A stretch of 64,000 bases of DNA, taken from positions 1 through 64,000 of the forward strand of contig CALWUY010000065.1 in assembly GCA_944384855.1 (NCBI GenBank). Reading direction: 5' to 3'. The number at the start of each line of letters is the position of its first letter. Positions within the stretch are counted from its first letter, which is position 1. The notes under the pieces were generated by a model. The model searched no databases. It was not told the DNA's origin and saw only the letters and a program-made list of their open reading frames with translations. The stretch comes from an uncultured Clostridia bacterium (lineage in GTDB: Bacteria; Bacillota; Clostridia; Oscillospirales; Acutalibacteraceae). Below, piece after piece: positions 1 through 64,000 of the stretch. Position numbers and translations under genes: made by a program.

Positions 1-395
1 GTATACGGTGTGAATACCACTGTTTTATCTTCATTTTGCAGCCAGCACCTGCCCAAAGATCCGTTATAACTTTCAGGCGGCGTGGTTATCTCAAGGGGAA
101 ATTCGCCAAAGGTGAATTTAAGATTTACAGGTGAATCCGTAATATGCTCGGGTAGATGATTGAGAGAAAAATTAAGGTATCCGACATTATGACAGCCGAA
201 ATCCAGTATCACGCTTTCTCCGCTTTTTAAGACTACCGGTAATTCAGGCTCTTTTATTGCTTTTACGGCCAGATTCTGAAAAGCATTTCCGTCATTTTCA
301 AAACGAACCTGCTGTTTCGGATATATTTTTTTATGTTTCAGCCCGCTTTTCAAAGCTTCGGCTTTTTTTGCTAACTCGTAATTTATTTTGCTCAA
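1..395 (-). CDS. Alpha-L-rhamnosidase-like glycoside hydrolase, N-terminal part (runs off the left edge)
   Basis: Open to the window edge, so only about 131 N-terminal residues are seen. I place the start at a TTG (395-393) because AAGGATGG lies about 8 bases upstream; it begins LSKINYELAKKAEA. The stretch DFGCHNVGYLNFSLNH followed by KFTFGEFPLE resembles the N-terminal beta-sandwich region of GH78-type hydrolases, where an FGE motif recurs, and it parallels the FGEHIEDGR segment of the complete hydrolase at 5036-7090. It lies 14 bases after the stop of the HpcH/HpaI aldolase gene, so it is probably the last visible member of the operon started at 4892. Catalytic region not visible. Assignment to GH78 is inference from this similarity. 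Confidence 0.6.
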   Translation of the reverse strand, partial: MSKINYELAKKAEALKSGLKHKKIYPKQQVRFENDGNAFQNLAVKAIKEPELPVVLKSGESVILDFGCHNVGYLNFSLNHLPEHITDSPVNLKFTFGEFPLEITTPPESYNGSLGRCWLQNEDKTVVFTPY

Positions 396-409
396 AAAGT
401 ACCATCCTT

Positions 410-1189
410 TTACGTTGTCTGTTTTTTAATTTCTGTGAGAGTTTTAAGCATATTTACCGCTCCCGAATAAACATACTCTATATCTCCGCCGGAAAAAATG
501 ATGTTTGCTCCTCTGTCAGCCCAGCTTTTCAGTATTTTAGGGTCTGACGCGGAAGAAACTCCGAATGATTTTTTGTTTTTTATAAATATCCCGGCGATTT
601 TATCGTAAATCTTAAGCATTTCCGGATTCTGCGTATCTCCCAGATGTCCCATAGAGCCCGATAAATCATTCATACCCACTACGAAAGCGTCTATTCCCTC
701 TACCGCACACATTTCTTCAAGATTATTTACCGCGTCTATATGCTCAATCTGGATTATTCTGACTGTTTCGCGATATTTGTTATGTATATAATCCACAGCA
801 TCTATTTTACCGTACTCCAATGCCCTGAAAGGACCGAATCCGCGTATCCCGTAAGGCGGATAATCGCAGGATTCTACCGCCGCTTTTGCCTCTTCAGCAG
901 TTCGCACATACGGAAATATTATACCGTCAACCCCCATATCAAGCACAGGCTTTGCAAGTACAGGATCGTTCCAGGCTATTCTGACAACAGCCGGCGTGCC
1001 TCCCGCCCTTGCGGCGATAAGGTTGTTTTGAAGCGATTCAATGCCTATGGGCGTATGCTCAGTATCGATCCAAATTGCGTCGAAACCTACGCCTGCTATG
1101 CACTCTGTAAGAGGAGGCATACCTGCAAAAATATGCGTTCCTCTTATATATTCCCTGTTTTTGACCTTTGCAAAAAATTCCTTAGACAT
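410..1189 (-). CDS. HpcH/HpaI family aldolase (2-keto-3-deoxy acid aldolase-like)
   Basis: A 259-residue protein of usual family length. It shows the class II pyruvate aldolase signature: DAIWIDTEHTP near residue 38, RIAWNDP near 70, DMGVDGIIFPYVRTAEEA near 85, a YPPYGIRGFGP loop near 112 and IQIEHIDAVNN with metal-binding acid near 147. Family members (HpaI, GarL, RhmA/YfaU) split 2-keto-3-deoxy sugar acids into pyruvate and an aldehyde in the cytoplasm using a divalent metal. Its ATG overlaps the stop of the upstream dehydrogenase gene (TAATG), so the two are translationally coupled. Position between rhamnosidase-like genes suggests a deoxy-sugar acid such as 2-keto-3-deoxyrhamnonate as substrate; that is inference. 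Confidence 0.82.
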   Translation of the reverse strand: MSKEFFAKVKNREYIRGTHIFAGMPPLTECIAGVGFDAIWIDTEHTPIGIESLQNNLIAARAGGTPAVVRIAWNDPVLAKPVLDMGVDGIIFPYVRTAEEAKAAVESCDYPPYGIRGFGPFRALEYGKIDAVDYIHNKYRETVRIIQIEHIDAVNNLEEMCAVEGIDAFVVGMNDLSGSMGHLGDTQNPEMLKIYDKIAGIFIKNKKSFGVSSASDPKILKSWADRGANIIFSGGDIEYVYSGAVNMLKTLTEIKKQTT

Positions 1190-2184
1190 TATTTTTCCCC
1201 CTGCTTAATATAGTTAGGATTCAAAATGGTTTTTACAGGCTTTCCGTCAAAGAAATCCGCAACATTCTGTGCCGCCATGTCTCCTGCCCTTTCAAGACAT
1301 TCGTCAGTTCCCGCGCCGCAATGAGGCAGCAGCATAACATTTGGCAGTGTAAGCAGCGGATTATCGGCATCGGGGGGCTCTTTGCAGAATACATCAAGGC
1401 CTGCGGCAGCGATTTCCTTTGTTCTCAAAGCCTCCGCCAGATCCTCTTCGACAATAAGCTTTCCCCTTCCTGTATTAATTAAAACAGCAGAGTTTTTCAT
1501 TCCCTTTAAAAACTCTTTATTTATCATACCGTTAGTTTCGGGTGTTGACGGTACATGAAGGCTTATAATATCTGCTTCCTTTTGTATCCTGTCAACTGTA
1601 GCGTATTCCACGTTGAGCGCCTTTGCGGTCTTTTCGTCCCAAATCAAATCATAGGCTAAAATCTTACAGTTAAATCCTGAAAGCATTCTGGCAAGCGCTT
1701 TTGCTATATCTCCGAAACCTATAAGCCCTACCGTCTTGCCCTCTATCTGCCTGCCGGTTTTGCTTTCAAAAAACCTGCTCCAATCTCCTGCTCTTACCTC
1801 CTTGTCCGCATCCGGCAAACGGCGCAAAAGACAGATGATAAGCCCCATAGCGCACTCGGCGACCGCTGTTGAAAGCGTTCCTGCCGCGTTGCATACGGCT
1901 ACTCCGTGTTCTGCGGCGGCAGCTTTATCTATCTCGTCAGTTCCCACACCGTAACGTGAAATCAATTTTAAACTCCCGTCAAGGTCTTCAAATACCGAGG
2001 CGGGAAACTTTTCACCGCAGCTGATAACTGCTGAATATCCGCGAAGTTTATCTGTCCAGTCAGCCGCATTTCTCGTCTCCATATCAAGCAGATCTGCCGG
2101 ATACCCCTTGCTGTCAAGAAAATCCTTCATTTTTTTACGGAAAACCATTGGCTGCTGTTTTCCTATAATCGCTACCTTGTCCAT
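1189..2184 (-). CDS. D-isomer-specific 2-hydroxyacid dehydrogenase
   Basis: About 331 residues with the usual layout: N-terminal catalytic lobe, then the NAD-binding lobe with GKTVGLIGFGDIAKALARM, and the C-terminal catalytic residues in NTGRGKLIVEEDLAEAL (Arg), DVFCKEPPDADNPLL (Glu) and LPHCGAGT (His). It interconverts a D-2-hydroxy acid and the 2-oxo acid with NAD(H); SerA-like and glyoxylate/hydroxypyruvate reductase-like enzymes share this fold. The longest frame begins at 2202, but GAGGAG sits 8 bases before the ATG at 2184, which gives MDKVAIIGKQQP and leaves 5 bases after the stop of the upstream gene. Exact substrate unknown. Confidence 0.85.
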   Translation of the reverse strand: MDKVAIIGKQQPMVFRKKMKDFLDSKGYPADLLDMETRNAADWTDKLRGYSAVISCGEKFPASVFEDLDGSLKLISRYGVGTDEIDKAAAAEHGVAVCNAAGTLSTAVAECAMGLIICLLRRLPDADKEVRAGDWSRFFESKTGRQIEGKTVGLIGFGDIAKALARMLSGFNCKILAYDLIWDEKTAKALNVEYATVDRIQKEADIISLHVPSTPETNGMINKEFLKGMKNSAVLINTGRGKLIVEEDLAEALRTKEIAAAGLDVFCKEPPDADNPLLTLPNVMLLPHCGAGTDECLERAGDMAAQNVADFFDGKPVKTILNPNYIKQGEK

Positions 2185-2189
2185 TTGTC

Positions 2190-3233
2190 TTACTCCTCGC
2201 AAATTTTAATCATGGTTTTGATAGAATTAGGATAATTGCTTCTTACAAAACCTTTCATACAGTCTTCAAAGTTTAATTCATCCGTAATAATCGGCAGCAT
2301 ATTCGGTTTCTTTTGTTCTAAAATTTTAAGCACTCCGCTCATATTTCCGTACTCGCCCATAACCCCGAAAATATTTAAGGATTTTGATACAATGGTATCA
2401 ACGTTGACATCTGTTTCGCTTTTTTCGTAAAATCCTATAAGTCCGATTATACCTCCGCCTCGCGCAAGGTTTATACTGTCTGTAAAAGTCCCCTGTGCAC
2501 CCGAACATTCTATGACAAAATCTGCTCCTTTACCGCCTGTCATCCGGTCAATTTCTTCAAACCGGTCCTGATTTCTTATATTTATAATTTCCGCCCCAAG
2601 CGCTTTGGCAGCTTTCAGTTTTTCGGGATTTCTGCCTATTACAACCGTTTTGCCGGCTCCGGCACAAATAGACAGCACTGCCGCCGCCATACCTATACAT
2701 CCCGTGCCTATTACCGCAACTGTCGACTCCGAATTGATATTCATTCGTTTGGTCGCTCCGTAGGCTACTGAAAACGGCTCGCACAAAGCAGCTTCTTTAA
2801 GCGATATTCCGTCGGGTATTTTATAAACATGATGTTCCGGAATTACAAAATATTCAGAAAACGCGCCGTCATAAACAGGATCTATTGTTCCTACATATCT
2901 TGTATTGGGGCATTTGTCAAAATCTCCGTTTGTACAATCTTCACACTCACCGCAGGCTACGGCATTGTCGCCTACTATCCTGTCTCCTAACTTAAATTTC
3001 GTCACGCTGCTTCCGACCTTTTCCACAATTCCCGACCATTCATGTCCTAAACGGACCGGATATGTAACCTGACCGTTTTCGGCAAAGCTGCAGCTGCCCG
3101 AAAACAGGTCCTGGTCCGTGCCGCATACTCCGCAATAACAGATTTTAACTAAAATTTCATTTTCTTTAAGCGCAGGCTCAGGCAGATTTTCAAAATGGCC
3201 CTTACCCTTACCGTCGGCAAAAAAGGTTTTCAT
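2190..3233 (-). CDS. Zinc-dependent MDR-family alcohol/polyol dehydrogenase
   Basis: 347 residues, normal for the family. Catalytic zinc ligands are visible in YCGVCGTDQDL (Cys) and RLGHEWSGIVEKVG (His-Glu). The structural zinc loop is CGECEDCTNGDFDKC, followed by a cofactor-binding segment VAVIGTGCIGMAAAVL. Sorbitol, threonine and sugar dehydrogenases of this type oxidise a secondary hydroxyl or an anomeric carbon with NAD(P). GGAGG precedes the ATG by 7 bases. It lies 13 bases after the mutarotase-like gene. In this operon it is the best candidate for oxidising a free sugar to its lactone (inference). Confidence 0.85.
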   Translation of the reverse strand: MKTFFADGKGKGHFENLPEPALKENEILVKICYCGVCGTDQDLFSGSCSFAENGQVTYPVRLGHEWSGIVEKVGSSVTKFKLGDRIVGDNAVACGECEDCTNGDFDKCPNTRYVGTIDPVYDGAFSEYFVIPEHHVYKIPDGISLKEAALCEPFSVAYGATKRMNINSESTVAVIGTGCIGMAAAVLSICAGAGKTVVIGRNPEKLKAAKALGAEIINIRNQDRFEEIDRMTGGKGADFVIECSGAQGTFTDSINLARGGGIIGLIGFYEKSETDVNVDTIVSKSLNIFGVMGEYGNMSGVLKILEQKKPNMLPIITDELNFEDCMKGFVRSNYPNSIKTMIKICEE

Positions 3234-3246
3234 TTGTTTCCTCCTA

Positions 3247-4113
3247 TTATATGTTTTTAATTTTTAGCTTCACCGTAAAAGAAACACTCCCTTTTGGCGG
3301 GATTACAGAGGATTTCCCATCTCTAAGTGCATTGACTGGACTGTCAAACGGAGCAGTACACGGTTCAAGAGCTATATTGTACATTTGCTTGAAACTTCCG
3401 TTATTCATCCATATTCCCAGATACTTTACCGCGTTTCCGTCAAAGTTCAGCATAATCCGTTTTTTCCGTTGCGGATAAACTATTCCGCATTCAAGAGCGT
3501 TGTTTTCATCATTATAATAATATTTATAGCTTTCACCGGCAGGACTGTATTCCCCTAAAATATTCATTTCTTCCGGCGCTTTTCCAAACATAACTGTCTT
3601 TTGGATACCTTCAGGGAAATTTTCCGTAACGTATGCTCCTTTTTCTCCTGCAAACATCATGTGACCCGCCCAAATATACGGCAGTTCAAAGGGATTTCTG
3701 TTTTTGATAACATAATCTATATTTAAAACATCGCCGAAAGTATAAATCTTTTTATGTATTTCGGAATTGACAGATTTTATCTGTGCTTCAAATGATATGC
3801 TGTTTTCCTCTATAGTGCATTTGTGTTCTATACGGCAGGATTCTCCGTGGTCGGGATATTCGAAATTTCCGATCACGCACGGATCTATGGTGGGAAACAT
3901 ATCGTCAAACCCGCTGCATTCCGCCGCCGCATAATCTGTATCAATAAACAGTCTCTTATACTCTTTTCCTTTTGCCTGTTCAAGCATTTCGATGCCATCA
4001 GCGGTTTTCAGCGATACCATTTTCGCTCCGTCAAACGGAAGAAAGACAGCGGCTAAAATATCGTTTGAAATCGCGACTGCCGGACGGTTTTTGTAGCTTG
4101 TCTCAAAAATCAT
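3247..4113 (-). CDS. Aldose 1-epimerase-like (mutarotase fold) protein
   Basis: About 288 residues. The pattern of a galactose-mutarotase-like beta-sandwich is recognisable: GAKMVSLKTADGIEML near the N-terminus, a central FDDMFPTIDPC segment, DHGESCRIEHKC where mutarotases carry their conserved acid/His region, and a C-terminal NIALEPCTAPFDSPVNAL where the catalytic Glu of the family lies. A GTG at 4122 is also in frame and abuts the TAG of the upstream gene, but it sits inside the AGGTGA ribosome binding site, so ATG at 4113 is the likelier start. Probable role: anomer interconversion of the sugar handled by this operon. Not certain to be active on a free aldose. Confidence 0.65.
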   Translation of the reverse strand: MIFETSYKNRPAVAISNDILAAVFLPFDGAKMVSLKTADGIEMLEQAKGKEYKRLFIDTDYAAAECSGFDDMFPTIDPCVIGNFEYPDHGESCRIEHKCTIEENSISFEAQIKSVNSEIHKKIYTFGDVLNIDYVIKNRNPFELPYIWAGHMMFAGEKGAYVTENFPEGIQKTVMFGKAPEEMNILGEYSPAGESYKYYYNDENNALECGIVYPQRKKRIMLNFDGNAVKYLGIWMNNGSFKQMYNIALEPCTAPFDSPVNALRDGKSSVIPPKGSVSFTVKLKIKNI

Positions 4114-4122
4114 ATACGTCAC

Positions 4123-4827
4123 CTATATTTCAAATGTCTCTCCCGGCCGCATTAAAAGGTAATTGAATTTCCCTTCGGCGTTCTTCGCAAAAATATCCGG
4201 ATTTCCGCCGTGCTCGGCGAAACACCAGTAATGGCTGGGAACCGTAAGCTTAGCATTTAAGATTTCGGCTGCCCTTACACCTTCGGTTTCATCCATATTG
4301 CCGAACGCACCATTAATCGGTATTATGAGCAAATCAGCATTATGAAGCTCGGAATTTGCAAAATAATCCTCTCTGAAAGCGGTATCTCCGGCTATATATA
4401 TTTTTTTACCCGATAATGTCAGCAGTACGCCTATTGCGTCGGGGGTATCTTTGCCGTGATCACAGGCAACAGCCTTAATTTTCACACCTTTTATTTCAGC
4501 TGTGTCTCCCTCTTTCAAATATGTTGTACGGTTCTGTTCAAGATTCAGTCTTTCAGCCTCAGCCCTGACATCATAAGCACATACAAATCTGGTTTTTCGG
4601 TTTGACATAATAACCGGCACGGAATCCGGATCAAAATGATCATAATGCGCGTGAGTGGAAATCAGAATGTCCAAATCCAGCTCATCTGCTTTGAAAACAT
4701 AAGGCAAAAGTCTTTTAAATCCGAAATATCTGTAACAGCAATCTGACAAATACAAGTCTGAACCTATCCTGACTCCGTCATCGGTCTCAAAAATAAATCC
4801 TGCCTGTCCAGCATATGTAATTTGCAT
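4123..4827 (-). CDS. UlaG-like metallo-beta-lactamase-fold hydrolase (putative sugar lactonase)
   Basis: About 234 residues. The metal-binding motif STHAHYDHFDPDSVP (HxHxDH) lies near residue 58, AVACDHG supplies a further His, and IAGDTAF supplies the bridging Asp. The segments SDLYLSDCCYRYFGFKRLLP and IIPINGAFGNMDETEG match the pattern of UlaG (L-ascorbate-6-phosphate lactonase) rather than beta-lactamases. GTG at 4836 is within the GGAGTGGG ribosome binding site, so ATG at 4827 (MQITYAGQAGF) is preferred. First gene of the operon, 36 bases downstream of a consensus -10. Suggested role: hydrolysis of a sugar lactone made by the zinc dehydrogenase (inference). Confidence 0.78.
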   Translation of the reverse strand: MQITYAGQAGFIFETDDGVRIGSDLYLSDCCYRYFGFKRLLPYVFKADELDLDILISTHAHYDHFDPDSVPVIMSNRKTRFVCAYDVRAEAERLNLEQNRTTYLKEGDTAEIKGVKIKAVACDHGKDTPDAIGVLLTLSGKKIYIAGDTAFREDYFANSELHNADLLIIPINGAFGNMDETEGVRAAEILNAKLTVPSHYWCFAEHGGNPDIFAKNAEGKFNYLLMRPGETFEI

Positions 4828-4862
4828 ATTTCCCACTCCGTTTTGATATCAATTATGCAAAT

Positions 4863-4892
4863 ATTATAAAATATACGAAATATTTATGTCAA
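4863..4892 (-). promoter_or_regulatory. Sigma-A promoter of the 4827-to-left operon
   Basis: On the minus strand, -35 TTGACA (4892-4887) and -10 TATAAT (4868-4863) are separated by 18 bases of AT-rich sequence. Both hexamers are perfect. It faces the UlaG-like gene and presumably drives the six-gene run to the left edge. Confidence 0.8.
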
Positions 4893-4972
4893 GAATTATT
4901 TAATTATTCATATTCGGACTTCAGCTTGTTTGAAAAGTTATACAGTTCTTGATTTCATACTTTAATATAATA

Positions 4973-5011
4973 ATGCCGTTTGCTGAGACCTGCATCCTCA
5001 GCAAACGGCAT
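4973..5011 (-). terminator. Intrinsic terminator after the GH78-like gene
   Basis: Perfect 15-bp inverted repeat, ATGCCGTTTGCTGAG (4973-4987) and its complement (4997-5011), with a 9-base loop. It lies 25 bases past the stop at 5036 and is followed on the minus strand by ATTATTATATT. It separates the hydrolase transcript from the operon promoter at 4892. Confidence 0.85.
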
Positions 5012-5035
5012 CTGTTTAAAACAAAATATTCAGCT

Positions 5036-7090
5036 TCACTCTACAATATCTTCCGGTAAAAAAACCGGTTTTTTATCTTCCGACAGCAGACGGTAATAAT
5101 ATACCGGAAGTGCAGACCATCCGTGGCACAAGCTGCCGGCATTGTCGAAATCAGCCGCTCCGATTTCGGTTTCCCAAAATGACGTAGCACCCTTTGCGAT
5201 CATCTTCATCCAGCGTTTATTCATGTCCTGACGTATAAAGTCTTCCTGACCGCCGACTTTCAGCAGAGCATCATACCTGAATATCTGGGCGCTTAATGAA
5301 ATACCTACCGCGTCCGTTTTGTCTGTGAGCACCGGCAGTATATCTGAGTAATTTTCCTTAGGGCATACGCCGCTCCATACCGCTAAAGCCGTAGAAAGCT
5401 GGCTTTTGCCGCCCTTACTGCCGTTCATCACATAATTATAATAAAATCCTTTTTCATCATACAAATTATCATTTATGGCTTTTTTAGTTTTTCGGGCTAA
5501 CTCAAGCCAATTATTTTTTTCAATATTCAGCTTTTCATAAATTTTATGAGCCGACAAAGCCGCCGCAACAAAAAATGCATTGAGCGGAAGTTCGTACCTG
5601 CCCGGTTCAAGATTACCGTTACGATCTATCGGATTACCGTCTAAATTTTCAGACCATTCATAAAAATTCCAATACGGCAGTTCCAAAAATCTGTCAACCA
5701 AGCCGTTTTCAGATACTCTTGACTTTACCGCATTAAGTATCTTTTCAATAATCGGCAGCATTTCCTTCACAAATTCAATATCGCCGCTGTATAACATATA
5801 CTCATACACCGCAACTATCCAAACCAATGAAAAAGAAGGTATAGTAATCGGAATTTTAGCCGGTGCGCAAAGTTCAAGCAAACCGTCATCCCTTATGCCT
5901 AATCCAAGAAGTCTTAAACTCTCCCTCGCAAATGTAAATTCGCCGAACGCATAATATCCGCAAAGTATCTGATTACGGGAGTCCATAGCGTATAAAGCCT
6001 GCTCACGCCACGGAGTATCTTCATAATGATCATGCATGCAAAGCTTAAGCGTCCTTACTCCGATATCATATATTTTTTCTTCCTCAGATGTAAGGCCTTT
6101 TGGTTTTTCCAAATCTTTAACAGGATATAATACTTCCCTGACAGTAGCTTCTAATGACAGTATGTTTTCCCTGCCGCAGTAAATATATACCTGAATATAT
6201 CTTCCGCCGATTCGTTTGATGTAATGCGTAAATTCTGTATCGCCTGCCGGCGCCGTGTACTCGACTGCAAAATTCCTGGGCCAGATATAGCTTCTTACCC
6301 TTCCGTCTTCGATATGCTCTCCGAAGCCTATATCTATTTTTGCCCCGGACTTTAAATTGGTTTTCAGCGTGAGCAGTCCGCTGCTCTCTTCAGAAAGGTC
6401 GAAAAGCATATATATACCGTTAGGATTTTCCGGATCCCACTCCGCCTGCTGCATTCTCCGTCCGGTTTCGCAGTCGGATAAATCGGCTTTTACCGTACCT
6501 GAAGCGATCAATCGGGAAGGCTTATTGTCAAGCAAAACCGTCTTCTTTATTTTCCTTAGAACCGGCTCGGACGAATTTTCTCTGCATTCAGGCGTATCGA
6601 AACCGTCGGTATCAGCCGTAAGCCATCCATCATAATTACATCCGTTACAGATAAATCCGAAACTCAGCTGACCGCTTATTTTAGGGACACTGCCGCTTTT
6701 GTAGCACGGATCTTGCCGGCAAAGTGTATCCGCTCCGCTTTTGGCAATGGCTTCACCATCGCACTCCACCCTGAACCTGATACCCGGCGTCCCCGGATAA
6801 TATGTAGACGACTCTTCAGCCTGGCAATATCCCAGTATGCACATACGGTTCTCACCGGACTTAATATAAGAGGTAATATCTATACTGTCATATACCGTAT
6901 AAAACGGATAATCCGGATACTGTCCGTACCCGGCAAACTTTCCGTTTATCCACAATACATACTGACTGTCCGCCCTTATTATCAGCTGAGCCTTTGAAAA
7001 CGAACCGCCGACCGTAAATTTATGTACAAAATCCGCGTAAATATTTACATCCCGGAAATTTTCGGGCCACACCCATTTTTCATCACACAT
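5036..7090 (-). CDS. Alpha-L-rhamnosidase-like glycoside hydrolase (GH78-type, six-hairpin)
   Basis: 684 residues, no signal peptide, so probably cytoplasmic. An N-terminal beta-rich part contains VLWINGKFAGYGQYP (carbohydrate-binding-like) near residue 45. FGEHIEDGRVRSYIWP precedes the (alpha/alpha)6 barrel. The barrel carries HYEDTPWREQALYAMDSRNQ near residue 355, which aligns in pattern with the GH78 catalytic loop DCPxRxE/Q, and EIGAADFDNAGSLCHGWSA near the C-terminus, typical of the family. AGGGAG lies 9-10 bases before the ATG at 7090. It would remove terminal rhamnose or a related sugar from an imported oligosaccharide or glycoside. Substrate is not provable here; shorter than many GH78 enzymes (about 900 residues). 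Confidence 0.72.
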   Translation of the reverse strand: MCDEKWVWPENFRDVNIYADFVHKFTVGGSFSKAQLIIRADSQYVLWINGKFAGYGQYPDYPFYTVYDSIDITSYIKSGENRMCILGYCQAEESSTYYPGTPGIRFRVECDGEAIAKSGADTLCRQDPCYKSGSVPKISGQLSFGFICNGCNYDGWLTADTDGFDTPECRENSSEPVLRKIKKTVLLDNKPSRLIASGTVKADLSDCETGRRMQQAEWDPENPNGIYMLFDLSEESSGLLTLKTNLKSGAKIDIGFGEHIEDGRVRSYIWPRNFAVEYTAPAGDTEFTHYIKRIGGRYIQVYIYCGRENILSLEATVREVLYPVKDLEKPKGLTSEEEKIYDIGVRTLKLCMHDHYEDTPWREQALYAMDSRNQILCGYYAFGEFTFARESLRLLGLGIRDDGLLELCAPAKIPITIPSFSLVWIVAVYEYMLYSGDIEFVKEMLPIIEKILNAVKSRVSENGLVDRFLELPYWNFYEWSENLDGNPIDRNGNLEPGRYELPLNAFFVAAALSAHKIYEKLNIEKNNWLELARKTKKAINDNLYDEKGFYYNYVMNGSKGGKSQLSTALAVWSGVCPKENYSDILPVLTDKTDAVGISLSAQIFRYDALLKVGGQEDFIRQDMNKRWMKMIAKGATSFWETEIGAADFDNAGSLCHGWSALPVYYYRLLSEDKKPVFLPEDIVE

Positions 7091-7152
7091 ATACGCAAAC
7101 TCCCTGCCGAAATATTTTTTCAGATAAAAGCCGTTGTTTTACATCTTTTTAG

Positions 7153-7158
7153 ATTATA
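7153..7158 (-). promoter_or_regulatory. Extended -10 upstream of the GH78-like gene
   Basis: TGATATAAT on the minus strand (TATAAT at 7158-7153) about 60 bases before the ATG at 7090. No good -35 is seen at 17-18 bases, as expected for an extended -10 promoter. Confidence 0.45.
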
Positions 7159-7200
7159 TCATATTACAACGACAATATCATTAAAAATTTATTTATTTTC

Positions 7201-7548
7201 TATATGATTTTAATCTTGTACGGCTGTAAGCGGCAATTTGGTATTATGGCTATGGCGTGCGTAAAGTAATTGTCCCTGTTCCTCCTGCGGTACGGTGTGG
7301 AGTGCGTATCCGCCGCCGCAAGCGCATGACGAATTACCGTATCCATCTGATTTTCGGTAAGTGGAAACTGCACTCGGGCAGTACAACGATGACCTTACCG
7401 CACGAAAACGATAGGTCAGGGAAAACAGAAGCTTTCAGGCAAATCCGCCGGGACGGGCGAGCATAACAAAACTTCTATGCCGGCTTCATGCAGTAAAACC
7501 AGCCGATACTGAGAAAGAAATTCTTTGACAGCGGCAGCTAATAAAGGA
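7201..7548 (-). pseudogene. Possible decayed coding remnant in a 500-base gap
   Basis: The gap between the GH78-like gene and the ABC permease gene holds no intact gene. On the minus strand one frame stays open for about 40 codons (from LAAAVKEFLSQYRL to DLPESFCFP), meets two stops, then stays open again for about 58 codons (with PLTENQMDTVIRHALAAADT). The same frame on both sides of the stops, plus a GC content that looks higher than in the flanks, suggests a dead gene fragment. I do not recognise the family. A 69-codon plus-strand frame in the same place is arginine-rich and looks like a shadow. Low confidence. Confidence 0.25.
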
Positions 7549-7549
7549 A

Positions 7550-7579
7550 AAACCGTCAGCATGTGACTGCTGACGGTTT
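7550..7579 (-). terminator. Intrinsic terminator after the ABC exporter operon
   Basis: Inverted repeat AAACCGTCAGC (7550-7560) and GCTGACGGTTT (7569-7579), 16 bases past the permease stop, followed on the minus strand by TTTTCCTTTATT. Confidence 0.8.
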
Positions 7580-7594
7580 TATACGTACTGTGCA

Positions 7595-8236
7595 TTAAAG
7601 CAAATCCTTATTTATAACTATTTTTTTAGAGATATTTAATGATATTAGCCAAGCTGCAATTCCAAAAGCAAAAATCATTAAGCTCAATACTGCCGGAGTT
7701 GAATTAAAATAGTTTGTAATTTCCGGCGGGAGCTTTATATTTTCTGCCGCCGTTAATAAGAACGGAGACAGAAATATCAAAAAACCCAAAAATTTCGTCT
7801 TTTCATAACCAAATTTAAACTGCACAGGCAATAAAATCCCCATACAAACAGCTTGTATAAGAAATACAATCGCCGCCCCATGCAAAAAATTATCAACGGC
7901 AAGTTCGGGAATAAATCGCGTTTCAATAAAAAACGGGATACAGCAAACTGCATAAATAATAAGATGCAGCCAGTATTTTGAACGGACTATCCCCGATTTC
8001 ATATACGGTGTTGATGCTAACAGCGCAGTGACTTTCGGATATTTATTTTCTTTTTCAGAAATAGCTAAATTAAATGCGACTGATGAAATAAGAACTGCCA
8101 TTAGAAAGCTATATAACCCGCCCATTTCCGGCTGCCTCCAAGCGAGGAGAAGCGGCAATCCTATTCCTAAAGCGATTACACATAAAGCGTAGCCTTTAAC
8201 AATCATTATATCCTTTTTGATTAACGGTATAATCAT
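7595..8236 (-). CDS. ABC-2 type exporter permease
   Basis: 213 residues with about six hydrophobic segments (for example residues 14-31, 41-58, 91-104, 120-140, 152-166 and 184-200), matching the small ABC2-membrane permeases found beside GntR regulators (YtrC/PF13346-like). It would form the membrane channel of an exporter with the ATPase encoded 2 bases upstream. AAGGAG precedes the ATG at 8236 by about 11 bases. Substrate unknown; family examples act in envelope stress or antimicrobial peptide export. Confidence 0.8.
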   Translation of the reverse strand: MIIPLIKKDIMIVKGYALCVIALGIGLPLLLAWRQPEMGGLYSFLMAVLISSVAFNLAISEKENKYPKVTALLASTPYMKSGIVRSKYWLHLIIYAVCCIPFFIETRFIPELAVDNFLHGAAIVFLIQAVCMGILLPVQFKFGYEKTKFLGFLIFLSPFLLTAAENIKLPPEITNYFNSTPAVLSLMIFAFGIAAWLISLNISKKIVINKDLL

Positions 8237-8238
8237 TC

Positions 8239-9096
8239 TTATCCACGCTCCTTTGCATAAGCCAGCATAATCTCTTCAATCGTTGTTCTTTCTAATAATA
8301 AATTCATTGAATATTGTTTTATTGTTTCCGCCTTATCTGTAATGCCCTCAAAGCCGTATTTGCTTTTGTCACAACGCAGCATAAGAGCCTCTATATCCGG
8401 TGTAAGATGTTTAAGGTCGCCTTTTACCGTCCTGAATTTTTCTAATAAAGCGTCTTTATCTTCTTCAAAAACTATAGAGCCAGCATTTATCATAATCAGC
8501 ATATCTGCCGACTTGTCAAGATCCGTTGTATTGTGAGTGGAGTAAAAAACAGCTCTGCCTCCCGGTTCCACATATTCTTTTAAAATAGAGATAAACTGTT
8601 CTCGCATCAGTGGGTCAAGACCGCTGGTAGGTTCATCCATAATCAGCAATTCAGCATTATGTGATAACGCCAGCGCTAAAGAATATTTCATTTTCATTCC
8701 TTTTGAAAGTGTTCCTACAGTCTGTTCCTTCCGTAATGAAAACCGTTCTAAATATTTTTGAAATATACGGTCGTCCCAATTTGAATATGACGGAGAAATG
8801 ATTGCAGTCATATCTTTTATTGATAATTCATCATAAAAACAACCGCTGTCAAAAACTACTCCTATTTTATCCTTAAATTGTTTTTCGCTTGAAGAAATAT
8901 CTTTGCCTCGAAATTTGATTGTACCGGCGTCCGTGTGAATAAGATTTAAAATTGAGTGAATAGTTGTTGTCTTCCCGGCGCCGTTTATTCCGATAAAGCC
9001 GGTTATGCAGCCTTCTTGTATGTTAAAGCTGACATTTTGCAAGCTAAATTTATCATAGCTTTTTTTCAAGCCGGAAACTTCTAAAATAGCAGCCAT
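8239..9096 (-). CDS. ABC transporter ATP-binding protein
   Basis: 285 residues. Walker A GINGAGKTT near residue 37, Q-loop region with GVVFDSGCFYDEL, signature segment TLSKGMKMKYSLALAL (degenerate form of LSGGQ, common in BcrA/YtrB-type exporters), Walker B LLIMDEPTSGLDP near 152 and the switch His in FYSTHNT. A C-terminal 80-residue extension is usual for drug/peptide exporters. GAGGAGG precedes the ATG by 8 bases. It sits between the GntR regulator and the permease with 0-2 base gaps, a standard YtrA-B-C-like arrangement. Confidence 0.9.
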   Translation of the reverse strand: MAAILEVSGLKKSYDKFSLQNVSFNIQEGCITGFIGINGAGKTTTIHSILNLIHTDAGTIKFRGKDISSSEKQFKDKIGVVFDSGCFYDELSIKDMTAIISPSYSNWDDRIFQKYLERFSLRKEQTVGTLSKGMKMKYSLALALSHNAELLIMDEPTSGLDPLMREQFISILKEYVEPGGRAVFYSTHNTTDLDKSADMLIMINAGSIVFEEDKDALLEKFRTVKGDLKHLTPDIEALMLRCDKSKYGFEGITDKAETIKQYSMNLLLERTTIEEIMLAYAKERG

Positions 9097-9474
9097 TTAT
9101 TTTGCCTCCTCATAAAGAATATCCATCATTGCGTTTAATTCTTCTTTTGTGATATTTAATGACTTTGCCGTCTGTATCATGTCCTGCATTTTTTCTTCAA
9201 CCATACGGCGTTTCGAATCTATCAGCAGTTCAATATTACTCGCTGATACGAAAGTTCCAATCCCGACCTGACTCACAACAAATCCTTCTTGTTCTAATTC
9301 TTCATATACCCTCCGTATTGTCAAAACGCTTACCTTTAAATCATTAGCAAAAGCTCGTATAGACGGCAGCGGATCGCCCTCGACTAATTCTTCCTTTAAA
9401 ATGGCATCTTTAATTTGATCCTTGATTTGCTGGTATAATGGACTGTCGGAAGTATTTGATATAAGTATTTTCAC
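9097..9474 (-). CDS. GntR-family (YtrA-like) transcriptional regulator
   Basis: About 125 residues: an N-terminal winged helix with PLYQQIKDQIKDAIL, DPLPSIRAFANDLKVSVLTIRRVYEELEQEGFV and GIGTFV, then a short C-terminal helical tail typical of the YtrA subfamily. The start is GTG at 9474, with GGAGGGAG about 9 bases upstream. An in-frame ATG at 9519 cannot be used because it lies inside the -10 element. It heads the exporter operon and most likely represses its own promoter until a ligand or stress relieves it (family knowledge). Confidence 0.88.
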   Translation of the reverse strand: MKILISNTSDSPLYQQIKDQIKDAILKEELVEGDPLPSIRAFANDLKVSVLTIRRVYEELEQEGFVVSQVGIGTFVSASNIELLIDSKRRMVEEKMQDMIQTAKSLNITKEELNAMMDILYEEAK

Positions 9475-9517
9475 AAAATATTTCTCCCTCCATACAGTGT
9501 GATGTTTAGACATATAC

Positions 9518-9546
9518 ATTATATACTATAAGCACTTAATTGTCAA
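9518..9546 (-). promoter_or_regulatory. Consensus promoter of the GntR-ABC operon
   Basis: Perfect TTGACA (9546-9541), 17-base spacer, perfect TATAAT (9523-9518). The -10 is embedded in a direct repeat GTATAT-AAT-GTATAT, a possible GntR operator. Such a strong promoter would need a repressor, which fits autoregulation. Confidence 0.85.
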
Positions 9547-9576
9547 TAGTTTTCTCTAAGCAGCCAGATAAAAATT

Positions 9577-9605
9577 AAGCGGCAGAGATAAACTCTCTGT
9601 CGCTT
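9577..9605 (-). terminator. Orphan terminator-like hairpin
   Basis: AAGCGGCAGAGA (9577-9588) pairs with TCTCTGTCGCTT (9594-9605) with one G-T wobble; on the minus strand it is followed by AATTTTTATC. No gene ends just upstream of it: the nearest minus-strand gene (stop 9848) already has its own terminator at 9811-9835. The rest of the 9547-9847 stretch shows no coding signal. Confidence 0.5.
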
Positions 9606-9810
9606 TGATTACTTTAAACAAAATTCATTTCCATTTCTATCATCTTTCCCGTACACCCCCGCATACTCCGTTCTCTGTATCTATTTCAAATATTTTCCGC
9701 CTTTAGCCTCTCTGTGATAGCATTGTGAATGTATCAGACAGAACAGTGAGAATTTTTTACAAAACAGAAAACTTCAAATAAGACAAAATCATTTCGGCTC
9801 ACGTTCATAA

Positions 9811-9835
9811 AAAGGACTCCCTATCGGAGTCCTTT
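9811..9835 (-). terminator. Terminator after the 4Fe-4S protein gene
   Basis: AAAGGACTCC (9811-9820) and GGAGTCCTTT (9826-9835), 5-base loop, followed on the minus strand by TTTATG. Lies 13 bases past the stop at 9848. Confidence 0.82.
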
Positions 9836-9847
9836 AATTAATTATAT

Positions 9848-10549
9848 CTATTCAATTATTTGACCGTCAGTGGATACTGTAATCACCTGCCACGGAATCA
9901 TTTTACCGCTTGCCCTTAACGCCTCTTTTACAGCATTTACTATACCGCCGCAGCAGGGTACTTCCATACGTACAGCGGTAACGCTCTTTATATTATTTTC
10001 TTTTATTATTGCGGTAAGTTTATCAGTATAATCTATATCGTCAAGTTTCGGGCATCCTATAAGTGTAATGCGGTTTTTAATAAAATCACGGTGGAAATCT
10101 CCGTAAGCGTACGCGGTGCAGTCAGCCGCGATAAGCAAGTCAGCCGATTCAAAATACGGAGCGTTTACAGGAACCAGTTTTATTTGTACCGGCCACTGCG
10201 ACAAACGGCTCTTTATTTTTTCCTGATTATTACCGGATTTCTCCTCGCTGTTTCTCAAAATGGCTCTGGATTGCGTACCCGGGCAGCCGATTGCGTGCGG
10301 CCGAACAGATTTCCCCGCTTTTTGGGCTATTACTGCCGCCTCGTTATACGCAGGCGCTTCCCGCTCCTCAAAAGAAATCGCGTCAACCGGACATGCCGGC
10401 AGACAGTCCCCTAATCCGTCGCAGTAATCCTCCCGAGTAAGCTTCGCTTTGCCGTTTACCATCTCTATAGCTCCCTCATGGCAGGCAGAAGCGCACGCCC
10501 CGCATCCGTTGCATTTTTCCTCATCTATCTTAATTATCTTTCTTATCAT
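9848..10549 (-). CDS. 4Fe-4S ferredoxin-type protein with C-terminal domain
   Basis: 233 residues. The first 60 hold two iron-sulfur motifs: KCNGCGACASACHEGAI (CxxCxxCxxxC) and a modified second one, YCDGLGDCLPACPVDAI, in which the first cysteines are rearranged. The remainder includes GCPGTQSRAIL, an AADCTAYAYGDFH segment and VPCCGGIVNAVKEAL, a pattern seen in conserved 4Fe-4S proteins of anaerobes that probably pass electrons or sense redox state in the cytoplasm. Its start overlaps the end of the upstream TIGR04076-like gene by 20 bases. Co-transcribed, and divergent from a Crp/Fnr regulator. Partner enzyme unknown. Confidence 0.78.
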   Translation of the reverse strand: MIRKIIKIDEEKCNGCGACASACHEGAIEMVNGKAKLTREDYCDGLGDCLPACPVDAISFEEREAPAYNEAAVIAQKAGKSVRPHAIGCPGTQSRAILRNSEEKSGNNQEKIKSRLSQWPVQIKLVPVNAPYFESADLLIAADCTAYAYGDFHRDFIKNRITLIGCPKLDDIDYTDKLTAIIKENNIKSVTAVRMEVPCCGGIVNAVKEALRASGKMIPWQVITVSTDGQIIE

Positions 10550-10811
10550 TTTTTATACTCCTCTCAATTTTGAATACATTTATAACGTCGCTGTCAGGAC
10601 AGCAGAAACATACCTCGCCGTTTGACGCCTTAGGCGGCGAACCGCCGTACTTTATTATATCAATATACGGAAAGGCAACATGCATAGCCATAGGGCAAAG
10701 CTTTCCTCTGTCGTCAGCATAATTGAATGTATCTCCTATTTTATGACCTCTGTGACAGCTTTCTTTGCCTATTTTATTTATAAGTTTTATTGTTATTTCA
10801 CTGTCTTTCAA
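10530..10811 (-). CDS. TIGR04076-family small protein
   Basis: About 93 residues. The pattern CHRGHKIGDTF, then LCPMAMHVAFPYIDIIKYGG and VCFCCPDSDVINVFKIER, is that of the TIGR04076 family, small cysteine-rich proteins of anaerobes with no known function. The likely start is TTG at 10811, eight bases after GGAGG; the in-frame GTG at 10820 is part of that ribosome binding site. Its neighbours (iron-sulfur protein downstream, Crp/Fnr regulator divergent) suggest a redox role, which is inference. Confidence 0.75.
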   Translation of the reverse strand: MKDSEITIKLINKIGKESCHRGHKIGDTFNYADDRGKLCPMAMHVAFPYIDIIKYGGSPPKASNGEVCFCCPDSDVINVFKIERSIKNDKKDN

Positions 10812-10831
10812 AATTTTCACCTCCGTGTATG

Positions 10832-10860
10832 TTGACCTGCGTTTAATATTATATTATAAT
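10832..10860 (+). promoter_or_regulatory. Promoter of the Crp/Fnr regulator gene
   Basis: TTGACC (10832-10837), 17-base spacer, TATAAT (10855-10860). The dyad at 10861 begins on the next base, so bound protein would cover the transcription start. Confidence 0.78.
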
Positions 10861-10884
10861 AAAAACAACAAATCGGTTGTTTTT
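10861..10884. promoter_or_regulatory. Perfect dyad between the divergent genes, likely Crp/Fnr-type operator
   Basis: AAAAACAAC (10861-10869) and GTTGTTTTT (10876-10884) form a perfect 9-bp inverted repeat with a 6-base centre, the size of a Crp/Fnr dimer site. It sits just after the -10 of the regulator gene, where binding would repress. Its centre is about 38-41 bases upstream of a plausible start for the minus-strand operon (TATTAA at 10847-10842), where binding would activate. Confidence 0.6.
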
Positions 10885-10903
10885 ACAACGGAAAGGTTTT
10901 TTT

Positions 10904-11563
10904 ATGAAAAAATATATACCAATATTAAAAAAGACTCAATTGTTTCGCGGTATAGGCGATGATGAAATATGTTCTATGCTTGATTGCCTGAGCGCCGAAG
11001 TTAAATCATATAAAAAAGGCGAATATGTATTACGTCAGGGAGAACATATCTCCGCTGTATCTGTTCTTGTGGAAGGTCAGCTGCATATTCAGCAAGACGA
11101 TTACTGGGGTAACAGCAATATTATAAACAATATTGACACGGGCGAAATGTTCGGGGAATCGTATATTACTCCCAAAAGTGAGGCAATGCTCAACAATGTA
11201 ATTGCCGCCAAAGACAGCGCCGTAATGTTTTTTGACGCAAAAAAAATAATCACAGCCTGTCCTTCAGCATGCAGATTTCATTCTGCCGTTATCCAAAATC
11301 TTTTCTTTTCGATATCGGACAAGAACCGTAAGCTTGTTCAAAAACTACGGCACATGTCGAAGCGTACCACACGGGGAAAACTACTGTCTTATTTATCCGA
11401 GGAATCAAGCCGTCAAAACAGCTCCGCGTTTACCATTCCCTTTAACCGTCAGCAGTTAGCCGATTTTCTTTCGGTTGACAGAAGCGCTATGTCCAATGAA
11501 CTGTGCAAAATGCGCGACGAAGGATTGATCGAGTTTTCAAAAAACAGGTTCAGACTTATATAG
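10904..11563 (+). CDS. Crp/Fnr-family transcriptional regulator
   Basis: 219 residues. Cyclic-nucleotide-binding-like beta barrel (residues 10-125; YVLRQGEHISAVSVLVEGQL, GEMFGESYI) and a C-terminal winged helix with FNRQQLADFLSVDRSAMSNELCKMRDEGLI. No N-terminal cysteine cluster of the Fnr type is seen, so an iron-sulfur sensor is unlikely; ligand unknown. GGAAAGG lies 7 bases before the ATG at 10904 (the longer frame from a TTG at 10877 lies inside the operator). Divergent from the iron-sulfur/TIGR04076 pair, which it probably controls through the dyad at 10861-10884. Confidence 0.88.
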   Translation: MKKYIPILKKTQLFRGIGDDEICSMLDCLSAEVKSYKKGEYVLRQGEHISAVSVLVEGQLHIQQDDYWGNSNIINNIDTGEMFGESYITPKSEAMLNNVIAAKDSAVMFFDAKKIITACPSACRFHSAVIQNLFFSISDKNRKLVQKLRHMSKRTTRGKLLSYLSEESSRQNSSAFTIPFNRQQLADFLSVDRSAMSNELCKMRDEGLIEFSKNRFRLI

Positions 11564-11608
11564 CTTAAGATATCGCTTTTTACCGCAAATTAAAACTTAC
11601 GGCATATG

Positions 11609-11649
11609 AAAAGTCGGTTTAAATCCTTTTAGAATTTAAACCGACTTTT
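11609..11649. terminator. Bidirectional terminator
   Basis: AAAAGTCGGTTTAAAT (11609-11624) and its complement (11634-11649), 9-base loop, flanked by T-rich sequence on both strands. It lies between the converging regulator and bile salt hydrolase genes. Confidence 0.85.
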
Positions 11650-11675
11650 TTATTTCCTGAACAGTATCTCACAAT

Positions 11676-12650
11676 TCAGTTTTGCATAAGTATTTTCTGT
11701 TTTGTTATAAGAGGAAACTCTGCCAATACCGCTGAGTCTAAATCCGTGCTGTGCATATCAACACAGGATATACAACGGTTGTCATAGGTGGTGTAATAAT
11801 ACAATCCGCGATTAGTGTTTACGCATGAGCTGTATACCGTAATATCAAAATTCCCCGAATCGGTTCTGCATATTCCGCGGCTCATCTCTACGGAGGAGAG
11901 CAAATGGAAAAACTGACTCACCGACGACTCCTCATCTTCACCGCAGACCGAATTTTCTCTGCCGAACACCATTCTTACAAAACGTGACATTGACGAAACG
12001 TCTCCCGGCAAACCCATCGCGCCAAGGCCCTGACAATATGTTTCAAGGCTCAAATTTTCAGAAAACCGGCAGTCCCCGTTTTCCGGACTTAAATTTCGGT
12101 AATTATTCAGATTAAACAGCTGGTAATCAAACGGAGGATTATTGGTTAAAACTCCGGTCGGATTATCGTAAATACGCAGTCCGTCATACATAGGTTCTGC
12201 AACTAACGATTCGTTCTTATCGGATATAATCCAATGCAGCGGCTGCAGCGGCAGCTTTTCGCTGAAATCGATATTAACAAGATTTATCCGGTCAAGAAGT
12301 AAACGCGCCTCATTAACCGTTTTGCACTTGCCCAGTATCCAGGGTATAAACTCAAAAGGGGTTATATTATCCTTGCCTTCGGCTAAAGGAGCGTAATAAG
12401 CGTTACCCGGAAAATTAAGTCCCGCCATCGACAGTCCGTACTCGTTTGCGGCGTCATAAAAAAGCGGGATATTATCCGCTACTGTCGCCATTCCTATAAC
12501 GGCATAATGATTTTCCATATCCGGCATTTTTCTGAGAGGAAATAAAAAGTTTCTCGGCATAACACAAACTTCTTCACCGTATGACCTGTCCAAGTCAAGA
12601 TTTCTGCCGAAATAATGTTCCTCGGTGACTAAGCTCAAAGCTGTACACAT
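11676..12650 (-). CDS. bsh: Bile salt hydrolase / choloylglycine hydrolase family protein
   Basis: 324 residues when started at ATG 12650, which gives MCTALSLVTEEHYFGRNLDL; AAGGTG lies 7-8 bases upstream. After Met removal, Cys2 is the N-terminal nucleophile. Other residues known from the Clostridium perfringens enzyme are in place: Arg16, Asp19, Asn79 (GLNFPGNA), Asn170-171 (VLTNNPPFDYQLFNLNNY) and Arg223 (SSMSRFVR). These enzymes cut glycine or taurine from conjugated bile acids in the cytoplasm; penicillin V acylases share the fold, but GLNFPGNA and the NNP-FDYQLFNLNNYR run favour bile salt hydrolase. It follows a sugar isomerase-like gene by about 100 bases and may have its own promoter. 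Strong sign of a gut habitat. Confidence 0.87.
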   Translation of the reverse strand: MCTALSLVTEEHYFGRNLDLDRSYGEEVCVMPRNFLFPLRKMPDMENHYAVIGMATVADNIPLFYDAANEYGLSMAGLNFPGNAYYAPLAEGKDNITPFEFIPWILGKCKTVNEARLLLDRINLVNIDFSEKLPLQPLHWIISDKNESLVAEPMYDGLRIYDNPTGVLTNNPPFDYQLFNLNNYRNLSPENGDCRFSENLSLETYCQGLGAMGLPGDVSSMSRFVRMVFGRENSVCGEDEESSVSQFFHLLSSVEMSRGICRTDSGNFDITVYSSCVNTNRGLYYYTTYDNRCISCVDMHSTDLDSAVLAEFPLITKQKILMQN

Positions 12651-12750
12651 TTTTAACACCTTACATTTGTTTTTATTTATATTATAAATTAATATAACCC
12701 TATTAAAGCCTATTATCCGGCTGATAGCCCTCCTAAACACTGACTGATTT

Positions 12751-13533
12751 TCAGCTTTGCATACCGAATATTTTCAAAGCGGATTTTCCTCTTTCTATAT
12801 CACCGTCAAAATCAGGAGCATATATCGCCTCAAAGCTTATTCTTTTGTTATACCCGCATTTATCAAGCGCCTCGCTCCATTTTATGCAGGCTTCCGTATC
12901 AGAAGGCTCATGCGGGATCCCCCTGTCATCGTCAGGTCTGGCAAGATGTACGTGAAAAAGTAATTCTCCCGCACTTTCGACCGCCTCAAGAGTCTCTTTG
13001 CTTTTGTAAATATGATAAAAATCCGCAAGAACTCCGACATTGGGATTTGAAACGCTTCTGCAAATATCTATACCCTCAGCGACTGTATTTATAAAATTCG
13101 TCTCCCCTGCATTCAGAGGCTCTATCGCTATTTTGATATTATAAGAACCGGCTATATTTCCGCAAAGATTAAGAATCTCACAAAACTGCTGTTCGGCTTT
13201 CTGACGGTCATATTTTTCAGGTATTCTTCTTGCTCCTCCGCTGCCTATTACCGCGACCTCGCATCCTGCCGCTGCAGCGCGTTCCATACCTTTTTTGACA
13301 TACGATTCAATATTCAGAAGATTAACATCTTCACCTATAAGCTTTATATCCGGAGTAAAAAAGCTGTTGCATGCCTCGCTTTTAAGTCCGCAGTCTTTTA
13401 GCTTCGCCGTAAACAGCCTGAATTCTCCGTCAGTCATAGCAGAAAATCTGCAAAAAGGTGATTCTACATAATCATATCCTGCCCCGGCTACCGACTCAAA
13501 TTTATCTTCTCCGCAGCAAACTCCGAATTTCAT
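12751..13533 (-). CDS. Sugar phosphate isomerase/epimerase-type TIM-barrel protein
   Basis: 260 residues, starting MKFGVCCGEDKF; GAGAGGTG precedes the ATG by 6 bases. AP-endonuclease-2-like (xylose-isomerase-like) TIM barrel features: EPLNAGETNFINTVAEG (metal-binding Glu) near residue 138, NVGVLADFYHIYKS (Asp, His), LLFHVHLARPDDDRGIPHEP (His) and ISFEAIYAPDF (Glu). Related proteins include hydroxypyruvate isomerase, tagatose epimerase and inositol catabolism enzymes. It lies 70 bases after the GH38 mannosidase gene, so likely handles the released sugar or a derivative. Exact reaction unknown. Confidence 0.78.
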   Translation of the reverse strand: MKFGVCCGEDKFESVAGAGYDYVESPFCRFSAMTDGEFRLFTAKLKDCGLKSEACNSFFTPDIKLIGEDVNLLNIESYVKKGMERAAAAGCEVAVIGSGGARRIPEKYDRQKAEQQFCEILNLCGNIAGSYNIKIAIEPLNAGETNFINTVAEGIDICRSVSNPNVGVLADFYHIYKSKETLEAVESAGELLFHVHLARPDDDRGIPHEPSDTEACIKWSEALDKCGYNKRISFEAIYAPDFDGDIERGKSALKIFGMQS

Positions 13534-13603
13534 TTAAAGCACCTCTCAAAATCAATATTTGTATTACTGCATTAAAAAATTCATCCAATGGAATGCATTC
13601 AGA

Positions 13604-15907
13604 TTACGCTTCGGTCATATAAACTTCACTTAACTTTCCGTCTTCGTATTTAAGCGTTTTTATCTCAAAAGGCGTAAATACCAAATGGAAGGTTTCTTCT
13701 CCTATTCTGAGCACCGCTTCGCACGCGTTTCCCGCATACTCAAAAGCCCTGAATATAAGGCTGTCGTCATACTCACACTTTTTGGCGGCTGAGAGCATTA
13801 CCGAATCGCCGTCCAATCCATAAGCACTCTCAGGGACAATGTCTTTCCCTGTGTGATTGGTTTCACATACAACTACCGGCGGATTAAGAAAATTCTGCGC
13901 GTCCTTATAGCCATCCGAATTAAAGGCAACCCGTATTTTCCCTTCACTTATACCCTGAGAAAGAAATTCGTGGTCAGCAGAATGATCTATTTCATCCATA
14001 CTGAGATTGCCGTAAATCGGACTTCTCAAAACAGTAAGTCCCAGCACACCGTTTTGCATATTATATGAAAAAATACTGTCCGCTATAAAGGTTATGCCGC
14101 CGGACTTTATCCAGCTGCCCATCGGAACGTCCGCGGCGCTCTCAGCTCTTTGTATGGCTCCGTAAGGGACCGATACCGTATGTATGTTTCCGGCTTCATT
14201 TTCAAGTTTGAAAACCATGTGCTTTTCATTCCAGTTGACACTGTAGGACACATCAAAATAATCCTCATCATGATAAAACGTGTAATAAACAGAAAGTAAC
14301 GAATTTTTCAATACATAATCATACTTTATAACTGTTCTTATACTTCCGTCTTCGGTAACTGTACGGTTTTCAGGTATAAAGTTATACTTTTCATCTGAGT
14401 ATCCGGTAATATTGAAGCTCCATGTGTCTCCCATATCAATGTAACATACGGGTTCAAGCATTCGTCCACTTAATTTTTTACCGCTTTTCTTTTCGATTAT
14501 ACTCTCTATACATCCGGATTTATCCGAAAAATCAATTCTGTATTTTTCGGTTTCGATATACTTTTCGTATTTACCGCTGTTTCCCGCTTTTGTAATTTCT
14601 TCCCCTGTCTGATAAAGTTTTAATACTTTATATCCGGCTGATTTTACCTTTGCTTTGAATACAAACCTTGACCTGAATCCGTCAAGCGCGCAGCGTTCTT
14701 TGATTATCTGGCATTCATATACAGTACCGTCAGAATCTGCCAGCTTTAAGCCTTTGCTGTATAAATCGAATTCATGCAGCCACTGTACCTCTGCCTCTAT
14801 GTAACCGTCATAATCATGTCCGTTGAGATTCCATAAAACCAAGTTCCACGGATTATCAAAACTGTTGCCTGCCGTATCAATTTTAGCCGTCATGCGCTGA
14901 AGATTGTAATGCATAATTTCAGATGAAGTCTGTATGGCACGTCCAAACGTATTTTCCGCGTCAATATACGCGTCCTTGATACACGCTCCGCCCAATATAT
15001 CGTGGAACTGATTGAAAAGTATGTCATGCCAGCAGTTTTCGATTTTCTCACTGTCATAAATTCCGGATATAACAGACGCCGCTTCAGCATTAAGCGCTGA
15101 AAATTCAGCCTTACGGTTTAAAGCCTTGATTTTCGGATTATTGCTGTAAACTCCGAAATCTCCGGTCAGAAGTTCTTTTTCAAAAACCGGCAATTTCCCT
15201 CTGTCAATTGCAAAAAAACCGGAAACCGATGAAAATACCGCGTCAGGGGTATTATTTATCTCGGCTATCATCTTCTTTGTCGGCGCGCCGCCGTGGTCGG
15301 TTACCCCGTAAACTATAATCAGGTCATTTTCTCTGTCGCTTTGCTGTAGTGTAGCACGAAGATCCTTTGAATACATATCGTCTGTTCTAAAGGTTTTTAT
15401 TTTGCTTGAATCTATTCCCTGCCATAAAAAATACTGAGCCGGCAAAGATACATGATGTTTCTCAGGTCTGGTAAAGCAATAGTTATTTACCCTGCTTTTT
15501 TTGAGAATCTGAGGAAGCTGCGGGCTGTGACCGAAACTGTCAACATTGAAAACGGTATCGGAGAATATTCCGAAAGTGTTTTTCAAATACTTCTGACCGT
15601 ATAATCCCTGTCTGACATAGCTTTCTCCCGATGCCGAATAGCAGTCCGGCTGGACCCACCAGGCTTCTGCCAAGTCCCATCTGCCTTCTTTAACTCTTTG
15701 CTTTATTTCTTCGAACATATCGGGATCAGTATTTCTTATCCACTCGAAAACAGGCGGAGTTGAAAAGGAATATATAAATTTGCCGTCTTCCTTCATTCTG
15801 TCAAGCGCGGAACGGAAAGTAGCTCTTATTGATGACATTCCTTCATCCCAGCTCCATAACCAGACCGGATCAAAATGAGTGTTCCCTATCATATACAATT
15901 TGCGCAT
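13604..15907 (-). CDS. Alpha-mannosidase, glycoside hydrolase family 38
   Basis: 767 residues, no signal peptide. N-terminal GH38 catalytic barrel: NTHFDPVWLWSWDEG with the zinc-binding His-x-Asp at residues 10-12; AEAWWVQPDCYSASGES near 75; FNVDSFGHSPQLPQILKK near 120 containing the nucleophile Asp and a zinc His pair. QFHDILGGACIKDAY near 305 is the second conserved GH38 block. The C-terminal beta domains follow. It would trim alpha-mannosyl residues from imported N-glycan or mannoside fragments. GGGGAGG precedes the ATG by 7 bases. Somewhat shorter than the usual 850-1000 residues. Confidence 0.87.
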   Translation of the reverse strand: MRKLYMIGNTHFDPVWLWSWDEGMSSIRATFRSALDRMKEDGKFIYSFSTPPVFEWIRNTDPDMFEEIKQRVKEGRWDLAEAWWVQPDCYSASGESYVRQGLYGQKYLKNTFGIFSDTVFNVDSFGHSPQLPQILKKSRVNNYCFTRPEKHHVSLPAQYFLWQGIDSSKIKTFRTDDMYSKDLRATLQQSDRENDLIIVYGVTDHGGAPTKKMIAEINNTPDAVFSSVSGFFAIDRGKLPVFEKELLTGDFGVYSNNPKIKALNRKAEFSALNAEAASVISGIYDSEKIENCWHDILFNQFHDILGGACIKDAYIDAENTFGRAIQTSSEIMHYNLQRMTAKIDTAGNSFDNPWNLVLWNLNGHDYDGYIEAEVQWLHEFDLYSKGLKLADSDGTVYECQIIKERCALDGFRSRFVFKAKVKSAGYKVLKLYQTGEEITKAGNSGKYEKYIETEKYRIDFSDKSGCIESIIEKKSGKKLSGRMLEPVCYIDMGDTWSFNITGYSDEKYNFIPENRTVTEDGSIRTVIKYDYVLKNSLLSVYYTFYHDEDYFDVSYSVNWNEKHMVFKLENEAGNIHTVSVPYGAIQRAESAADVPMGSWIKSGGITFIADSIFSYNMQNGVLGLTVLRSPIYGNLSMDEIDHSADHEFLSQGISEGKIRVAFNSDGYKDAQNFLNPPVVVCETNHTGKDIVPESAYGLDGDSVMLSAAKKCEYDDSLIFRAFEYAGNACEAVLRIGEETFHLVFTPFEIKTLKYEDGKLSEVYMTEA

Positions 15908-15960
15908 ATTTTACCTCCCCGTATACTGTAAATATTCATTTACGTAATTTTTTCACACTC

Positions 15961-15989
15961 AGTATACAGGTTTTTATGCGATTTTTCAA
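15961..15989 (-). promoter_or_regulatory. Promoter of the GH38 gene
   Basis: TTGAAA (15989-15984), 17-base spacer, TATACT (15966-15961) on the minus strand, about 54 bases before the ATG at 15907. Confidence 0.7.
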
Positions 15990-16129
15990 TACCAAACACA
16001 TCATAAAAAGCAAATGTTTCTGTTTAAAGATTGATTATACGGCTTATTGATCAACCGATACCGGTTTTATGCGTATTTGAAACTGAAATAATATAAAATC
16101 CAATCTTATAAAAATTATTTGAATTTCTC

Positions 16130-16158
16130 TTGACAAATACCCCTACGGGGTATATACT
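16130..16158 (+). promoter_or_regulatory. Copper-regulated promoter of csoR-copA
   Basis: Perfect TTGACA (16130-16135), 17-base spacer, TATACT (16153-16158). The spacer consists almost entirely of the CsoR-type operator, so repressor and RNA polymerase would exclude one another. Confidence 0.88.
16137..16153. promoter_or_regulatory. CsoR operator O1
   Basis: ATACCCCTACGGGGTAT: perfect 7-bp arms with a 3-base centre, the classic CsoR GC-rich pseudo-palindrome, placed between the -35 and -10. Confidence 0.85.
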
Positions 16159-16171
16159 TAAAGCAGTTTAA

Positions 16172-16188
16172 ATACCCACTACAGGTAT
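16172..16188. promoter_or_regulatory. Second, weaker CsoR-like operator O2
   Basis: ATACCCACTACAGGTAT: same 17-base length as O1 with outer ATACC/GGTAT arms kept. Its centre is 35 bases downstream of that of O1, in the leader between the transcription start and the csoR ribosome binding site. Confidence 0.6.
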
Positions 16189-16215
16189 ATAAACGCAGAA
16201 CAGGAGGAATAAGCG

Positions 16216-16551
16216 ATGAAGATTGACGAAAAATACTCTGCAGATAATGTTAAAGATCATGACTGCTGTGCAGTCAGACATAAAATGCGTACAGATGAGG
16301 AAAAAAGAGTTTTAATTACAAGACTTAAACGGGTTGAAGGTCAAATTCGCGGAATCGAAAGAATGGTTGAGGAAGATGCCTACTGTCCGGATATTCTGAT
16401 TCAGGTAATGGCTGCAACTTCGGCGCTGAACAGTTTTAACAAGGAACTGCTTGCCTGCCACATCCGCAGCTGTGTTGCGTCAGATATAAAAGAAGGCCGA
16501 ACCGAAGCGATAGACGAGCTTTGTATGGTATTGCAAAAACTAATGAAATAA
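16216..16551 (+). CDS. csoR: Copper-sensing transcriptional repressor CsoR
   Basis: 111 residues, all-helical DUF156 family. The copper ligands are present: Cys57 (AYCPDI), His82 and Cys86 (LLACHIRSC), which distinguishes CsoR from nickel- and formaldehyde-sensing relatives. The basic DNA-contact stretch RVLITRLKRVEGQIRGIERM lies at residues 31-50. The N-terminal 30 residues with DHDCC are longer than in the Mycobacterium protein and might add metal contacts. AGGAGG precedes the ATG by 8 bases. It represses its own promoter and copA through the palindrome(s) at 16137-16188 and releases DNA when Cu(I) binds. Confidence 0.93.
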   Translation: MKIDEKYSADNVKDHDCCAVRHKMRTDEEKRVLITRLKRVEGQIRGIERMVEEDAYCPDILIQVMAATSALNSFNKELLACHIRSCVASDIKEGRTEAIDELCMVLQKLMK

Positions 16552-16597
16552 CAGTTTACAAAATCACACTGCATTCAGAAAGGATCAAATATTTGTC

Positions 16598-19171
16598 ATG
16601 GATCAATATACTGTAACAGGTATGACATGCGCCGCTTGTCAGGCTCATGTGGAGAAAGCCGTATCAAAATTAGAAAATGTTGATTCTGTGTCTGTATCAC
16701 TTCTGACAAATTCCATGTCAGTAACAGGAAGTGCCAGCAAAGAAGAGATAATTTCAGCCGTAGAAGCCGCGGGATACAAAGCTAAGTTAAAAGGCGAATC
16801 GGAAAAGAATGATAGAGCCGGAAAAAAACTTGCTTTAGCCGAGGAAGCTTTGGAGGATCATGAGACCCCAAAGCTGGTAAAACGACTGTCTGTATCAGTT
16901 ATAGTTCTCGCTTTTCTAATGTACATTACAATGGGACACAATATGTGGGGATGGCCTCTCCCCGGATTCCTTGACGGCAACTATACCGGACTTGCCGTAA
17001 CTCAGTTATTGCTGTCCGGAATTGTGATGTTAATAAACCGGGAATTCTTTATTTCAGGATTTCGTTCTCTGTTTCACGGAGCGCCGAATATGGATACTCT
17101 TGTAGCGCTCGGATCCGGCATATCTTACTGCTGGTCACTGTACGTATTATATCAAATCACGTATATGGTTACTAACGGAGCATCCGGTTCGGATTTAATG
17201 ACGATATATCACAATCAGCTGTATTTTGAATCGGCCGCGATGATACCTGCGTTGATTACAGTCGGCAAAACCTTGGAATCACTTTCAAAAGGAAAAACCA
17301 CAGACGCTCTTAAAAACCTGATGAAATTAGCCCCGAAGACGGCAGTTCTGCTGAAAGACGGCAAAGAAGCAACAGTTGATATAGATGATGTAAAGGCGGG
17401 TGATATTTTTGTTGTCCGCCCGGGAGAAAGCATTCCGGTAGACGGCGTTGTGATTGACGGAACAAGCGCCGTAGACGAGGCGGCGCTTACAGGAGAATCC
17501 ATTCCCGTGGATAAAGCGGCAGGAGACAGCATAAGCGCGGCTACAATGAACCGGTCAGGTTTTTTAAAGGCAAAGGCGACAAAAGTAGGAGAGGATACAA
17601 CATTTTCTCAAATTATACAGATGGTCAGTGACGCCGCCGCGACAAAAGCTCCCATAGCGAGAATAGCCGATACAGTATCAGGAATTTTTGTACCGGCGAT
17701 CCTTATAATTGCGGTAATAGTAGCGATAATTTGGAAAGTAACCGGAAGCGATATAGCGTTTGCGCTGGAACGGGCTATTGCGGTTTTAGTGATCGCGTGT
17801 CCCTGCGCGCTCGGTCTTGCGACGCCTGTAGCTATTATGGTCGGAAACGGTGTGGGCGCTAAAAACGGTATTCTGTTCAAGACAAGCGCTGCTTTGGAAC
17901 ACGCCGGCAAAGTACAGATAGCAGCTCTTGACAAGACCGGAACAATTACTGCGGGCGAACCCCAGGTAACAGATATACTAACCGAAGCAGGAGTATCAGA
18001 AAAAGAGCTGATAACTTTTGCTTATTCTCTTGAAAAAAAGAGTGAGCACCCATTGGCAGACGCTGTGGTAAAATACGGTGATTCCCACGGATTCTCGGCT
18101 GAAGACGCAACAGATTTTATTGTTTTGCCAGGCAACGGACTTAAAGGCACCATAGACGGCCATGAAATTATCGGCGGAGCTTACAAATTTATTAATGAAA
18201 ATTGTGAAATTTCTCAAAACTTCAAAAATGCTGCCGACAAATTGGCTGAGCAAGGAAAAACCCCTTTATTTTTCGCTTGCGATAAAAAGCTTCTCGGTAT
18301 GATCGCAGTAGCCGATGTAATAAAAGAAGACAGCGCTCAGGCAATAAGTCAGCTCAAAAATATGGGTATTGAAGTAGTTATGCTGACCGGCGACAATGAA
18401 AAAACTGCAAACGCAATCGGTAATATTGCGAAAGTGGACAGGGTGATTGCGGGAGTATTGCCCGACGGAAAAGAAGCGGTTATAACCGAACTTCAGAAGC
18501 GGGGCAGAGTTGCGATGATCGGCGACGGTATAAACGACGCTCCGGCGCTTACCAAAGCGGATATCGGGATTGCTATAGGTGCCGGAACCGATGTGGCGAT
18601 TGATTCAGCGGATATTGTTTTGATGAATTCCGGATTAACAGACGTGAGCGCGGCAATCCGTCTGGGAAGAGCGACCCTAAGAAATATTCATGAAAACCTG
18701 TTCTGGGCATTCGGATACAACGTAATATTGATTCCTATGGCGGCAGGAGTATTCCCATTCATTCAAATGAATCCTATGTGGGGCGCTGCAGCAATGGCGC
18801 TTTCAAGCTTCAGCGTATGTATGAACGCTCTCAGACTGAATCTGTTTAAAGTCCATGACGCCGGACATGACAGGCCTATAAGGAAACATGCGTCCCCTGA
18901 AAAAAATGTAACTGAAGTTGCAGATAATAATATAAAAGAAAATAAAAAGGAGATAAACACTATGGAAAAAACAATCAAAATCGAAGGTATGTCATGCGCA
19001 CATTGCTCCGCGAGGGTAAAATCCGCTTTGGAGAATCTTGAAGGCATTGACAGCGCGGTTGTATCTCATGAAACCGGAACAGCTGCGGTTAAAGTAAACA
19101 GCGCATTTTCAGAAGACGCCGTAAAATCCGCTATAACAGATGCCGGGTACACTTTCATTGGGATAGAATAA
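16598..19171 (+). CDS. copA: Copper-exporting P-type ATPase CopA with C-terminal CopZ-like domain
   Basis: 857 residues. N-terminal heavy-metal domain with GMTCAACQAHVEK (residues 8-20); membrane helices; actuator TGES near 297; transmembrane CPC in VIACPCALGLATP near 400; phosphorylation site DKTGT near 444; GDGINDAPAL near 641. It pumps Cu(I) outward using ATP. Unusually, after the last helices a 60-residue polar linker (about 730-788) leads to a second heavy-metal domain with EGMSCAHCSARVK, ending the protein. That domain has its own ribosome binding site (see 18962-19171). Ribosome binding site AAGGA is a distant 13 bases before the ATG. Co-transcribed with csoR, 46 bases downstream. Confidence 0.93.
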   Translation: MDQYTVTGMTCAACQAHVEKAVSKLENVDSVSVSLLTNSMSVTGSASKEEIISAVEAAGYKAKLKGESEKNDRAGKKLALAEEALEDHETPKLVKRLSVSVIVLAFLMYITMGHNMWGWPLPGFLDGNYTGLAVTQLLLSGIVMLINREFFISGFRSLFHGAPNMDTLVALGSGISYCWSLYVLYQITYMVTNGASGSDLMTIYHNQLYFESAAMIPALITVGKTLESLSKGKTTDALKNLMKLAPKTAVLLKDGKEATVDIDDVKAGDIFVVRPGESIPVDGVVIDGTSAVDEAALTGESIPVDKAAGDSISAATMNRSGFLKAKATKVGEDTTFSQIIQMVSDAAATKAPIARIADTVSGIFVPAILIIAVIVAIIWKVTGSDIAFALERAIAVLVIACPCALGLATPVAIMVGNGVGAKNGILFKTSAALEHAGKVQIAALDKTGTITAGEPQVTDILTEAGVSEKELITFAYSLEKKSEHPLADAVVKYGDSHGFSAEDATDFIVLPGNGLKGTIDGHEIIGGAYKFINENCEISQNFKNAADKLAEQGKTPLFFACDKKLLGMIAVADVIKEDSAQAISQLKNMGIEVVMLTGDNEKTANAIGNIAKVDRVIAGVLPDGKEAVITELQKRGRVAMIGDGINDAPALTKADIGIAIGAGTDVAIDSADIVLMNSGLTDVSAAIRLGRATLRNIHENLFWAFGYNVILIPMAAGVFPFIQMNPMWGAAAMALSSFSVCMNALRLNLFKVHDAGHDRPIRKHASPEKNVTEVADNNIKENKKEINTMEKTIKIEGMSCAHCSARVKSALENLEGIDSAVVSHETGTAAVKVNSAFSEDAVKSAITDAGYTFIGIE
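18962..19171 (+). CDS. Nested in-frame CopZ-like copper chaperone
   Basis: Within copA, in the same frame, AGGAG (18948-18952) stands 9 bases before an ATG at 18962, the spacing of a good translation start. Initiation here would yield a free 69-residue protein, MEKTIKIEGMSCAHCSARVK and onward, with the length and ferredoxin-like pattern of CopZ (MxCxxC). So one message could give both a long CopA carrying a C-terminal chaperone domain and free CopZ. Separate expression is inferred, not shown; the alternative is that a copA stop codon was lost and the old copZ start signal is a relic. Confidence 0.6.
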   Translation: MEKTIKIEGMSCAHCSARVKSALENLEGIDSAVVSHETGTAAVKVNSAFSEDAVKSAITDAGYTFIGIE

Positions 19172-19213
19172 ACCGCGCTGAACCGATGTAATTATTAAAA
19201 TAACGTAAATTGC

Positions 19214-19251
19214 AAAAACTCCTGTTGACTTATCAGTTTACAGGAGTTTTT
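19214..19251 (+). terminator. Terminator after copA
   Basis: AAAAACTCCTGT (19214-19225) and ACAGGAGTTTTT (19240-19251), perfect 12-bp stem ending in five T, 42 bases past the stop. The remaining 300 bases to 19551 hold only the promoter at 19368. Confidence 0.82.
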
Positions 19252-19367
19252 GCCTTAAGTTTAAAACTCATCTTATTCTCAAGTCAAACGTACTGTATTC
19301 AATAAACATACCGAAAATTGCTTGCGTATATTTTATTCGTTTAGTTATCGCATATAAATGCCAAGAT

Positions 19368-19396
19368 TTGACTTTTGATTATTTAGCCGTTATAAT
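19368..19396 (+). promoter_or_regulatory. Promoter upstream of the broken traX gene
   Basis: TTGACT (19368-19373), 17-base spacer, TATAAT (19391-19396). About 155 bases before the ATG at 19552; a long leader with no clear structure. Confidence 0.65.
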
Positions 19397-19551
19397 AAAC
19401 TGTAAAAAATTTTTCAACTGACTTTTCTTGAACATCATTAAGAAACGATATAAAGTTTACCGTTACAGCGGTATTTTTCTAACTTTCCGCTTATATAACT
19501 TTTCTGTAAATACAGGTGAACGAAACATGAAAAACCGGCAGGTGTTTTAAA

Positions 19552-20029
19552 ATGAATTTCAACATAAAAGCCTTTGACGGCTTAAGTCAAAACATATTAA
19601 AACTTATTGCGGCTTTTTCTATGTTGGTTGATCACATCGGAGCCGAATTATTTCCTGATATTACCGCTTTGCGCATAATCGGCAGAATAGCATTCCCTGT
19701 TTTTTCTTATTTTATATGGGAAGGCAGTATATATACCCGCAACAAACTAAGGTACTTAATGAGAATTTTTTTGTTGGGTGTTTTATGCGTAATCGGATAT
19801 TACATCTACTCCGGCAAAATATATGCATTTATTTGGATTCAGCATAGGATTGCTTTTATTATCCGTCCGCTCCGGCGGCATACAATACTGGTGTCTTATG
19901 TCAATTCCGCTGCTTATTTTTTATAATGAAACCCGCGGCAAATTTAAAATGAAATATTTCTTCTATTGGTTTTATCCTGCTCATTTGCTTATTATCGGAA
20001 TGATTTCTCGCTTTATTTTTAACAATTAG
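19552..20029 (+). pseudogene. TraX-family membrane protein, frameshifted and shortened
   Basis: The first frame (19552-19926) starts MNFNIKAFDGLSQNILKLIA with the typical TraX MLVDHIGAELFP segment near residue 24, then IGRIAFPVFSYFIWEG. Similarity is lost after about residue 90. The end of the family (GFSIGLLLL, then KFKMKYFFYWFYPAHLLII) continues in the next frame up to the stop at 20029, so a frame change lies near 19820-19840. The combined length, about 160 residues, is well under the usual 220-250, and middle membrane helices are missing, so a deletion also occurred. TraX-like proteins are membrane acyltransferase-like proteins. A sequencing error could explain the frameshift but not the shortening. 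Confidence 0.72.
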
Positions 20030-20122
20030 CTTTTAAAAACGGGCGCTAAAAAAGTCTATGCGGATATCTTTAACTTTTAAGCCGCTTTGCTGTCAGAGTA
20101 TCTTATCTTCTGCTGAATTAAT

Positions 20123-20154
20123 ATGACCCCCGCCGTTAAAACGGCGGGGGTCAT
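20123..20154. terminator. Strong bidirectional terminator
   Basis: ATGACCCCCGCCGT (20123-20136) and ACGGCGGGGGTCAT (20141-20154), 4-base loop. Sits between traX (plus) and the GH95 gene (minus, stop at 20160). Confidence 0.85.
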
Positions 20155-20159
20155 ATTTT

Positions 20160-22394
20160 CTAAGTTATATTTTGGTGGGTAATTTTTCCGTCTTTCCATT
20201 CAAAATCAATAGTTTTATTTCCTTCTAAGCGCAGACCTTTTACCCTTCCGCCTCTTGCCCAGTCATCAGGCAAAGCCGGCAGCAAGCGGACCTCTCCGTT
20301 ATTAGTCTGCAGCAGCATTTCGAGAATACCTGCGACAAATCCGAAGTTGCCGTCTATCTGGAACGGCGGATGCGCATCCATCAGATTCGCGTATAAACCG
20401 CCTCCGTCATTGTAATTATATCCTGATTCCCTGACTAAGCGCATCATTTTGTCAGCGCATTTTTTGGCTCTTTCGGCTTTGCCCAGCCGTGCCCATACAT
20501 TGATTTTCCAGCAAAGTCCCCAGCCTGTTGATACATCGCCGCGTAAATCCATACTTTTTTCCGCGGCAGACTTCCACTCGGGAGTTTTGTCGTTAATCAG
20601 ATTGCCCGGATATACACCGTAAAGAAATGAAAGATGCCTGTGATGCGGCTCGAGTTCCGGACGCTCCACGTCCCATTCTATTATCTGTCCTTTTGAACCT
20701 ACAGTGTAATACTGAAGTTTATTCAACATAGATTTCAGTTTATCCGAAAACTCAAAATCACATTTCAAAATCTCGCAGACCTTAATGCAAATATCAAAAA
20801 TATCGTACGTCATACCGATATCCATAGCGCAGCCCTTTGATACGCTCGTAATACTGCCGTCTTCCAAATAATATCTGTTTTCAGGCGAAGTCGCAATCGG
20901 TGTGACAAGTTTTCCGTTCTCATTTTCAACCAGCCATGACGCTAAAAATTCCGCCGCTCCCTTTATTACATTCCAATATTTTTTCAAAAACTCAACATCA
21001 TTTGTAAATTCATAATGCTGCCAGATATGTCTTGAAAGCCATGCTCCGCTCATATTCCAGAATCCATAGCCTACCGATAAAACATCCCGGTTTTCTCCTC
21101 CTACCGGCTCGCTTTGTCTCCAGATATCAGAATTATGGTGCGAACACCAGCCTTCGCAATGATAATTTTCTCTTGCGGTTTTTCTTCCATTTTGCGACAA
21201 CTCCTCTGTCAAATCAATAAGCGGCAGATGACATTCTGAAAGATTACTGCGTTCAACATGCCAATAGTTCATTTCTGCGTTGATATTCAAAGTATAATTT
21301 GAACTCCACGGAGCGCGAAGCTCCTCATTCCAGATACCCTGCAGGTTCATAGCCTGGGTATTTTCGCGCGAGGCGGCAATCGTTAAATATCTTCCGTAAT
21401 CAAACAGCAAGACCATAAGCGCTGTATCCGAATTATCCTTTTCATACTCGGTCAGGCGCTTATCTGTCGGCAGATCCGAACGGTCTTTGCCCGATATTTC
21501 AAGCTCAACTCTGTCAAATAATGATTTATAGTCCTCAATATGCTCTGCTTTAAGCTGCGGATAATCCTTATCGACCTGAGACAGTTTCTCCTCAACCTTC
21601 GCTTCGGTATCGATTTTACTGTCGACCGGCTGTTTGTCAAACCCTTCGAAATCAGTACAGATATCTAATAACAAGTAAAAATCACTGGATTTAATTTTAA
21701 TACAGTCCTTTTCAATTGTACAGCTGCCGTTTAGTAAAACAGGCCTTACCGCTATACTGTATGTAAGCGCGCGGTTATTTTCAAAAGAATCATACCTTAT
21801 CGGATCTTCACATTCAAAATAACTGGGCGCGGCATAGTACGGCGCAGTGGATTTTATTATAAGCTGTCCGCTTTTACTTACATTTTTAAAAGGGTGCGGT
21901 GACGATAGTGATACAGCTGACTCGGATCCGGCAAAATCCGTAGAAAAATGATACGCTAAAAGCTCCGACTTATGAGAACAGAATACTTCTTTTGAGTATT
22001 TATGACCGCCGATTGAATATGTGGATTTCGCAACAGCGTCTTCCAAATCCAGTTCACGGTAATAATCTGTTACCTGTCCGGTATCCGAACATTTTATAAT
22101 AAGGGAACCGGCCGGCTGGTAAGATTCAGTCCAGCCGCCCAAACTGTTCTTCCATAAAACATTTTCGGCTTCAGAGTATTTATGATCATTGATCAATTCT
22201 TTTGCTCTGCATATCCCGTCAAATGCATTTTCAGGAGATTTATCCATAGGGAAACCCGACCAAAGCGTATCTTCATTCAAGGACAGTTTATCATCGAAAG
22301 GGTCGGCATAAACCATTGCCCCTAATCTTCCGTTGCCTAAAGGCAAAGCTTCCGTAAAGTTTTCCGCAGGTCTTTCATACCACAATTTTTTCAT
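20160..22394 (-). CDS. Alpha-L-fucosidase, glycoside hydrolase family 95
   Basis: About 744 residues from ATG 22394 (MKKLWYERPAENFTEALPLG); AGAGGTG is 8 bases upstream. The N-terminal domain has PLGNGRLGAMVYADP and LNEDTLWSGFP, the hallmark opening of GH95. The (alpha/alpha)6 barrel has NLQGIWNEELRAPWSSNYTLNINAEMNYW near residue 350, carrying the catalytic Asn/Asp residues, and AHPPFQIDGNFGFVAGILEM near the C-terminus. It hydrolyses alpha-1,2-linked fucose with inversion. No signal peptide, so cytoplasmic action on imported oligosaccharides (or release by lysis) is likely. Single-gene transcript between two terminator-promoter boundaries. Confidence 0.9.
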   Translation of the reverse strand: MKKLWYERPAENFTEALPLGNGRLGAMVYADPFDDKLSLNEDTLWSGFPMDKSPENAFDGICRAKELINDHKYSEAENVLWKNSLGGWTESYQPAGSLIIKCSDTGQVTDYYRELDLEDAVAKSTYSIGGHKYSKEVFCSHKSELLAYHFSTDFAGSESAVSLSSPHPFKNVSKSGQLIIKSTAPYYAAPSYFECEDPIRYDSFENNRALTYSIAVRPVLLNGSCTIEKDCIKIKSSDFYLLLDICTDFEGFDKQPVDSKIDTEAKVEEKLSQVDKDYPQLKAEHIEDYKSLFDRVELEISGKDRSDLPTDKRLTEYEKDNSDTALMVLLFDYGRYLTIAASRENTQAMNLQGIWNEELRAPWSSNYTLNINAEMNYWHVERSNLSECHLPLIDLTEELSQNGRKTARENYHCEGWCSHHNSDIWRQSEPVGGENRDVLSVGYGFWNMSGAWLSRHIWQHYEFTNDVEFLKKYWNVIKGAAEFLASWLVENENGKLVTPIATSPENRYYLEDGSITSVSKGCAMDIGMTYDIFDICIKVCEILKCDFEFSDKLKSMLNKLQYYTVGSKGQIIEWDVERPELEPHHRHLSFLYGVYPGNLINDKTPEWKSAAEKSMDLRGDVSTGWGLCWKINVWARLGKAERAKKCADKMMRLVRESGYNYNDGGGLYANLMDAHPPFQIDGNFGFVAGILEMLLQTNNGEVRLLPALPDDWARGGRVKGLRLEGNKTIDFEWKDGKITHQNIT

Positions 22395-22456
22395 AAACAG
22401 GCACCTCTTGTTTATAAAATAAAAATTAAACTTCAATATTGTAAGCAATTTATTTT

Positions 22457-22485
22457 ATACTAACGTTTTTTCTGCTTTTCGTCAA
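22457..22485 (-). promoter_or_regulatory. Putative promoter of the GH95 gene
   Basis: TTGACG (22485-22480), 17-base spacer, TAGTAT (22462-22457) on the minus strand, about 60 bases before the start at 22394. Confidence 0.5.
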
Positions 22486-22597
22486 TATTTAATATTAATT
22501 TCACTGATATTTTTTATAAAAACAGTATATTAAAGATTAAGAAGTCAGTCTTATGGCGCCGTGTTCGTCCCAGTTTAACGTTATAATAATATTTATT

Positions 22598-23353
22598 TTA
22601 CTTTATCAAAGATGAAATAACCGCTGTAAATTCCTCTTCTGTAAGTCCTTCAGCTGAAATCTGAAAACCCACATTCTTATGCATAAACTGTGCATAATAC
22701 TGTCCGCCGGCAGAATATCCTATCGCAACTTCCAAATTGTTTATAATTGATTTTTCTTCTGTCTCTTCAAAAAGCATATAGTCACATAACGGAAATTCAC
22801 CCTTGTCGACCGTAACATTAACCGTTCTCGAAAAATCCTTGTTTGAATAATTTAGTACTTGAGTATCCCAATAAACATCACCCTTGCCGCCGTCTCTTCT
22901 GTATATTCCGAAATGTTCTTTCTGTTCTTCCCATTCCTCCATATCTCCCGGAACATCCGGAAAAATATTGACGCCGTAATATTCGTTCAGCCCATCATTA
23001 TCCATTGATACAAAATCGTCTGTAAACAGGCAGATATTATGCTTGGCAACAGATATATCGTCAATCTGATTAACAATGATTTTGTTATTTGCGGCAGGAT
23101 TGTCAGGAGATTCACCTTTGCTTTCGTCAAAAGTGTCTTTTATGCCCGGATATAAGGCATCCTGCATAGTTTGTTCTGGTGAATTATCAAATATTCCGCT
23201 TTTCCAAACTCCTAATCCTAACACAGCGACCATACACACACAGCACAATGAAGCTGCCGTGCCGATAACAGCTTCCTTTTTTCTCCTTTGCTCTGCAACA
23301 TATTCTTCTCTGCGTTCAAACAGCGATTTTACCATTTCATCACAATTCTTCAT
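22598..23353 (-). CDS. Membrane protein encoded with an ECF sigma factor (likely anti-sigma factor)
   Basis: About 251 residues. A cytoplasmic N-terminal part (residues 1-30, MKNCDEMVKSLFERREEYVAEQRRKK), one membrane helix (about 32-53, AASLCCVCMVAVLGLGVW), and an extracytoplasmic domain of about 195 residues without recognisable family. AAGGAGGG lies 8 bases before ATG 23353, which is inside the end of the sigma gene (14-base overlap), so the pair is translationally coupled. This topology and position are those of a transmembrane anti-sigma factor; a zinc-finger HxxxCxxC motif is not seen. Signal sensed unknown. Confidence 0.65.
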   Translation of the reverse strand: MKNCDEMVKSLFERREEYVAEQRRKKEAVIGTAASLCCVCMVAVLGLGVWKSGIFDNSPEQTMQDALYPGIKDTFDESKGESPDNPAANNKIIVNQIDDISVAKHNICLFTDDFVSMDNDGLNEYYGVNIFPDVPGDMEEWEEQKEHFGIYRRDGGKGDVYWDTQVLNYSNKDFSRTVNVTVDKGEFPLCDYMLFEETEEKSIINNLEVAIGYSAGGQYYAQFMHKNVGFQISAEGLTEEEFTAVISSLIK

Positions 23354-23897
23354 AAATAAAGCCCTCCTTTTCAAGTTCTGCTTTTAAAGCTTGTTTTGCG
23401 CGGTAAAGCAGGTTTTTTATCTGACGGTCATTTTTTCTCAGAATTACAGCTGCATCTTTGTTTGTAAAATCCTCAAAATACACAAGCCAAAGAATATTTT
23501 TGTAATCTCTGTTCAACGCTGAGAACGCCTTATGAACTGCTATTTTTCTTTCATCCTTAATATACGATTTTTCAAGGCTTTCTTCTTCACTTAAATAATT
23601 TTCCATATCTTCAATAGGCGTATTGAGTTGTCTGGAATTTCGCCTTATGCTGTCTACCGCGGTATTTCGCCCGATAGCATACAGCCAGGACTTAAATGTA
23701 CTTTTACCCGAATATCTCGGCTTTTTAGTGATAAGTCTGAAAAAAGTATCTTCCGTCAGCTCCTCGGCGACGTATAAATTGTTGACATAACCGTTCAAAT
23801 AAAGAATCAGTCCATCCTTGTAATCATTTACTATTTCAATAATTCCCGTGTCATCACCTTCAAGGAAACGGCGGTAGCTACTTGCACCGTTATCCAT
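23340..23897 (-). CDS. ECF-type RNA polymerase sigma factor
   Basis: 185 residues. Region 2 with YVAEELTEDTFFRLITKKPRY and STFKSWLYAIGRNTAVDSIRR (residues 41-83), then region 4 with ALNRDYKNILWLVYFEDFTNKDAAVILRKNDRQIKNLLYRAKQAL (about 128-172), the usual sigma-70 r2/r4 pair without region 3. It directs RNA polymerase to a stress regulon and is probably held by the membrane protein encoded downstream. GGGGGGAG precedes the ATG by 5-6 bases. Upstream, GTGAAAG and CTTTCAC (23917-23947) form a small inverted repeat of unknown meaning. Confidence 0.9.
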   Translation of the reverse strand: MDNGASSYRRFLEGDDTGIIEIVNDYKDGLILYLNGYVNNLYVAEELTEDTFFRLITKKPRYSGKSTFKSWLYAIGRNTAVDSIRRNSRQLNTPIEDMENYLSEEESLEKSYIKDERKIAVHKAFSALNRDYKNILWLVYFEDFTNKDAAVILRKNDRQIKNLLYRAKQALKAELEKEGFIYEEL

Positions 23898-24056
23898 TGA
23901 CGCTCCCCCCCTTTTTGTGAAAGAGTATTTTTGTTCATCCCTTTCACTTATTAGTCGTATGAAAACGAAAAAAGTCTCACAGACATTATAACTTTTTAAA
24001 AATAAAACAGCAATAAATCCCTTTAGTTAATCTGTGCGTAAATTTTTTACGCAAAA

Positions 24057-24091
24057 ATCCCCGGCAGAGTCTTTTATACACTGCCGGGGAT
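24057..24091 (-). terminator. Terminator after the HTH membrane protein gene
   Basis: ATCCCCGGCAG (24057-24067) and CTGCCGGGGAT (24081-24091), followed on the minus strand by TTTTTGCG. 20 bases past the stop at 24111. Confidence 0.82.
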
Positions 24092-24110
24092 CTATTACCA
24101 AACAAATATT

Positions 24111-24620
24111 TCATTTTTTCTCCCGTGTCAGGACGGCTCCTGCTATTGCTCCGATCAGGACAACCGGCGCTGCCCTTACGAACAGCCACTCCAACGCGTG
24201 AAAGCCTACCCCCATAACCGCGGTTTCGGGTTTACTGTAATCCCACCCCAAATACGGACTGTTCAGCACAAATAAAACCGCAAAAATAATTACTATCAGC
24301 GCACACAACGAGATAAAACCCAAATGAAATATCTTTCTCCTCGTTGTTTTCCTTTTTGCGAGCTGCAGGTTTATAACCTCCAGCTTTTCGGAAATCACTT
24401 TTAAATCGTCCGGCTTTGGCTCATCAACCGTTTCTCCCAGCAAAACGCTTACGGAAGTTTCCAACACTTCAGACAGGGAAATCAGCATATCGGAATCAGG
24501 GACAGACAAGCCTTTTTCCCATTTAGAAATTGTTTGCCGCACTACATTTAGTTTGATAGCGAGTTCCTCCTGCGAAAGTCCATTTGACTTTCTTAATGAT
24601 TTAATATTTTCATTTAACAC
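24111..24620 (-). CDS. XRE-type HTH regulator with C-terminal membrane segments
   Basis: 169 residues starting at GTG 24620 (AAAGGTGG about 9 bases upstream). Residues 1-62 are a Cro/CI-type HTH: LRKSNGLSQEELAIKLNVVRQTISKWEKGLSVPD. A linker is followed by two hydrophobic stretches (about residues 99-119 and 144-163), so the DNA-binding domain is tethered to the membrane. Such proteins are common in Clostridia as poorly studied local regulators. It is alone on its transcript. Target unknown. Confidence 0.85.
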   Translation of the reverse strand: MLNENIKSLRKSNGLSQEELAIKLNVVRQTISKWEKGLSVPDSDMLISLSEVLETSVSVLLGETVDEPKPDDLKVISEKLEVINLQLAKRKTTRRKIFHLGFISLCALIVIIFAVLFVLNSPYLGWDYSKPETAVMGVGFHALEWLFVRAAPVVLIGAIAGAVLTREKK

Positions 24621-24727
24621 TCTGGATAACCACCTTTCTTTCAGTCGTTATCATTATCATATTCAAAACGAGCCGTTGCTTCAAGCAACGCATAATAACA
24701 TTTTATCTGTTAGTCATAAGCTTGTTG

Positions 24728-25180
24728 CTATATATTTTTTCGCAAGTAAATCATATCTGTCAGCTTCACTCCGCCATCATAAATCGGGTGGTCATAATTA
24801 TCAGTAAAGAAGTTCTTAATAATATGAGAGCGGATAAAACCGCACTTTTCATAAAATGGGATTGTTGATTTGCTGTCACCTGTTCCTACCTGCAATATTG
24901 AATAATCGCACTGATATTTTTTGATAATAAACTCAATCAATGCTTTACCGTAACCCCGCCCTTGATACTGTGGAACCACTGCAATATTTTTTATTTCCAG
25001 CACACCGTCGCCGACATCTAATACAACGCACTCCGCTTTGACACCGTTATCCTCCAAAATAAACATTGTACCATTATTGAGATAGCGGTCTACCATATCT
25101 TCCTGCTCATCTGCCAACAGAAGCAAGTCAAGGTATTGCTTCTTATTTTTTGTTATTTCCCTTATATTCATAATCTTCAT
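24728..25180 (-). CDS. GNAT-family N-acetyltransferase
   Basis: 150 residues. Acetyl-CoA binding motif A is IAVVPQYQGRGYGKALIEFII (about residues 66-86; Q/RxxGxG), and motif B is STIPFYEKCGFIRSH. The acceptor is not predictable; proteins, antibiotics or small amines are all possible. ATG at 25180 overlaps the GGATG ribosome binding site, so the fourth codon (ATG at 25171) may be the real start. Part of a string of small accessory genes, each with its own spacing. Confidence 0.82.
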   Translation of the reverse strand: MKIMNIREITKNKKQYLDLLLLADEQEDMVDRYLNNGTMFILEDNGVKAECVVLDVGDGVLEIKNIAVVPQYQGRGYGKALIEFIIKKYQCDYSILQVGTGDSKSTIPFYEKCGFIRSHIIKNFFTDNYDHPIYDGGVKLTDMIYLRKNI

Positions 25181-25277
25181 CCAATATTTTTGATTTTCAA
25201 AACATACAATCTAAATAAAATACCAACCTTTTGATATATTTACAACCGGCTGCTTTATATCCATTCCAGTCTTATTA

Positions 25278-25745
25278 TTACTCGGTTCTTCTTTTATAAA
25301 TATTCTTTATACGTTTAATTTTTATAACGCCTGTCATTATAAGAGCAAAGAATATAAAAACAAAAGAACCGATTATACCTGCTATCAAATTTGAAATGTC
25401 CGTAGACAATACATTGGTATGCTCGTCAGGCGACTTAGGGTTATATTTTATTTCAAAAGTGCTTCCGACGTTTTTTGAATAATCAGCAGTTGCGTAAACA
25501 GTTCCCGTATAAACTTTTTCATCAACCGTATATTCGTAAACTAAATCATATACGGTCTTCCGCGTTTTTGTTTTTATCCCTTTTCTCTCGATGCGCTGCT
25601 GCACATCTATTACCGTTGCGGTTGCAGCCTGCCAATCTCTTTGATTACAGTTTTCGATAAAATTACTTGTACTTTTAACAATAAAATATAAACCGACTAA
25701 TGCAAAAATAATTCCTAATATTTTAAAAAACGGTATATCTTTCAT
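25278..25745 (-). CDS. DUF3592-type membrane protein
   Basis: About 155 residues: a membrane helix at 6-25, an exposed domain with WQAATATVIDVQQRIERKG and YTVDEKVYTGT, GSTFEIKYNPKSPDE (the typical DUF3592 phrase before the second helix), and a second helix near 118-140. AAGGGG lies 7 bases before ATG 25745. No function is known for the family. Confidence 0.72.
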   Translation of the reverse strand: MKDIPFFKILGIIFALVGLYFIVKSTSNFIENCNQRDWQAATATVIDVQQRIERKGIKTKTRKTVYDLVYEYTVDEKVYTGTVYATADYSKNVGSTFEIKYNPKSPDEHTNVLSTDISNLIAGIIGSFVFIFFALIMTGVIKIKRIKNIYKRRTE

Positions 25746-25887
25746 CCTCAATCCCCTTATAAATTATGTTCTGTATTTTATAAAAAAACACAATTCCAAA
25801 AATCAAAATATTTACCTGAATAACAAAGTCATTAAGGTTAGATTTGTTTTTGTTCCGAAGTGTAAATTTTTCAATTTGACATTGTTT

Positions 25888-26400
25888 TTATAAATCAATA
25901 TCTATTTCATAGACATCATCAATAAATACTTTATTGACACCGTATTTTTCAGCAAGCTCCAAAATCCGCGCATTATCTTCTAAAACATTTTCTATCGTAC
26001 ACCAATCATCATTTAAACGATTTTCAACTGCATTGGCATATTTTTTAATATCGCTGAAATGGTTTACAATATAACGTTCGCTCATAATAAGACAATAGTA
26101 TCTGATATAATCAAGATATTCCTTTTCAAAATCCTTTTCCCAATCAAAAGGGATGTAATACCCCTCAACAATCAGATTTTGTCTGTTTTCTATAACAGTT
26201 TTAATGATTTCCCGAATGATCGGCCACATATAATTTGTAAGCTCACTGTCATTTTCCGGAGTAAGATTAGTATAACCGCTGCGAATTAAGCCCATTTTCA
26301 AATGATCTATTGAAAAATACGGATAACCGTACTTTTCAAGCAACTGCTGTGCTAAATTCGTTTTTCCTGTATGAGATGCGCCGCAAATCAATATTACCAT
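25888..26400 (-). CDS. P-loop kinase-like protein
   Basis: About 170 residues. A Walker A motif at the extreme N-terminus, ICGASHTGKTNLAQQLL, followed by YPYFSIDHLKMGLIRSG as in small-molecule kinases of the shikimate/2-phosphoglycerate kinase type, and LIVEGYYIPFDW near residue 78, where such kinases bind substrate. ATG at 26400 is chosen because AAGGA is 10 bases upstream. Substrate unknown; a phosphotransferase acting on a small molecule or antibiotic is possible. Confidence 0.68.
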   Translation of the reverse strand: MVILICGASHTGKTNLAQQLLEKYGYPYFSIDHLKMGLIRSGYTNLTPENDSELTNYMWPIIREIIKTVIENRQNLIVEGYYIPFDWEKDFEKEYLDYIRYYCLIMSERYIVNHFSDIKKYANAVENRLNDDWCTIENVLEDNARILELAEKYGVNKVFIDDVYEIDIDL

Positions 26401-26422
26401 CGTATACACATCCTTGAAAACC

Positions 26423-26878
26423 TTAATCGTTTCGCTCTTTTTTCATTATATAATTAGTTAAAAAAATACCGCCGCGTTCAACCTTTTGTTCTTTTATAAC
26501 ACCGTATCCCCGTTTTTCAAAAAAAGGTTTAGCGGTTATGGAAGCGTGGACAGTTATTGTTCCTGTCACAGCCTGTTCCAAGTCGTTGCATATAGCTGTT
26601 GCGATACCTTTCCCCTGAAAATCTTTATGGACATACAGTCTATTGAGATAACCGTTTTTCTCTATGTCTCCGAAACCGACAATAATTTCATTTTCAACCG
26701 CTACAATACCGTAATGTTCTGTAAACGACCGGTTCCATTCCTCCAAATCAAAACGCCCCGTTGCCCACACATCAAGCTGTTCTTTCGTATAGTCCTTTGC
26801 ATTAACCGTATGTACTGTGTTATAAAACAATTCTGTTATAGCCTTGCAATCTGATTGCCGGCATTTTCTGATTTCCAC
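26423..26878 (-). CDS. GNAT-family N-acetyltransferase
   Basis: 151 residues, GTG start at 26878 with GGAG 9 bases upstream. LYVHKDFQGKGIATAICNDLE carries the acetyl-CoA motif QGKGIA; the C-terminal ASITAKPFFEKRGYGVIKEQ is motif B. The pattern resembles the YafP/PhnO-like branch. It precedes the kinase-like gene by 22 bases and may share its transcript. Confidence 0.83.
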   Translation of the reverse strand: MEIRKCRQSDCKAITELFYNTVHTVNAKDYTKEQLDVWATGRFDLEEWNRSFTEHYGIVAVENEIIVGFGDIEKNGYLNRLYVHKDFQGKGIATAICNDLEQAVTGTITVHASITAKPFFEKRGYGVIKEQKVERGGIFLTNYIMKKERND

Positions 26879-26936
26879 TTTTCATTACTCCGATATTATA
26901 TTTCACAAAATTCAAATTTGCAACCTGTTTTTAAAA

Positions 26937-26964
26937 ATGGGCAGTCTCAGATGAGATTGCCCAT
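26937..26964 (-). terminator. Terminator-like hairpin between lysS and the acetyltransferase gene
   Basis: ATGGGCAGTCTCA (26937-26949) and TGAGATTGCCCAT (26952-26964), one wobble, followed on the minus strand by TTTTAAAAAC. Second barrier after the hairpin at 27052-27099. Confidence 0.7.
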
Positions 26965-27051
26965 TGGCTTTGTTGATTATGCAATTTTTCAATCTGTGCA
27001 CACTTTTTATGCGCCAAATGATGTAAAAGTGCGTTGCCGCAGCTTTTAAAA

Positions 27052-27099
27052 CTATTAAGTACGTCCTGTTTTGTCACCCAAAACGGTACATCTTAATAG
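27052..27099 (-). terminator. Hairpin spanning the lysS stop codon
   Basis: Outer arms CTATTAAG (27052-27059) and CTTAATAG (27092-27099), plus inner GTTTTG/CAAAAC, with TTTTAAAAG following on the minus strand. The lysS TAA (27095-27093) lies inside the stem, so the terminator overlaps the end of the gene. Confidence 0.6.
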
Positions 27100-29045
27100 A
27101 GCTTTGCGCCTGCCGGAATATGATTGTCCACCATCAGAAGATGAAGCTTTTCTTCGCCTTCCTCACTGTGTACCGCCGAAATCAGCATACCGCAGGAATC
27201 AATGCCCATCATCGCCCTCGGCGGAAGATTGGTAATAGCGATACAGGTCTTGCCAACCAGTTCTTCCGGTTCGTAATACTCATGAATACCGCTTAAAATC
27301 ACTCGGTCAGTGCCTGTACCGTCATCCAAGACGAATCTGAGAAGCTTTTTGCTCTTAGGTACAGCTTCACATTCTTTTACCTTTACAGCTCTGAAATCGG
27401 ACTTCGCGAAGGTTTCAAAGTCCACGAAATCCTTGAACAAAGGCTCGATTTCTACTTTGGTAAAATCGATTTTTTCCGGCTCAGCCTTTACATCATTTGA
27501 GACGGTTTCAGGAGTATTATTTACTACATCATTTCCCGCATTTACATCTTTCAAGGGTTTCATCGTGGGGAACAATATTACCTCTCTGATGGTATCGGAA
27601 TTTGTAAGCAGCATTACGGCCCTGTCAACACCTATTCCCATTCCACCGGTAGGAGGCATACCGTATTCCATTGCCGTGAGAAAATCTTCATCAAGCATTT
27701 CTGCCTCATCGTCGCCGCGGTCACGAAGCTCCAGTTGTTTTTCAAAACGCTCTCTCTGAACAACAGGATCGTTAAGCTCCGAATAGGCATTCGCAAGCTC
27801 ACTTCTGCAAATAAACAACTCAAATCTCTCAGTAAGTCTCGAATCTACAGGGGAAGCCTTGGTCAAAGGTGATACTTCAACAGGATACATTGTAATAAAC
27901 GTCGGCTGTATGAGTTTCTCCTCAACCTTTTGGTCGAAACACGCATACAGCGCGTTCCCCCATGTCTTATCCGCCGTTTCAGCAAGTTCCACTCCTATAC
28001 CCGACGCGGCTGCTACCGCTTCCATATCATCGGTTATAGCTCCGAAATCTATCCCGGCATACTCTTTTACCGCTTCGACCATCGTGAGCCGGCGCCAGCC
28101 CGGTGTAAGATCTATCTTTTCTCCCAACCATTCTACTTCATAGGTTCCTAAAATTTCTTTAGCCGCTCCGGATATTATGCCTTCCGCTATATCCATCATA
28201 TCGTGGAAATCCGCGTACGCCTGGTATAACTCCACTGTTGTAAACTCAGGATTATGCTTAGGATCCATACCTTCATTTCTGAATATCCTGCCTATTTCAT
28301 AAACCCTGTCCATACCTCCGACAATAAGCCGTTTCAGCGGAAGCTCGGTTGCTATACGCATATACATGGGTATGTCCAATGTGTTGTGGTGCGTAATAAA
28401 CGGACGCGCCGCAGCGCCGCCTACAATCGTGTTAAGTACCGGCGTTTCAACCTCAATATAATTCATATTGTCAAGATACTTGCGCATAAATTTTATGAAC
28501 TGCGAACGTATTATAAAATTACGCTTTACATTGTCATTCATGATCAGATCAACATAACGCTGTCTGAACCGTAAGTCATTATTCGTGAGACCGTGGAACT
28601 TCTCAGGCAGAGGCAGCAGCGACTTAGACAAAAGTTTGATTGACGTCACATGTACCGATATTTCGCCTGTCTGTGTTTTGAATACGGTACCTTCGACTCC
28701 TACTATATCTCCGACATCCCATTTTTTAAAACCGGCATAAACGTCTTCGCCCACATCTTCTCGTCTTACATACAGCTGAATTTTGCCGGTGGAATCCTTA
28801 ATTCCCGCAAAGCTAGCCTTGCCCATTATGCGACGTGACATCATGCGGCCTGCTATACTGACACTTTTCCCTTCTGTATTTTCAAAGTCAGCCTTTATGC
28901 TCTCCGAATCATTTCGGACTTCATACTTTGTTATGATAAACGGATCATTCCCCGACTCTTTCAAAGCCGAAAGTTTGTCGCGCCTGACCTGTAATATTTC
29001 GTTCAAATCCTGCTGAGTGGCATTGTTTGTATTATTTTGATCCAT
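27093..29045 (-). CDS. lysS: Lysyl-tRNA synthetase (class II) with appended Trbp111-like tRNA-binding domain
   Basis: 650 residues, about 150 more than the usual bacterial enzyme. After a 15-residue polar lead, the N-terminal OB fold (ISRRIMGKASFAGIKDSTGKIQ-type region, about 65-135) is followed by the class II core with RFRQRYVDLI (motif 1 area), MRIATELPLKRLIVGGMDRVYEIGRIFRNEGMD (motif 2) and GMGIGVDRAVMLLT (motif 3). A linker near 500-540 leads to a second OB fold (about 540-650: FETFAKSDFRAVKVKECEAV, then GIDSCGMLISAV), which matches Trbp111 and the MetRS C-terminal extension and should help hold tRNA. Downstream of greA by 32 bases. AAGGAATGAGG precedes the ATG. Confidence 0.93.
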   Translation of the reverse strand: MDQNNTNNATQQDLNEILQVRRDKLSALKESGNDPFIITKYEVRNDSESIKADFENTEGKSVSIAGRMMSRRIMGKASFAGIKDSTGKIQLYVRREDVGEDVYAGFKKWDVGDIVGVEGTVFKTQTGEISVHVTSIKLLSKSLLPLPEKFHGLTNNDLRFRQRYVDLIMNDNVKRNFIIRSQFIKFMRKYLDNMNYIEVETPVLNTIVGGAAARPFITHHNTLDIPMYMRIATELPLKRLIVGGMDRVYEIGRIFRNEGMDPKHNPEFTTVELYQAYADFHDMMDIAEGIISGAAKEILGTYEVEWLGEKIDLTPGWRRLTMVEAVKEYAGIDFGAITDDMEAVAAASGIGVELAETADKTWGNALYACFDQKVEEKLIQPTFITMYPVEVSPLTKASPVDSRLTERFELFICRSELANAYSELNDPVVQRERFEKQLELRDRGDDEAEMLDEDFLTAMEYGMPPTGGMGIGVDRAVMLLTNSDTIREVILFPTMKPLKDVNAGNDVVNNTPETVSNDVKAEPEKIDFTKVEIEPLFKDFVDFETFAKSDFRAVKVKECEAVPKSKKLLRFVLDDGTGTDRVILSGIHEYYEPEELVGKTCIAITNLPPRAMMGIDSCGMLISAVHSEEGEEKLHLLMVDNHIPAGAKLY

Positions 29046-29077
29046 ATTTACCTCATTCCTTAAGATTTATTGATCTT

Positions 29078-29551
29078 CTATTTTGAAATATCAATAACTT
29101 TAAGTTTAAATTCGCCGCCCGGCGCTTCTACTATAACTTCGTCTCCTATTTTCTTTCCTAAAAGCGCTTTGCCTACAGGAGACTCATCCGATATAAGTCC
29201 CGCTCTCGGATCAGCTTCGGTAGATCCTACAACACGATATTCGCTTTCATCACCGTATTCGCAGTCGAGTACTTTAACCTTAACGCCGATTATTACGGAT
29301 TTTGCTTTGCCTTTCACATCTTCAATAATTTCAACGTTTTTAAGCATTGCTTCTATCTCTACGATACGGGCTTCGATTTTTGCCTGTTCGTTTTTCGCTT
29401 CATCATATTCGCTGTTTTCAGACAGATCTCCGTAACCGCGTGCAGTCTTGATTTTTTCTGCTATGTCGGCACGTCCCTGTGTTTTAAGAATCTCAAGTTC
29501 CTCCTGAAGTTTTTTCAGACCGTCATCGGTAATTTTGATAGTTTTAGCCAT
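29078..29551 (-). CDS. greA: Transcription elongation factor GreA
   Basis: 157 residues, normal length. N-terminal coiled coil with the loop acids ([20 protein letters not shown], near residues 38-57) that reaches the polymerase active site, and a C-terminal FKBP-like domain ending [23 protein letters not shown]. It rescues backtracked RNA polymerase by stimulating transcript cleavage. First gene of the greA-lysS transcript, driven by the consensus promoter at 29626-29654. Confidence 0.95.
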
Positions 29552-29625
29552 TAAAAAAACCCACCCTTATCCGTTAATATGATTTTTTCTCATAAATATA
29601 TCTATTGCAGAGTCATATAAAATAT

Positions 29626-29654
29626 ATTATATATTTTTATAATTAATATGTCAA
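29626..29654 (-). promoter_or_regulatory. Consensus promoter of greA-lysS
   Basis: Perfect TTGACA (29654-29649), 17-base AT-rich spacer, perfect TATAAT (29631-29626), 75 bases before the greA start. Confidence 0.85.
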
Positions 29655-29699
29655 GGCTTAACTGCGGTATATTTTTGTACTTATTTTTTATAATTAATG

Positions 29700-29728
29700 T
29701 TGATATATTCCCGAAACTATTATATAAT
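29700..29728 (+). promoter_or_regulatory. Promoter of the CPBP-like gene
   Basis: TTGATA (29700-29705), 17-base spacer, TATAAT (29723-29728). It lies inside the longest possible frame from 29648, proving that the downstream ATG is used. Confidence 0.75.
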
Positions 29729-29758
29729 TATTTGGTAAAACTGCTTTTGAGGTTGATT

Positions 29759-30640
29759 ATGAAAAATTTAATTGTTAATATTTTCAAAACCCTTTTCTTT
29801 TTTGATGCCGCAGTAATCGTGTTATCACTTCTGCCGGTAATTCAAAATTCCAATCCCGCATTGGCAAAGCTTATTTCAGAAGCATTAGTGCTGGCGGTAA
29901 CAGTAATTTTCACTTTTGTCTTTTTAAGATTCGTTGAAAAAAACAAACTGAAATTTCCTTACGGCAAAAAGAAAGTAAAGCTTTTTTTTACGGGCTTTGG
30001 GGCCGGAGCTGTTATTCCGATAGCTTATATAGCCATTTTAGCCGCAACCAAAGATTTGAATTTTATAGGATTCAATAAAATAGATCATGCTTATTATTGG
30101 ATATTGGCATTGCTTTGCAACGCAATATCATCTGAGCTGCTTTTCAGAGGTTACCTGTTTTTATTATATAAAAAATATTACGGGTTCACTTTCGCCGCCT
30201 TTGTGACAACCTTGCTTTTCTTATCTATGAATCTTAAACTATTTTCCATGGATACAAAATATATCATCAATATTATACTTTTTAATATTCTGCTTTGTTT
30301 TCTTCTTGAGTTTTCAAACTCCGTTGTTGTTACAATAACCGCCCGCTTTGTTTACACCCTGCTCAGTACTTTCGTAATCGGAAGTCTTCCCTTGACCGAA
30401 GGATTTCCGGTATTGCTTAACCGAACATTTTCAGAAAATAAATATATGGTCGGTGAACCGTTTCCGATAGAAAGCAGTACCCTTATTACACTGCTTATCA
30501 TCTTTATTACCGTTTTATTTATTATTAAAAAATATCACCCGGTCAGACAGTTAAAAAAGCTTAATCAATATATTAAAAGCCGCCGCGGAAAAAAGCAGTA
30601 TAAGCAAAATGTACGGTCACACAGGAAAATACGCAGTTAA
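29759..30640 (+). CDS. CPBP/CAAX-protease-like membrane protein, probably inactive
   Basis: 293 residues from ATG 29759 (GAGG 6 bases upstream). About seven hydrophobic helices. The segment CNAISSELLFRGYLFLLYKKY resembles motif 1 of the Abi/CPBP family (EExxxR), but the first Glu is Ser125, leaving Glu126 and Arg130. The next helix (FVTTLLFLSMNLKLF) lacks the His of motif 2 (FxxxH). A basic C-terminal tail (residues 266-293, rich in Lys/Arg) follows. The fold is suggested; protease activity is doubtful. Single-gene transcript. Confidence 0.62.
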   Translation: MKNLIVNIFKTLFFFDAAVIVLSLLPVIQNSNPALAKLISEALVLAVTVIFTFVFLRFVEKNKLKFPYGKKKVKLFFTGFGAGAVIPIAYIAILAATKDLNFIGFNKIDHAYYWILALLCNAISSELLFRGYLFLLYKKYYGFTFAAFVTTLLFLSMNLKLFSMDTKYIINIILFNILLCFLLEFSNSVVVTITARFVYTLLSTFVIGSLPLTEGFPVLLNRTFSENKYMVGEPFPIESSTLITLLIIFITVLFIIKKYHPVRQLKKLNQYIKSRRGKKQYKQNVRSHRKIRS

Positions 30641-30778
30641 ATAACCCTACGTAAAAACATTATTCAGGTATGCATTGATTTTTATCAGTATTGTAATTTC
30701 AAAATTTGTTGCTTATATGATTTCATCGGCATTCTGCAGTCAATCATAAAAAACATCAGATTACAGGAGTGTGATACT

Positions 30779-31879
30779 ATGACAAATACAGAATGGTTCG
30801 CAAGCAGAAAATGGGGGATTTTTACACACTGTTTTCACTTCGGAAATGATAATTTTATCAAATCCCGGGGAGGACCTGTCCCTGAGTACAACGAATTCAT
30901 TAATAACTTTGATACAGAAAAATTTGCAAGAGCGCTTAATGAAACTAACTGCGGCTACCTGATTTTCACTATGGGACAATGTCAGAAACACTGGTGCGCG
31001 CCGAACGAAAATTTCAACCGCATTACCGGTTACCGTACCGGAGAAGCTTGTTCTGAAAGAGACCTGATAAATGATTTGCTGGATTCGCTCGAAAAATATG
31101 GCATACCGTTATTTTTGTACTTTACCGGCGACGGTCCGTGCGCTGACACTCAGGCGGGAAAAGCAATGGGATTTTGTCCTGACGGCACTATAGAAGGGCG
31201 GCAGTATATAACCGAAAAATTCATTAAAAACTGGGGATCGGTCCTCAAAGAATACAGCCTGCGTTACGGAAACAGAGTAAAAGGCTGGTGGTTTGACGGA
31301 TGCTATGATTTCTACGGATATACGGATGAGTTTTTAAACGAACTGAAAAAATGTGCCAGAGCGGGAAATCCGGACGCACTCTGCGCATTCAACAACGGAA
31401 CTGAAAACAAGAACTATAATAACCCCAGATTTGCTCACTTAATCAATCAGAATGACCATTCGATAACAAAAATGGAAAAGATAGAGCAGGCGTTTATTGA
31501 CGGTATCATTGACGACAGCGGATATATGAACCGCGATATTGAAACCCAGTGGCGTGAAGCGGACGATTTCACTGCCGGAGAGCGGACTGAATTTTCACAG
31601 CTGCCTGAAAGTGATAACCATAAACGCCTTTGGCATATCCTCTCTTTCCTGGGGCAGCTGCAATCTCAAAACAGCCCCAGACCTAAATATCTTCCTAACG
31701 GCAGCGGCTGGGCCGCCTGCGGTTCAAGATACAGCGGTGACTATATGCGCGATTATGTCAATGCCGTAAACGCTAAAAACGGCATTGTAACGATAGATAT
31801 CGCCATATTTGATGACGCTACTTTTGATTTGGGACAAATTGAGGTTTTGAAAAAATTAAAAGACATTCGCAATAAATAA
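30779..31879 (+). CDS. GH29-like (alpha-L-fucosidase superfamily) TIM-barrel protein
   Basis: 366 residues. WFASRKWGIFTHCFHFG near the N-terminus is the usual opening of GH29-type enzymes (WF...KFGIFxHWG). NCGYLIFTMGQ corresponds to the A-x-Y-xxLTxKHHDGF block, and VKGWWFDGCYDFYG near residue 165 carries the Asp expected as nucleophile. It is shorter than ordinary fucosidases (about 450) and lacks the C-terminal beta domain, so substrate may differ. ACAGGAGTGTG precedes the ATG. Alone on its transcript, ending in the hairpin at 31924. Confidence 0.65.
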   Translation: MTNTEWFASRKWGIFTHCFHFGNDNFIKSRGGPVPEYNEFINNFDTEKFARALNETNCGYLIFTMGQCQKHWCAPNENFNRITGYRTGEACSERDLINDLLDSLEKYGIPLFLYFTGDGPCADTQAGKAMGFCPDGTIEGRQYITEKFIKNWGSVLKEYSLRYGNRVKGWWFDGCYDFYGYTDEFLNELKKCARAGNPDALCAFNNGTENKNYNNPRFAHLINQNDHSITKMEKIEQAFIDGIIDDSGYMNRDIETQWREADDFTAGERTEFSQLPESDNHKRLWHILSFLGQLQSQNSPRPKYLPNGSGWAACGSRYSGDYMRDYVNAVNAKNGIVTIDIAIFDDATFDLGQIEVLKKLKDIRNK

Positions 31880-31923
31880 TAACATTGCTTATAGATTTAA
31901 AGAATAAAAATATATCATAATAG

Positions 31924-31963
31924 AAGATGGCGGCATCACTTATATAAGTGATGCCGCCATCTT
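31924..31963 (+). terminator. Terminator after the GH29-like gene
   Basis: A 19-bp near-perfect inverted repeat starting AAGATGGCGGCATC, 2-base loop, followed by TTGCATT after CTTTT. Confidence 0.83.
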
Positions 31964-31979
31964 TTGCATTATCAGTAAA

Positions 31980-32016
31980 ATATCCGGAAACGCCTGTAAA
32001 TCACGTTTCCGGATAT
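31980..32016 (-). terminator. Terminator after pckG
   Basis: ATATCCGGAAACG (31980-31992) and CGTTTCCGGATAT (32004-32016), followed on the minus strand by TTTACTG. 27 bases past the stop at 32043. Confidence 0.78.
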
Positions 32017-32042
32017 TTATTAAATATTATTAATTAAGAAAA

Positions 32043-33827
32043 TTACATTTTCGCAAGATTAGCTTTGAGATTATTGAGCTGCTCTCTGAGCTCCTCAGGG
32101 AGCTTATCGCCAAACTTCTTATAGTGTTCCTCTATCTCTGCCGCTTCTTTGGTCCAGATATCCTTATCAACCGCAAGGATGGATTTGAGTACATCAATAT
32201 CCATATCAAGATCGGTAAGATCTATATCTTCAGGCTTCGGAACATATCCGATAGCGGTTTCAACGGCGTCTGCCTTGCCTTCACAACGGTCGATGATCCA
32301 GTTTAATACTCTCATATTGTCACCGAATCCCGGCCAGATAAAGTCTCCGTTATCATCGGTGCGGAACCAGTTTACATTGAATATCTTCGGAGCTTTATCT
32401 CCAAGCTTTTTGCCCATATCAAGCCAATGACGGAAATAATCTCCCATATTGTATCCGCAGAACGGAAGCATTGCCATCGGGTCGCGGCGTACAACACCTA
32501 CTGCACCGGCAGCAGCCGCTGTAGTTTCTGAAGCCATGGCAGAGCCTACGAATACACCGTTAACCCAATCCTTTGACTGATATACAAGCGGTGCGCATTT
32601 TGCGCGTCTTCCGCCGAATATAATCGCAGAAATCGGAACGCCTGTGCCCTTGTTAAATTCTTCTGAGATGCAGGGACAGTTTTCTGCAGGAGCGGTAAAT
32701 CTTGAATTAGGATGAGCCGCACAGGTAGACTTATCGTTTTTATCAAACTTAGAAGCATCCCACGGTCTGCCCTTCCAGTCAAGCGCATTCTGAGGCAGGT
32801 TCTTGTTAAGACCCTCCCACCAAACCGTATTGTCATCAAGATCAAGTGCGACGTTTGTAAATATCGTATTCTTCTTTGTGCTTTCAAGCGCGTTGAAGTT
32901 TGATTTTTCATTGGTTCCGGGGGCTACACCGAAGAAACCGTTTTCGGGGTTGATAGCGTAAAGTCTGCCGTCAGCACCAATCTTCATCCAGGCGATATCA
33001 TCGCCTACAGTCCATACCTTGTAACCCTTCTTGCGCAGATACTCAGGCGGAATGAGCATTGCTAAGTTGGTTTTTCCGCAGGCAGACGGGAATGCAGCAG
33101 CTATATATTTAACTTCACCCTGTGGGTTCTCAAGACCCAGTATAAGCATATGCTCAGCCATCCAGCCTTCTTTCCAGCCCTGATAAGAAGCTATACGCAA
33201 TGCAAAGCACTTTTTGCCTAAAAGCACGTTTCCGCCGTAACCGGAATTTACCGAAATAATGGTATTATCTTCGGGGAAATGACAGATATAACGGTTTTCG
33301 GGATCAATGTCACAGCGTGAGTGCAGACCCCTTACCCAGTCGTTGCTGTCGCCGAGTACATCCATAACCTTAAGGCTTACGCGGGTCATAATAAGCATAT
33401 TAAGTACAACATATATTGAATCGGTGACTTCTATTCCTATTTTTGCCAAAGGCGAACCGATAGGTCCCATAGAATACGGGATAATATACATTGTACGTCC
33501 TTTATAGCTTCCTCTCGCAATCTTATAAAGCTTTTCGTACATTTCGTCAGGATCGCACCAGTTGTTTGTAGGACCAGCGTTTTCCTTTGTTTTTGAGCAG
33601 ATAAAGGTACGATCTTCCACGCGGGCAACATCATTAGGGTTAGTGCGGTGCAGATAGCAGCCCGGCAGTTTTTCCTGATTGAGTTTTATAAGTTCACCGG
33701 ATTTAACCGCTTCTTCACGCAGAGCTTCTCTCTGTTCGTCGGTCCCGTCAATCCATACGATGTTATCCGGCGTAAGAAGTTCTTTCATTTCTTCAAGCCA
33801 TTTGTTAACTGTTACATTACCGGTCAT
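32043..33827 (-). CDS. pckG: Phosphoenolpyruvate carboxykinase (GTP)
   Basis: 594 residues from ATG 33827 (MTGNVTVNKWLEEM); AAGGAGA is 7 bases upstream. GTP-type features: kinase-1a P-loop FPSACGKTNLAMLIPPE near residue 260, the mobile-loop/active-site segment RRAKCAPLVYQSKDW, and WFRTDDNGDFIWPGFGDNMRVLNWIIDRC near the C-terminus. It interconverts oxaloacetate and PEP with GTP/GDP. In anaerobic gut bacteria it often runs toward oxaloacetate for fumarate/succinate formation; with pyruvate kinase nearby it sets the PEP branch point. Confidence 0.95.
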   Translation of the reverse strand: MTGNVTVNKWLEEMKELLTPDNIVWIDGTDEQREALREEAVKSGELIKLNQEKLPGCYLHRTNPNDVARVEDRTFICSKTKENAGPTNNWCDPDEMYEKLYKIARGSYKGRTMYIIPYSMGPIGSPLAKIGIEVTDSIYVVLNMLIMTRVSLKVMDVLGDSNDWVRGLHSRCDIDPENRYICHFPEDNTIISVNSGYGGNVLLGKKCFALRIASYQGWKEGWMAEHMLILGLENPQGEVKYIAAAFPSACGKTNLAMLIPPEYLRKKGYKVWTVGDDIAWMKIGADGRLYAINPENGFFGVAPGTNEKSNFNALESTKKNTIFTNVALDLDDNTVWWEGLNKNLPQNALDWKGRPWDASKFDKNDKSTCAAHPNSRFTAPAENCPCISEEFNKGTGVPISAIIFGGRRAKCAPLVYQSKDWVNGVFVGSAMASETTAAAAGAVGVVRRDPMAMLPFCGYNMGDYFRHWLDMGKKLGDKAPKIFNVNWFRTDDNGDFIWPGFGDNMRVLNWIIDRCEGKADAVETAIGYVPKPEDIDLTDLDMDIDVLKSILAVDKDIWTKEAAEIEEHYKKFGDKLPEELREQLNNLKANLAKM

Positions 33828-33868
33828 TTTGGGTTCTCCTTTTACAAATTCAAATTTTTGCCTTATAT

Positions 33869-33897
33869 AGTATACCCTATTATTTTCCAAATTGCAA
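33869..33897 (-). promoter_or_regulatory. Promoter of pckG
   Basis: TTGCAA (33897-33892), 17-base spacer, TATACT (33874-33869). The -35 is part of a palindrome ATTGCAAT described separately. Confidence 0.7.
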
Positions 33898-33912
33898 TAA
33901 GATAATTGCAAT
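33891..33912. promoter_or_regulatory. Paired ATTGCAAT palindromes over the pckG -35
   Basis: Two copies of the self-complementary octamer ATTGCAAT (33891-33898 and 33905-33912), 14 bases centre to centre. The first covers the -35, so a bound repressor would block pckG. Regulator unknown. Confidence 0.45.
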
Positions 33913-34027
33913 TTAACACTTTATTTTCAATTTTTTCAAAAAGTATATATTTTTTTTGCGCATTAAGTCAAAAAGCTGTTTAAATTTGTATTTTCAGTTA
34001 ATACTCGTACTGTAGGAGGCGACAATT

Positions 34028-35638
34028 TTGAACGAAAACAGTTTATTCTGGAAAATATATAATTTAAGAAGCACAATATGTTTTTTTATAATCATGTTTT
34101 TATTTCTCACCTGTATTTTACGTGTTGCCGCGATTTCCGCAATAGATTTCCAATCTGTATATTCGGGGCAAAACCGTATGAAAATAACCGTTTCGAAACA
34201 GCGCGGAACCATTTTTGACTGCAATATGGTGCCTATCACAAACTCACAGAAAAAAATAATCGCATGTGTGTCGCCCACTCCCCGTGCTGTTACTGCCATA
34301 AGCAAGGTGCTTGACGGAGAAGAGCTCGAATCGGTGCTTACAAGACTCAAAAGCGGAAAACCCACCCTTACAGAAGTTCCTGAAGCAATAAAATGCGACG
34401 GAATAATCTGTATGGAAGTATATGAACATTCTTCGAGCCAAACCCCTGCGGTGCATTTAATAGGTTACACCGATGTGGATTTAAAAGGCGCATCGGGTCT
34501 CGAGCTGGCATATGACGATGTATTATTTTCAGACAGCGATGTAGCTGTTTATTATGAGTGCGACGGGAAAGGCAATATTTTGGAAGGTGCACCCCCGTCA
34601 ATAGAAAATGATACCTCGGTTCAGTCCGACGGAATCGTAACAACACTCGACATAAATATACAATCGATCGCCGAGAAAGCCGCGAATTATATTGAAACCG
34701 GCGCTATAGTTATTGCGGAATGCGATACCGGTAAAATACGGGCCAGTGTAAGCCGGCCTTATTTTGACTGCACAAAGACCTCTGATTATCTTTCAAAAGC
34801 AGATTCTCCTCTTCTTAACCGTGCGATAAACGCTTACAATGTAGGTTCTGTTTTCAAGCCCTGCGTCGCAATTGCCGGAATCGAAAACAACAAAAGTTCG
34901 TTTTGCTATACTTGCACAGGAAGCTGTGAAATAATCGACCGTCATTTCAGATGCCATAAAGCAGACGGACACGGTTATATGAGCCTTAAATCCGCCATAG
35001 CCAATTCCTGCAATACCTATTTTTATAATTTTGCATTCAATATAGGTGGTGACGAAATCTACGATACCGCTACTACCCTGCGTTTCGGAAAACCGATTTC
35101 TTTATGCGACGGCATATCGACTTCTTCAGGCAGCCTGCCCGATAAATCATCACTGGAAAATATAGCATACCTCGCAAACTTCAGTATAGGTCAGGGCGAA
35201 CTTCTGCTGTCTCCGATATCCATTCTGACGCTTTACTGCTCAATTGCCTCTGACGGATCATACTACGTTCCGTCGGTCATAGAAGGAAGCCTGAAAGACG
35301 GCAGTTTTTCAGAATACGATAAAGGTAAAGCCACACGTGTGATGAAACCTGAAACCGCAGCGATTTTAAGAGAATACCTGGGCGCCGTTTTAACCGAAGG
35401 CACCGGAGCATCCGCAAAACCGAAAACCGTTTCAGCTGCCGGCAAAACCGCTACAGCTCAAACCGGAAAATTCGTGGACGGCACTGAGATCTGTCAAGGC
35501 TGGTTCTGCGGTTTTTTCCCGGCGGATGCGCCTGAATATACCGTAACCGTTTTTTCGGAAAACACATTAAGACAGACAAAGTCGTGCGGTGAAATTTTCA
35601 GTATGATTGCTGACGAAATCACCGCTCTTGACAATTAA
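34028..35638 (+). CDS. Penicillin-binding protein (D,D-transpeptidase, FtsI/SpoVD-like)
   Basis: 536 residues, TTG start with AGGAGG upstream. A membrane anchor at about residues 17-38, a short dimer-type domain with QRGTIFDCNMVPITNS near 58, and the transpeptidase domain: SVFK (NVGSVFKPC, active-site Ser near 274), SCN (ANSCNTYFYNF, near 327) and a third motif reading KTA in SAAGKTATAQTGKFVDG near 473 instead of the usual KTG. It cross-links peptidoglycan outside the membrane during division, elongation or sporulation. Shorter than most class B enzymes (600-750 residues). Stands alone, divergent from pckG. Confidence 0.85.
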   Translation: MNENSLFWKIYNLRSTICFFIIMFLFLTCILRVAAISAIDFQSVYSGQNRMKITVSKQRGTIFDCNMVPITNSQKKIIACVSPTPRAVTAISKVLDGEELESVLTRLKSGKPTLTEVPEAIKCDGIICMEVYEHSSSQTPAVHLIGYTDVDLKGASGLELAYDDVLFSDSDVAVYYECDGKGNILEGAPPSIENDTSVQSDGIVTTLDINIQSIAEKAANYIETGAIVIAECDTGKIRASVSRPYFDCTKTSDYLSKADSPLLNRAINAYNVGSVFKPCVAIAGIENNKSSFCYTCTGSCEIIDRHFRCHKADGHGYMSLKSAIANSCNTYFYNFAFNIGGDEIYDTATTLRFGKPISLCDGISTSSGSLPDKSSLENIAYLANFSIGQGELLLSPISILTLYCSIASDGSYYVPSVIEGSLKDGSFSEYDKGKATRVMKPETAAILREYLGAVLTEGTGASAKPKTVSAAGKTATAQTGKFVDGTEICQGWFCGFFPADAPEYTVTVFSENTLRQTKSCGEIFSMIADEITALDN

Positions 35639-35740
35639 ACAGCAAAATAGCAAATATATCTTGAATTATATCAAAAAAAATTCATATTTTGGAATTTTGG
35701 AGAAAAATTATTAAAAGAAATCTATTGGAGGTAGTATGTT

Positions 35741-37081
35741 ATGAAACAAAAATTTACTTCACTTGCCATGGCTATAGTTACAATTTTGCTGACTTTTAGC
35801 TTTGCAGGATGCTCGTCAGATAAAAATTCTCAGGTTTATTTTCTTAACTTTAAGCCGGAATCAGCATCTGTTTACGAGGAAATCGCAAAAAAATACGAAG
35901 AAGAGACCAATGTTAAAGTCAAAGTTGTAACAGCCGCGGCGAACAACTATGAGCAAACGCTCAAATCTGAAATAGCCAAATCTGATGCACCCACGATATT
36001 TCAGGTCAACGGCCCTGTAGGATATGAAGCGTGGAAAACCTACTGTTTAGACCTTAAAGATTCAAAACTCTATTCATTCCTTTCGGATAAGAACCTTGCA
36101 ATCAAAGAAGACGGCGGAGTCTATGCCATTCCGTATGTTGTTGAAGGATACGGAATAATTTATAATGACGCCATAATGAGAAAATACTTTGCTTTACCGA
36201 ACAAAAAGACAGATCTCACCGACGCTTCGCAAATCGACAGCTTTGATAAGCTGAAAGCCGTAGTCGAGGACATGACTGCAAACCGTGAAAAGCTCGGAAT
36301 AAAAGGAGTTTTTGCTTCAACTTCACTTTCTTCCGGCGAGGACTGGAGATGGCAGACCCATCTTTTGAATATTCCTCTTTATTATGAGTTTTCGGAAATG
36401 GGAGAGGATATCGACGTGTCCTTAACTATGCTTGACGCCGATGAGATAACCTACAAATATTCTGATAATTTTGCCGCTATATTTGACCTTTATCTTAATA
36501 ATTCAGTTACGGCAAAAACCCTCTTAGGCTCAAAGTCAGTAGCGGATTCTATGGCAGAGTTTGCTTTAGGTCAGGCAGCCATGGTACAGAACGGAAACTG
36601 GGCATGGTCACAGATATCAGGTGTCGAAGGCAATACAGTAAAAGAAGAAGATATTAAAATGCTTCCTATTTATACCGGAATAGAAGGAGAAAAGGGTCAG
36701 GGAATATGCATAGGTACCGAAAACTACCTGGCGATTAATAAAAACGCTACCGAAGAACAGCAGAAAGAATCCCTTAAATTTCTTGAGTGGCTCTTCTCAA
36801 GTGACACAGGTAAAAAATATGTTACCGAAAAACTGAATTTTATTACTCCTTTCAACACCTTCAGCGAAAGTGAACTTCCCAATGACCCGTTAGCAAAAGA
36901 AATTTCCCGTTATATGAAGGATGACTCTGTTAAAAATATTCCGTGGGCATTCAGTGCTTTCCCGAGTGACGCATTCAAGCGCGAAGTAGGCAGCGCTCTG
37001 CTTGACTACGCTCAGGGCGACAAAAAATGGGACGAAATAAAAGATATTATAATTAATAAATGGAAGAGTGAACGTGATTAA
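35741..37081 (+). CDS. ABC sugar transporter substrate-binding lipoprotein
   Basis: 446 residues. Signal peptide with lipobox FAGC (Cys24) for lipid anchoring outside the membrane. Mature part has the family-1 carbohydrate-binding pattern: YEEIAKKYEEETNVKVKVV near 45, PTIFQVNGPVGYEAW near 87, GGVYAIPYVVEGYGIIYN near 125, and ALGQAAMVQNGNWAWSQI near 270 with stacking Trp residues. TTGGAGG precedes the ATG. Followed by two permeases and malQ, so alpha-glucosides (maltodextrin) are the likely cargo. Confidence 0.9.
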   Translation: MKQKFTSLAMAIVTILLTFSFAGCSSDKNSQVYFLNFKPESASVYEEIAKKYEEETNVKVKVVTAAANNYEQTLKSEIAKSDAPTIFQVNGPVGYEAWKTYCLDLKDSKLYSFLSDKNLAIKEDGGVYAIPYVVEGYGIIYNDAIMRKYFALPNKKTDLTDASQIDSFDKLKAVVEDMTANREKLGIKGVFASTSLSSGEDWRWQTHLLNIPLYYEFSEMGEDIDVSLTMLDADEITYKYSDNFAAIFDLYLNNSVTAKTLLGSKSVADSMAEFALGQAAMVQNGNWAWSQISGVEGNTVKEEDIKMLPIYTGIEGEKGQGICIGTENYLAINKNATEEQQKESLKFLEWLFSSDTGKKYVTEKLNFITPFNTFSESELPNDPLAKEISRYMKDDSVKNIPWAFSAFPSDAFKREVGSALLDYAQGDKKWDEIKDIIINKWKSERD

Positions 37082-37926
37082 TGAAAAATCCCATGAATCG
37101 CTGGTTCCCTGTTTTTGTACTGCCCACACTGATTGCGTTTCTTATAGCGTTTGTAATACCGTTTTTATTAGGACTGTTTCTTTCCTTTACCGAATTCCGC
37201 ACGGTAAGCGACGCCCAATTTGTGGGGATTTCCAACTATATACGCGCTTTCAGCGAGGACAGCACATTTTTGCCTTCTCTTATATTTACCGTAAAATTCG
37301 CGGTAACATCGGTTATAAGCATTAATGTAATAGCCTTTCTTCTGGCGCTCATGCTTACAAGGTCAGTCCCCGGAACCAAAATATTCCGCACCGTGTTTTT
37401 TATGCCTAACCTGATAGGCGGAATTGTTTTGGGTTATATCTGGCAGGTCATTATCAACGGTGTGTTGTATAAATTCGGATATTCAATAACATCAAATCCG
37501 AATTTCGGATTCTGGGGACTTGTTATTCTCATGAACTGGCAAATGATAGGCTATATGATGATTATTTATATAGCCGGTATACAGAACATTCCTTCTGAGA
37601 TAACCGAAGCCGCCCGTGTTGACGGCGCGGGACCGTTTACCACCCTTTTCAAGATAATAATCCCGTCTGTTATGCCTTCTGTTACAATATGCCTTTTTTT
37701 AACCATTACAAATTCATTTAAACTATTTGACCAAAACCTTGCTCTCACCGCAGGTGCTCCCGCAAACCGCACGCAGATGGTTGCGCTCGATATTTACAAC
37801 ACCTTTTACTCCCGTGTAGGATACGAGGGAGTAGGACAGGCAAAGGCGGTAATTTTTTTCATTATCGTAGCCGCTATCGCTTTGTTTCAGTTAAGGCTTA
37901 CACGTTCTAAAGAGGAGGAAGCATAA
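37081..37926 (+). CDS. ABC sugar transporter permease (MalF type)
   Basis: 281 residues, six hydrophobic helices. The EAA loop that docks the ATPase is EITEAARVDGAGPFTTLFKIIIP near residue 178. Its ATG overlaps the stop of the binding-protein gene (TAATG). With the next gene it forms the membrane channel. Confidence 0.9.
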   Translation: MKNPMNRWFPVFVLPTLIAFLIAFVIPFLLGLFLSFTEFRTVSDAQFVGISNYIRAFSEDSTFLPSLIFTVKFAVTSVISINVIAFLLALMLTRSVPGTKIFRTVFFMPNLIGGIVLGYIWQVIINGVLYKFGYSITSNPNFGFWGLVILMNWQMIGYMMIIYIAGIQNIPSEITEAARVDGAGPFTTLFKIIIPSVMPSVTICLFLTITNSFKLFDQNLALTAGAPANRTQMVALDIYNTFYSRVGYEGVGQAKAVIFFIIVAAIALFQLRLTRSKEEEA

Positions 37927-37927
37927 A

Positions 37928-38758
37928 TTGAAAACTAAACTGGCTGACCGATTCTTTTTGGTTATTTTACTGTTACTCTCAGCGGTATTTATTTTTCCTG
38001 TCTTCATAGTCTTAATAAATTCATTCAAACTGAAATTTTCTATTTCTGCCACCCCGTTCGTGCTGCCTGACAAGGATACTTTCACCGGGCTTTCGAATTA
38101 TATTGAAGGAATAGCCAATACAGGGTTTTGGTCAGCTTTTATGTGGTCGCTGTTTATAACGGTTTTTTCGGTTGCAGTAATAATAATTTTCACTTCTATG
38201 ACCGCATGGTATATTACGAGAGTGAAAAGCCGGTTTAATTCTGTACTGTACTACACTTTGGTATTTTCAATGATTGTTCCCTTCCAGATGGTTATGTTTA
38301 CAATGTCCAAAACGGCAAATGTTTTGGGACTTGATAACCCCGCAGGCATCATTTTGATATATTTAGGCTTCGGAGCCGGGCTTTCGGTATTTATGTTTTC
38401 AGGATTTATAAAAACCGTGCCGCTCGGCGTTGAGGAGGCTGCTAAAATTGACGGCTGCAATACCTTTCAGATATTCTGGAATGTGGTATTTCCCATTTTA
38501 AAGCCTACTGCAATTACAGTCGCCATTCTCAATACCATGTGGATATGGAACGACTACCTGCTGCCGTATCTTGTAATAGGAAACGACTATAAAACAATTC
38601 CTATAGCAGTGCAGTATTTAAAAGGCGGTTACGGCTCTGTAGATATGGGCGCGATGATGGCAATGCTCGTACTTTCCATTATACCGGTTATCATTTTTTA
38701 TCTTTCAAGTCAGAAATATATAATCAAAGGAGTCGCTTCCGGTGCTGTTAAAGGGTAA
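37928..38758 (+). CDS. ABC sugar transporter permease (MalG type)
   Basis: 276 residues, TTG start one base after the previous stop, with AGGAGG 11 bases upstream. Six helices and the EAA loop VEEAAKIDGCNTFQIFWNVVFP near residue 167. The C-terminus ends in VASGAVKG, typical of this half. No ATPase gene accompanies the pair; in Firmicutes a shared MsmX-type ATPase usually serves. Confidence 0.9.
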   Translation: MKTKLADRFFLVILLLLSAVFIFPVFIVLINSFKLKFSISATPFVLPDKDTFTGLSNYIEGIANTGFWSAFMWSLFITVFSVAVIIIFTSMTAWYITRVKSRFNSVLYYTLVFSMIVPFQMVMFTMSKTANVLGLDNPAGIILIYLGFGAGLSVFMFSGFIKTVPLGVEEAAKIDGCNTFQIFWNVVFPILKPTAITVAILNTMWIWNDYLLPYLVIGNDYKTIPIAVQYLKGGYGSVDMGAMMAMLVLSIIPVIIFYLSSQKYIIKGVASGAVKG

Positions 38759-40229
38759 AGAAACAAAATATAAAAAGGAAAGCGGTATTCTGCTTCCGCT
38801 ATCCGCTGTTCCTTCTGATTACGGTATAGGGTCTTTAGGAGAACAGGCATACAGATTTGCGGATTTTTTGAAACAAAGCCGTCAGTCCTACTGGCAGATG
38901 CTGCCGCTGTGTCCGGCGGGCAAAGGCAATTCCCCATACTCAGCGCTCAGCACTTTTGCCGGAGAAATACTCTATATTGATCTGGATATTCTTGCGGCAA
39001 ACAATCTGCTGGACAAATCGGATATTCCAAAAAAATCTTTTTCAAAAAATGTAGATTACAAAGCCGTAAGAAAGTTCAAGCTGCCGCTTTTAAAAAAAGC
39101 GGCAGATAATTTTAATACAAAAGATAAAAACTTTATCAGATTTAAAAATGAAAACAGTTACTGGCTTAAAGATCACTGCCTGTTTATGGCAATGCGGGAC
39201 AATAACGGCGGTCTCCCGTTTCTGAAATGGGACGATATGTTAAAATACCGCATACCTGCCGCTGTGCGGGATTTTGAAAGCTGCTACGGCGACGAAATAG
39301 CTTTTTACGAAATCACGCAGTATTTTTTCTATTCGCAGTTTTATAACCTTAAAAATTACTGTCAGCAAAACGGCGTAAAGCTTATAGGGGATATACCTTT
39401 TTATGTTTCGCTTAACAGCGCGGATGTATGGAGCAATCCCGACTGCTTCCGTTTGGGGCGTGATATGACTCCTGTTCTGGTCGCCGGAGTGCCTCCCGAT
39501 ATTTTTTCAAGCGACGGTCAGTTGTGGGGAAATCCGATATACGACTGGGAATTTCAAAAGAAAACCGATTTTCTCTGGTGGAAAAACCGTCTTATGCATT
39601 ATGCAAAAATGTATGATGTAATCAGAATTGATCATTTCAGAGCATTTGCTGATTACTATGCAATACCTTACGGAAGCAAAAACGCCAAAACAGGAACATG
39701 GGAAAAAGGTGTAGGAATGATGTTCTGGGACTCGGTTAAGCCGTGCATTGCGAATACTGAAATCATCGCGGAAGACCTCGGGGGCGAAACGCCCGAAGTG
39801 GAAAATCTGGTTAAAATGAGCGGTTTTCCGAATATGAAGGTACTGCAATTTGCTTTTTCGGGTGATCTTAAAAACCCTTTTCTCCCCAAAAATTATAACC
39901 GCAACTGTGTATGCTATACAGGAACCCATGACAATGATACGACGCTCGGCTGGTATGAAAAAGCCGGCAAAAAAGAAAAAATGATGTTTGACAGGCTTGT
40001 GTCTGAAGAAGAGTACAATTCCCCGGTGTTCTCACTTATAGCCTACGGTATGAAATCAAAAGCGCGCAATGTAATAATTCCTCTTCAGGATTATCTGCAG
40101 CTGCCTTCGTCCGCCAGAATAAATACTCCCGGCGTTGCGGACGGAAACTGGGAGTGGCGCTTTGAGCCGGATGATCTTACAGATGATCTCGCAAATACGG
40201 TTCTTAATCTCAGCCGGGGACGAAACTGA
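38742..40229 (+). CDS. malQ: 4-alpha-glucanotransferase (amylomaltase)
   Basis: 495 residues, GH77. GTG start at 38742, inside the end of the permease gene (17-base overlap), with AAAGGAG 9 bases upstream. N-terminal SGILLPLSAVPSDYGIGSLG and YWQMLPLCPAGKGNSPYSALSTFAG are hallmark stretches. The nucleophile Asp lies in VIRIDHFRAFADYYAIP near 288, and the acid Glu in IIAEDLGGETPEV near 342; YTGTHDNDTTLGWY carries the third acid. It shuffles alpha-1,4-glucan segments between maltodextrins, extending imported short chains for phosphorylase. Operon context gives the transporter its likely substrate. Confidence 0.94.
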   Translation: MLLKGKETKYKKESGILLPLSAVPSDYGIGSLGEQAYRFADFLKQSRQSYWQMLPLCPAGKGNSPYSALSTFAGEILYIDLDILAANNLLDKSDIPKKSFSKNVDYKAVRKFKLPLLKKAADNFNTKDKNFIRFKNENSYWLKDHCLFMAMRDNNGGLPFLKWDDMLKYRIPAAVRDFESCYGDEIAFYEITQYFFYSQFYNLKNYCQQNGVKLIGDIPFYVSLNSADVWSNPDCFRLGRDMTPVLVAGVPPDIFSSDGQLWGNPIYDWEFQKKTDFLWWKNRLMHYAKMYDVIRIDHFRAFADYYAIPYGSKNAKTGTWEKGVGMMFWDSVKPCIANTEIIAEDLGGETPEVENLVKMSGFPNMKVLQFAFSGDLKNPFLPKNYNRNCVCYTGTHDNDTTLGWYEKAGKKEKMMFDRLVSEEEYNSPVFSLIAYGMKSKARNVIIPLQDYLQLPSSARINTPGVADGNWEWRFEPDDLTDDLANTVLNLSRGRN

Positions 40230-40269
40230 TACTTTACCTAAAATTTACAATAAATATTAAGTGTTTGTA

Positions 40270-40298
40270 TTGTCATTTTCCCGCAATTATGTTAAACT
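40270..40298 (+). promoter_or_regulatory. Promoter of the pyruvate kinase gene
   Basis: TTGTCA (40270-40275), 17-base spacer, TAAACT (40293-40298), 66 bases before the ATG at 40364. Confidence 0.65.
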
Positions 40299-40363
40299 GT
40301 ATACTATGGTTAATTATGGCATATTACCATATCAGATTATTATTTTGAAATGCTGGTGTTATT

Positions 40364-41788
40364 ATGGATAAAAACTTAAGAAAAACTAAAATCGTATGTA
40401 CTTTAGGACCTGCCTGCGAAAGTGAGGAAACAGTTACGCAAATGTGCCTTGCAGGCATGAACGTAGCACGTATGAATTTTTCGCATAACACTCATGAGGA
40501 CCATGAGAAAAGGATAAATACCGTAAAACGCGTACGTGAAAAATTAGGCCTTCCAATAGCCGTATTGCTGGATACTAAAGGACCTGAATACCGCATAAAA
40601 ACGTTTAAGGACGGTAAAATTTTTCTCAAAGACGGCGACAATTTTTCCTTCACTGTCGAAGATATCGAAGGTGATAATACCAGAGTCTCCGTAAACTACA
40701 AAGGCCTTCCCGGCGAACTGGAAAAAGGAGACAGAATACTGCTCAATAACGGTCTTCTGGCTTTTACCGTAATGTCTACCACCGATACGGACGTTAACTG
40801 CAGAGTGGATATCGGGGGAGAACTTTCAAACAGAAAAAGTATGAGTTTCCCAAACAAGACTTTAAAGCAAGTATATTTAAGCGAACAGGATAAAGAGGAT
40901 ATTTTATTCGGCATTAAGCATGATGTCGATTTTATAGCATGCTCGTTTGTATCTTGCCGCCAGGACCTGATTGACGTAAAGCGGTTTTTAGAGGCTAATA
41001 ATGCCGGCCACATAGATATTATTGCAAAAATCGAAAACCGTTCGGGCGTCAACAACATTGAAGAAATATGCGAAGAATGCGACGGCATAATGATTGCCAG
41101 AGGAGATATGGGAGTTGAAATCCCGTTTGAAGAGCTTCCGGCTATACAAAAGCAGCTTATAACCAAGTGCAGACTGCTCGGCAAAAGGGTAATTACAGCT
41201 ACCGAAATGCTGGAGTCAATGATTTATAATCCGCGTCCTACGAGAGCGGAAATCTCCGATGTCGCAAATGCAGTATTCGACGGTACCAGCGCAATAATGC
41301 TGTCGGGTGAAACAGCCGCAGGCAAATATCCGGTACAAGCCGTAGAGGTTATGGCGAGAATAGCTTTTGACGCAGAACAGAATATTCACTACCGCAAGCG
41401 TTTTCTTAATTATTCGTTCAAAATAAAGAATACAGTCGACGCTATTTCACACGCCACCTGCGGAATGGCTATTGATATTGATGCAAAAGTTATAACGGTA
41501 TGTTCGCTTTCGGGCATGACCGCGAGAATGGTATCGCGTTTTCGTCCCGACGCTCCGCTCATAGGACTTACCGCCGATGAGCGCACCTGGCGTGAACTTT
41601 CGCTTTCTTGGGGAGTAATCCCGGTTTTATGCGAAACATTTACTTCTACCGACGCTCTGTTTGAAACAGCGGTAAAGCTCACAAAAGAAACTCTCGGTCT
41701 TAAAAGCGGTGACAAAATAGTTATAACGGGAGGAGAAACTTCCGGCAAATCAGGAAACACCAATATTATAAAAGTAGAATATATTTAG
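40364..41788 (+). CDS. pyk: Pyruvate kinase
   Basis: 474 residues, without the extra C-terminal PEP-utiliser domain of Bacillus enzymes. TKIVCTLGPACESEE and NVARMNFSHNTHEDH at the N-terminus; DTKGPEYRIKT near 68; active-site block DIIAKIENRSGVNNIEEI with Lys and Glu near 220; GDMGVEIPFEELPAIQKQLI; and TATEMLESMIYNPRPTRAEISDVANA near 280. Converts PEP and ADP to pyruvate and ATP. The flippase gene follows after 12 bases. Confidence 0.96.
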   Translation: MDKNLRKTKIVCTLGPACESEETVTQMCLAGMNVARMNFSHNTHEDHEKRINTVKRVREKLGLPIAVLLDTKGPEYRIKTFKDGKIFLKDGDNFSFTVEDIEGDNTRVSVNYKGLPGELEKGDRILLNNGLLAFTVMSTTDTDVNCRVDIGGELSNRKSMSFPNKTLKQVYLSEQDKEDILFGIKHDVDFIACSFVSCRQDLIDVKRFLEANNAGHIDIIAKIENRSGVNNIEEICEECDGIMIARGDMGVEIPFEELPAIQKQLITKCRLLGKRVITATEMLESMIYNPRPTRAEISDVANAVFDGTSAIMLSGETAAGKYPVQAVEVMARIAFDAEQNIHYRKRFLNYSFKIKNTVDAISHATCGMAIDIDAKVITVCSLSGMTARMVSRFRPDAPLIGLTADERTWRELSLSWGVIPVLCETFTSTDALFETAVKLTKETLGLKSGDKIVITGGETSGKSGNTNIIKVEYI

Positions 41789-41800
41789 GAGGTTTGGTAT

Positions 41801-43216
41801 TTGAAAAACAAATATACCACCTTGATTTCCAATACGCTGCTTATAAGTATAGGAACTTTCGGGTCAAAACTGCTCGTATTCTTCATGGTAAGATTCTATA
41901 CAGACTATCTTACCACATCGCAATACGGCACTGCCGACCTTATAACTCAGACCGCAAATCTTCTCTTCCCTATAATTTCTTTCGGTATTACAGAAGGGGT
42001 ATTCCGTTTCGCCCTTGATGCCGAAAGAGACCGGAAAAGTATTTTTACCATAAGCTTTTCGGTAATTACCGCAGGCTCTCTTTTGTTTACGGTTATCGCT
42101 CCGCTGCTAAATCTGATAAATGATTTTAAAAATTATGTATGGCTGATAATTGTATATACACTTGCTGCCTGTTACCATGCGCTCTGTTCTCAGTACATAC
42201 GCGCAATAGGAAAGACTGCCTTTTTTGCGGTTCAGGGTATTATCAATACAATGCTCGTCATTATTCTTAACATCATCTTCCTGGCTTTTTGCAATATGGG
42301 AATATCAGGATATGTGCTTTCGGTAGTATTGGCCGATGCGTTTTGCGCCCTGCTTATTTTCATAAAAGAAAAGCTGTGGAAACTGTTGACCCGCAATATA
42401 CAGAAATCAGACTTTACGGCAATGCTGAAATACAGCATTCCCCTGATACCCACAACGGTATTCTGGTGGATAACAAGCGTTTCGGACAGATACATGGTCA
42501 GAGGGTTTATAGGAAGTGAAGCTAACGGAATTTATGCGGTTTCATATAAGCTCCCTACTCTGCTTACGCTGGCTTCAACTGTTTTTATGCAGGCATGGCA
42601 GTTTTCAGCCGTTACCGAATCGGACGGAGACCCTAAAGAACATGCTAAATTTTTCAGCACAGTCTGGGGATCGTTTCAGTCGGTAATGTTTCTTGTAGGT
42701 TCTGCGGTCATTGTATTCGCAAAGCCCGCTATGAAGATACTTACAACTCCGGATTTCTATGAAGCATGGAAATATGTACCCCTGCTTTCGGTAGCCATGA
42801 TATTTACCTCGTTTACTAATTTTGCAGGAACTGTTTATGTTGTCAATAAAAAAAGCAATATTTCCTTTCTTACCGCATTAGTCGGAGCTGTTACCAATAT
42901 TATACTGAATTTTTTGCTAATCCCTTCTCCGCTCGGAGTTCAGGGCGCGGCACTGGCAACTGTTGCCGGTTATCTGCTGGCGTTCATCATAAGGGCGGCC
43001 ATAGCCAGAAAATATATTCCGTTTGATCTGCACAGTATGCATATTACTGTCAATACTGTCATAATTTTTGTTCAGACAGCTATAATGATTTTTGAGATCA
43101 AATATTGGTTAGTTATTGAGATTCTGCTTCTTATATTACTGGCGGCAATCAATCTGAAATTTATTATGGGATTCATTAACAAATTTTTGCACTCGGTTAT
43201 CAAAAAAAGAACTTGA
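41801..43216 (+). CDS. Polysaccharide/lipid-linked oligosaccharide flippase (MOP superfamily)
   Basis: 471 residues, TTG start with AGGAGG 7 bases upstream. About 12-14 hydrophobic helices. The opening TLISNTLLISIGTFGSKLLVFFMVRFYTDYLTTSQYGTADL-type block and the central FWWITSVSDRYMVRGFIGSEANGIYAVSYKLP segment are characteristic of Wzx/RfbX-like exporters. It would flip undecaprenyl-linked glycans for a surface polysaccharide, although no glycosyltransferases are adjacent. Shares a transcript with pyk by spacing; functional link unclear. Confidence 0.87.
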   Translation: MKNKYTTLISNTLLISIGTFGSKLLVFFMVRFYTDYLTTSQYGTADLITQTANLLFPIISFGITEGVFRFALDAERDRKSIFTISFSVITAGSLLFTVIAPLLNLINDFKNYVWLIIVYTLAACYHALCSQYIRAIGKTAFFAVQGIINTMLVIILNIIFLAFCNMGISGYVLSVVLADAFCALLIFIKEKLWKLLTRNIQKSDFTAMLKYSIPLIPTTVFWWITSVSDRYMVRGFIGSEANGIYAVSYKLPTLLTLASTVFMQAWQFSAVTESDGDPKEHAKFFSTVWGSFQSVMFLVGSAVIVFAKPAMKILTTPDFYEAWKYVPLLSVAMIFTSFTNFAGTVYVVNKKSNISFLTALVGAVTNIILNFLLIPSPLGVQGAALATVAGYLLAFIIRAAIARKYIPFDLHSMHITVNTVIIFVQTAIMIFEIKYWLVIEILLLILLAAINLKFIMGFINKFLHSVIKKRT

Positions 43217-43308
43217 CAATTATTTGCTGCGCTTTCTATGTAAATTTTAATTTGCTGTTTTTGGCTGTATTGAAATTATTTTAATAAAAACAAACGTAAA
43301 TTCGTCCT

Positions 43309-43335
43309 TTTTTGCAACTTTTAGTTGCGAAAAAC
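43309..43335. promoter_or_regulatory. Dyad upstream of the HTH-mutase gene
   Basis: GCAAC-TTTTA-GTTGC flanked by T5/A5 runs, just upstream of the promoter. Candidate operator for the HTH domain encoded downstream; inference only. Confidence 0.35.
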
Positions 43336-43371
43336 TCAAATTAAAGTTGGTGGATAGCAGCCTGAACAATT

Positions 43372-43379
43372 GATATAAT
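43372..43379 (+). promoter_or_regulatory. Extended -10 of the HTH-mutase gene
   Basis: TGATATAAT with TATAAT at 43374-43379, 44 bases before the ATG. No consensus -35. ACAAT/ATTGT arms straddle the -10 (43366-43388), possibly a second regulator site. Confidence 0.5.
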
Positions 43380-43422
43380 AATTATTGTCAAAAATACAGC
43401 AACGAAAGGATATTGTTTTATT

Positions 43423-45042
43423 ATGACGATCGGTGAAAAAATTGCAAAACTTCGCATAGCAGCAGATATTTCTCAGGAACAGTTAGCCGAAAAAATTTCA
43501 GTTTCGCGCCAGTCAGTTTCAAAATGGGAAATGGATCAGGCGCTTCCTCAAATAGACAAAGTTCTTCAAATCTGCGAATTATTCGATATTACAACAGACG
43601 AACTTTTGCATGATAAAATCTCAATAGACCGTATTGAACCGGAATCAGACGGAAATAAATATTTCGGCACTGACGGTTTCAGAGGCGAAGCCAATATAAC
43701 TCTGACATCTATGCAGGCCTACCGTGTAGGCAGATTTTTGGGATGGTATTTTTCTTCCGAACTTTCCGGATGCAATAAACCGGGATACCGCCCGCGCATA
43801 GTAATCGGCAAGGATACAAGGCGTTCAAGCTATATGCTGGAATATTCTATTGTGGCCGGTATAACCGCTTCAGGAGCAGACGCCTATATGCTTCACGTTA
43901 CCACCACGCCCAGTGTTTCTTTCGTAACCCGCCAGGATGAGTTTGACTGCGGAATCATGATAACCGCATCTCACAATCCGTTTTATGATAACGGAATAAA
44001 GGTCATCAACCGTTACGGGGAAAAACTTGACGATAATACCACCGCGCTTATCGAAGCTTATATTGACGGAAATCTCAAAGCCTTAGGGGTAAACGGCGCA
44101 GACCTTCCGCTTGCAGTACGGGACCGTATAGGCTGTATAGTGGACTATGTTGCGGGCAGAAACCGCTATGTGGGTTATTTGATTTCAGTAGCGTCAAATT
44201 CCTACAAAAATCTCAGAATAGGCCTTGACTGTGCAAACGGAGCGTCCTGGCAGATCGCAAAATCCGTTTTTGACGCATTGGGCGCTCAGACTACGATTAT
44301 AGGAAACCAGCCTGACGGTCTTAATGTCAATCAGGACTGCGGGTCTACGCACATCGCAAAACTTTGCCAGCTGGTTAAAGATCAGCACCTCGATATAGGT
44401 TTTGCCTTTGACGGAGATACCGACCGCTGTATAGCCGTAGACGAAAACGGAAATGTGGTCGACGGCGACGCTATGATGTACATTCTAGCCAAACGGCTGA
44501 AATCACGCGGAATGCTTAATAAAGATACTGTGGTTGCCACAATTATGTCCAACAGCGGCTTTTTCAATTCGCTCGCGGAAGCAGGAATCAAATGCGAGCA
44601 AACCACTGTCGGAGACCGCTTTGTTTACGAGTGTATGCAGAATAACGATTATTCGCTCGGCGGAGAACAGTCAGGGCATATCATTCTTAAAAAATATGCC
44701 ACCACCGGAGACGGTCTTCTGACGGCTATTATGATCACCGAAGAAATCTGCGACCGCAAGACCTCGCTTGCAAGCCTTGCGGAACCTGTTAAGCTTTATC
44801 CCCAGTACACCAAAAATATAAGGGTCAAAGATAAAGCGGCCGTGCTCTCAGACAAAGATGTTTTAAATGCCAAAGACGAGGTTGAAAAACTCATCAATAA
44901 AAAGGGACGCGCACTGCTAAGGCAGAGCGGTACAGAACCGGTAATACGCATAATGATAGAAAGCGAAAGCGACGATTTATGCCGTAAGTACGCTGATATC
45001 ATCGCAGATGCAGTTATAAAAAACGGTCACTGCGCAAATTAA
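43423..45042 (+). CDS. HTH domain fused to phosphoglucosamine mutase/phosphomannomutase-like enzyme
   Basis: 539 residues. Residues 1-63 are a Cro/CI-type HTH (IGEKIAKLRIAADISQEQLAEKISVSRQSVSKWE type, with the family tail FDITTDELLH). Residues 78-539 are a complete alpha-D-phosphohexomutase: KYFGTDGFRGEANI (81-88 as in GlmM), phospho-serine loop ITASHNPFYDNGIK with Ser183, magnesium loop FAFDGDTDRCIAVD near 330, sugar loop LGGEQSGHIIL near 410 and phosphate-binding RQSGTEPVIRIM near 505. All catalytic residues are present, so the enzyme should isomerise GlcN-6-P/GlcN-1-P or a similar hexose phosphate. One continuous frame, no gap between parts. nagB lies 60 bases downstream. Confidence 0.88.
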   Translation: MTIGEKIAKLRIAADISQEQLAEKISVSRQSVSKWEMDQALPQIDKVLQICELFDITTDELLHDKISIDRIEPESDGNKYFGTDGFRGEANITLTSMQAYRVGRFLGWYFSSELSGCNKPGYRPRIVIGKDTRRSSYMLEYSIVAGITASGADAYMLHVTTTPSVSFVTRQDEFDCGIMITASHNPFYDNGIKVINRYGEKLDDNTTALIEAYIDGNLKALGVNGADLPLAVRDRIGCIVDYVAGRNRYVGYLISVASNSYKNLRIGLDCANGASWQIAKSVFDALGAQTTIIGNQPDGLNVNQDCGSTHIAKLCQLVKDQHLDIGFAFDGDTDRCIAVDENGNVVDGDAMMYILAKRLKSRGMLNKDTVVATIMSNSGFFNSLAEAGIKCEQTTVGDRFVYECMQNNDYSLGGEQSGHIILKKYATTGDGLLTAIMITEEICDRKTSLASLAEPVKLYPQYTKNIRVKDKAAVLSDKDVLNAKDEVEKLINKKGRALLRQSGTEPVIRIMIESESDDLCRKYADIIADAVIKNGHCAN

Positions 45043-45044
45043 GA

Positions 45045-45073
45045 TTGCTAAAATAAATATCTTATGATAAAAT
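45045..45073 (+). promoter_or_regulatory. Promoter of nagB
   Basis: TTGCTA (45045-45050), 17-base spacer, TGATAAAAT extended -10 (TAAAAT at 45068-45073). It overlaps the end of the short gap after the mutase gene, so nagB can be expressed alone. Confidence 0.6.
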
Positions 45074-45102
45074 AGACGTAAAAAGTTTGAAAAGGTGATT
45101 TT

Positions 45103-45813
45103 ATGAATTTCATTAAAGTAGATTCTTATGAACGATTAAGCAAAATAGCAGCTGATATTATTGCCGCTCAGGTTATCCTTAAGCCTGACTGTGTATTAGG
45201 TTTGGCAACCGGATCATCTCCGCTCGGTACTTACGCCAACCTTGCGGAAAAATGTCAAAAAGGTGAACTGGATTTTTCAAAAGTCACATCGGTAAACCTT
45301 GATGAATATGTGGGTCTTGACTCCGGCAACGATCAGAGCTACCGTTACTTTATGAATAAAAATCTTTTCACAAAAATAAACATTGATATTAATAACACCA
45401 ATGTTCCCAACGGCTGCGCGGATGATATAGAAGCCGAATGCCTCCGTTACGATAAACTGATTGAATCTCTGGGCGGTATTGATTTACAGCTTTTGGGCAT
45501 AGGACTTGACGGTCATATAGGATTTAACGAACCCGGAGATAAATTTATCAAAGGCACAAACCTTGTTACTCTTGACCCATCTACAATTGAAGCCAACTCA
45601 CGCTTTTTTGCTTCGGTTGACGATGTGCCCACCAAGGCGGTTACAATGGGTATGGGAGCAATTATGTCGGCTAAAAAGGTTTTGCTTATAGCGAATGGAA
45701 AAAACAAGAAAGAAATTGTTGAAAAGTCATTCTTCGGACCTATAACTCCTTATGTTCCGGCTTCAATTCTCCAGCTTCATAATGATCTTACCGTAATTTA
45801 CAGTGAAAATTAA
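45103..45813 (+). CDS. nagB: Glucosamine-6-phosphate deaminase
   Basis: 236 residues, the short form typical of Firmicutes. GLATGSSPLGTYANLAEK near residue 35, VNLDEYVGLDSGNDQSYRYFM near 66 with catalytic Asp, GIGLDGHIGFNEPGD near 133 with the catalytic His and Glu. It turns glucosamine-6-P into fructose-6-P and ammonia. Together with the upstream mutase it marks the branch between amino sugar breakdown and cell wall precursor supply. AAAGGTG precedes the ATG. Confidence 0.95.
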   Translation: MNFIKVDSYERLSKIAADIIAAQVILKPDCVLGLATGSSPLGTYANLAEKCQKGELDFSKVTSVNLDEYVGLDSGNDQSYRYFMNKNLFTKINIDINNTNVPNGCADDIEAECLRYDKLIESLGGIDLQLLGIGLDGHIGFNEPGDKFIKGTNLVTLDPSTIEANSRFFASVDDVPTKAVTMGMGAIMSAKKVLLIANGKNKKEIVEKSFFGPITPYVPASILQLHNDLTVIYSEN

Positions 45814-45822
45814 CCAAAATTC

Positions 45823-45852
45823 AAAACCGCAGGGATAGTTTCCTGCGGTTTT
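45823..45852. terminator. Terminator after nagB
   Basis: AAAACCGCAGG (45823-45833) and CCTGCGGTTTT (45842-45852), 8-base loop, followed by ATTTTTTT on the plus strand. Could also serve the minus-strand gene ending at 45908. Confidence 0.85.
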
Positions 45853-45907
45853 ATTTTTTTGTCTGTTTAACCTTAATTCAAAATTCTGTTTCTGCGGCAA
45901 GTATATT

Positions 45908-47008
45908 TTATATGATATCAATATCATAATATCTCAGCAACAGCTCCACCATTAAATCATAACTTAATATTCCGCTTTCTACGCGGTTGGCTTTGATAAA
46001 TGAATCATTAAAGTTCTGGGAAGATTCCATAACTTCGCCCTTGAACGTATCCCAGTAAGCATTTTCGTTTGTTAAATCTCTCATCATCCCTTCGCTGCAC
46101 ATGTCCAGCGCTTTTGACCATAAATCCTTGTCTGTCCTGTAAAGCGTATTTATACAGTATCCGTATGCCGACAAGTATCCTGAATACTCAAAATCTGCCA
46201 TACCGCTTTTACTGCATGCAAGCCATGCCAAAAAATTGCATTCGTCTTCCTTTGCGATTCCCATTGTATGCGCTATCTCGTGCGCGGCGGTGTGAGGTAT
46301 GCTATAAACCGGTACATCCGTATTAACGTTCGATTCGCCTGTCCACGGACAGTAAACTCCCGTCGTTCCCGTATACGACCATAAATGCGATAAAATCACA
46401 GGCTTTACACGCCATACCCCCGTTCTTAAAAACGGATAGTCTTCTTTTATATTGTCATAACAGTCGTTTGCAAGTCTTAATATCTCAGATTGCGTGACAG
46501 AAAGTACGGCACATCCGTTTTCATCCTCAGGCAGTTTTTCCCTCGCCTGCGAAGCCTTTACTGCAATATCACAGGTCACATTATACAAATCCTCGGCGGT
46601 ATACTCCCTGTCGGGCAGTTCGAGAAGTTCACTTACCGGAAGCCTGTAATAATTGGCGCCGTGCATTACCATAAACACCAAAAACACCAGATTTAAAACC
46701 CAGGCGACAAATCGTATTCCCTTCTCCGCCGTTTTTGTCTTTTCGGTACTTCTTATGATTTTAATTATCCAGACAACCGCAAGCGCTATTACCGACGGTA
46801 TTATAAGAATAACGATTATTTCCGTGACCGAAAACGGTATCGCGGATACCGCCCACTGAACGGGGAAGCCTATCGCCCTGAAAATTCCGCGTGAGAAAAC
46901 ATACTCGGTAAAACGCGGAAATTTCGGCAGCATCAGATACATAAGCGCCGCTATCACAAGAGGTATAAGACAAATTATCCATTTAATCCACAAAGGTTTC
47001 TGTTTCAA
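45908..47008 (-). CDS. DUF3810 family membrane protein with metalloprotease motif
   Basis: 366 residues. Three N-terminal membrane helices (about 8-26, 62-82, 97-116), then a large exterior domain. The zinc-protease motif HTAAHEIAHTMGIAKEDECNF (HExxH near residue 243, with a downstream Glu) is the hallmark of DUF3810. No function is established for the family; a membrane-bound protease at the cell surface is the reasonable reading. Single-gene transcript. Confidence 0.8.
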   Translation of the reverse strand: MKQKPLWIKWIICLIPLVIAALMYLMLPKFPRFTEYVFSRGIFRAIGFPVQWAVSAIPFSVTEIIVILIIPSVIALAVVWIIKIIRSTEKTKTAEKGIRFVAWVLNLVFLVFMVMHGANYYRLPVSELLELPDREYTAEDLYNVTCDIAVKASQAREKLPEDENGCAVLSVTQSEILRLANDCYDNIKEDYPFLRTGVWRVKPVILSHLWSYTGTTGVYCPWTGESNVNTDVPVYSIPHTAAHEIAHTMGIAKEDECNFLAWLACSKSGMADFEYSGYLSAYGYCINTLYRTDKDLWSKALDMCSEGMMRDLTNENAYWDTFKGEVMESSQNFNDSFIKANRVESGILSYDLMVELLLRYYDIDII

Positions 47009-47086
47009 TATTTCACATCCTTTAAAAATATTTTATTTTACATTTTCAGATTTGTCAACAATATGTTATTTTACGCAAATTAGCTC

Positions 47087-47115
47087 TGGACATTTAATGA
47101 AATATATAATATACT
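47087..47115 (+). promoter_or_regulatory. Promoter of the GH28-like gene
   Basis: TGGACA (47087-47092), 17-base spacer, TATACT (47110-47115). It excludes the in-frame TTG at 47120, which would lie at the transcription start. Confidence 0.6.
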
Positions 47116-47146
47116 AACCTTGAAAAATCAGAAAGAAGGTATTCTT

Positions 47147-48619
47147 ATGCTTTTTATTCCAGATGAACCGCAGATAAACGGAAAACGCCCTATAGGAGAG
47201 TATGAAATCATTCCTCCGGATTACTCCGTAACAATAAACGGCAAAGCATGTCCGGTCAGAGAGTGCAGAGTTTCGGCAATACCTTTCAACTGTATCTGGC
47301 CCGGACATCAAAGAGACAAATCTCAGTCAGAGAGAGCTTATTTCATCACATTTAATGCTGACGAGCCTGTAAACGTAGCGGTTAAATGCCTTCGGGAATT
47401 CAAAACCGCCGTTGTGCGCCCGCTGTCAAAAGAAATCCAGACAAAGCGCGAAAACAGCACCGTACAGTTTACGCTGACCCAAAACGGCAATTACGTTTTT
47501 GAGCTTGATGACTTTCATTTTGCGCTTCATATTTTTTACAATCCCATAAAAAAATATCCCGAAAAAGAAAACGCAACCTATTATTTCGGACCCGGAGTAC
47601 ATAAACCGCTGCTTTTAAAACTGAAAAGCAACGAAAGCGTGTATATAGACCCTGAGGCGATAGTTTTTACCACCGTTTACGCCGAAAACGCAGAGAATAT
47701 CAGGATTTTCGGCGGCGGAATTCTTGATAACAGCTGTCAGGAAAGAATTGACGACACATGTCTGGGCGATTATCCCATAGGCAATATACGAATGTATAAC
47801 TGCCGCAGTATAACAATCGAAGACGTAATCTTAAAAGACTCTGCAAACTGGGTATGCGCGCTTTTTAACTGCAAAGACGCGGTTATTGACAATATAAAAA
47901 TAATAGGTCAGTGGAGATATAATACCGACGGTATTGACCTTACAAATTCCAGTAATGTAAAAATAAAAAACAGCTTTATACGTTCATTTGACGACAGTAT
48001 CTGCGTAAAGGCGGCAAACGGTCATACCGTGTGTGAAGATTTTCAGATAGAAAACTGTGTGCTGTGGTGCGACTGGGGCAAAACGCTCGAAATAGGTCTT
48101 GAAACCGCGGCAGATGAATACCGCGATATTCATTATAAAAACTGTGACCTTATTCACAACAGCAACGGTGCGCTGGCAATAAGCAACGGCAATTATGCAG
48201 AGATACATAATATTTTTTACGAAAATATAAATATAGAACTTCAGGACTATATAAGGGAACAGGTTTATCAGGAGTATGATGCGATGGAATACAAAGACAA
48301 CGGGAAAACCTTTGTGCCGTACGCAATTAAAATCAGTAACCTTAAAATGAGCCTCAGCTATAATGAGGTATTTGCGGATGAAAGAGACGCAAAACCCGGA
48401 TACACTCATGATATACATTTTAAAAATATACTGATTTTCTGTGACAGCGGCATTATTCCCTCAATATATCTGCATTCATATTCTCCCGACGCCGTTTTAG
48501 AAAACGTTTATATAGAAAATCTGGCTGTAAACGATGAAAAAGTAACTGCGCTCTCAAATCTTGACATAACAAGCGAAAACACGCGTGATATTTTTCTGGA
48601 TGCCCAAAAGCAGCTGTAA
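47147..48619 (+). CDS. GH28-like polygalacturonase-family beta-helix protein
   Basis: About 490 residues from ATG 47147 (GAAGG 7 bases upstream). After a beta-rich lead, the right-handed parallel beta-helix starts with ENIRIFGGGILDNS near 185. The GH28-type catalytic blocks are RYNTDGIDLTNSSNVKIKNS (NTDGID), RSFDDSICVKAANG (DDS, like DDC) and TLEIGLETAADEYRDIHYKN. The His of the usual G-H-G motif is not obvious. No signal peptide, so it would act on imported galacturonides or related oligosaccharides. Related proteins include exo-polygalacturonases. The Dabb gene follows closely. Confidence 0.8.
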   Translation: MLFIPDEPQINGKRPIGEYEIIPPDYSVTINGKACPVRECRVSAIPFNCIWPGHQRDKSQSERAYFITFNADEPVNVAVKCLREFKTAVVRPLSKEIQTKRENSTVQFTLTQNGNYVFELDDFHFALHIFYNPIKKYPEKENATYYFGPGVHKPLLLKLKSNESVYIDPEAIVFTTVYAENAENIRIFGGGILDNSCQERIDDTCLGDYPIGNIRMYNCRSITIEDVILKDSANWVCALFNCKDAVIDNIKIIGQWRYNTDGIDLTNSSNVKIKNSFIRSFDDSICVKAANGHTVCEDFQIENCVLWCDWGKTLEIGLETAADEYRDIHYKNCDLIHNSNGALAISNGNYAEIHNIFYENINIELQDYIREQVYQEYDAMEYKDNGKTFVPYAIKISNLKMSLSYNEVFADERDAKPGYTHDIHFKNILIFCDSGIIPSIYLHSYSPDAVLENVYIENLAVNDEKVTALSNLDITSENTRDIFLDAQKQL

Positions 48620-48638
48620 GACTGAGAGGAGTCTAAAA

Positions 48639-48932
48639 ATGGTAAAACATATTATTCTTTGGAAACTCAGACCCGAATATAACAATTCAAAAATCAAGAA
48701 CGATGTAAAATCTAATCTTGAAGCGCTGAAAGGAATAATCCCGGGGCTTATTGAAATCAGCGTTCAGACCGATTGCCTTGAAAGTTCAAACGCTGATATA
48801 ATGCTATATTCGGAATTTGAAAGTATTTCCGATTTAAACAGCTATGCCGTACACCCGGCGCATGTAAAAGCGGCAGATACATTTGTGCGTCCCTTTACCG
48901 AAACACGAATGTGCATGGATTTTGAAGTATAA
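48639..48932 (+). CDS. Dabb (stress-responsive A/B barrel) domain protein
   Basis: 97 residues from ATG 48639 (GAGAGGAG 7 bases upstream). MVKHIILWKLRPEYN and the C-terminal YAVHPAHVKAADTFVRPFTETRMCMDFEV are diagnostic of the dimeric alpha/beta-barrel family. Function in bacteria is poorly known; it often accompanies sugar catabolic genes, as here (19 bases after the GH28-like gene). Confidence 0.85.
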   Translation: MVKHIILWKLRPEYNNSKIKNDVKSNLEALKGIIPGLIEISVQTDCLESSNADIMLYSEFESISDLNSYAVHPAHVKAADTFVRPFTETRMCMDFEV

Positions 48933-48960
48933 TATTTTAGAGTATAACCGATCATAAAAA

Positions 48961-48992
48961 GCAGCGCAGTGTCTTAAAAGACACTGCGCTGC
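48961..48992. terminator. Shared bidirectional terminator (Dabb gene and rnpB)
   Basis: GCAGCGCAGTGTCTT (48961-48975) and its complement (48978-48992), T-runs on both sides. It ends the Dabb transcript on the plus strand and rnpB on the minus strand. Confidence 0.87.
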
Positions 48993-49002
48993 TTTTTATC
49001 TG

Positions 49003-49328
49003 CGAGTCGGTCTGTAAGCCGAGTTCTGTCGTGGACGGTTATCTATCTCGACGCGGGATTGCTCCCTGCGCTCAAGCCGCTCGTCGTAGCACATCGGGCA
49101 AATGTATAGCTACAGTCAGCGTTGCTCCGAATAGGGTTTACAGGGCCTTGACGTTCCCGTAAGGCCGGTGAGCTCTTACCTCGCCTTTCCACCCTTACCG
49201 TTTATACGGCGGTATATCTCTGTTGCACTTTCCCTAAGGTCACCCTCGGCGGCCGTTAGCCGCTATCCTGCCCTGCGGGGCTCGGACTTTCCTCAGACAT
49301 TTCTGTCCGCAACCGCCTGACCGGCTCG
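49003..49328 (-). ncRNA. rnpB: RNase P RNA, bacterial type A
   Basis: On the minus strand the sequence opens GCGAGCCGGTCAGGCGGTTGC and soon has the invariant GAGGAAAGTCCGAGC. Near the 3' end are ACAGAACTCGGCTTACAG and a closing segment that pairs with the 5' end (P1). Internal GGTAAGGGTGGAAAGGCGAGGTAAGAG-type region and the A-rich GTAAACCC segment are also typical. About 326 nt, normal length. It cuts tRNA 5' leaders. Ends are set from the promoter at 49334-49362 and the pairing of P1; they may be off by a few bases. Confidence 0.93.
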
Positions 49329-49333
49329 CTGTT

Positions 49334-49362
49334 ATTTTATCACATTTTATATATTGTGTCAA
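49334..49362 (-). promoter_or_regulatory. Promoter of rnpB
   Basis: Perfect TTGACA (49362-49357), 17-base spacer, TAAAAT (49339-49334), placing the start near 49327. Confidence 0.82.
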
Positions 49363-49431
49363 AAAAATTTTTAAAGAATAAAATATAATGTTACAATTCC
49401 TTTTATATACTATAAAAACAGGGTGAATGTT

Positions 49432-50505
49432 ATGAAAATTTCAAATTTAAAATATTTCCTGGCCGCTAATTCATGCGAAGGCTTTGTATCTTACTTTACA
49501 GACAGGTACAGTGCGCAGGACGGCTGGAAGTGTTTCATAATAAAAGGCGGACCCGGAACGGGAAAGTCTTCATTTATGAAATATATTGCGGCAAAAGCCG
49601 CTGAAAACAACATAAAAGCCGAACTTTGCCCCTGCAGCAGCGATCCGCATTCCCTGGATGCTGTGGTATTGCCGGATAAGAAAATAATTGTATTGGACGG
49701 CACCGCTCCTCATACCGTAGATCCCGTTTATCCCGGGGTGTGCGAAGAAATACTTAATTTCGGTGAATTTTGGAATACAAAAGTATTAAAGCCGGAAAAA
49801 AATAACATAATAAAACTGACTGATAAAAACAAAGCGCTTCATCGGGTTGCCTCAAGGTATATGCACGCATTAGGACAAATCATATCTGATAACCTTAAAA
49901 TCGCCGAAAATGCAACCGAAAAGGATAAAATAACTAAATTTGCTTCCAGGCTTGCAAAAAAATATATTCCCAAAAAGCCGGGAACAGGTTCAGAAGAAAT
50001 CCGCTTCCTGTGCGGAATAACGCCAAAGGGGATTATATCATTTTCAGACAGTGCGCTTTCCCTTGCTTCCAACCGTATAATAATTGAAGACCGTTTCGGT
50101 ACCGTAGCAAGCGAAATAATGAAAAATATACGTAAATATGCCCTTTCAAACGGATATAATATAATAACGGTAAAAAATGCTTTTATGCCGTCGTCTCTTA
50201 CAGACCATATCATAATACCTGAACTGTCTCTCTGTTTCCTGAGAGAATATGAGTACCAGCATTTTAATACCGACTGCAGACGAATACACGCAAGGCGGTT
50301 TATGAATAATGCAGTAATTGCTAAAAACCGCGAACGTCTGAAATTCAACAAAAAAATAATCCGCGAACTCATGCTTTCTGCAATAGCTGTGCTAAGCGAG
50401 GCAAAAAAGGTTCATGATGAATTGGAAGAAAACTATATAAACTCTATGGATTTTGATGCTTTAACAATGTTTGCTAACAGTTTTTGCGAAGATATTTTCA
50501 GATAA
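49432..50505 (+). CDS. P-loop ATPase of unknown function
   Basis: About 357 residues. Walker A in FIIKGGPGTGKSSFMKYIAAKA near residue 38. KKIIVLDGTAPHTVDPVYPGVCEEILNFGEFW (about 85-116) is a recognisable block of a conserved Firmicutes ATPase family that I associate with PRK06851; many members are in spore formers. The C-terminal half (IISFSDSALSLASNRIIIEDRFG onward) resembles the second half of the same family but lacks a clear second P-loop. GTG at 49423 overlaps the AGGGTG ribosome binding site, so ATG at 49432 is preferred. Partner and role unknown. Confidence 0.65.
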   Translation: MKISNLKYFLAANSCEGFVSYFTDRYSAQDGWKCFIIKGGPGTGKSSFMKYIAAKAAENNIKAELCPCSSDPHSLDAVVLPDKKIIVLDGTAPHTVDPVYPGVCEEILNFGEFWNTKVLKPEKNNIIKLTDKNKALHRVASRYMHALGQIISDNLKIAENATEKDKITKFASRLAKKYIPKKPGTGSEEIRFLCGITPKGIISFSDSALSLASNRIIIEDRFGTVASEIMKNIRKYALSNGYNIITVKNAFMPSSLTDHIIIPELSLCFLREYEYQHFNTDCRRIHARRFMNNAVIAKNRERLKFNKKIIRELMLSAIAVLSEAKKVHDELEENYINSMDFDALTMFANSFCEDIFR

Positions 50506-50510
50506 AAAGC

Positions 50511-50539
50511 TTGACATAGATACGTTTTAGTTGTATCAT
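50511..50539 (+). promoter_or_regulatory. Promoter of the T-box leader and thrS
   Basis: Perfect TTGACA (50511-50516), 17-base spacer, TATCAT (50534-50539). Confidence 0.78.
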
Positions 50540-50545
50540 TAATAT

Positions 50546-50803
50546 ACTAAAGCGATGATAAGAAGAGTAACTTAAATCAAGTTTTAAGAGAGAGCGGGCA
50601 TTAGCTGAAAACCCGCTTAAACAGAGATTAAGCGAAGACCGACTTTGAGCGCTGTGGGTAGCAACACAGACGTAAAGCCTGCGTTAAAGGCAAATAAGAG
50701 TTTGATTAAACTAGTATTAATCAAAAAACCGGGTGGAACCGCGGAGATTTTTACACTTCGTCCCGAAAGTTTATTCTTTCGTGGCGAAGTTTTATTTTTT
50801 TCG
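50546..50803 (+). promoter_or_regulatory. T-box leader of thrS
   Basis: About 260 bases upstream of thrS. The invariant T-box GGGTGGAACCGCGG is at 50731-50744, which pairs with the uncharged tRNA acceptor end. The 5' part has the AGAGTA-type stem I elements; an ACC (Thr) at 50638-50640, within AGCGAAGACCGACT near the 3' side of stem I, is the best specifier candidate. Then the terminator: ACTTCG (50755) pairing with CGAAGT (50785) plus an inner CGAAAG/CTTTCG stem and an 11-base T-rich run. Uncharged threonyl-tRNA would stabilise the antiterminator and switch thrS on. Confidence 0.9.
50755..50801 (+). terminator. T-box-controlled terminator
   Basis: Stem of ACTTCG/CGAAGT with inner CGAAAG/CTTTCG, followed by TTTATTTTTTT. 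Competes with the antiterminator formed by the T-box sequence. Confidence 0.85.
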
Positions 50804-50815
50804 GAGGTAAAATTT

Positions 50816-52762
50816 ATGATTAAGATAACTTTAAAAGACGGATCAGTAAAAGAATATCCCGAAGGTATTACTGCCTTTGAGATAGCAAAAGATCTCAGTA
50901 TGGGATTAGCCAAAAACGCCTGTGCTGCGAGAATCAACGGCAAAAATGCAGATTTGCGCACCGCAATTACAGAAGACTGTAATTTAGAAATTCTTACATT
51001 CGACGATGAATACGGGAAGTGGACTTTCAGACATACTGCATCTCATATATTGGCGCAGGCGGTAAAGCGGATTTTTCCCGAGGCGAAGCTCGCTATAGGT
51101 CCTGCTGTGGATAACGGTTTCTATTATGACTTTGATGTAGAAACCAGCTTCACTCCCGAAGATTTAGAAAAAATTGAAGCCGAAATGAAAAAAATCGTTA
51201 AAGAAGATATAAAATTAGAGCGTTTTTCGATGTCAAGAGATGAGGCAGTCAAATATTTTGAAGACAAGAACGAGCCTTACAAGGTAGAGCTTGCAGAGGG
51301 AATTGATGACGGGGAAGAAATCTCTTTTTATAAACAGGGAGATTTCACGGATCTTTGTGCAGGAGCTCATTTAATGAGCACCTCACAGGTAAAGGCGTTC
51401 AAGCTTACCTCCGCTACCGGCGCTTACTGGCGCGGAGACTCCTCTAAAAAAATGCTCTGCCGTGTTTACGGAACGGCTTTTCCGAAAGCCAGCGAGCTTG
51501 AAGCGTATCTTAATATGCTTGAAGAAGCAAAGAAACGCGACCATAATAAGTTAGGAAGAGAGCTTGAATACTTTACAACAGTAGATATCATCGGTCAGGG
51601 ACTGCCTATTTTGCTACCTAAAGGCGCCAAAGTTATCCAGATACTCCAGCGTTTTGTTGAGGACGAGGAATATAAGCGCGGCTGGCAGCTGACTAAGACC
51701 CCGTATATGGCGAAACGCGAGCTGTACAAGCTTTCGGGACACTGGGACCATTACCTTGACGGCATGTTTGTTTTAGGCGATCCGCAGGACGAAACCAAGG
51801 AATGCTTTGCCCTTCGTCCTATGACCTGCCCGTTCCAGTACCAGGCGTACCTGAACCGTGCGAGATCATACCGTGACCTTCCTCTCAGATATAATGAGAC
51901 CTCTACCCTGTTCAGAAATGAGGATTCGGGTGAAATGCACGGTCTTATAAGAGTTCGTCAGTTCACTATTTCCGAAGGACATTTGATGTGTACGCCCGAA
52001 CAGCTTGAACAGGAATTCAAATCGTGTCTTGAGCTTGCGATTTATATGCTCAAAACCTTAGGACTTTACGAAGACGTATCTTACCGTTTTTCTCAGTGGG
52101 ATCCTGAGGACAGAGAAAAATATATAGGTACGGATGAACAGTGGAATGAAGCTCAGAATGTGATGTCTAAAATTCTTGATCACCTTGAAATTCCTTATAA
52201 GGTGGGAGTCGGCGAAGCGGCGTTCTACGGACCTAAGCTTGATATCCAGATAAAAAATGTTTACGGTAAAGAAGATACGCTGATAACCATACAAATAGAC
52301 CAGCTTCTTGCTGAGAAATTCGGTATGGAATATGTCGACCGCGACGGCCAGAAGAAAAATCCATACATTATTCATCGTACTTCTATCGGATGCTACGAAC
52401 GCACGCTCGCCCTGCTTATAGAAAAGTATGCCGGCGCATTCCCTCTCTGGCTGGCTCCGGTTCAGATAAAAATTCTGCCTATCGCAGACAGGCATCTTGA
52501 CTATGCTTATGAGGTCAAGTCGGCTCTTGAAGCAAAAGGCATGAGAATAGAAATCGATGACCGCAACGAGAAAATCGGTTATAAGATCCGTGAAGCCCGG
52601 CTTCAGAAGGTTCCGTATATGCTTATTATAGGCGACAGCGAAGTAGAAAAGCGTGAAGTATCTGTCCGCAGGCGCGGAGAAGACGGAGATCTCGGCGCTA
52701 TGAGCATTGACGATTTCATCTCAAGGGCGTCAGATGAAATAAACAGCAAAACCATAAATTAA
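50816..52762 (+). CDS. thrS: Threonyl-tRNA synthetase
   Basis: 648 residues from ATG 50816 (CGGAGG 9 bases upstream); the longer frame from 50645 lies in the T-box leader and is not used. TGS domain (residues 1-62), editing domain with HTASHILAQAVKRIFPEAKLAIG near 72 and the second zinc-like motif CAGAHL, catalytic core with EMHGLIRVRQFTISEGHLMC and LRPMTCPFQYQAYLNRARSY (zinc-binding Cys, motif 2), and a C-terminal anticodon-binding domain beginning PLWLAPVQIKILPIADRH. Charges tRNA-Thr. Regulated by the T-box. Confidence 0.97.
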   Translation: MIKITLKDGSVKEYPEGITAFEIAKDLSMGLAKNACAARINGKNADLRTAITEDCNLEILTFDDEYGKWTFRHTASHILAQAVKRIFPEAKLAIGPAVDNGFYYDFDVETSFTPEDLEKIEAEMKKIVKEDIKLERFSMSRDEAVKYFEDKNEPYKVELAEGIDDGEEISFYKQGDFTDLCAGAHLMSTSQVKAFKLTSATGAYWRGDSSKKMLCRVYGTAFPKASELEAYLNMLEEAKKRDHNKLGRELEYFTTVDIIGQGLPILLPKGAKVIQILQRFVEDEEYKRGWQLTKTPYMAKRELYKLSGHWDHYLDGMFVLGDPQDETKECFALRPMTCPFQYQAYLNRARSYRDLPLRYNETSTLFRNEDSGEMHGLIRVRQFTISEGHLMCTPEQLEQEFKSCLELAIYMLKTLGLYEDVSYRFSQWDPEDREKYIGTDEQWNEAQNVMSKILDHLEIPYKVGVGEAAFYGPKLDIQIKNVYGKEDTLITIQIDQLLAEKFGMEYVDRDGQKKNPYIIHRTSIGCYERTLALLIEKYAGAFPLWLAPVQIKILPIADRHLDYAYEVKSALEAKGMRIEIDDRNEKIGYKIREARLQKVPYMLIIGDSEVEKREVSVRRRGEDGDLGAMSIDDFISRASDEINSKTIN

Positions 52763-52780
52763 TATAATATCTAATTAACA

Positions 52781-52808
52781 AGCAGAGACAGCAAAAACTG
52801 TCTCTGCT
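52781..52808 (+). terminator. Terminator after thrS
   Basis: AGCAGAGACAG (52781-52791) and CTGTCTCTGCT (52798-52808), followed by TTTGTTATTTTA. Confidence 0.85.
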
Positions 52809-52912
52809 TTTGTTATTTTATAATTTATATAATTTTTTTGATTTCCGTTATGCTCAGGAAAGCCTTTGAATAATTTTTATCCGATATGCAACTATATTTA
52901 CTGCCGCCTTTT

Positions 52913-53262
52913 TTATTTTTTTACAAACTCAGGAAATTTCGCGAATATATTTTTCAGATCGGAGTCTGTAATTACATCATACCGATAAAGTCTCTCCACC
53001 GAAACTTCACCCCATCCGTAGCAATCCTGGTTATTATATTTATTAAATACAAAAATACCTTGATCTTCCTTATGAATATAATCATATTCACCCACTTTTT
53101 CAACAATTGTTTCTCTGTCTGAACCCCCATTATAACTTAAAGATACTATTACTTTACCGTTGTACATTTTACCGTAGTATTTTTCAATGAATATATCCGA
53201 TAACTTTTTAATTCTGTTTTAATGCCGCTCTCTTCAAATGATTTTGACAAATATATTGAATA
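52913..53262 (-). pseudogene. Decayed copy of the BlaR-like sensor tail
   Basis: An 84-codon frame from ATG 53167 has no ribosome binding site. The coding sense extends upstream: in the same frame DIFIEKYYGKMYNGKV, and one frame over, across an AAAAA run near 53205, YLSKSFEESGIKTELK, reaching a stop at 53263. DIFIEKYYG-x-GKVIVSL parallels DIYIEKYYGTYSDGSVVISV in the C-terminal domain of the intact BlaR-type protein (53317-54840), and the order of the rest also fits. So it is a duplicated, frameshifted remnant of that domain lying just behind the parent gene. Confidence 0.65.
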
Positions 53263-53316
53263 TTAATTTTTAATATTATATACATTCGCCTTATCTAAAT
53301 CACCGTAATTATCCTT

Positions 53317-54840
53317 TTAATTATATATCTCGCCATTATAGGTAATAACATCAGGATTATTATTGAAAAGTTCATCTATTGATTTTGCTGATATTAAGCC
53401 TTCCTGAAAAGCTGTATCCAACAGTTCTACCCGTCCTTTATAATAAACATACGGACGAAAATTGGAATTGACCACATATCCGCTCACCTCATACACAGCA
53501 GGATATAAAATAGCTACGTCAGGACGTTGATAAGCCTCACCACGTTTATCTACAAAACCCACACTGATTACAACGCTGCCATCGGAATACGTACCGTAAT
53601 ACTTCTCTATATAAATATCCTCTACACTGTACTCACCGAATCTTAAATCAAGAATATCCTTGATATCCTTAACGATTTTTATATCCAGATTTCCGAAGTT
53701 GTCGCGCTCATTTATATATTCGTCAGATTCGTCGGATTTTGCAGGCGATGAGCCTGAAACCGGTGTTTCTGCTTTGCTTGAAGTAATAGTGCTGACTGTT
53801 ATCTCAGATTCGGCAGAAGTGTCTTCACTCGAAAGTTTTTCTTTTTCATCATCAGACGGTACGACAGCTTCCGTGGAATCAGGCTTATTCTCAGACTTTT
53901 TACTATCCACAGGATCGGTCAAAAAAGCCACCAGTAAACATCCGCACAAAATTATAGACGCCGATATGATCCACAAAGAAGGTTTTTTATAATTTAAGAT
54001 ATTTTTTATTCTGTCCTTTACACTGATCTCGCCAAATGCCAGCGGATTGATATTTAACGTTTTTTTCTTTATACTGCAATTAAGCAGCGCTTCGGAATAC
54101 GGCGCTTTATATTCTTCACCGTGCCGTTTTATTACTCTTTCATCACAGGCAAATTCAATGTCACGGCAAAATGCAATATATGCCGCCCAAACAAGCGGAT
54201 TAAACCAATAAACCGTAAGAAATGCAAATGCCAAAGGTTTCCACAAATAATCGCGTCTTTCAATGTGCGCCGTTTCATGTGCCGTTACATATTCCTTATA
54301 TTCCCTGTCCATATTTGAGGGAATATATATCTTCGGTTTTATGATTCCCATTATAAAAGGCGTTTCTATTCTGTCGCACAAAACTGTATTATCAGCATCG
54401 GGCATACCTTCCCTTATACGTAAATATATCTTTCTGTAACTTACTGCTGTATAAATAAGCATTGAAATGATGCCGGTTATCCATACCGCCGTAATAATAT
54501 ACACTATCACGTTTATGGGACTTATACTATTCTCCACACTCGGAGCCAAGACTTCGGAAATAACAGGGTTAACCGTATTATTTACCGTTTCAAATCCGCT
54601 GTTTATAGCGGGAGCTTTGCTTTCGGCTATATCCTGCGGTATCGTGCTTGTGCTCGGTATAAGGCTTAATATGCTTTTAATTGAAAAAGGCAATACAAGA
54701 CGTATCCCGACTAAGCTCCAGAGCGCGGCGTTTATCCATTTTGGTATTTTCTTAAACAAAATTCTTATCAGAAGTATGGCAAGCACTATCCAGCCTGCTG
54801 ATATGCTCATATTAACCAGTTTCAGGAATATATCACTCAT
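53317..54840 (-). CDS. BlaR1/MecR1-type M56 metalloprotease sensor with unusual C-terminal domain
   Basis: 507 residues. Four membrane helices (about 13-30, 36-52, 110-132 and 296-313) surround the cytoplasmic protease domain: TPFIMGIIKPKIYIPSNM, HETAH at 188-192 (HExxH) and CRDIEFACDERVIKRHG with the third ligand. The exterior part is a Ser/Thr/Glu-rich linker (about 320-375) and a 120-residue domain that is not the penicillin-binding sensor of true BlaR1, as no SxxK-SxN-KTG series is present. So the signal sensed may not be a beta-lactam. AGGAGG precedes the ATG. Coupled to the repressor gene, 11 bases apart. Confidence 0.87.
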   Translation of the reverse strand: MSDIFLKLVNMSISAGWIVLAILLIRILFKKIPKWINAALWSLVGIRLVLPFSIKSILSLIPSTSTIPQDIAESKAPAINSGFETVNNTVNPVISEVLAPSVENSISPINVIVYIITAVWITGIISMLIYTAVSYRKIYLRIREGMPDADNTVLCDRIETPFIMGIIKPKIYIPSNMDREYKEYVTAHETAHIERRDYLWKPLAFAFLTVYWFNPLVWAAYIAFCRDIEFACDERVIKRHGEEYKAPYSEALLNCSIKKKTLNINPLAFGEISVKDRIKNILNYKKPSLWIISASIILCGCLLVAFLTDPVDSKKSENKPDSTEAVVPSDDEKEKLSSEDTSAESEITVSTITSSKAETPVSGSSPAKSDESDEYINERDNFGNLDIKIVKDIKDILDLRFGEYSVEDIYIEKYYGTYSDGSVVISVGFVDKRGEAYQRPDVAILYPAVYEVSGYVVNSNFRPYVYYKGRVELLDTAFQEGLISAKSIDELFNNNPDVITYNGEIYN

Positions 54841-54851
54841 AATACAGCCTC

Positions 54852-55211
54852 CTATTTTCTGTATTGCTCTATAAGCTCACGCAAATATTTTAACTCGCTC
54901 TCCCCTAACTGTTTTTTTGATGTAAAAGCGGTCAGAAATGCCGGCAAAGAACCGTCAAACACTTCTTCTACAAATCTTTCGCTTTGCAATGAATAGAATT
55001 CTTCTCTCGAAAGCCTGGAACTTACAACAGCATTCTCATTCTTGAAAATCCCTTTTTCACAAAGCCTTTTGAGTACCGTATAAGTTGTAGATTTTTTCCA
55101 ATTAAGCTCTTTTGCGGCTATTTTCACAAGCTCGGGCGACGCTACCGGCTCCATTTTCCATATAATATCCGCAAACCGTGATTCTACTGCTCCCAAATTT
55201 ATATCTGACAC
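54852..55211 (-). CDS. BlaI/MecI/CopY-family repressor
   Basis: About 119 residues. Winged helix with ESRFADIIWKMEPVASPELVKIAAKELNWKKSTTYTVLKRLCEKGIFKNEN (standard BlaI phrase WKKSTxxTxLxRLxxKG), then a C-terminal dimerisation helix domain. The ATG at 55220 touches the AAAGGAG ribosome binding site with no spacer; GTG at 55211 is 9 bases from it and is the better start. The repressor would bind the two TACACC-TGTA sites at 55232-55267 and be cleaved when the M56 protein is activated. Confidence 0.9.
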   Translation of the reverse strand: MSDINLGAVESRFADIIWKMEPVASPELVKIAAKELNWKKSTTYTVLKRLCEKGIFKNENAVVSSRLSREEFYSLQSERFVEEVFDGSLPAFLTAFTSKKQLGESELKYLRELIEQYRK

Positions 55212-55231
55212 ATTAATCATCTCCTTTGGAT

Positions 55232-55242
55232 TACACCTTGTA
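55232..55242. promoter_or_regulatory. BlaI-type operator 1
   Basis: TACACCTTGTA, TACA/TGTA dyad, in the leader of the repressor gene; centre 25 bases from operator 2. Confidence 0.72.
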
Positions 55243-55252
55243 GTCTATAATT

Positions 55253-55281
55253 AGTTTACACCGTGTAGTTCTATTTGTCAA
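55253..55281 (-). promoter_or_regulatory. Promoter of the BlaI-BlaR pair
   Basis: Perfect TTGACA (55281-55276), 17-base spacer, TAAACT (55258-55253). Operator 2 covers the spacer and the edge of the -10. Confidence 0.78.
55257..55267. promoter_or_regulatory. BlaI-type operator 2
   Basis: TACACCGTGTA, a perfect 5-bp-arm dyad within the promoter spacer. Confidence 0.78.
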
Positions 55282-55301
55282 GCATTTTCAGATAAAAAAA
55301 T

Positions 55302-55354
55302 TCTGCAATGAACATATAGTTAGTGTGAAAACACGAACTGTTTGTTCATTACAG
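55302..55354 (-). terminator. Terminator after the ZIP transporter gene
   Basis: A long hairpin: TCTGCAATGAACA pairs with TGTTCATTACAGA (one mismatch), and inside it GTGT-GAAA-ACAC with flanking AGTT/AACT. On the minus strand it is followed by ATTTTTTTATC. 10 bases past the stop at 55365. Confidence 0.83.
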
Positions 55355-55364
55355 AACCTATTCA

Positions 55365-56114
55365 TCAAAATATTGCGTCTGTTATAAGCATAATACTGAA
55401 ACCGGCAAGCAGCGCGTAAGTAGCTCCTCTCTCGCTTCCGTGGGAATGTGTCTCAGGGATCATTTCATCACTTATTACATAAAGCATTGTTCCGCCCGCG
55501 AAGCTGAGCGCAAACGGAAGAATGGCAGATGCCACACTTACGGCAAAATGCCCTAACAGCGTTCCGATTACCTCTATTGCGCCCGTGAATACGGCACAAA
55601 TGAATGTTTTCCGAGGCGATACACCGGCAGAAAGCATAGGACCTATTATTACCATTCCCTCCGGGATATTTTGAAGCGCAATACCTCCCGCAATTATCAA
55701 TGCCTGAGTATTATCTCCTGAACCAAACCCCACTCCTGCCGCTATACCCTCCGGTAAATTGTGTATAGCGACAGCCGAAACAAATAATAATACCTTGTTT
55801 AAGTCAGCATTGTTTCCGTTTTCTATATCACTGTCTACGATTTTGTGCAGATGCGGTACAATTTTATCAATTAAATTTAAACACGCCGCTCCCACAAAAA
55901 TACCGATAACCGCATATACAATTCCGTATTTGCCTCCATAATCGATCGAAGGCAGTATGAGCCCTAAAATTGATGCCGCCAGCATTATCCCGGCAGCAAA
56001 TGAAAGCACTATGTCGGAAAACTTATGTGATATTTCCTTGAATATAAATCCTATTAATGCGCCTATTACCGTAGCTCCGCCGACTCCGACAGCTGTTAAT
56101 ATAACTAATTCCAT
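55365..56114 (-). CDS. ZIP-family divalent metal transporter
   Basis: 249 residues, about eight hydrophobic helices. The metal-binding motifs lie in VAIHNLPEGIAAGVGFGSG (HNxPEG, near residue 117) and GIALQNIPEGMVIIGPML (QNxPEG, near 145). It moves zinc, iron or manganese into the cytoplasm; metal not predictable. AGGAG precedes the ATG by 9 bases. It lies 63 bases behind the rubredoxin gene with a hairpin between, so part of its transcription may be read-through. Confidence 0.9.
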   Translation of the reverse strand: MELVILTAVGVGGATVIGALIGFIFKEISHKFSDIVLSFAAGIMLAASILGLILPSIDYGGKYGIVYAVIGIFVGAACLNLIDKIVPHLHKIVDSDIENGNNADLNKVLLFVSAVAIHNLPEGIAAGVGFGSGDNTQALIIAGGIALQNIPEGMVIIGPMLSAGVSPRKTFICAVFTGAIEVIGTLLGHFAVSVASAILPFALSFAGGTMLYVISDEMIPETHSHGSERGATYALLAGFSIMLITDAIF

Positions 56115-56135
56115 ATACAGTAACTCCTGAAAATA

Positions 56136-56165
56136 ATCCGCATTATAAGCAGCTATAATGCGGAT
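56136..56165 (-). terminator. Hairpin between rubredoxin and ZIP genes
   Basis: ATCCGCATTATA (56136-56147) and TATAATGCGGAT (56154-56165), perfect 12-bp arms, followed on the minus strand by TATTTTC. Weak T-run: may be a partial terminator, or an operator for a metal regulator. Confidence 0.55.
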
Positions 56166-56177
56166 CGTTTACGCTGT

Positions 56178-56336
56178 TTATTCCTTGGTGAAGCTGTCTT
56201 TTCCGACTCCGCAAAGAGGACAGACAAAATCTTCAGGCAAATCTTCAAATTTTGTGCCGGCCGCTATTTTGAGATCGCTGTCACCCAGTTCCTCGTCATA
56301 TACCCAGCCGCATACATCACATACATATTTACTCAT
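56178..56336 (-). CDS. Rubredoxin
   Basis: 52 residues: [18 protein letters not shown] at the start and [14 protein letters not shown] near the end give the two CxxC knuckles (Cys6/Cys9 and Cys39/Cys42) that bind one iron, plus the conserved Tyr/Trp core. GGAGGTAA stands before ATG 56336. It lies 17 bases behind the flavodiiron protein gene, so it is probably a separate soluble electron carrier for it, in addition to the rubredoxin domain fused to that enzyme. Confidence 0.93.
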
Positions 56337-56353
56337 TTTTTTACCTCCTGAAA

Positions 56354-58144
56354 TTATTCTATTTTTTCAAAATCAGACGCTCCGTGCTTGCACAGCGGAC
56401 AAATGAAATCATCCGGAAGCGTTTCACCCTCATAAATATATCCGCATATCTTGCATACATAACCTTTTTTGCCTTCGGTCTGAGGCTTTGGCTTTACATT
56501 GCTGTGATAATACGAATATGTCATTGTTTCCTTATCCGAAAGAACCCTTGATTCGGTTACGGAACAGATAAACATACCGTGGGTATCAAGATCAATATAC
56601 TTCTCAACCTTAAGCGACATAAACGAATTTATATATCTCGGTAAAAATACCAGTCCGTTATCCGAACGCAGTATCTGCGTATCTGCAAACTTATCGGTAT
56701 TTCTTCCGCTTGCGAATCCGAATTTTTCAAATATTGAAAACGGCGCGTCCTGCGACAGACAGTTTATATTCATAATTCCGCTTTGTTTGATTATATGGTG
56801 TGAATAATTCGCCTTATTAATTGTAACGGCTATACGGTTAGGTGTATCGGTAACCTGCGTAACCGTATTTACAATAAGACCGTTATCCTTTTTGCCGTCA
56901 TTGGAAGTTACTACATACAATCCGTATCCGATGTTGAACAACGCCGTTAAATCATTTTTATTTGCCGTAGAATCCTGCTGAGATAAATAATCACGGCACA
57001 GCTCATCGGCCAGCAAATTAATCTGATTTGAACTTTCTTCATTAAGCGATGAAAGAATTCTGACAGAATTTTCCGCAAATGTCAGATTTTTGCAGCCCTC
57101 CAGCATACCCTTCATTATCTTCGCCGCTAAAGGAGCCCAGCTTCCGTTTTCTATAAACGCAACCGTGCGATTACTGAAATTGCGTTCGGTCAAATTGATT
57201 ATAAACTCACGCATAAACGGAAAAATCTCTGCATTATAAGTAGTCGTTGCGAGAACCAATTTGCTGTACCTGAACGCGTCCTCTACCGCCTCTGCCATAT
57301 CACACCGTGCAAGATCGTTCACAACTACCTTAGGGCACCCGTTTGCCTCCAGCTTTTCGGCAAGCTGAATAACCGCTTTCTTGGTATGTCCGTAAACCGA
57401 TGTATACGCGATTACTATTCCCTCTTCTTCGGGCTGATAGCTTGACCATATATCATATAATTTAATATAATATCCGATATTTTCAGAAAGTACCGGACCG
57501 TGAAGCGGACATATCTTTTCTATTTCCAGTCCTGCCGCTTTCTTGAGCAGATTCTGTACCTGCGTACCGTACTTTCCTACAATACCTATATAATATCTTC
57601 TGGCTTCGCATGCCCAGTCCTCTTCTACATCCAATGCTCCGAATTTTCCGAAACCGTCAGCTGAAAACAGTACTTTTTCTTTCGCGTCATAGGTTACCAT
57701 AACCTCAGGCCAATGAACCATAGGAGCGGCAACAAATGTAAGCAGGTGACTTCCTAAATCAAGTGTATCGCCCTCTCCTACCACTATCTGCCTGTCCGCA
57801 AAATCGGTACCGAAGAAGTTTTTCATCATCCCGAATGCCTTTGCAGAGGATACTATTTTAGTGTCGGGATAATTTTTAGTGAAATTAAGTATGTTGGCCG
57901 AATGATCCGGCTCCATGTGCTGAATAATTAAGTAATCCGGCTTTCTTCCCGACAATGCATTTTCAATATTGTCCAGCCATTCATGCGTAAAAGCAGCGTC
58001 AACCGTATCTATGACCGCCGTCTTGCTGTCGATTACCGCATAGGAATTATAGCTCATACCGTTAGGAACGCTGTACTGCCCTTCAAATAAGTCTATATTA
58101 TGATCATTTACACCTATATATTTTATATCTTCTGTGATAAACAT
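56354..58144 (-). CDS. Flavodiiron protein fused to flavin reductase and rubredoxin domains
   Basis: 596 residues. The beta-lactamase-like diiron domain has all ligands: [10 protein letters not shown] (H-x-E-x-D-H, near residue 80), [11 protein letters not shown] (His), [11 protein letters not shown] (Asp) and [15 protein letters not shown] (His). A flavodoxin domain with [16 protein letters not shown] starts near 240. A flavin-reductase-like domain follows (about 395-545; [33 protein letters not shown]). The last 37 residues are a rubredoxin, [13 protein letters not shown] and [14 protein letters not shown]. It reduces O2 or NO to water or N2O, with most of the electron chain in one polypeptide. 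GAGGTG precedes the ATG. Confidence 0.95.
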
Positions 58145-58173
58145 TTTTACACCTCTACATATCTAATAAATAT

Positions 58174-58201
58174 AGTATAACATATTTCACCGAATATTCA
58201 A
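58174..58201 (-). promoter_or_regulatory. Promoter of the flavodiiron-rubredoxin operon
   Basis: TTGAAT (58201-58196), 16-base spacer, TATACT (58179-58174) on the minus strand, 30 bases before the ATG at 58144. Confidence 0.6.
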
Positions 58202-58276
58202 TACGAATTTTCGTTTTTCCGTAATTTACAATTTATTCTGCAGGCTGCTGTTTTCGGCGACTTTAAGATAAAAAAA

Positions 58277-58294
58277 TGCGGCGTTCCCGCCGCA
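58277..58294 (-). terminator. Terminator after the dCMP deaminase gene
   Basis: TGCGGCG (58277-58283) and CGCCGCA (58288-58294), 4-base loop, followed on the minus strand by TTTTTTTATC. Confidence 0.8.
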
Positions 58295-58356
58295 AAATAT
58301 ATATTTTTCTGTCATTACGAAACAACTCTGATCAACTGTTTTTATCTTGTCTTGAA

Positions 58357-58836
58357 TTATAGTTGTATCGTTACTTCTTTGTCGCTTTTTTTATACATGC
58401 GATACTTGACCGAAGCTGTATCAAACATCCTTTTTGCCGCTATAACACTGTCTGAGTCGGAATATTTGTCCGACATATACACTACCTCCGATATACCGGA
58501 CTGTATTATTGCCTTGGCGCACTCATTGCATGGAAACAGAGTAGTGTATACCGTGCAGTCCTTAACGCTTCCTACGGCACAGTTCAAAATCGCGTTGAAT
58601 TCAGCATGACAAACATAAAGATACTTTGAGTCGAGTGCGCTGTCATTCTTGTCCCACGGGTACTCGTCATCGCTGCAGCAGCGTGGCATACCGTTATATC
58701 CCATGGAAAGTATCCGTTTATCGCTGTTTACGATACAGGCTCCTACCTGAGTGGACGGGTCTTTGCTTCGCATCGCCGACAGCACAGCTATTCCCATGAA
58801 GTATTCATCCCAGCTTAAATAATCCTCTCTTTTCAC
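58357..58836 (-). CDS. Deoxycytidylate (dCMP) deaminase
   Basis: About 159 residues. Zinc site and proton shuttle: CHAEFNAILN (HAE) near residue 82 and LFPCNECAKAIIQSGI (PCxxC) near 110. N-terminal WDEYFMGIAVLSAMRSKDPSTQVGACIV is the ComEB/dCMP deaminase pattern. Converts dCMP to dUMP for dTTP supply. GTG at 58845 is part of the GAGGTGA ribosome binding site; the GTG at 58836, 8 bases on, is the better start. Confidence 0.9.
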   Translation of the reverse strand: MKREDYLSWDEYFMGIAVLSAMRSKDPSTQVGACIVNSDKRILSMGYNGMPRCCSDDEYPWDKNDSALDSKYLYVCHAEFNAILNCAVGSVKDCTVYTTLFPCNECAKAIIQSGISEVVYMSDKYSDSDSVIAAKRMFDTASVKYRMYKKSDKEVTIQL

Positions 58837-58948
58837 TTCCGTCACCTCATATTAGATTTTATACTTTTTCCCTTGATTTTTCAACACTTCTTTTAATTTT
58901 ATACTTAAATCTGCCGCCCGCATAATAATCCGCAACCGCAAACATAAT

Positions 58949-59617
58949 TCAGCCGCGTCTGTTAAGCCGCATTATAATTTCCGTTATTTTTTCAGGAGAA
59001 TCTACTATGTATGAAGCTCCGTTATTTTTCAGTTCATCTTCTGTTCTGAATCCCCACAGCACTCCTATACCGATTATTCCGGCATTCTTAGCCGCTGCCA
59101 TATCCATTCCCGAATCCCCCGCCAGAACGCATTCTCCGGTATGTACTCCCAGTTCCGATACCACTTTAAGCGTCAGCGCCGGATCCGGCTTTGCCGGATA
59201 ATCTTCTCTTTTTCCGCAGATTATATCAAAACACTCCGTACCGAACAGTTTTCCCACTACCGCCTCTGCCGGCTTCTGCGATTTGTTGGATATTACCGCC
59301 GTTTTCAGTTTCAGTTTCTTTATATCTTTAAGCAGCCTTTCAATTCCCGGATATACCCGGGTATGATCTGCGAAATGCTCCCCGTAGTGATCCATAAACA
59401 CTTTCAGAACCGTGTTCAAGGTATCTTTATCACGTTTGTCCTCAGGTAAAACCCTTTCTATCAGCTTAGGCATACCGTCTCCCACAAAGTATTTGTATTT
59501 ATACGTTTCAAACGTAGGAAATCCAAAACGCGTCAGCGCATAATTCGTACTTACCGCCAAATCCTCAAGCGAATTCACAAGTGTACCGTCTAAATCAAAT
59601 AAAACAGCCTTAATCAT
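58949..59617 (-). CDS. Phosphoglycolate phosphatase-like HAD hydrolase
   Basis: 222 residues. HAD motifs: FDLDGTLVNS (nucleophile Asp8), AVISNKSQKPAEAV (Ser/Thr), CGKREDYPAKPDPA (Lys) and VLAGDSGMDMAAAKNAG (metal Asp). The helical cap lies at about residues 18-85. Gph/PpaX-type enzymes remove phosphate from 2-phosphoglycolate or pyrophosphate. AGAGGA precedes the ATG. Close after rpmB, but with a terminator between. Confidence 0.85.
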   Translation of the reverse strand: MIKAVLFDLDGTLVNSLEDLAVSTNYALTRFGFPTFETYKYKYFVGDGMPKLIERVLPEDKRDKDTLNTVLKVFMDHYGEHFADHTRVYPGIERLLKDIKKLKLKTAVISNKSQKPAEAVVGKLFGTECFDIICGKREDYPAKPDPALTLKVVSELGVHTGECVLAGDSGMDMAAAKNAGIIGIGVLWGFRTEDELKNNGASYIVDSPEKITEIIMRLNRRG

Positions 59618-59646
59618 AATAATCCTCTAACCTATATACAAAAATC

Positions 59647-59665
59647 CCCTCAGCAAAGCTGAGGG
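59647..59665 (-). terminator. Terminator after rpmB
   Basis: CCCTCAGC (59647-59654), AAA loop, GCTGAGGG (59658-59665), followed on the minus strand by GATTTTTGT. Confidence 0.8.
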
Positions 59666-59685
59666 TTATTTGCAAGAAATTTAAC

Positions 59686-59874
59686 TTAAATAGCTCTGGT
59701 AACCTTGCCTGAACGCAGGCAGCGGGTGCAAACATTGATACGGCGCGGCGAACCGTTTACGATTGCCTTAACCTTCTTAACGTTGGGCTTCCAGGTTCTG
59801 TTGGTACGTCTGTGTGAGTGAGAAACCTTAATACCGAAAGCAATTTCTTTGTTGCAGATATCACATTTAGCCAT
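59686..59874 (-). CDS. rpmB: Ribosomal protein L28
   Basis: 62 residues from ATG 59874, GGAGGTG 6-7 bases upstream. MAKCDICNKEIAFG, SHSHRRTNRTWKPNVKKV and RINVCTRCLRSGKV are the L28 signature; the four cysteines mark the zinc-binding (C+) form. Single-gene transcript with its own promoter. Confidence 0.96.
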   Translation of the reverse strand: MAKCDICNKEIAFGIKVSHSHRRTNRTWKPNVKKVKAIVNGSPRRINVCTRCLRSGKVTRAI

Positions 59875-59930
59875 GGTCTGCACCTCCTTACTGTTATTGG
59901 AACGGATAAATTATCCGCATAGCAAAAATT

Positions 59931-59959
59931 ATAATACCACACTATGCGACAAAAATCAA
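59931..59959 (-). promoter_or_regulatory. Promoter of rpmB
   Basis: TTGATT (59959-59954), 17-base spacer, TATTAT (59936-59931) on the minus strand. Confidence 0.68.
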
Positions 59960-59987
59960 GTGTTTTTTAAATAATAATTTGAGATCG

Positions 59988-60971
59988 TTAATTTTCACTT
60001 CTTCCCGGACGGCTCATGAGATCGTAAAGCGCCGTCCTTACATCCTTGTTTTCATAGAGAATCGCGTAACACTCTCTGATTATAGGCATCTCTATATTGT
60101 ACTGCTGAGACAGCTTATATGCCATTTCGGAAGCATAATATCCTTCAACAGTGCCTACCTCTCTTAACGCCGTTTCAACCGATTCCCCGCTTCCGACCTT
60201 GTGCCCGAAACGGTTGTTGCGGCTGTGCCGGGATGTACAGGTAACAATTAAATCTCCCAGACCCGTAAGTCCCGCAAATGTAGTTTCCCTGCCTCCCATG
60301 CAAACTCCCAGTCTGCACATTTCGGCAAGTCCCCTTGTAATTAAAGCGGCTCGAGTATTGTCGCCGAGTTCAAGACCCTCGCATATACCTGCCGCTATCG
60401 CAATAATATTCTTAAGCGCTCCTCCAAGCTCCACACCTATAACATCGACCGAAGTGTAAACCCTGAGGTATTCTGAAGCCAGTATATTCTGTACCGCCTG
60501 CGCGGCAGGCAGAGAATTTGACGCCGCTACAATTGACGTGGGAACGTTTCTCGCTACTTCCTCCGCATGCGACGGACCTGAAAGTATAACTAACGGACTG
60601 TCAGGCAATTCTTCGCTTATAACCTGTGAAAGCCTTTTGAGCGTTCCTTTTTCCAGACCTTTGGCTACATTGATAACTATTCCCTGTCCGGAATATGCCT
60701 TAAGCTTTCGGGCGACCTTCCTGACCGCCGTAGACGGAGTGGCGATTATGGTAAGCGTATCTCCCTCCACGACAGACATGTCGTCTGTAATTTTTATCTC
60801 TTCCGGCAGAAAAATACCTTTCAAAAGTTTTTCATTAGTACGCTTATCGCTTAAAAGCTCAACCTCTTCTCTGAACGGCGACCAGAGTGTAACATCGCAT
60901 CCGTTTCTAAAGGCGCACAGCGCCAATGCCATACCCCATCCGCCTGATCCTAAAATAGTAACTTTAACCAA
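59988..60971 (-). CDS. gpsA: Glycerol-3-phosphate dehydrogenase [NAD(P)+]
   Basis: 327 residues, TTG start two bases after the plsY stop. Nucleotide-binding ILGSGGWGMALALCAF at the N-terminus; INVAKGLEKGTLKRLS and ILSGPSHAEEVARNVPTSIV near 135; catalytic Lys in GVELGGALKNIIAIAAG near 185; NTRAALITRGLAEM near 250. Makes sn-glycerol-3-phosphate from DHAP for phospholipids and hands it to PlsY. Last gene of the DUF512-der-plsY-gpsA run. Confidence 0.96.
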   Translation of the reverse strand: MVKVTILGSGGWGMALALCAFRNGCDVTLWSPFREEVELLSDKRTNEKLLKGIFLPEEIKITDDMSVVEGDTLTIIATPSTAVRKVARKLKAYSGQGIVINVAKGLEKGTLKRLSQVISEELPDSPLVILSGPSHAEEVARNVPTSIVAASNSLPAAQAVQNILASEYLRVYTSVDVIGVELGGALKNIIAIAAGICEGLELGDNTRAALITRGLAEMCRLGVCMGGRETTFAGLTGLGDLIVTCTSRHSRNNRFGHKVGSGESVETALREVGTVEGYYASEMAYKLSQQYNIEMPIIRECYAILYENKDVRTALYDLMSRPGRSEN

Positions 60972-60973
60972 TA

Positions 60974-61621
60974 TTACTTCCTGCCTTTCCCGATTTTTGA
61001 TTCGGTGCCCGAAAGCAAACGCTTGATATTTTCCTTATGTTTCAATACAACTATTACGCCCATCAAAACCGATAAAATAACCTGCGGTAAAAGCGAAGCC
61101 GATTCGTCGCTGAAAATAACAGAACATACCACTACCGTAACTGTCGCAATAAGTGAGCTTAATGACACTATCTTTGAGATTATCAAAATAACGGCAAAAA
61201 CCGTAAGCCCTATTATTATAGCCCACGGAGAACATACTGCAAATATTCCGACGCTGGTAGCTACACCTTTTCCGCCTTTAAACTGGAAAAACACCGGAAA
61301 AACATGACCGAGCATACAGGCAAGCCCGCAAATATATGCTCCGTATATTCCTTCTGCCCATATATCCCCCGAAGTCTCTGCAATATAATTAAATATCAGT
61401 TTTCCCATATACGTCGCCGCAAAGCCTTTTAATGCATCACACACAAAGGTCAGCGCCCCGGGAAGAAAACCCGCATTGCGCATTACATTTGTAGTTCCGG
61501 CATTTCCGCTTCCTAATTCTCTGACATCCTTTTTTAAAAATGCCTTTGCAAATATTACCGCAAAGTTTATACTTCCTATCAAATAAGCAGCTATAACTGT
61601 AATTAACGCAGTCATTACCAT
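60974..61621 (-). CDS. plsY: Acyl-phosphate:glycerol-3-phosphate acyltransferase PlsY
   Basis: 215 residues, about five membrane helices. The three conserved loops are GSGNAGTTNVMRNAG near residue 36, HVFPVFFQFKGGKGVATS near 106, and a C-terminal KHKENIKRLLSGTESK (usual HRENIxRL). It acylates glycerol-3-phosphate in the membrane. Its ATG overlaps the der stop (TAATG). Confidence 0.95.
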   Translation of the reverse strand: MVMTALITVIAAYLIGSINFAVIFAKAFLKKDVRELGSGNAGTTNVMRNAGFLPGALTFVCDALKGFAATYMGKLIFNYIAETSGDIWAEGIYGAYICGLACMLGHVFPVFFQFKGGKGVATSVGIFAVCSPWAIIIGLTVFAVILIISKIVSLSSLIATVTVVVCSVIFSDESASLLPQVILSVLMGVIVVLKHKENIKRLLSGTESKIGKGRK

Positions 61622-62943
61622 TACTTGTCGCCCCTTTCCCGGATAACAAACCTTACGGGCGTGCCTTCCAGTCCGAAAGTCGCGCGTATCTGGTTTTCAA
61701 GATATCTCTGATATGAAAAATGAAAAAGCTCCGCCTTATTGCAGAAACAGACAAATGTAGGAGGCTTTGTAGACGCCTGTGTCATATAGTATATTTTAAG
61801 TCTTTTCCCCTTGTCTGTAGGAGGCTGCACCCTCGCGGTAGCGTCAGCCAAAATATCGTTGAGCATACCTGTCGAGATACGCATCGTATTCTGTTCGTTG
61901 ACATATTTAATCAGCTCAAAAAGCCTGTCAACCCTCTGACCTGTCTTTGCAGATATGAATACTATCGGCGCATAGGGCATAAATGAAAAATCTACCATAA
62001 GCTTTTTGCGGTATGAGTCCATCGTGGTGCCGTCTTTTTCCACCGCATCCCATTTATTTACCGCTATTATGCAGGCCTTTCCGGCCTCCAGAGCGAGCCC
62101 CGCGACCTTTGAGTCCTGCTCGGTAAAACCGTCTGTGCCGTCTATCATAATTACACAAACGTCGGCGCGGTCTATTGCCATATTTGCCCTTAAAACGCTG
62201 TATTTTTCAATTTTATCTTCAACCTTTGATTTTCGCCTGAGTCCCGCGGTATCGATAAAATTATACTTTACTCCGTTTCTTTCAACCGCCGTATCAATAG
62301 CGTCGCGCGTGGTCCCGGCAATATCAGATACTATCGAACGTTCCTCACCCGATATATTATTTATAAGCGAAGATTTTCCCGCATTCGGTTTGCCTATTAC
62401 CGCAACGTTTATAACATTTTCATCTTCATCCGTAAAATCTTCCTTAGGTATATATGACAGCACCTTATCAAGCAGATCGCCGGTGCCGTGTCCGTGAACC
62501 GATGAAACCGGAATAGGATCTCCCAGTCCCAGATTATAAAACTCGTAAAACTCCGCCGGAGTATCACCGATGTTGTCACATTTGTTCACGCAGAGCACTA
62601 TGGGTTTCCCGCTTTTTCTCAGCATCGCCGCAACCTCTTCGTCTGCGGCGGTGACCCCTGACTTTATATCGGTAACAAAAATTATAACGCTCGCCGTATC
62701 GACAGCAAGCTGAGCCTGCGACCTCATACTACTTAAAATTATATCATCGGTCTTGGGCTCTATTCCTCCGGTATCTATAAGCATAAGTTTTCTGCCCGCC
62801 CATTCCGCATCGCCGTAAATACGGTCGCGCGTAACACCGGGAGTATCGTCGACAATAGACAGCCTCCTGCCGATTATTTTATTGAAAAGCGTGGACTTGC
62901 CCACATTCGGTCTGCCCACAACAGCAACAACAGGTTTAGCCAT
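61621..62943 (-). CDS. der: Ribosome biogenesis GTPase Der (EngA)
   Basis: 440 residues from ATG 62943 (AAGGAG 6 bases upstream). Two tandem GTPase domains: GRPNVGKSTLFNKI with DTPGVT, DTGG and NKCD (residues 1-165), then GKPNAGKSSLINNI with DIAGTTRDAID, DTAG and NKWD (about 176-345). A KH-like C-terminal domain ends RATFGLEGTPVRFVIRERG. Needed for 50S subunit assembly. Confidence 0.97.
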   Translation of the reverse strand: MAKPVVAVVGRPNVGKSTLFNKIIGRRLSIVDDTPGVTRDRIYGDAEWAGRKLMLIDTGGIEPKTDDIILSSMRSQAQLAVDTASVIIFVTDIKSGVTAADEEVAAMLRKSGKPIVLCVNKCDNIGDTPAEFYEFYNLGLGDPIPVSSVHGHGTGDLLDKVLSYIPKEDFTDEDENVINVAVIGKPNAGKSSLINNISGEERSIVSDIAGTTRDAIDTAVERNGVKYNFIDTAGLRRKSKVEDKIEKYSVLRANMAIDRADVCVIMIDGTDGFTEQDSKVAGLALEAGKACIIAVNKWDAVEKDGTTMDSYRKKLMVDFSFMPYAPIVFISAKTGQRVDRLFELIKYVNEQNTMRISTGMLNDILADATARVQPPTDKGKRLKIYYMTQASTKPPTFVCFCNKAELFHFSYQRYLENQIRATFGLEGTPVRFVIRERGDK

Positions 62944-62954
62944 TTTTAGCTCCT

Positions 62955-63206
62955 TTACCCTTTCAGTCCTCTTGACTGTCTGTCCATATCCTCTACCACA
63001 ATATCGAAAATTTCGCCAAGTGTTGCGCAGTATTCCAGAACAAGCCACGGCTCATTCGTATGAAAATGGATTTTTATCAGATTTTCGTCACCTACTGCCA
63101 AAAGACAGTCTCCCTTGAAATGCGAAACGAAATACTCGTTTATAGCATCCTCATCAAGACCGGTTCCTTCTATCAGCAGCTGTGTGTCATATTTGAATTC
63201 ATTCAT
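62955..63206 (-). CDS. Small protein resembling the C-terminal domain of fatty acid kinase FakA (YloV)
   Basis: 83 residues. YDTQLLIEGTGLDEDAINEYF, GDCLLAVGDENLIKIHFHTNEPWLVLEYCATLGEIFDIVVEDMDRQ matches the FakA/YloV tail pattern (GDSLxVVGDDxLIKVHVHTNxPGxVLEYALxxGEL...I.NM). The kinase (DAK2) and middle domains are missing. The ATG overlaps the end of the DUF512 gene by 8 bases, and der begins 11 bases after its stop, so it is a coupled member of this operon. Role unknown; perhaps a regulatory or ligand-binding relic. Confidence 0.75.
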   Translation of the reverse strand: MNEFKYDTQLLIEGTGLDEDAINEYFVSHFKGDCLLAVGDENLIKIHFHTNEPWLVLEYCATLGEIFDIVVEDMDRQSRGLKG

Positions 63207-64000
63207 AGCATATATCCTTTCCGAGAACTTTGTCTAAAAACTGATATCCGTCGTTATCGACAGGCGTTATTTTAACGCCCAGCTTTTCCGACAGTTCTGT
63301 AAGCGTCACGCTGTCAAGAAACATATCTCCGCCGTCTCTCAGCATAACCGACGGTATCAGCAGTTCTTCTCCTATATTTCTGTCTTTAAGCTGATCCTCA
63401 ATATCAGTCGCCGTGACCAGACCCGCTACAGTAATGTGCCCTCCGAAAAAGTTGTTTTTAACCGCTATAACCTTACATTCCAAATTATCCCACTTTTTCT
63501 TGATATTGTCAACCATTTCGCAAATAAATGGATATGCGGCCTCTCCGGTGGCTATTGTAATTATGCGCTTATTTTCAAGTTTATAATCAGTCCTGCTGAC
63601 AGCGTCAAACACTTCTTTTTTCAGAAGCGCTACCAGCCCTACCCCGTTTTCAAGCTGATGAAACTCCTCGTAATAATCAGCCTGCGGAATTTCAAGTCCC
63701 GCTGTTATATAAAACTCGTCTGCCGCAAAAACACGCCTTTCACCAAACTTTTTTATACATTCATTCCCGATATTTTCTATTATTTCAAGCGTATCAGCGG
63801 CAGTCCTGCGGTTAAAAGGCTCTATATCCGCAAGACCCTCCCTGTAACGCGTAAGTCCCACCGGAACAGCCGCTATACATTCCACATTTTCCAGCTTTGT
63901 AAGATCGTTCAGCGTCTGTTTGAGCTCGTCCCCATCATTGTACCCCGGCACCAGAACCAGCTGGCAGTTTATCTTAATGCCGGCGCTGTTGAACCGCTCT
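63199..64000 (-). CDS. DUF512 protein (radical SAM-type), C-terminal 267 residues; runs off the right edge
   Basis: The frame is open to the window end; the start lies outside. The visible part begins RFNSAGIKINCQLVLVPGYNDGDEL, the end of a radical SAM-like core (usual phrase CQIVLCPGINDG), followed by the DUF512 domain: CIAAVPVGLTRYREGL, RVFAADEFYITAGLEIP, and a C-terminal NNFFGGHITVAGLVTATDI and PSVMLRDGGDMFLDSVTL. A stand-alone start at 63951 is possible on paper but would split the conserved VPGYNDG motif. DUF512 genes neighbour der in many Clostridia. Reaction unknown. Confidence 0.87.
   Translation of the reverse strand, partial: ERFNSAGIKINCQLVLVPGYNDGDELKQTLNDLTKLENVECIAAVPVGLTRYREGLADIEPFNRRTAADTLEIIENIGNECIKKFGERRVFAADEFYITAGLEIPQADYYEEFHQLENGVGLVALLKKEVFDAVSRTDYKLENKRIITIATGEAAYPFICEMVDNIKKKWDNLECKVIAVKNNFFGGHITVAGLVTATDIEDQLKDRNIGEELLIPSVMLRDGGDMFLDSVTLTELSEKLGVKITPVDNDGYQFLDKVLGKDICYE

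Follow-up and report, generated by a model that had tools for sequence, protein, structure and literature searches.

An XRE-type HTH domain fused to phosphoglucosamine mutase in uncultured gut and rumen bacteria: a candidate trigger enzyme with a predicted operator upstream of its own operon

Introduction

What is a DNA-binding domain doing on a phosphoglucosamine mutase (GlmM), and does it act on the gene which encodes it and on the neighboring nagB? The question is raised by a 64,000-nucleotide stretch of DNA from an uncultured Clostridia bacterium (contig CALWUY010000065.1, positions 1 to 64,000; referred to here as the window). An original prediction from the sequence of this stretch had proposed that the fusion is a bifunctional protein, both enzyme and regulator at promoters, which couples wall precursor synthesis to amino sugar breakdown.

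BirA, PutA and NadR are trigger enzymes with a DNA-binding domain: they are at the same time enzymes and transcription factors which regulate their own pathway. They resemble HTH-GlmM in layout, with an enzyme and a DNA-binding domain in a single chain. To our knowledge, no DNA-binding trigger enzyme is built on a phosphohexomutase. The known GlcN-6-P feedback systems, the glmS ribozyme and RapZ/GlmZ, act on glmS RNA. They have hexosamine feedback in common with what we propose here, but in the present case a protein would act at the glmM-nagB promoter. BzdR is a further regulator with a DNA-binding domain of the XRE type. It is the nearest described analogue that we found in the open-access literature: an N-terminal DNA-binding domain is joined to a shikimate-kinase-like domain (PMC3602430). 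Like HTH-GlmM, it combines a DNA-binding domain, a linker and an enzyme-derived domain and serves in pathway control, but its enzyme domain is inactive and now binds the effector (PMC3602430), whereas HTH-GlmM keeps its catalytic motifs and is the only protein of its genome above the glmM cut-off. XRE autoregulators have also been studied by using palindromic sites upstream of their own genes to find operators, which were tested experimentally; HTH type and a palindrome before the gene itself are shared with HTH-GlmM, and the accessible text contains no GCAAC or GTTGC string and does not refer to GlmM or a mutase (PMC12565409). Among the top results of searches in the open-access literature, no HTH-GlmM protein was listed, nor, for NagB and GlmS, any report of an HTH-glmM/nagB operon.

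The fusion gene and its product

The fusion gene (43423..45042, forward strand) is a single ATG-initiated open reading frame of 539 codons for amino acids without internal stops. Residues 7–61 of the product match Pfam HTH_3 (E 8.9e-14; 51.7 bits for a gathering score of 23), as expected of an XRE/Cro-CI type HTH, and are separated by a variable linker (about residues 64–77) from the GlmM part (residues 78–531). The latter includes the match to the NCBIfam glmM equivalog TIGR01455 (residues 81–531; 486.4 bits compared to a curated cut-off of 447.55) and the four Pfam domains PGM_PMM I–IV (within residues 79–529). The solved chains closest in sequence are GlmM (7ojr, 6gyz and 3pdk), and their match begins at residue 75–78; these stand-alone enzymes resemble HTH-GlmM over residues 78–531 but have no HTH. 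The window protein carries the motifs ASHNP, including the serine, DGDTDR, GEQSGH and RQSGTEP, which we take to be the catalytic serine, metal, sugar and phosphate loops, respectively. Judged by these retained motifs, HTH-GlmM would be a catalytically complete phosphoglucosamine mutase.

A search of the genome from which the window comes (the own genome; 2,686,215 bases, 97% complete) with PGM_PMM_I yielded three proteins, of which the fusion alone passes the glmM cut-off, the other two scoring 135 and 103 bits compared to the required 447.55. If nothing is missing from the genome in this respect, the fusion has to be its working GlmM. An alignment of 33 fusions gave mean identities to the window protein of 69% for the HTH, 21% for the linker and 72% for the GlmM part; the HTH is therefore under constraint.

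The second cistron, nagB (45103..45813, forward strand), begins after a gap of 60 bp and encodes a glucosamine-6-phosphate deaminase/isomerase of 236 aa (TIGR00502, 276.4 bits for a cut-off of 236.9). The interval described originally thus ends with nagB, at 45813; the fusion itself stops at 45042. An intrinsic terminator-like hairpin of 13 pairs follows nagB (45823..45852, forward strand). The original description of an HTH and a complete GlmM in one frame beside nagB thus holds for the 539-aa open reading frame, its HTH_3 and TIGR01455 matches, its motifs and the TIGR00502 neighbor.

Phyletic distribution

A scan of a species-genome collection yielded 580 related loci, of which the best 80 were taken; together with 30 loci from a family search and the window, 111 rows were handled. 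An HTH is present in 80 of these, corresponding to at least 73 loci once exact duplicates are removed, two of which are cut off at a contig start. The metal, sugar and phosphate loops are retained by pattern in all 80 fusion rows (seven duplicates being included) and ASHNP in 79, the exception being L094; the catalytic serine is invariant in alignment A1, in which L094 is included. The same domain pair, sought in relatives, is thus found at 73 or more non-redundant loci. Neighboring but separate HTH and GlmM genes were not seen, with the search for a separate HTH frame covering the HTH-less locus L021, where there is none. An assembly artefact or a split gene, the outcome which would have undone the original prediction, is ruled out by the number of non-redundant loci which share the fused frame. 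The fusion is a lineage trait, with its catalytic motifs kept.

According to record titles, the hosts are uncultured Clostridia, many of them from rumen or hindgut, and a second group labelled Erysipelotrichaceae, Bacillales, Bacilli or Acholeplasmatales (here called the Bacilli group; L086 is included by its position in the tree, although its record title says Clostridia). The fusion occurs in 20 of 200 family genomes, the own genome included, with one copy (G027) split over two contigs. In a sample of 398 genomes of the phylum, from which the Bacilli group is possibly missing, a match starting with an HTH (E ≤1e-150) was found in the own genome alone. The expectation that GlmM normally stands alone is borne out by this sample.

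In a tree of the GlmM domain (99 rows) the 15 rows of the Bacilli group form one clade (support 100), nested in a clade of 74 rows; this larger clade takes in every fusion in the tree, along with three rows that have no HTH. The simplest history would be a single gain of the HTH followed by two losses, one in L021 and one common to L082 and L083; the tree is midpoint-rooted, has no outgroup and includes many weak inner branches, and "one gain" depends on the root.

A palindrome upstream of the fusion genes

A sigma-A-like promoter is predicted upstream of the fusion gene (TGGATA-17-TATAAT, 43351..43379, forward strand), with a −35 hexamer at 43351–43356 and a −10 hexamer at 43374–43379 preceded by TG; transcription is predicted to start near 43386. 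Reading of the upstream regions of fusion genes revealed a palindrome, GCAACYnnnRGTTGC. It is present as a perfect match in the window (predicted operator 1, GCAACTTTTAGTTGC, 43314..43328, no strand assigned), and a weaker match of 9/12 (predicted operator 2, TCAAATTAAAGTTGG, 43336..43350, likewise) begins 22 bp after it and directly abuts the −35 hexamer on its upstream side. Relative to the inferred start, the two are centred at about −65 and −43. An RNA element in the leader had been considered as a candidate; it was rejected in view of the position of the palindrome upstream of the predicted start and of the 55-nt leader segment 43386–43440, which folds no better than its shuffles (z −0.19).

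The palindrome was counted in 71 fusion upstream regions, two of the 73 having less than 100 nt. It is perfect (12/12) in 51 and reaches at least 11/12 in 57 (six at 11/12), compared to 0 of 7100 and 0.11%, respectively, among first-order Markov shuffles; near-copy loci are included, and the counts overstate independence. None of 29 HTH-less upstream regions reaches 10/12 (these are up to 30 nt longer than those of the fusions, and one pair is identical), and the three rows which apparently lost the HTH (L021, L082 and L083) do not have the site. The 14 fusion upstream regions below 11/12 include ten of the Bacilli group with another palindrome, three clostridial regions at 9–10 (L049, L061 and L097) and L072, in which no GCAACYnnnRGTTGC site was found. 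The distance to the promoter is nearly fixed: among the 52 clostridial loci at 11/12 or better, a −10 sequence (TATAAT, at least 5/6) lies at offset 60 from operator 1 in 46% and at 61 in 22%, and the −35 sequence fits best with a spacing of 17 bp. A distal third site (at least 9/12), 72–84 bp before operator 1, is present in 12 of these 52 loci and absent from the window.

In the Bacilli group all 15 upstream regions carry a 16-mer, GTAAA-N6 followed by TTTAC, TTAAC, TTGAC or ATTAC; this TTWAC-like pattern was defined on the same sequences in which it was counted. Elsewhere it occurs in 5 of 56 clostridial fusion upstream regions and 27 of 4500 shuffles, and it was not found among 31 HTH-less rows, two of which have no usable upstream sequence. 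Five of the 15 (L076–L079 and L086) also have a GCAAC site, located in four of them 28–29 nt before the start codon, where it could serve for repression.

That the presence of the palindrome parallels that of the HTH in the tree, with no site in the HTH-less members of the clade, argues against a passive HTH, that is, a dimerization or scaffold module beside a palindrome which belongs to some other regulator. We consider this explanation highly improbable.

The exact palindrome was also sought in 40 genomes, 20 with the fusion and 20 without it. The own genome has a single perfect site, that of operator 1 upstream of the fusion. A perfect site lies upstream of the fusion in 17 of the 20 fusion genomes; two others (G056 and G197) have one at 11/12, and in G150 the gene starts at a contig edge. 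Perfect sites total 27 in the fusion genomes, of which 18 lie at the fusion and nine elsewhere, and eight in the genomes without fusion, none of these on the contig of the listed glmM; a control with the reversed pattern returned 13 matches over all 40. Away from the fusion, the palindrome thus occurs at background level. A wide regulon is unsupported for the perfect site, and HTH-GlmM appears to be a local regulator with a single operon as its target. A separate nagB operator in the 60-bp gap was likewise rejected: the best match there has two mismatches (45034–45048), and the window as a whole has four matches with two mismatches or fewer where 5.7 are expected. Of the predicted bifunctionality, regulation at the own promoter stands at the level of sequence, through the operator, and regulation of nagB stands in part, as the second cistron of the operon; a dedicated operator in front of nagB does not.

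The restriction of the own genome's perfect site to the fusion operon also speaks for plain level control, in which the HTH would set the amount of GlmM and sense nothing, the enzyme domain providing the dimer which carries the HTH; GlmM enzymes are dimers. Most XRE regulators, moreover, autoregulate (PMC12565409). Such control explains less well, without this being decisive, why the fusion was kept across 59–83% identity with two inferred losses. We regard it as possible but on the doubtful side.

Genomic context

A protein called here LbH is similar to archaeal-type GlmU in its acetyltransferase half (TIGR03992 positions 211–390, below the family cut-off). Its gene is next to the fusion in 47 of 59 named HTH loci, the window being counted, in many cases with an overlap of a few bases at the glmM stop. 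Of the 51 HTH loci with at least 1500 nt downstream, 24 have nagB as the first or second gene after the fusion. The window locus itself does not include LbH, a homologue of which is located at G000:C1 in the own genome. An LbH neighbor had appeared to be a mark of the fusion in the clustering of neighbor genes (47/59 fusion compared to 0/18 HTH-less loci). This was abandoned when the family search found LbH within 100 bp of glmM, on either side, in 7 of 14 HTH-less clade members, as in 11 of 20 fusion genomes; the clustering may overlook divergent LbH copies. LbH is also within 100 bp of a canonical glmM in at least three genomes (G038, G168 and G174), and the order glmM-LbH-nagB occurs without an HTH in G066 and G160. 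Because LbH and the complete order are also found in this way, the gene cluster is probably older than the HTH or independent of it.

A nagB gene 2 kb or less from glmM is observed in 14 of the 20 fusion genomes and in 4 of the 14 HTH-less members of the clade. It is observed for none of the 115 canonical glmM listed, and 61 of those lie in a genome for which a nagB is listed as well. The operon-linked NagBs did not come out as one clade in a NagB tree (three rows dropped, long branches meeting), and a special operon NagB, as a candidate group, was not retained; the operon nagB of the Bacilli group looks separately acquired. In some loci glmS itself follows glmM (L085, with an HTH; L098 and L099, without), and in L091, of the Bacilli group, a glmS-like gene lies three genes before the fusion, which is followed by LbH and nagB. 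A glmS ribozyme precedes glmS in the HTH-less L098, and none was found at the Rfam gathering score in the HTH-bearing L085, in L099 or before the own glmS (L183); for the contrast between L098 and L085 this is one case each, with the HTH-less L099 also lacking a ribozyme.

glmS, nagB and the direction of NagB

Pathway genes were counted, at the thresholds used, in the 200 family genomes: glmS in 131, nagB in 123, nagA in 111, full-length glmU above cut-off in 42 and an LbH homologue in 133. Absence of a gene is uncertain in draft genomes. glmS is present in 5 of 20 fusion genomes and 126 of 180 others (Fisher p 1.2e-4, relatedness ignored), or 3 of 15 and 107 of 143, respectively, among genomes at least 90% complete. 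nagB, by contrast, is present in all 20 fusion genomes and 103 of 180 others, and in 60 of 69 genomes without glmS and 63 of 131 with it, relatedness being ignored in both comparisons. For nagA the values are 14 of 20 and 97 of 180, a difference which is not significant, for full-length glmU 1 of 20 and 41 of 180, and for LbH 20 of 20 and 113 of 180.

This pattern favors NagB as the source of GlcN-6-P where glmS is missing, through the reverse reaction or through salvage, and the role of the fusion operon in wall-sugar metabolism would lean to synthesis in these relatives. The coupling of synthesis to breakdown finds no support in its original wording: with 15 of 20 fusion genomes without glmS and all 20 with nagB, the operon reads as a synthetic unit.

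A version of this coupling, in which NagB drains GlcN-6-P when the mutase is saturated, can still draw on the own genome, which retains glmS and nagA, on the presence of nagA in those 14 fusion genomes and on GlcN-6-P being common to both enzymes. The NagB of Akkermansia also deaminates better than it aminates (PMC5902328). The frequent absence of glmS, accompanied in five genomes (G004, G107, G150, G126 and G027) by absence of a detected nagA, stands against it, as does the presence of glmS itself after the fusion in L085; we find it rather unlikely.

The same data bear on whether glmS-less fusion bacteria depend on imported amino sugars for GlcN-6-P, with the fusion tuning the operon to their supply. 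Akkermansia is a precedent: it needs GlcNAc or GalNAc, and its NagB (Km 5.5 mM for fructose-6-phosphate and 41.3 mM for ammonium) is unable to form GlcN-6-P under physiological conditions (PMC5902328). A glmS mutant of Streptococcus mutans which has nagB does not grow without GlcNAc (PMC3306399). Many record titles, in addition, give gut or rumen samples, and nagA is present in 10 of the 15 glmS-less fusion genomes. The five others have no detected nagA, however, and salvage into the wall needs no nagB; amino-sugar dependence appears doubtful to us. Both published results also argue in part against a reverse NagB, and whether NagB runs toward synthesis in the glmS-less relatives seems to us evenly balanced.

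The own genome does include glmS (G000:C37), and absence of glmS does not apply to it. It also has nagA and a second nagB; its glmS is located among glutamine-using enzymes and its second nagB among genes which, from reading of the open reading frames, are apparently sugar-catabolic. The operon nagB is thus an addition here. In this organism NagB may run either way, toward synthesis or toward breakdown.

Discussion

Architecture and site agree in pointing to a trigger enzyme, and we think it likely that HTH-GlmM is an active enzyme and, at the same time, a DNA-binding autoregulator of its own operon. The HTH domains, two in each GlmM dimer, would bind GCAACY-N3-RGTTGC at operator 1 and, more weakly, the second site 22 bp closer to the start, from which an activator-like XRE contact with sigma at the −35 box could be made. 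At PRM, the activator site of lambda CI is located just upstream of the −35 box, at a fixed distance, with CI touching sigma. Because the site geometry resembles that of this XRE activator, activation seems by analogy a little more likely than repression at the operon promoter; both might occur, at different protein levels, and blocking of the −35 box would also be possible. The signal would probably be the state of the active site, with GlcN-6-P or GlcN-1-P bound or the serine phosphorylated, and the amounts of GlmM and NagB would thereby be matched to the demand for UDP-GlcNAc. In the glmS-less relatives NagB would probably use fructose-6-phosphate and ammonia to make GlcN-6-P. Since autoregulation is common among XRE proteins, an operator site does not by itself demonstrate ligand sensing, to which, taken alone, we give slightly less than an even chance.

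A more far-reaching proposal is that hexosamine feedback passed to a metabolite-sensing HTH-GlmM in a lineage which mostly exchanged GlmS for an ammonia-fed NagB. The mutase would read its own substrate and switch the route into UDP-GlcNAc synthesis, encoded by HTH-glmM, nagB and often the acetyltransferase-like gene. Rumen Bacilli would later have acquired the fusion, with re-tuning of its operator. In view of the S. mutans result, and of the gene clusters which have no HTH, we advance this only as a tentative and rather unlikely extension of the trigger-enzyme reading.

The hosts of HTH-GlmM are uncultured gut and rumen bacteria in which, to judge from sequence, the fusion probably regulates both its own synthesis and expression of the neighboring nagB. 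GlmM lies on the essential cell-wall route. If the proposal is true, GlmM as the regulator of its own operon would be a further way of matching hexosamine supply to demand, acting at the promoter via the enzyme, in addition to the glmS ribozyme and RapZ/GlmZ. The predicted operator combines a short sequence with strong conservation and is almost unique within its own genome, and the fusion lineage makes it testable whether NagB is the natural GlcN-6-P synthase in ammonia-rich guts where glmS is missing.

Distribution of glmS, nagB and glmU in the family

At the threshold used, 69 of the 200 genomes of the family lacked a glmS match, and nagB was present in 60 of these. Among genomes without the fusion, nagB was found in 45 of the 54 that lack glmS versus 58 of the 126 that carry it. 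The two genes are thus anti-associated also outside the fusion carriers.

GlmU seems to be split in much of the family, since a full-length glmU exceeded the cut-off in only 42/200 genomes, the matches in many others cover one half only and a separate acetyltransferase-like protein (LbH) is encoded in 133/200. In four relatives whose GlmM lacks the HTH (G066, G160, G185 and G001), glmM, LbH and nagB adjoin one another, and this cluster therefore also occurs where the HTH is missing.

Genes and palindromes upstream of the fusion

Three genes, read from ORFs and putatively named as 4-alpha-glucanotransferase-like, pyruvate kinase-like and flippase-like, precede the fusion in the window (38742-43216), in an order common to two other records (L035 and L037). 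A third, distal copy of the predicted operator scoring at least 9/12 occurs in 12 of the 52 clostridial loci, 72-84 bp upstream of operator 1, the palindrome located at 43314-43328 in the window; these copies cluster near -73 and -83, spaced by about one helical turn. Four Bacilli-group fusion loci (L076-L079) carry a perfect GCAAC-type palindrome 28-29 nt 5′ of the start codon, close to the ribosome site, together with the 16-mer palindrome of that group farther upstream. Dual control by the two palindromes is possible.

Divergent and additional GlmM proteins

The L094 fusion is divergent and forms a long branch in the tree; it does not match the ASHNP pattern of the catalytic serine, yet the serine itself is kept. 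Three genomes (G072, G107 and G027) encode a canonical GlmM in addition to the fusion, which may therefore be free there to specialise as a sensor.
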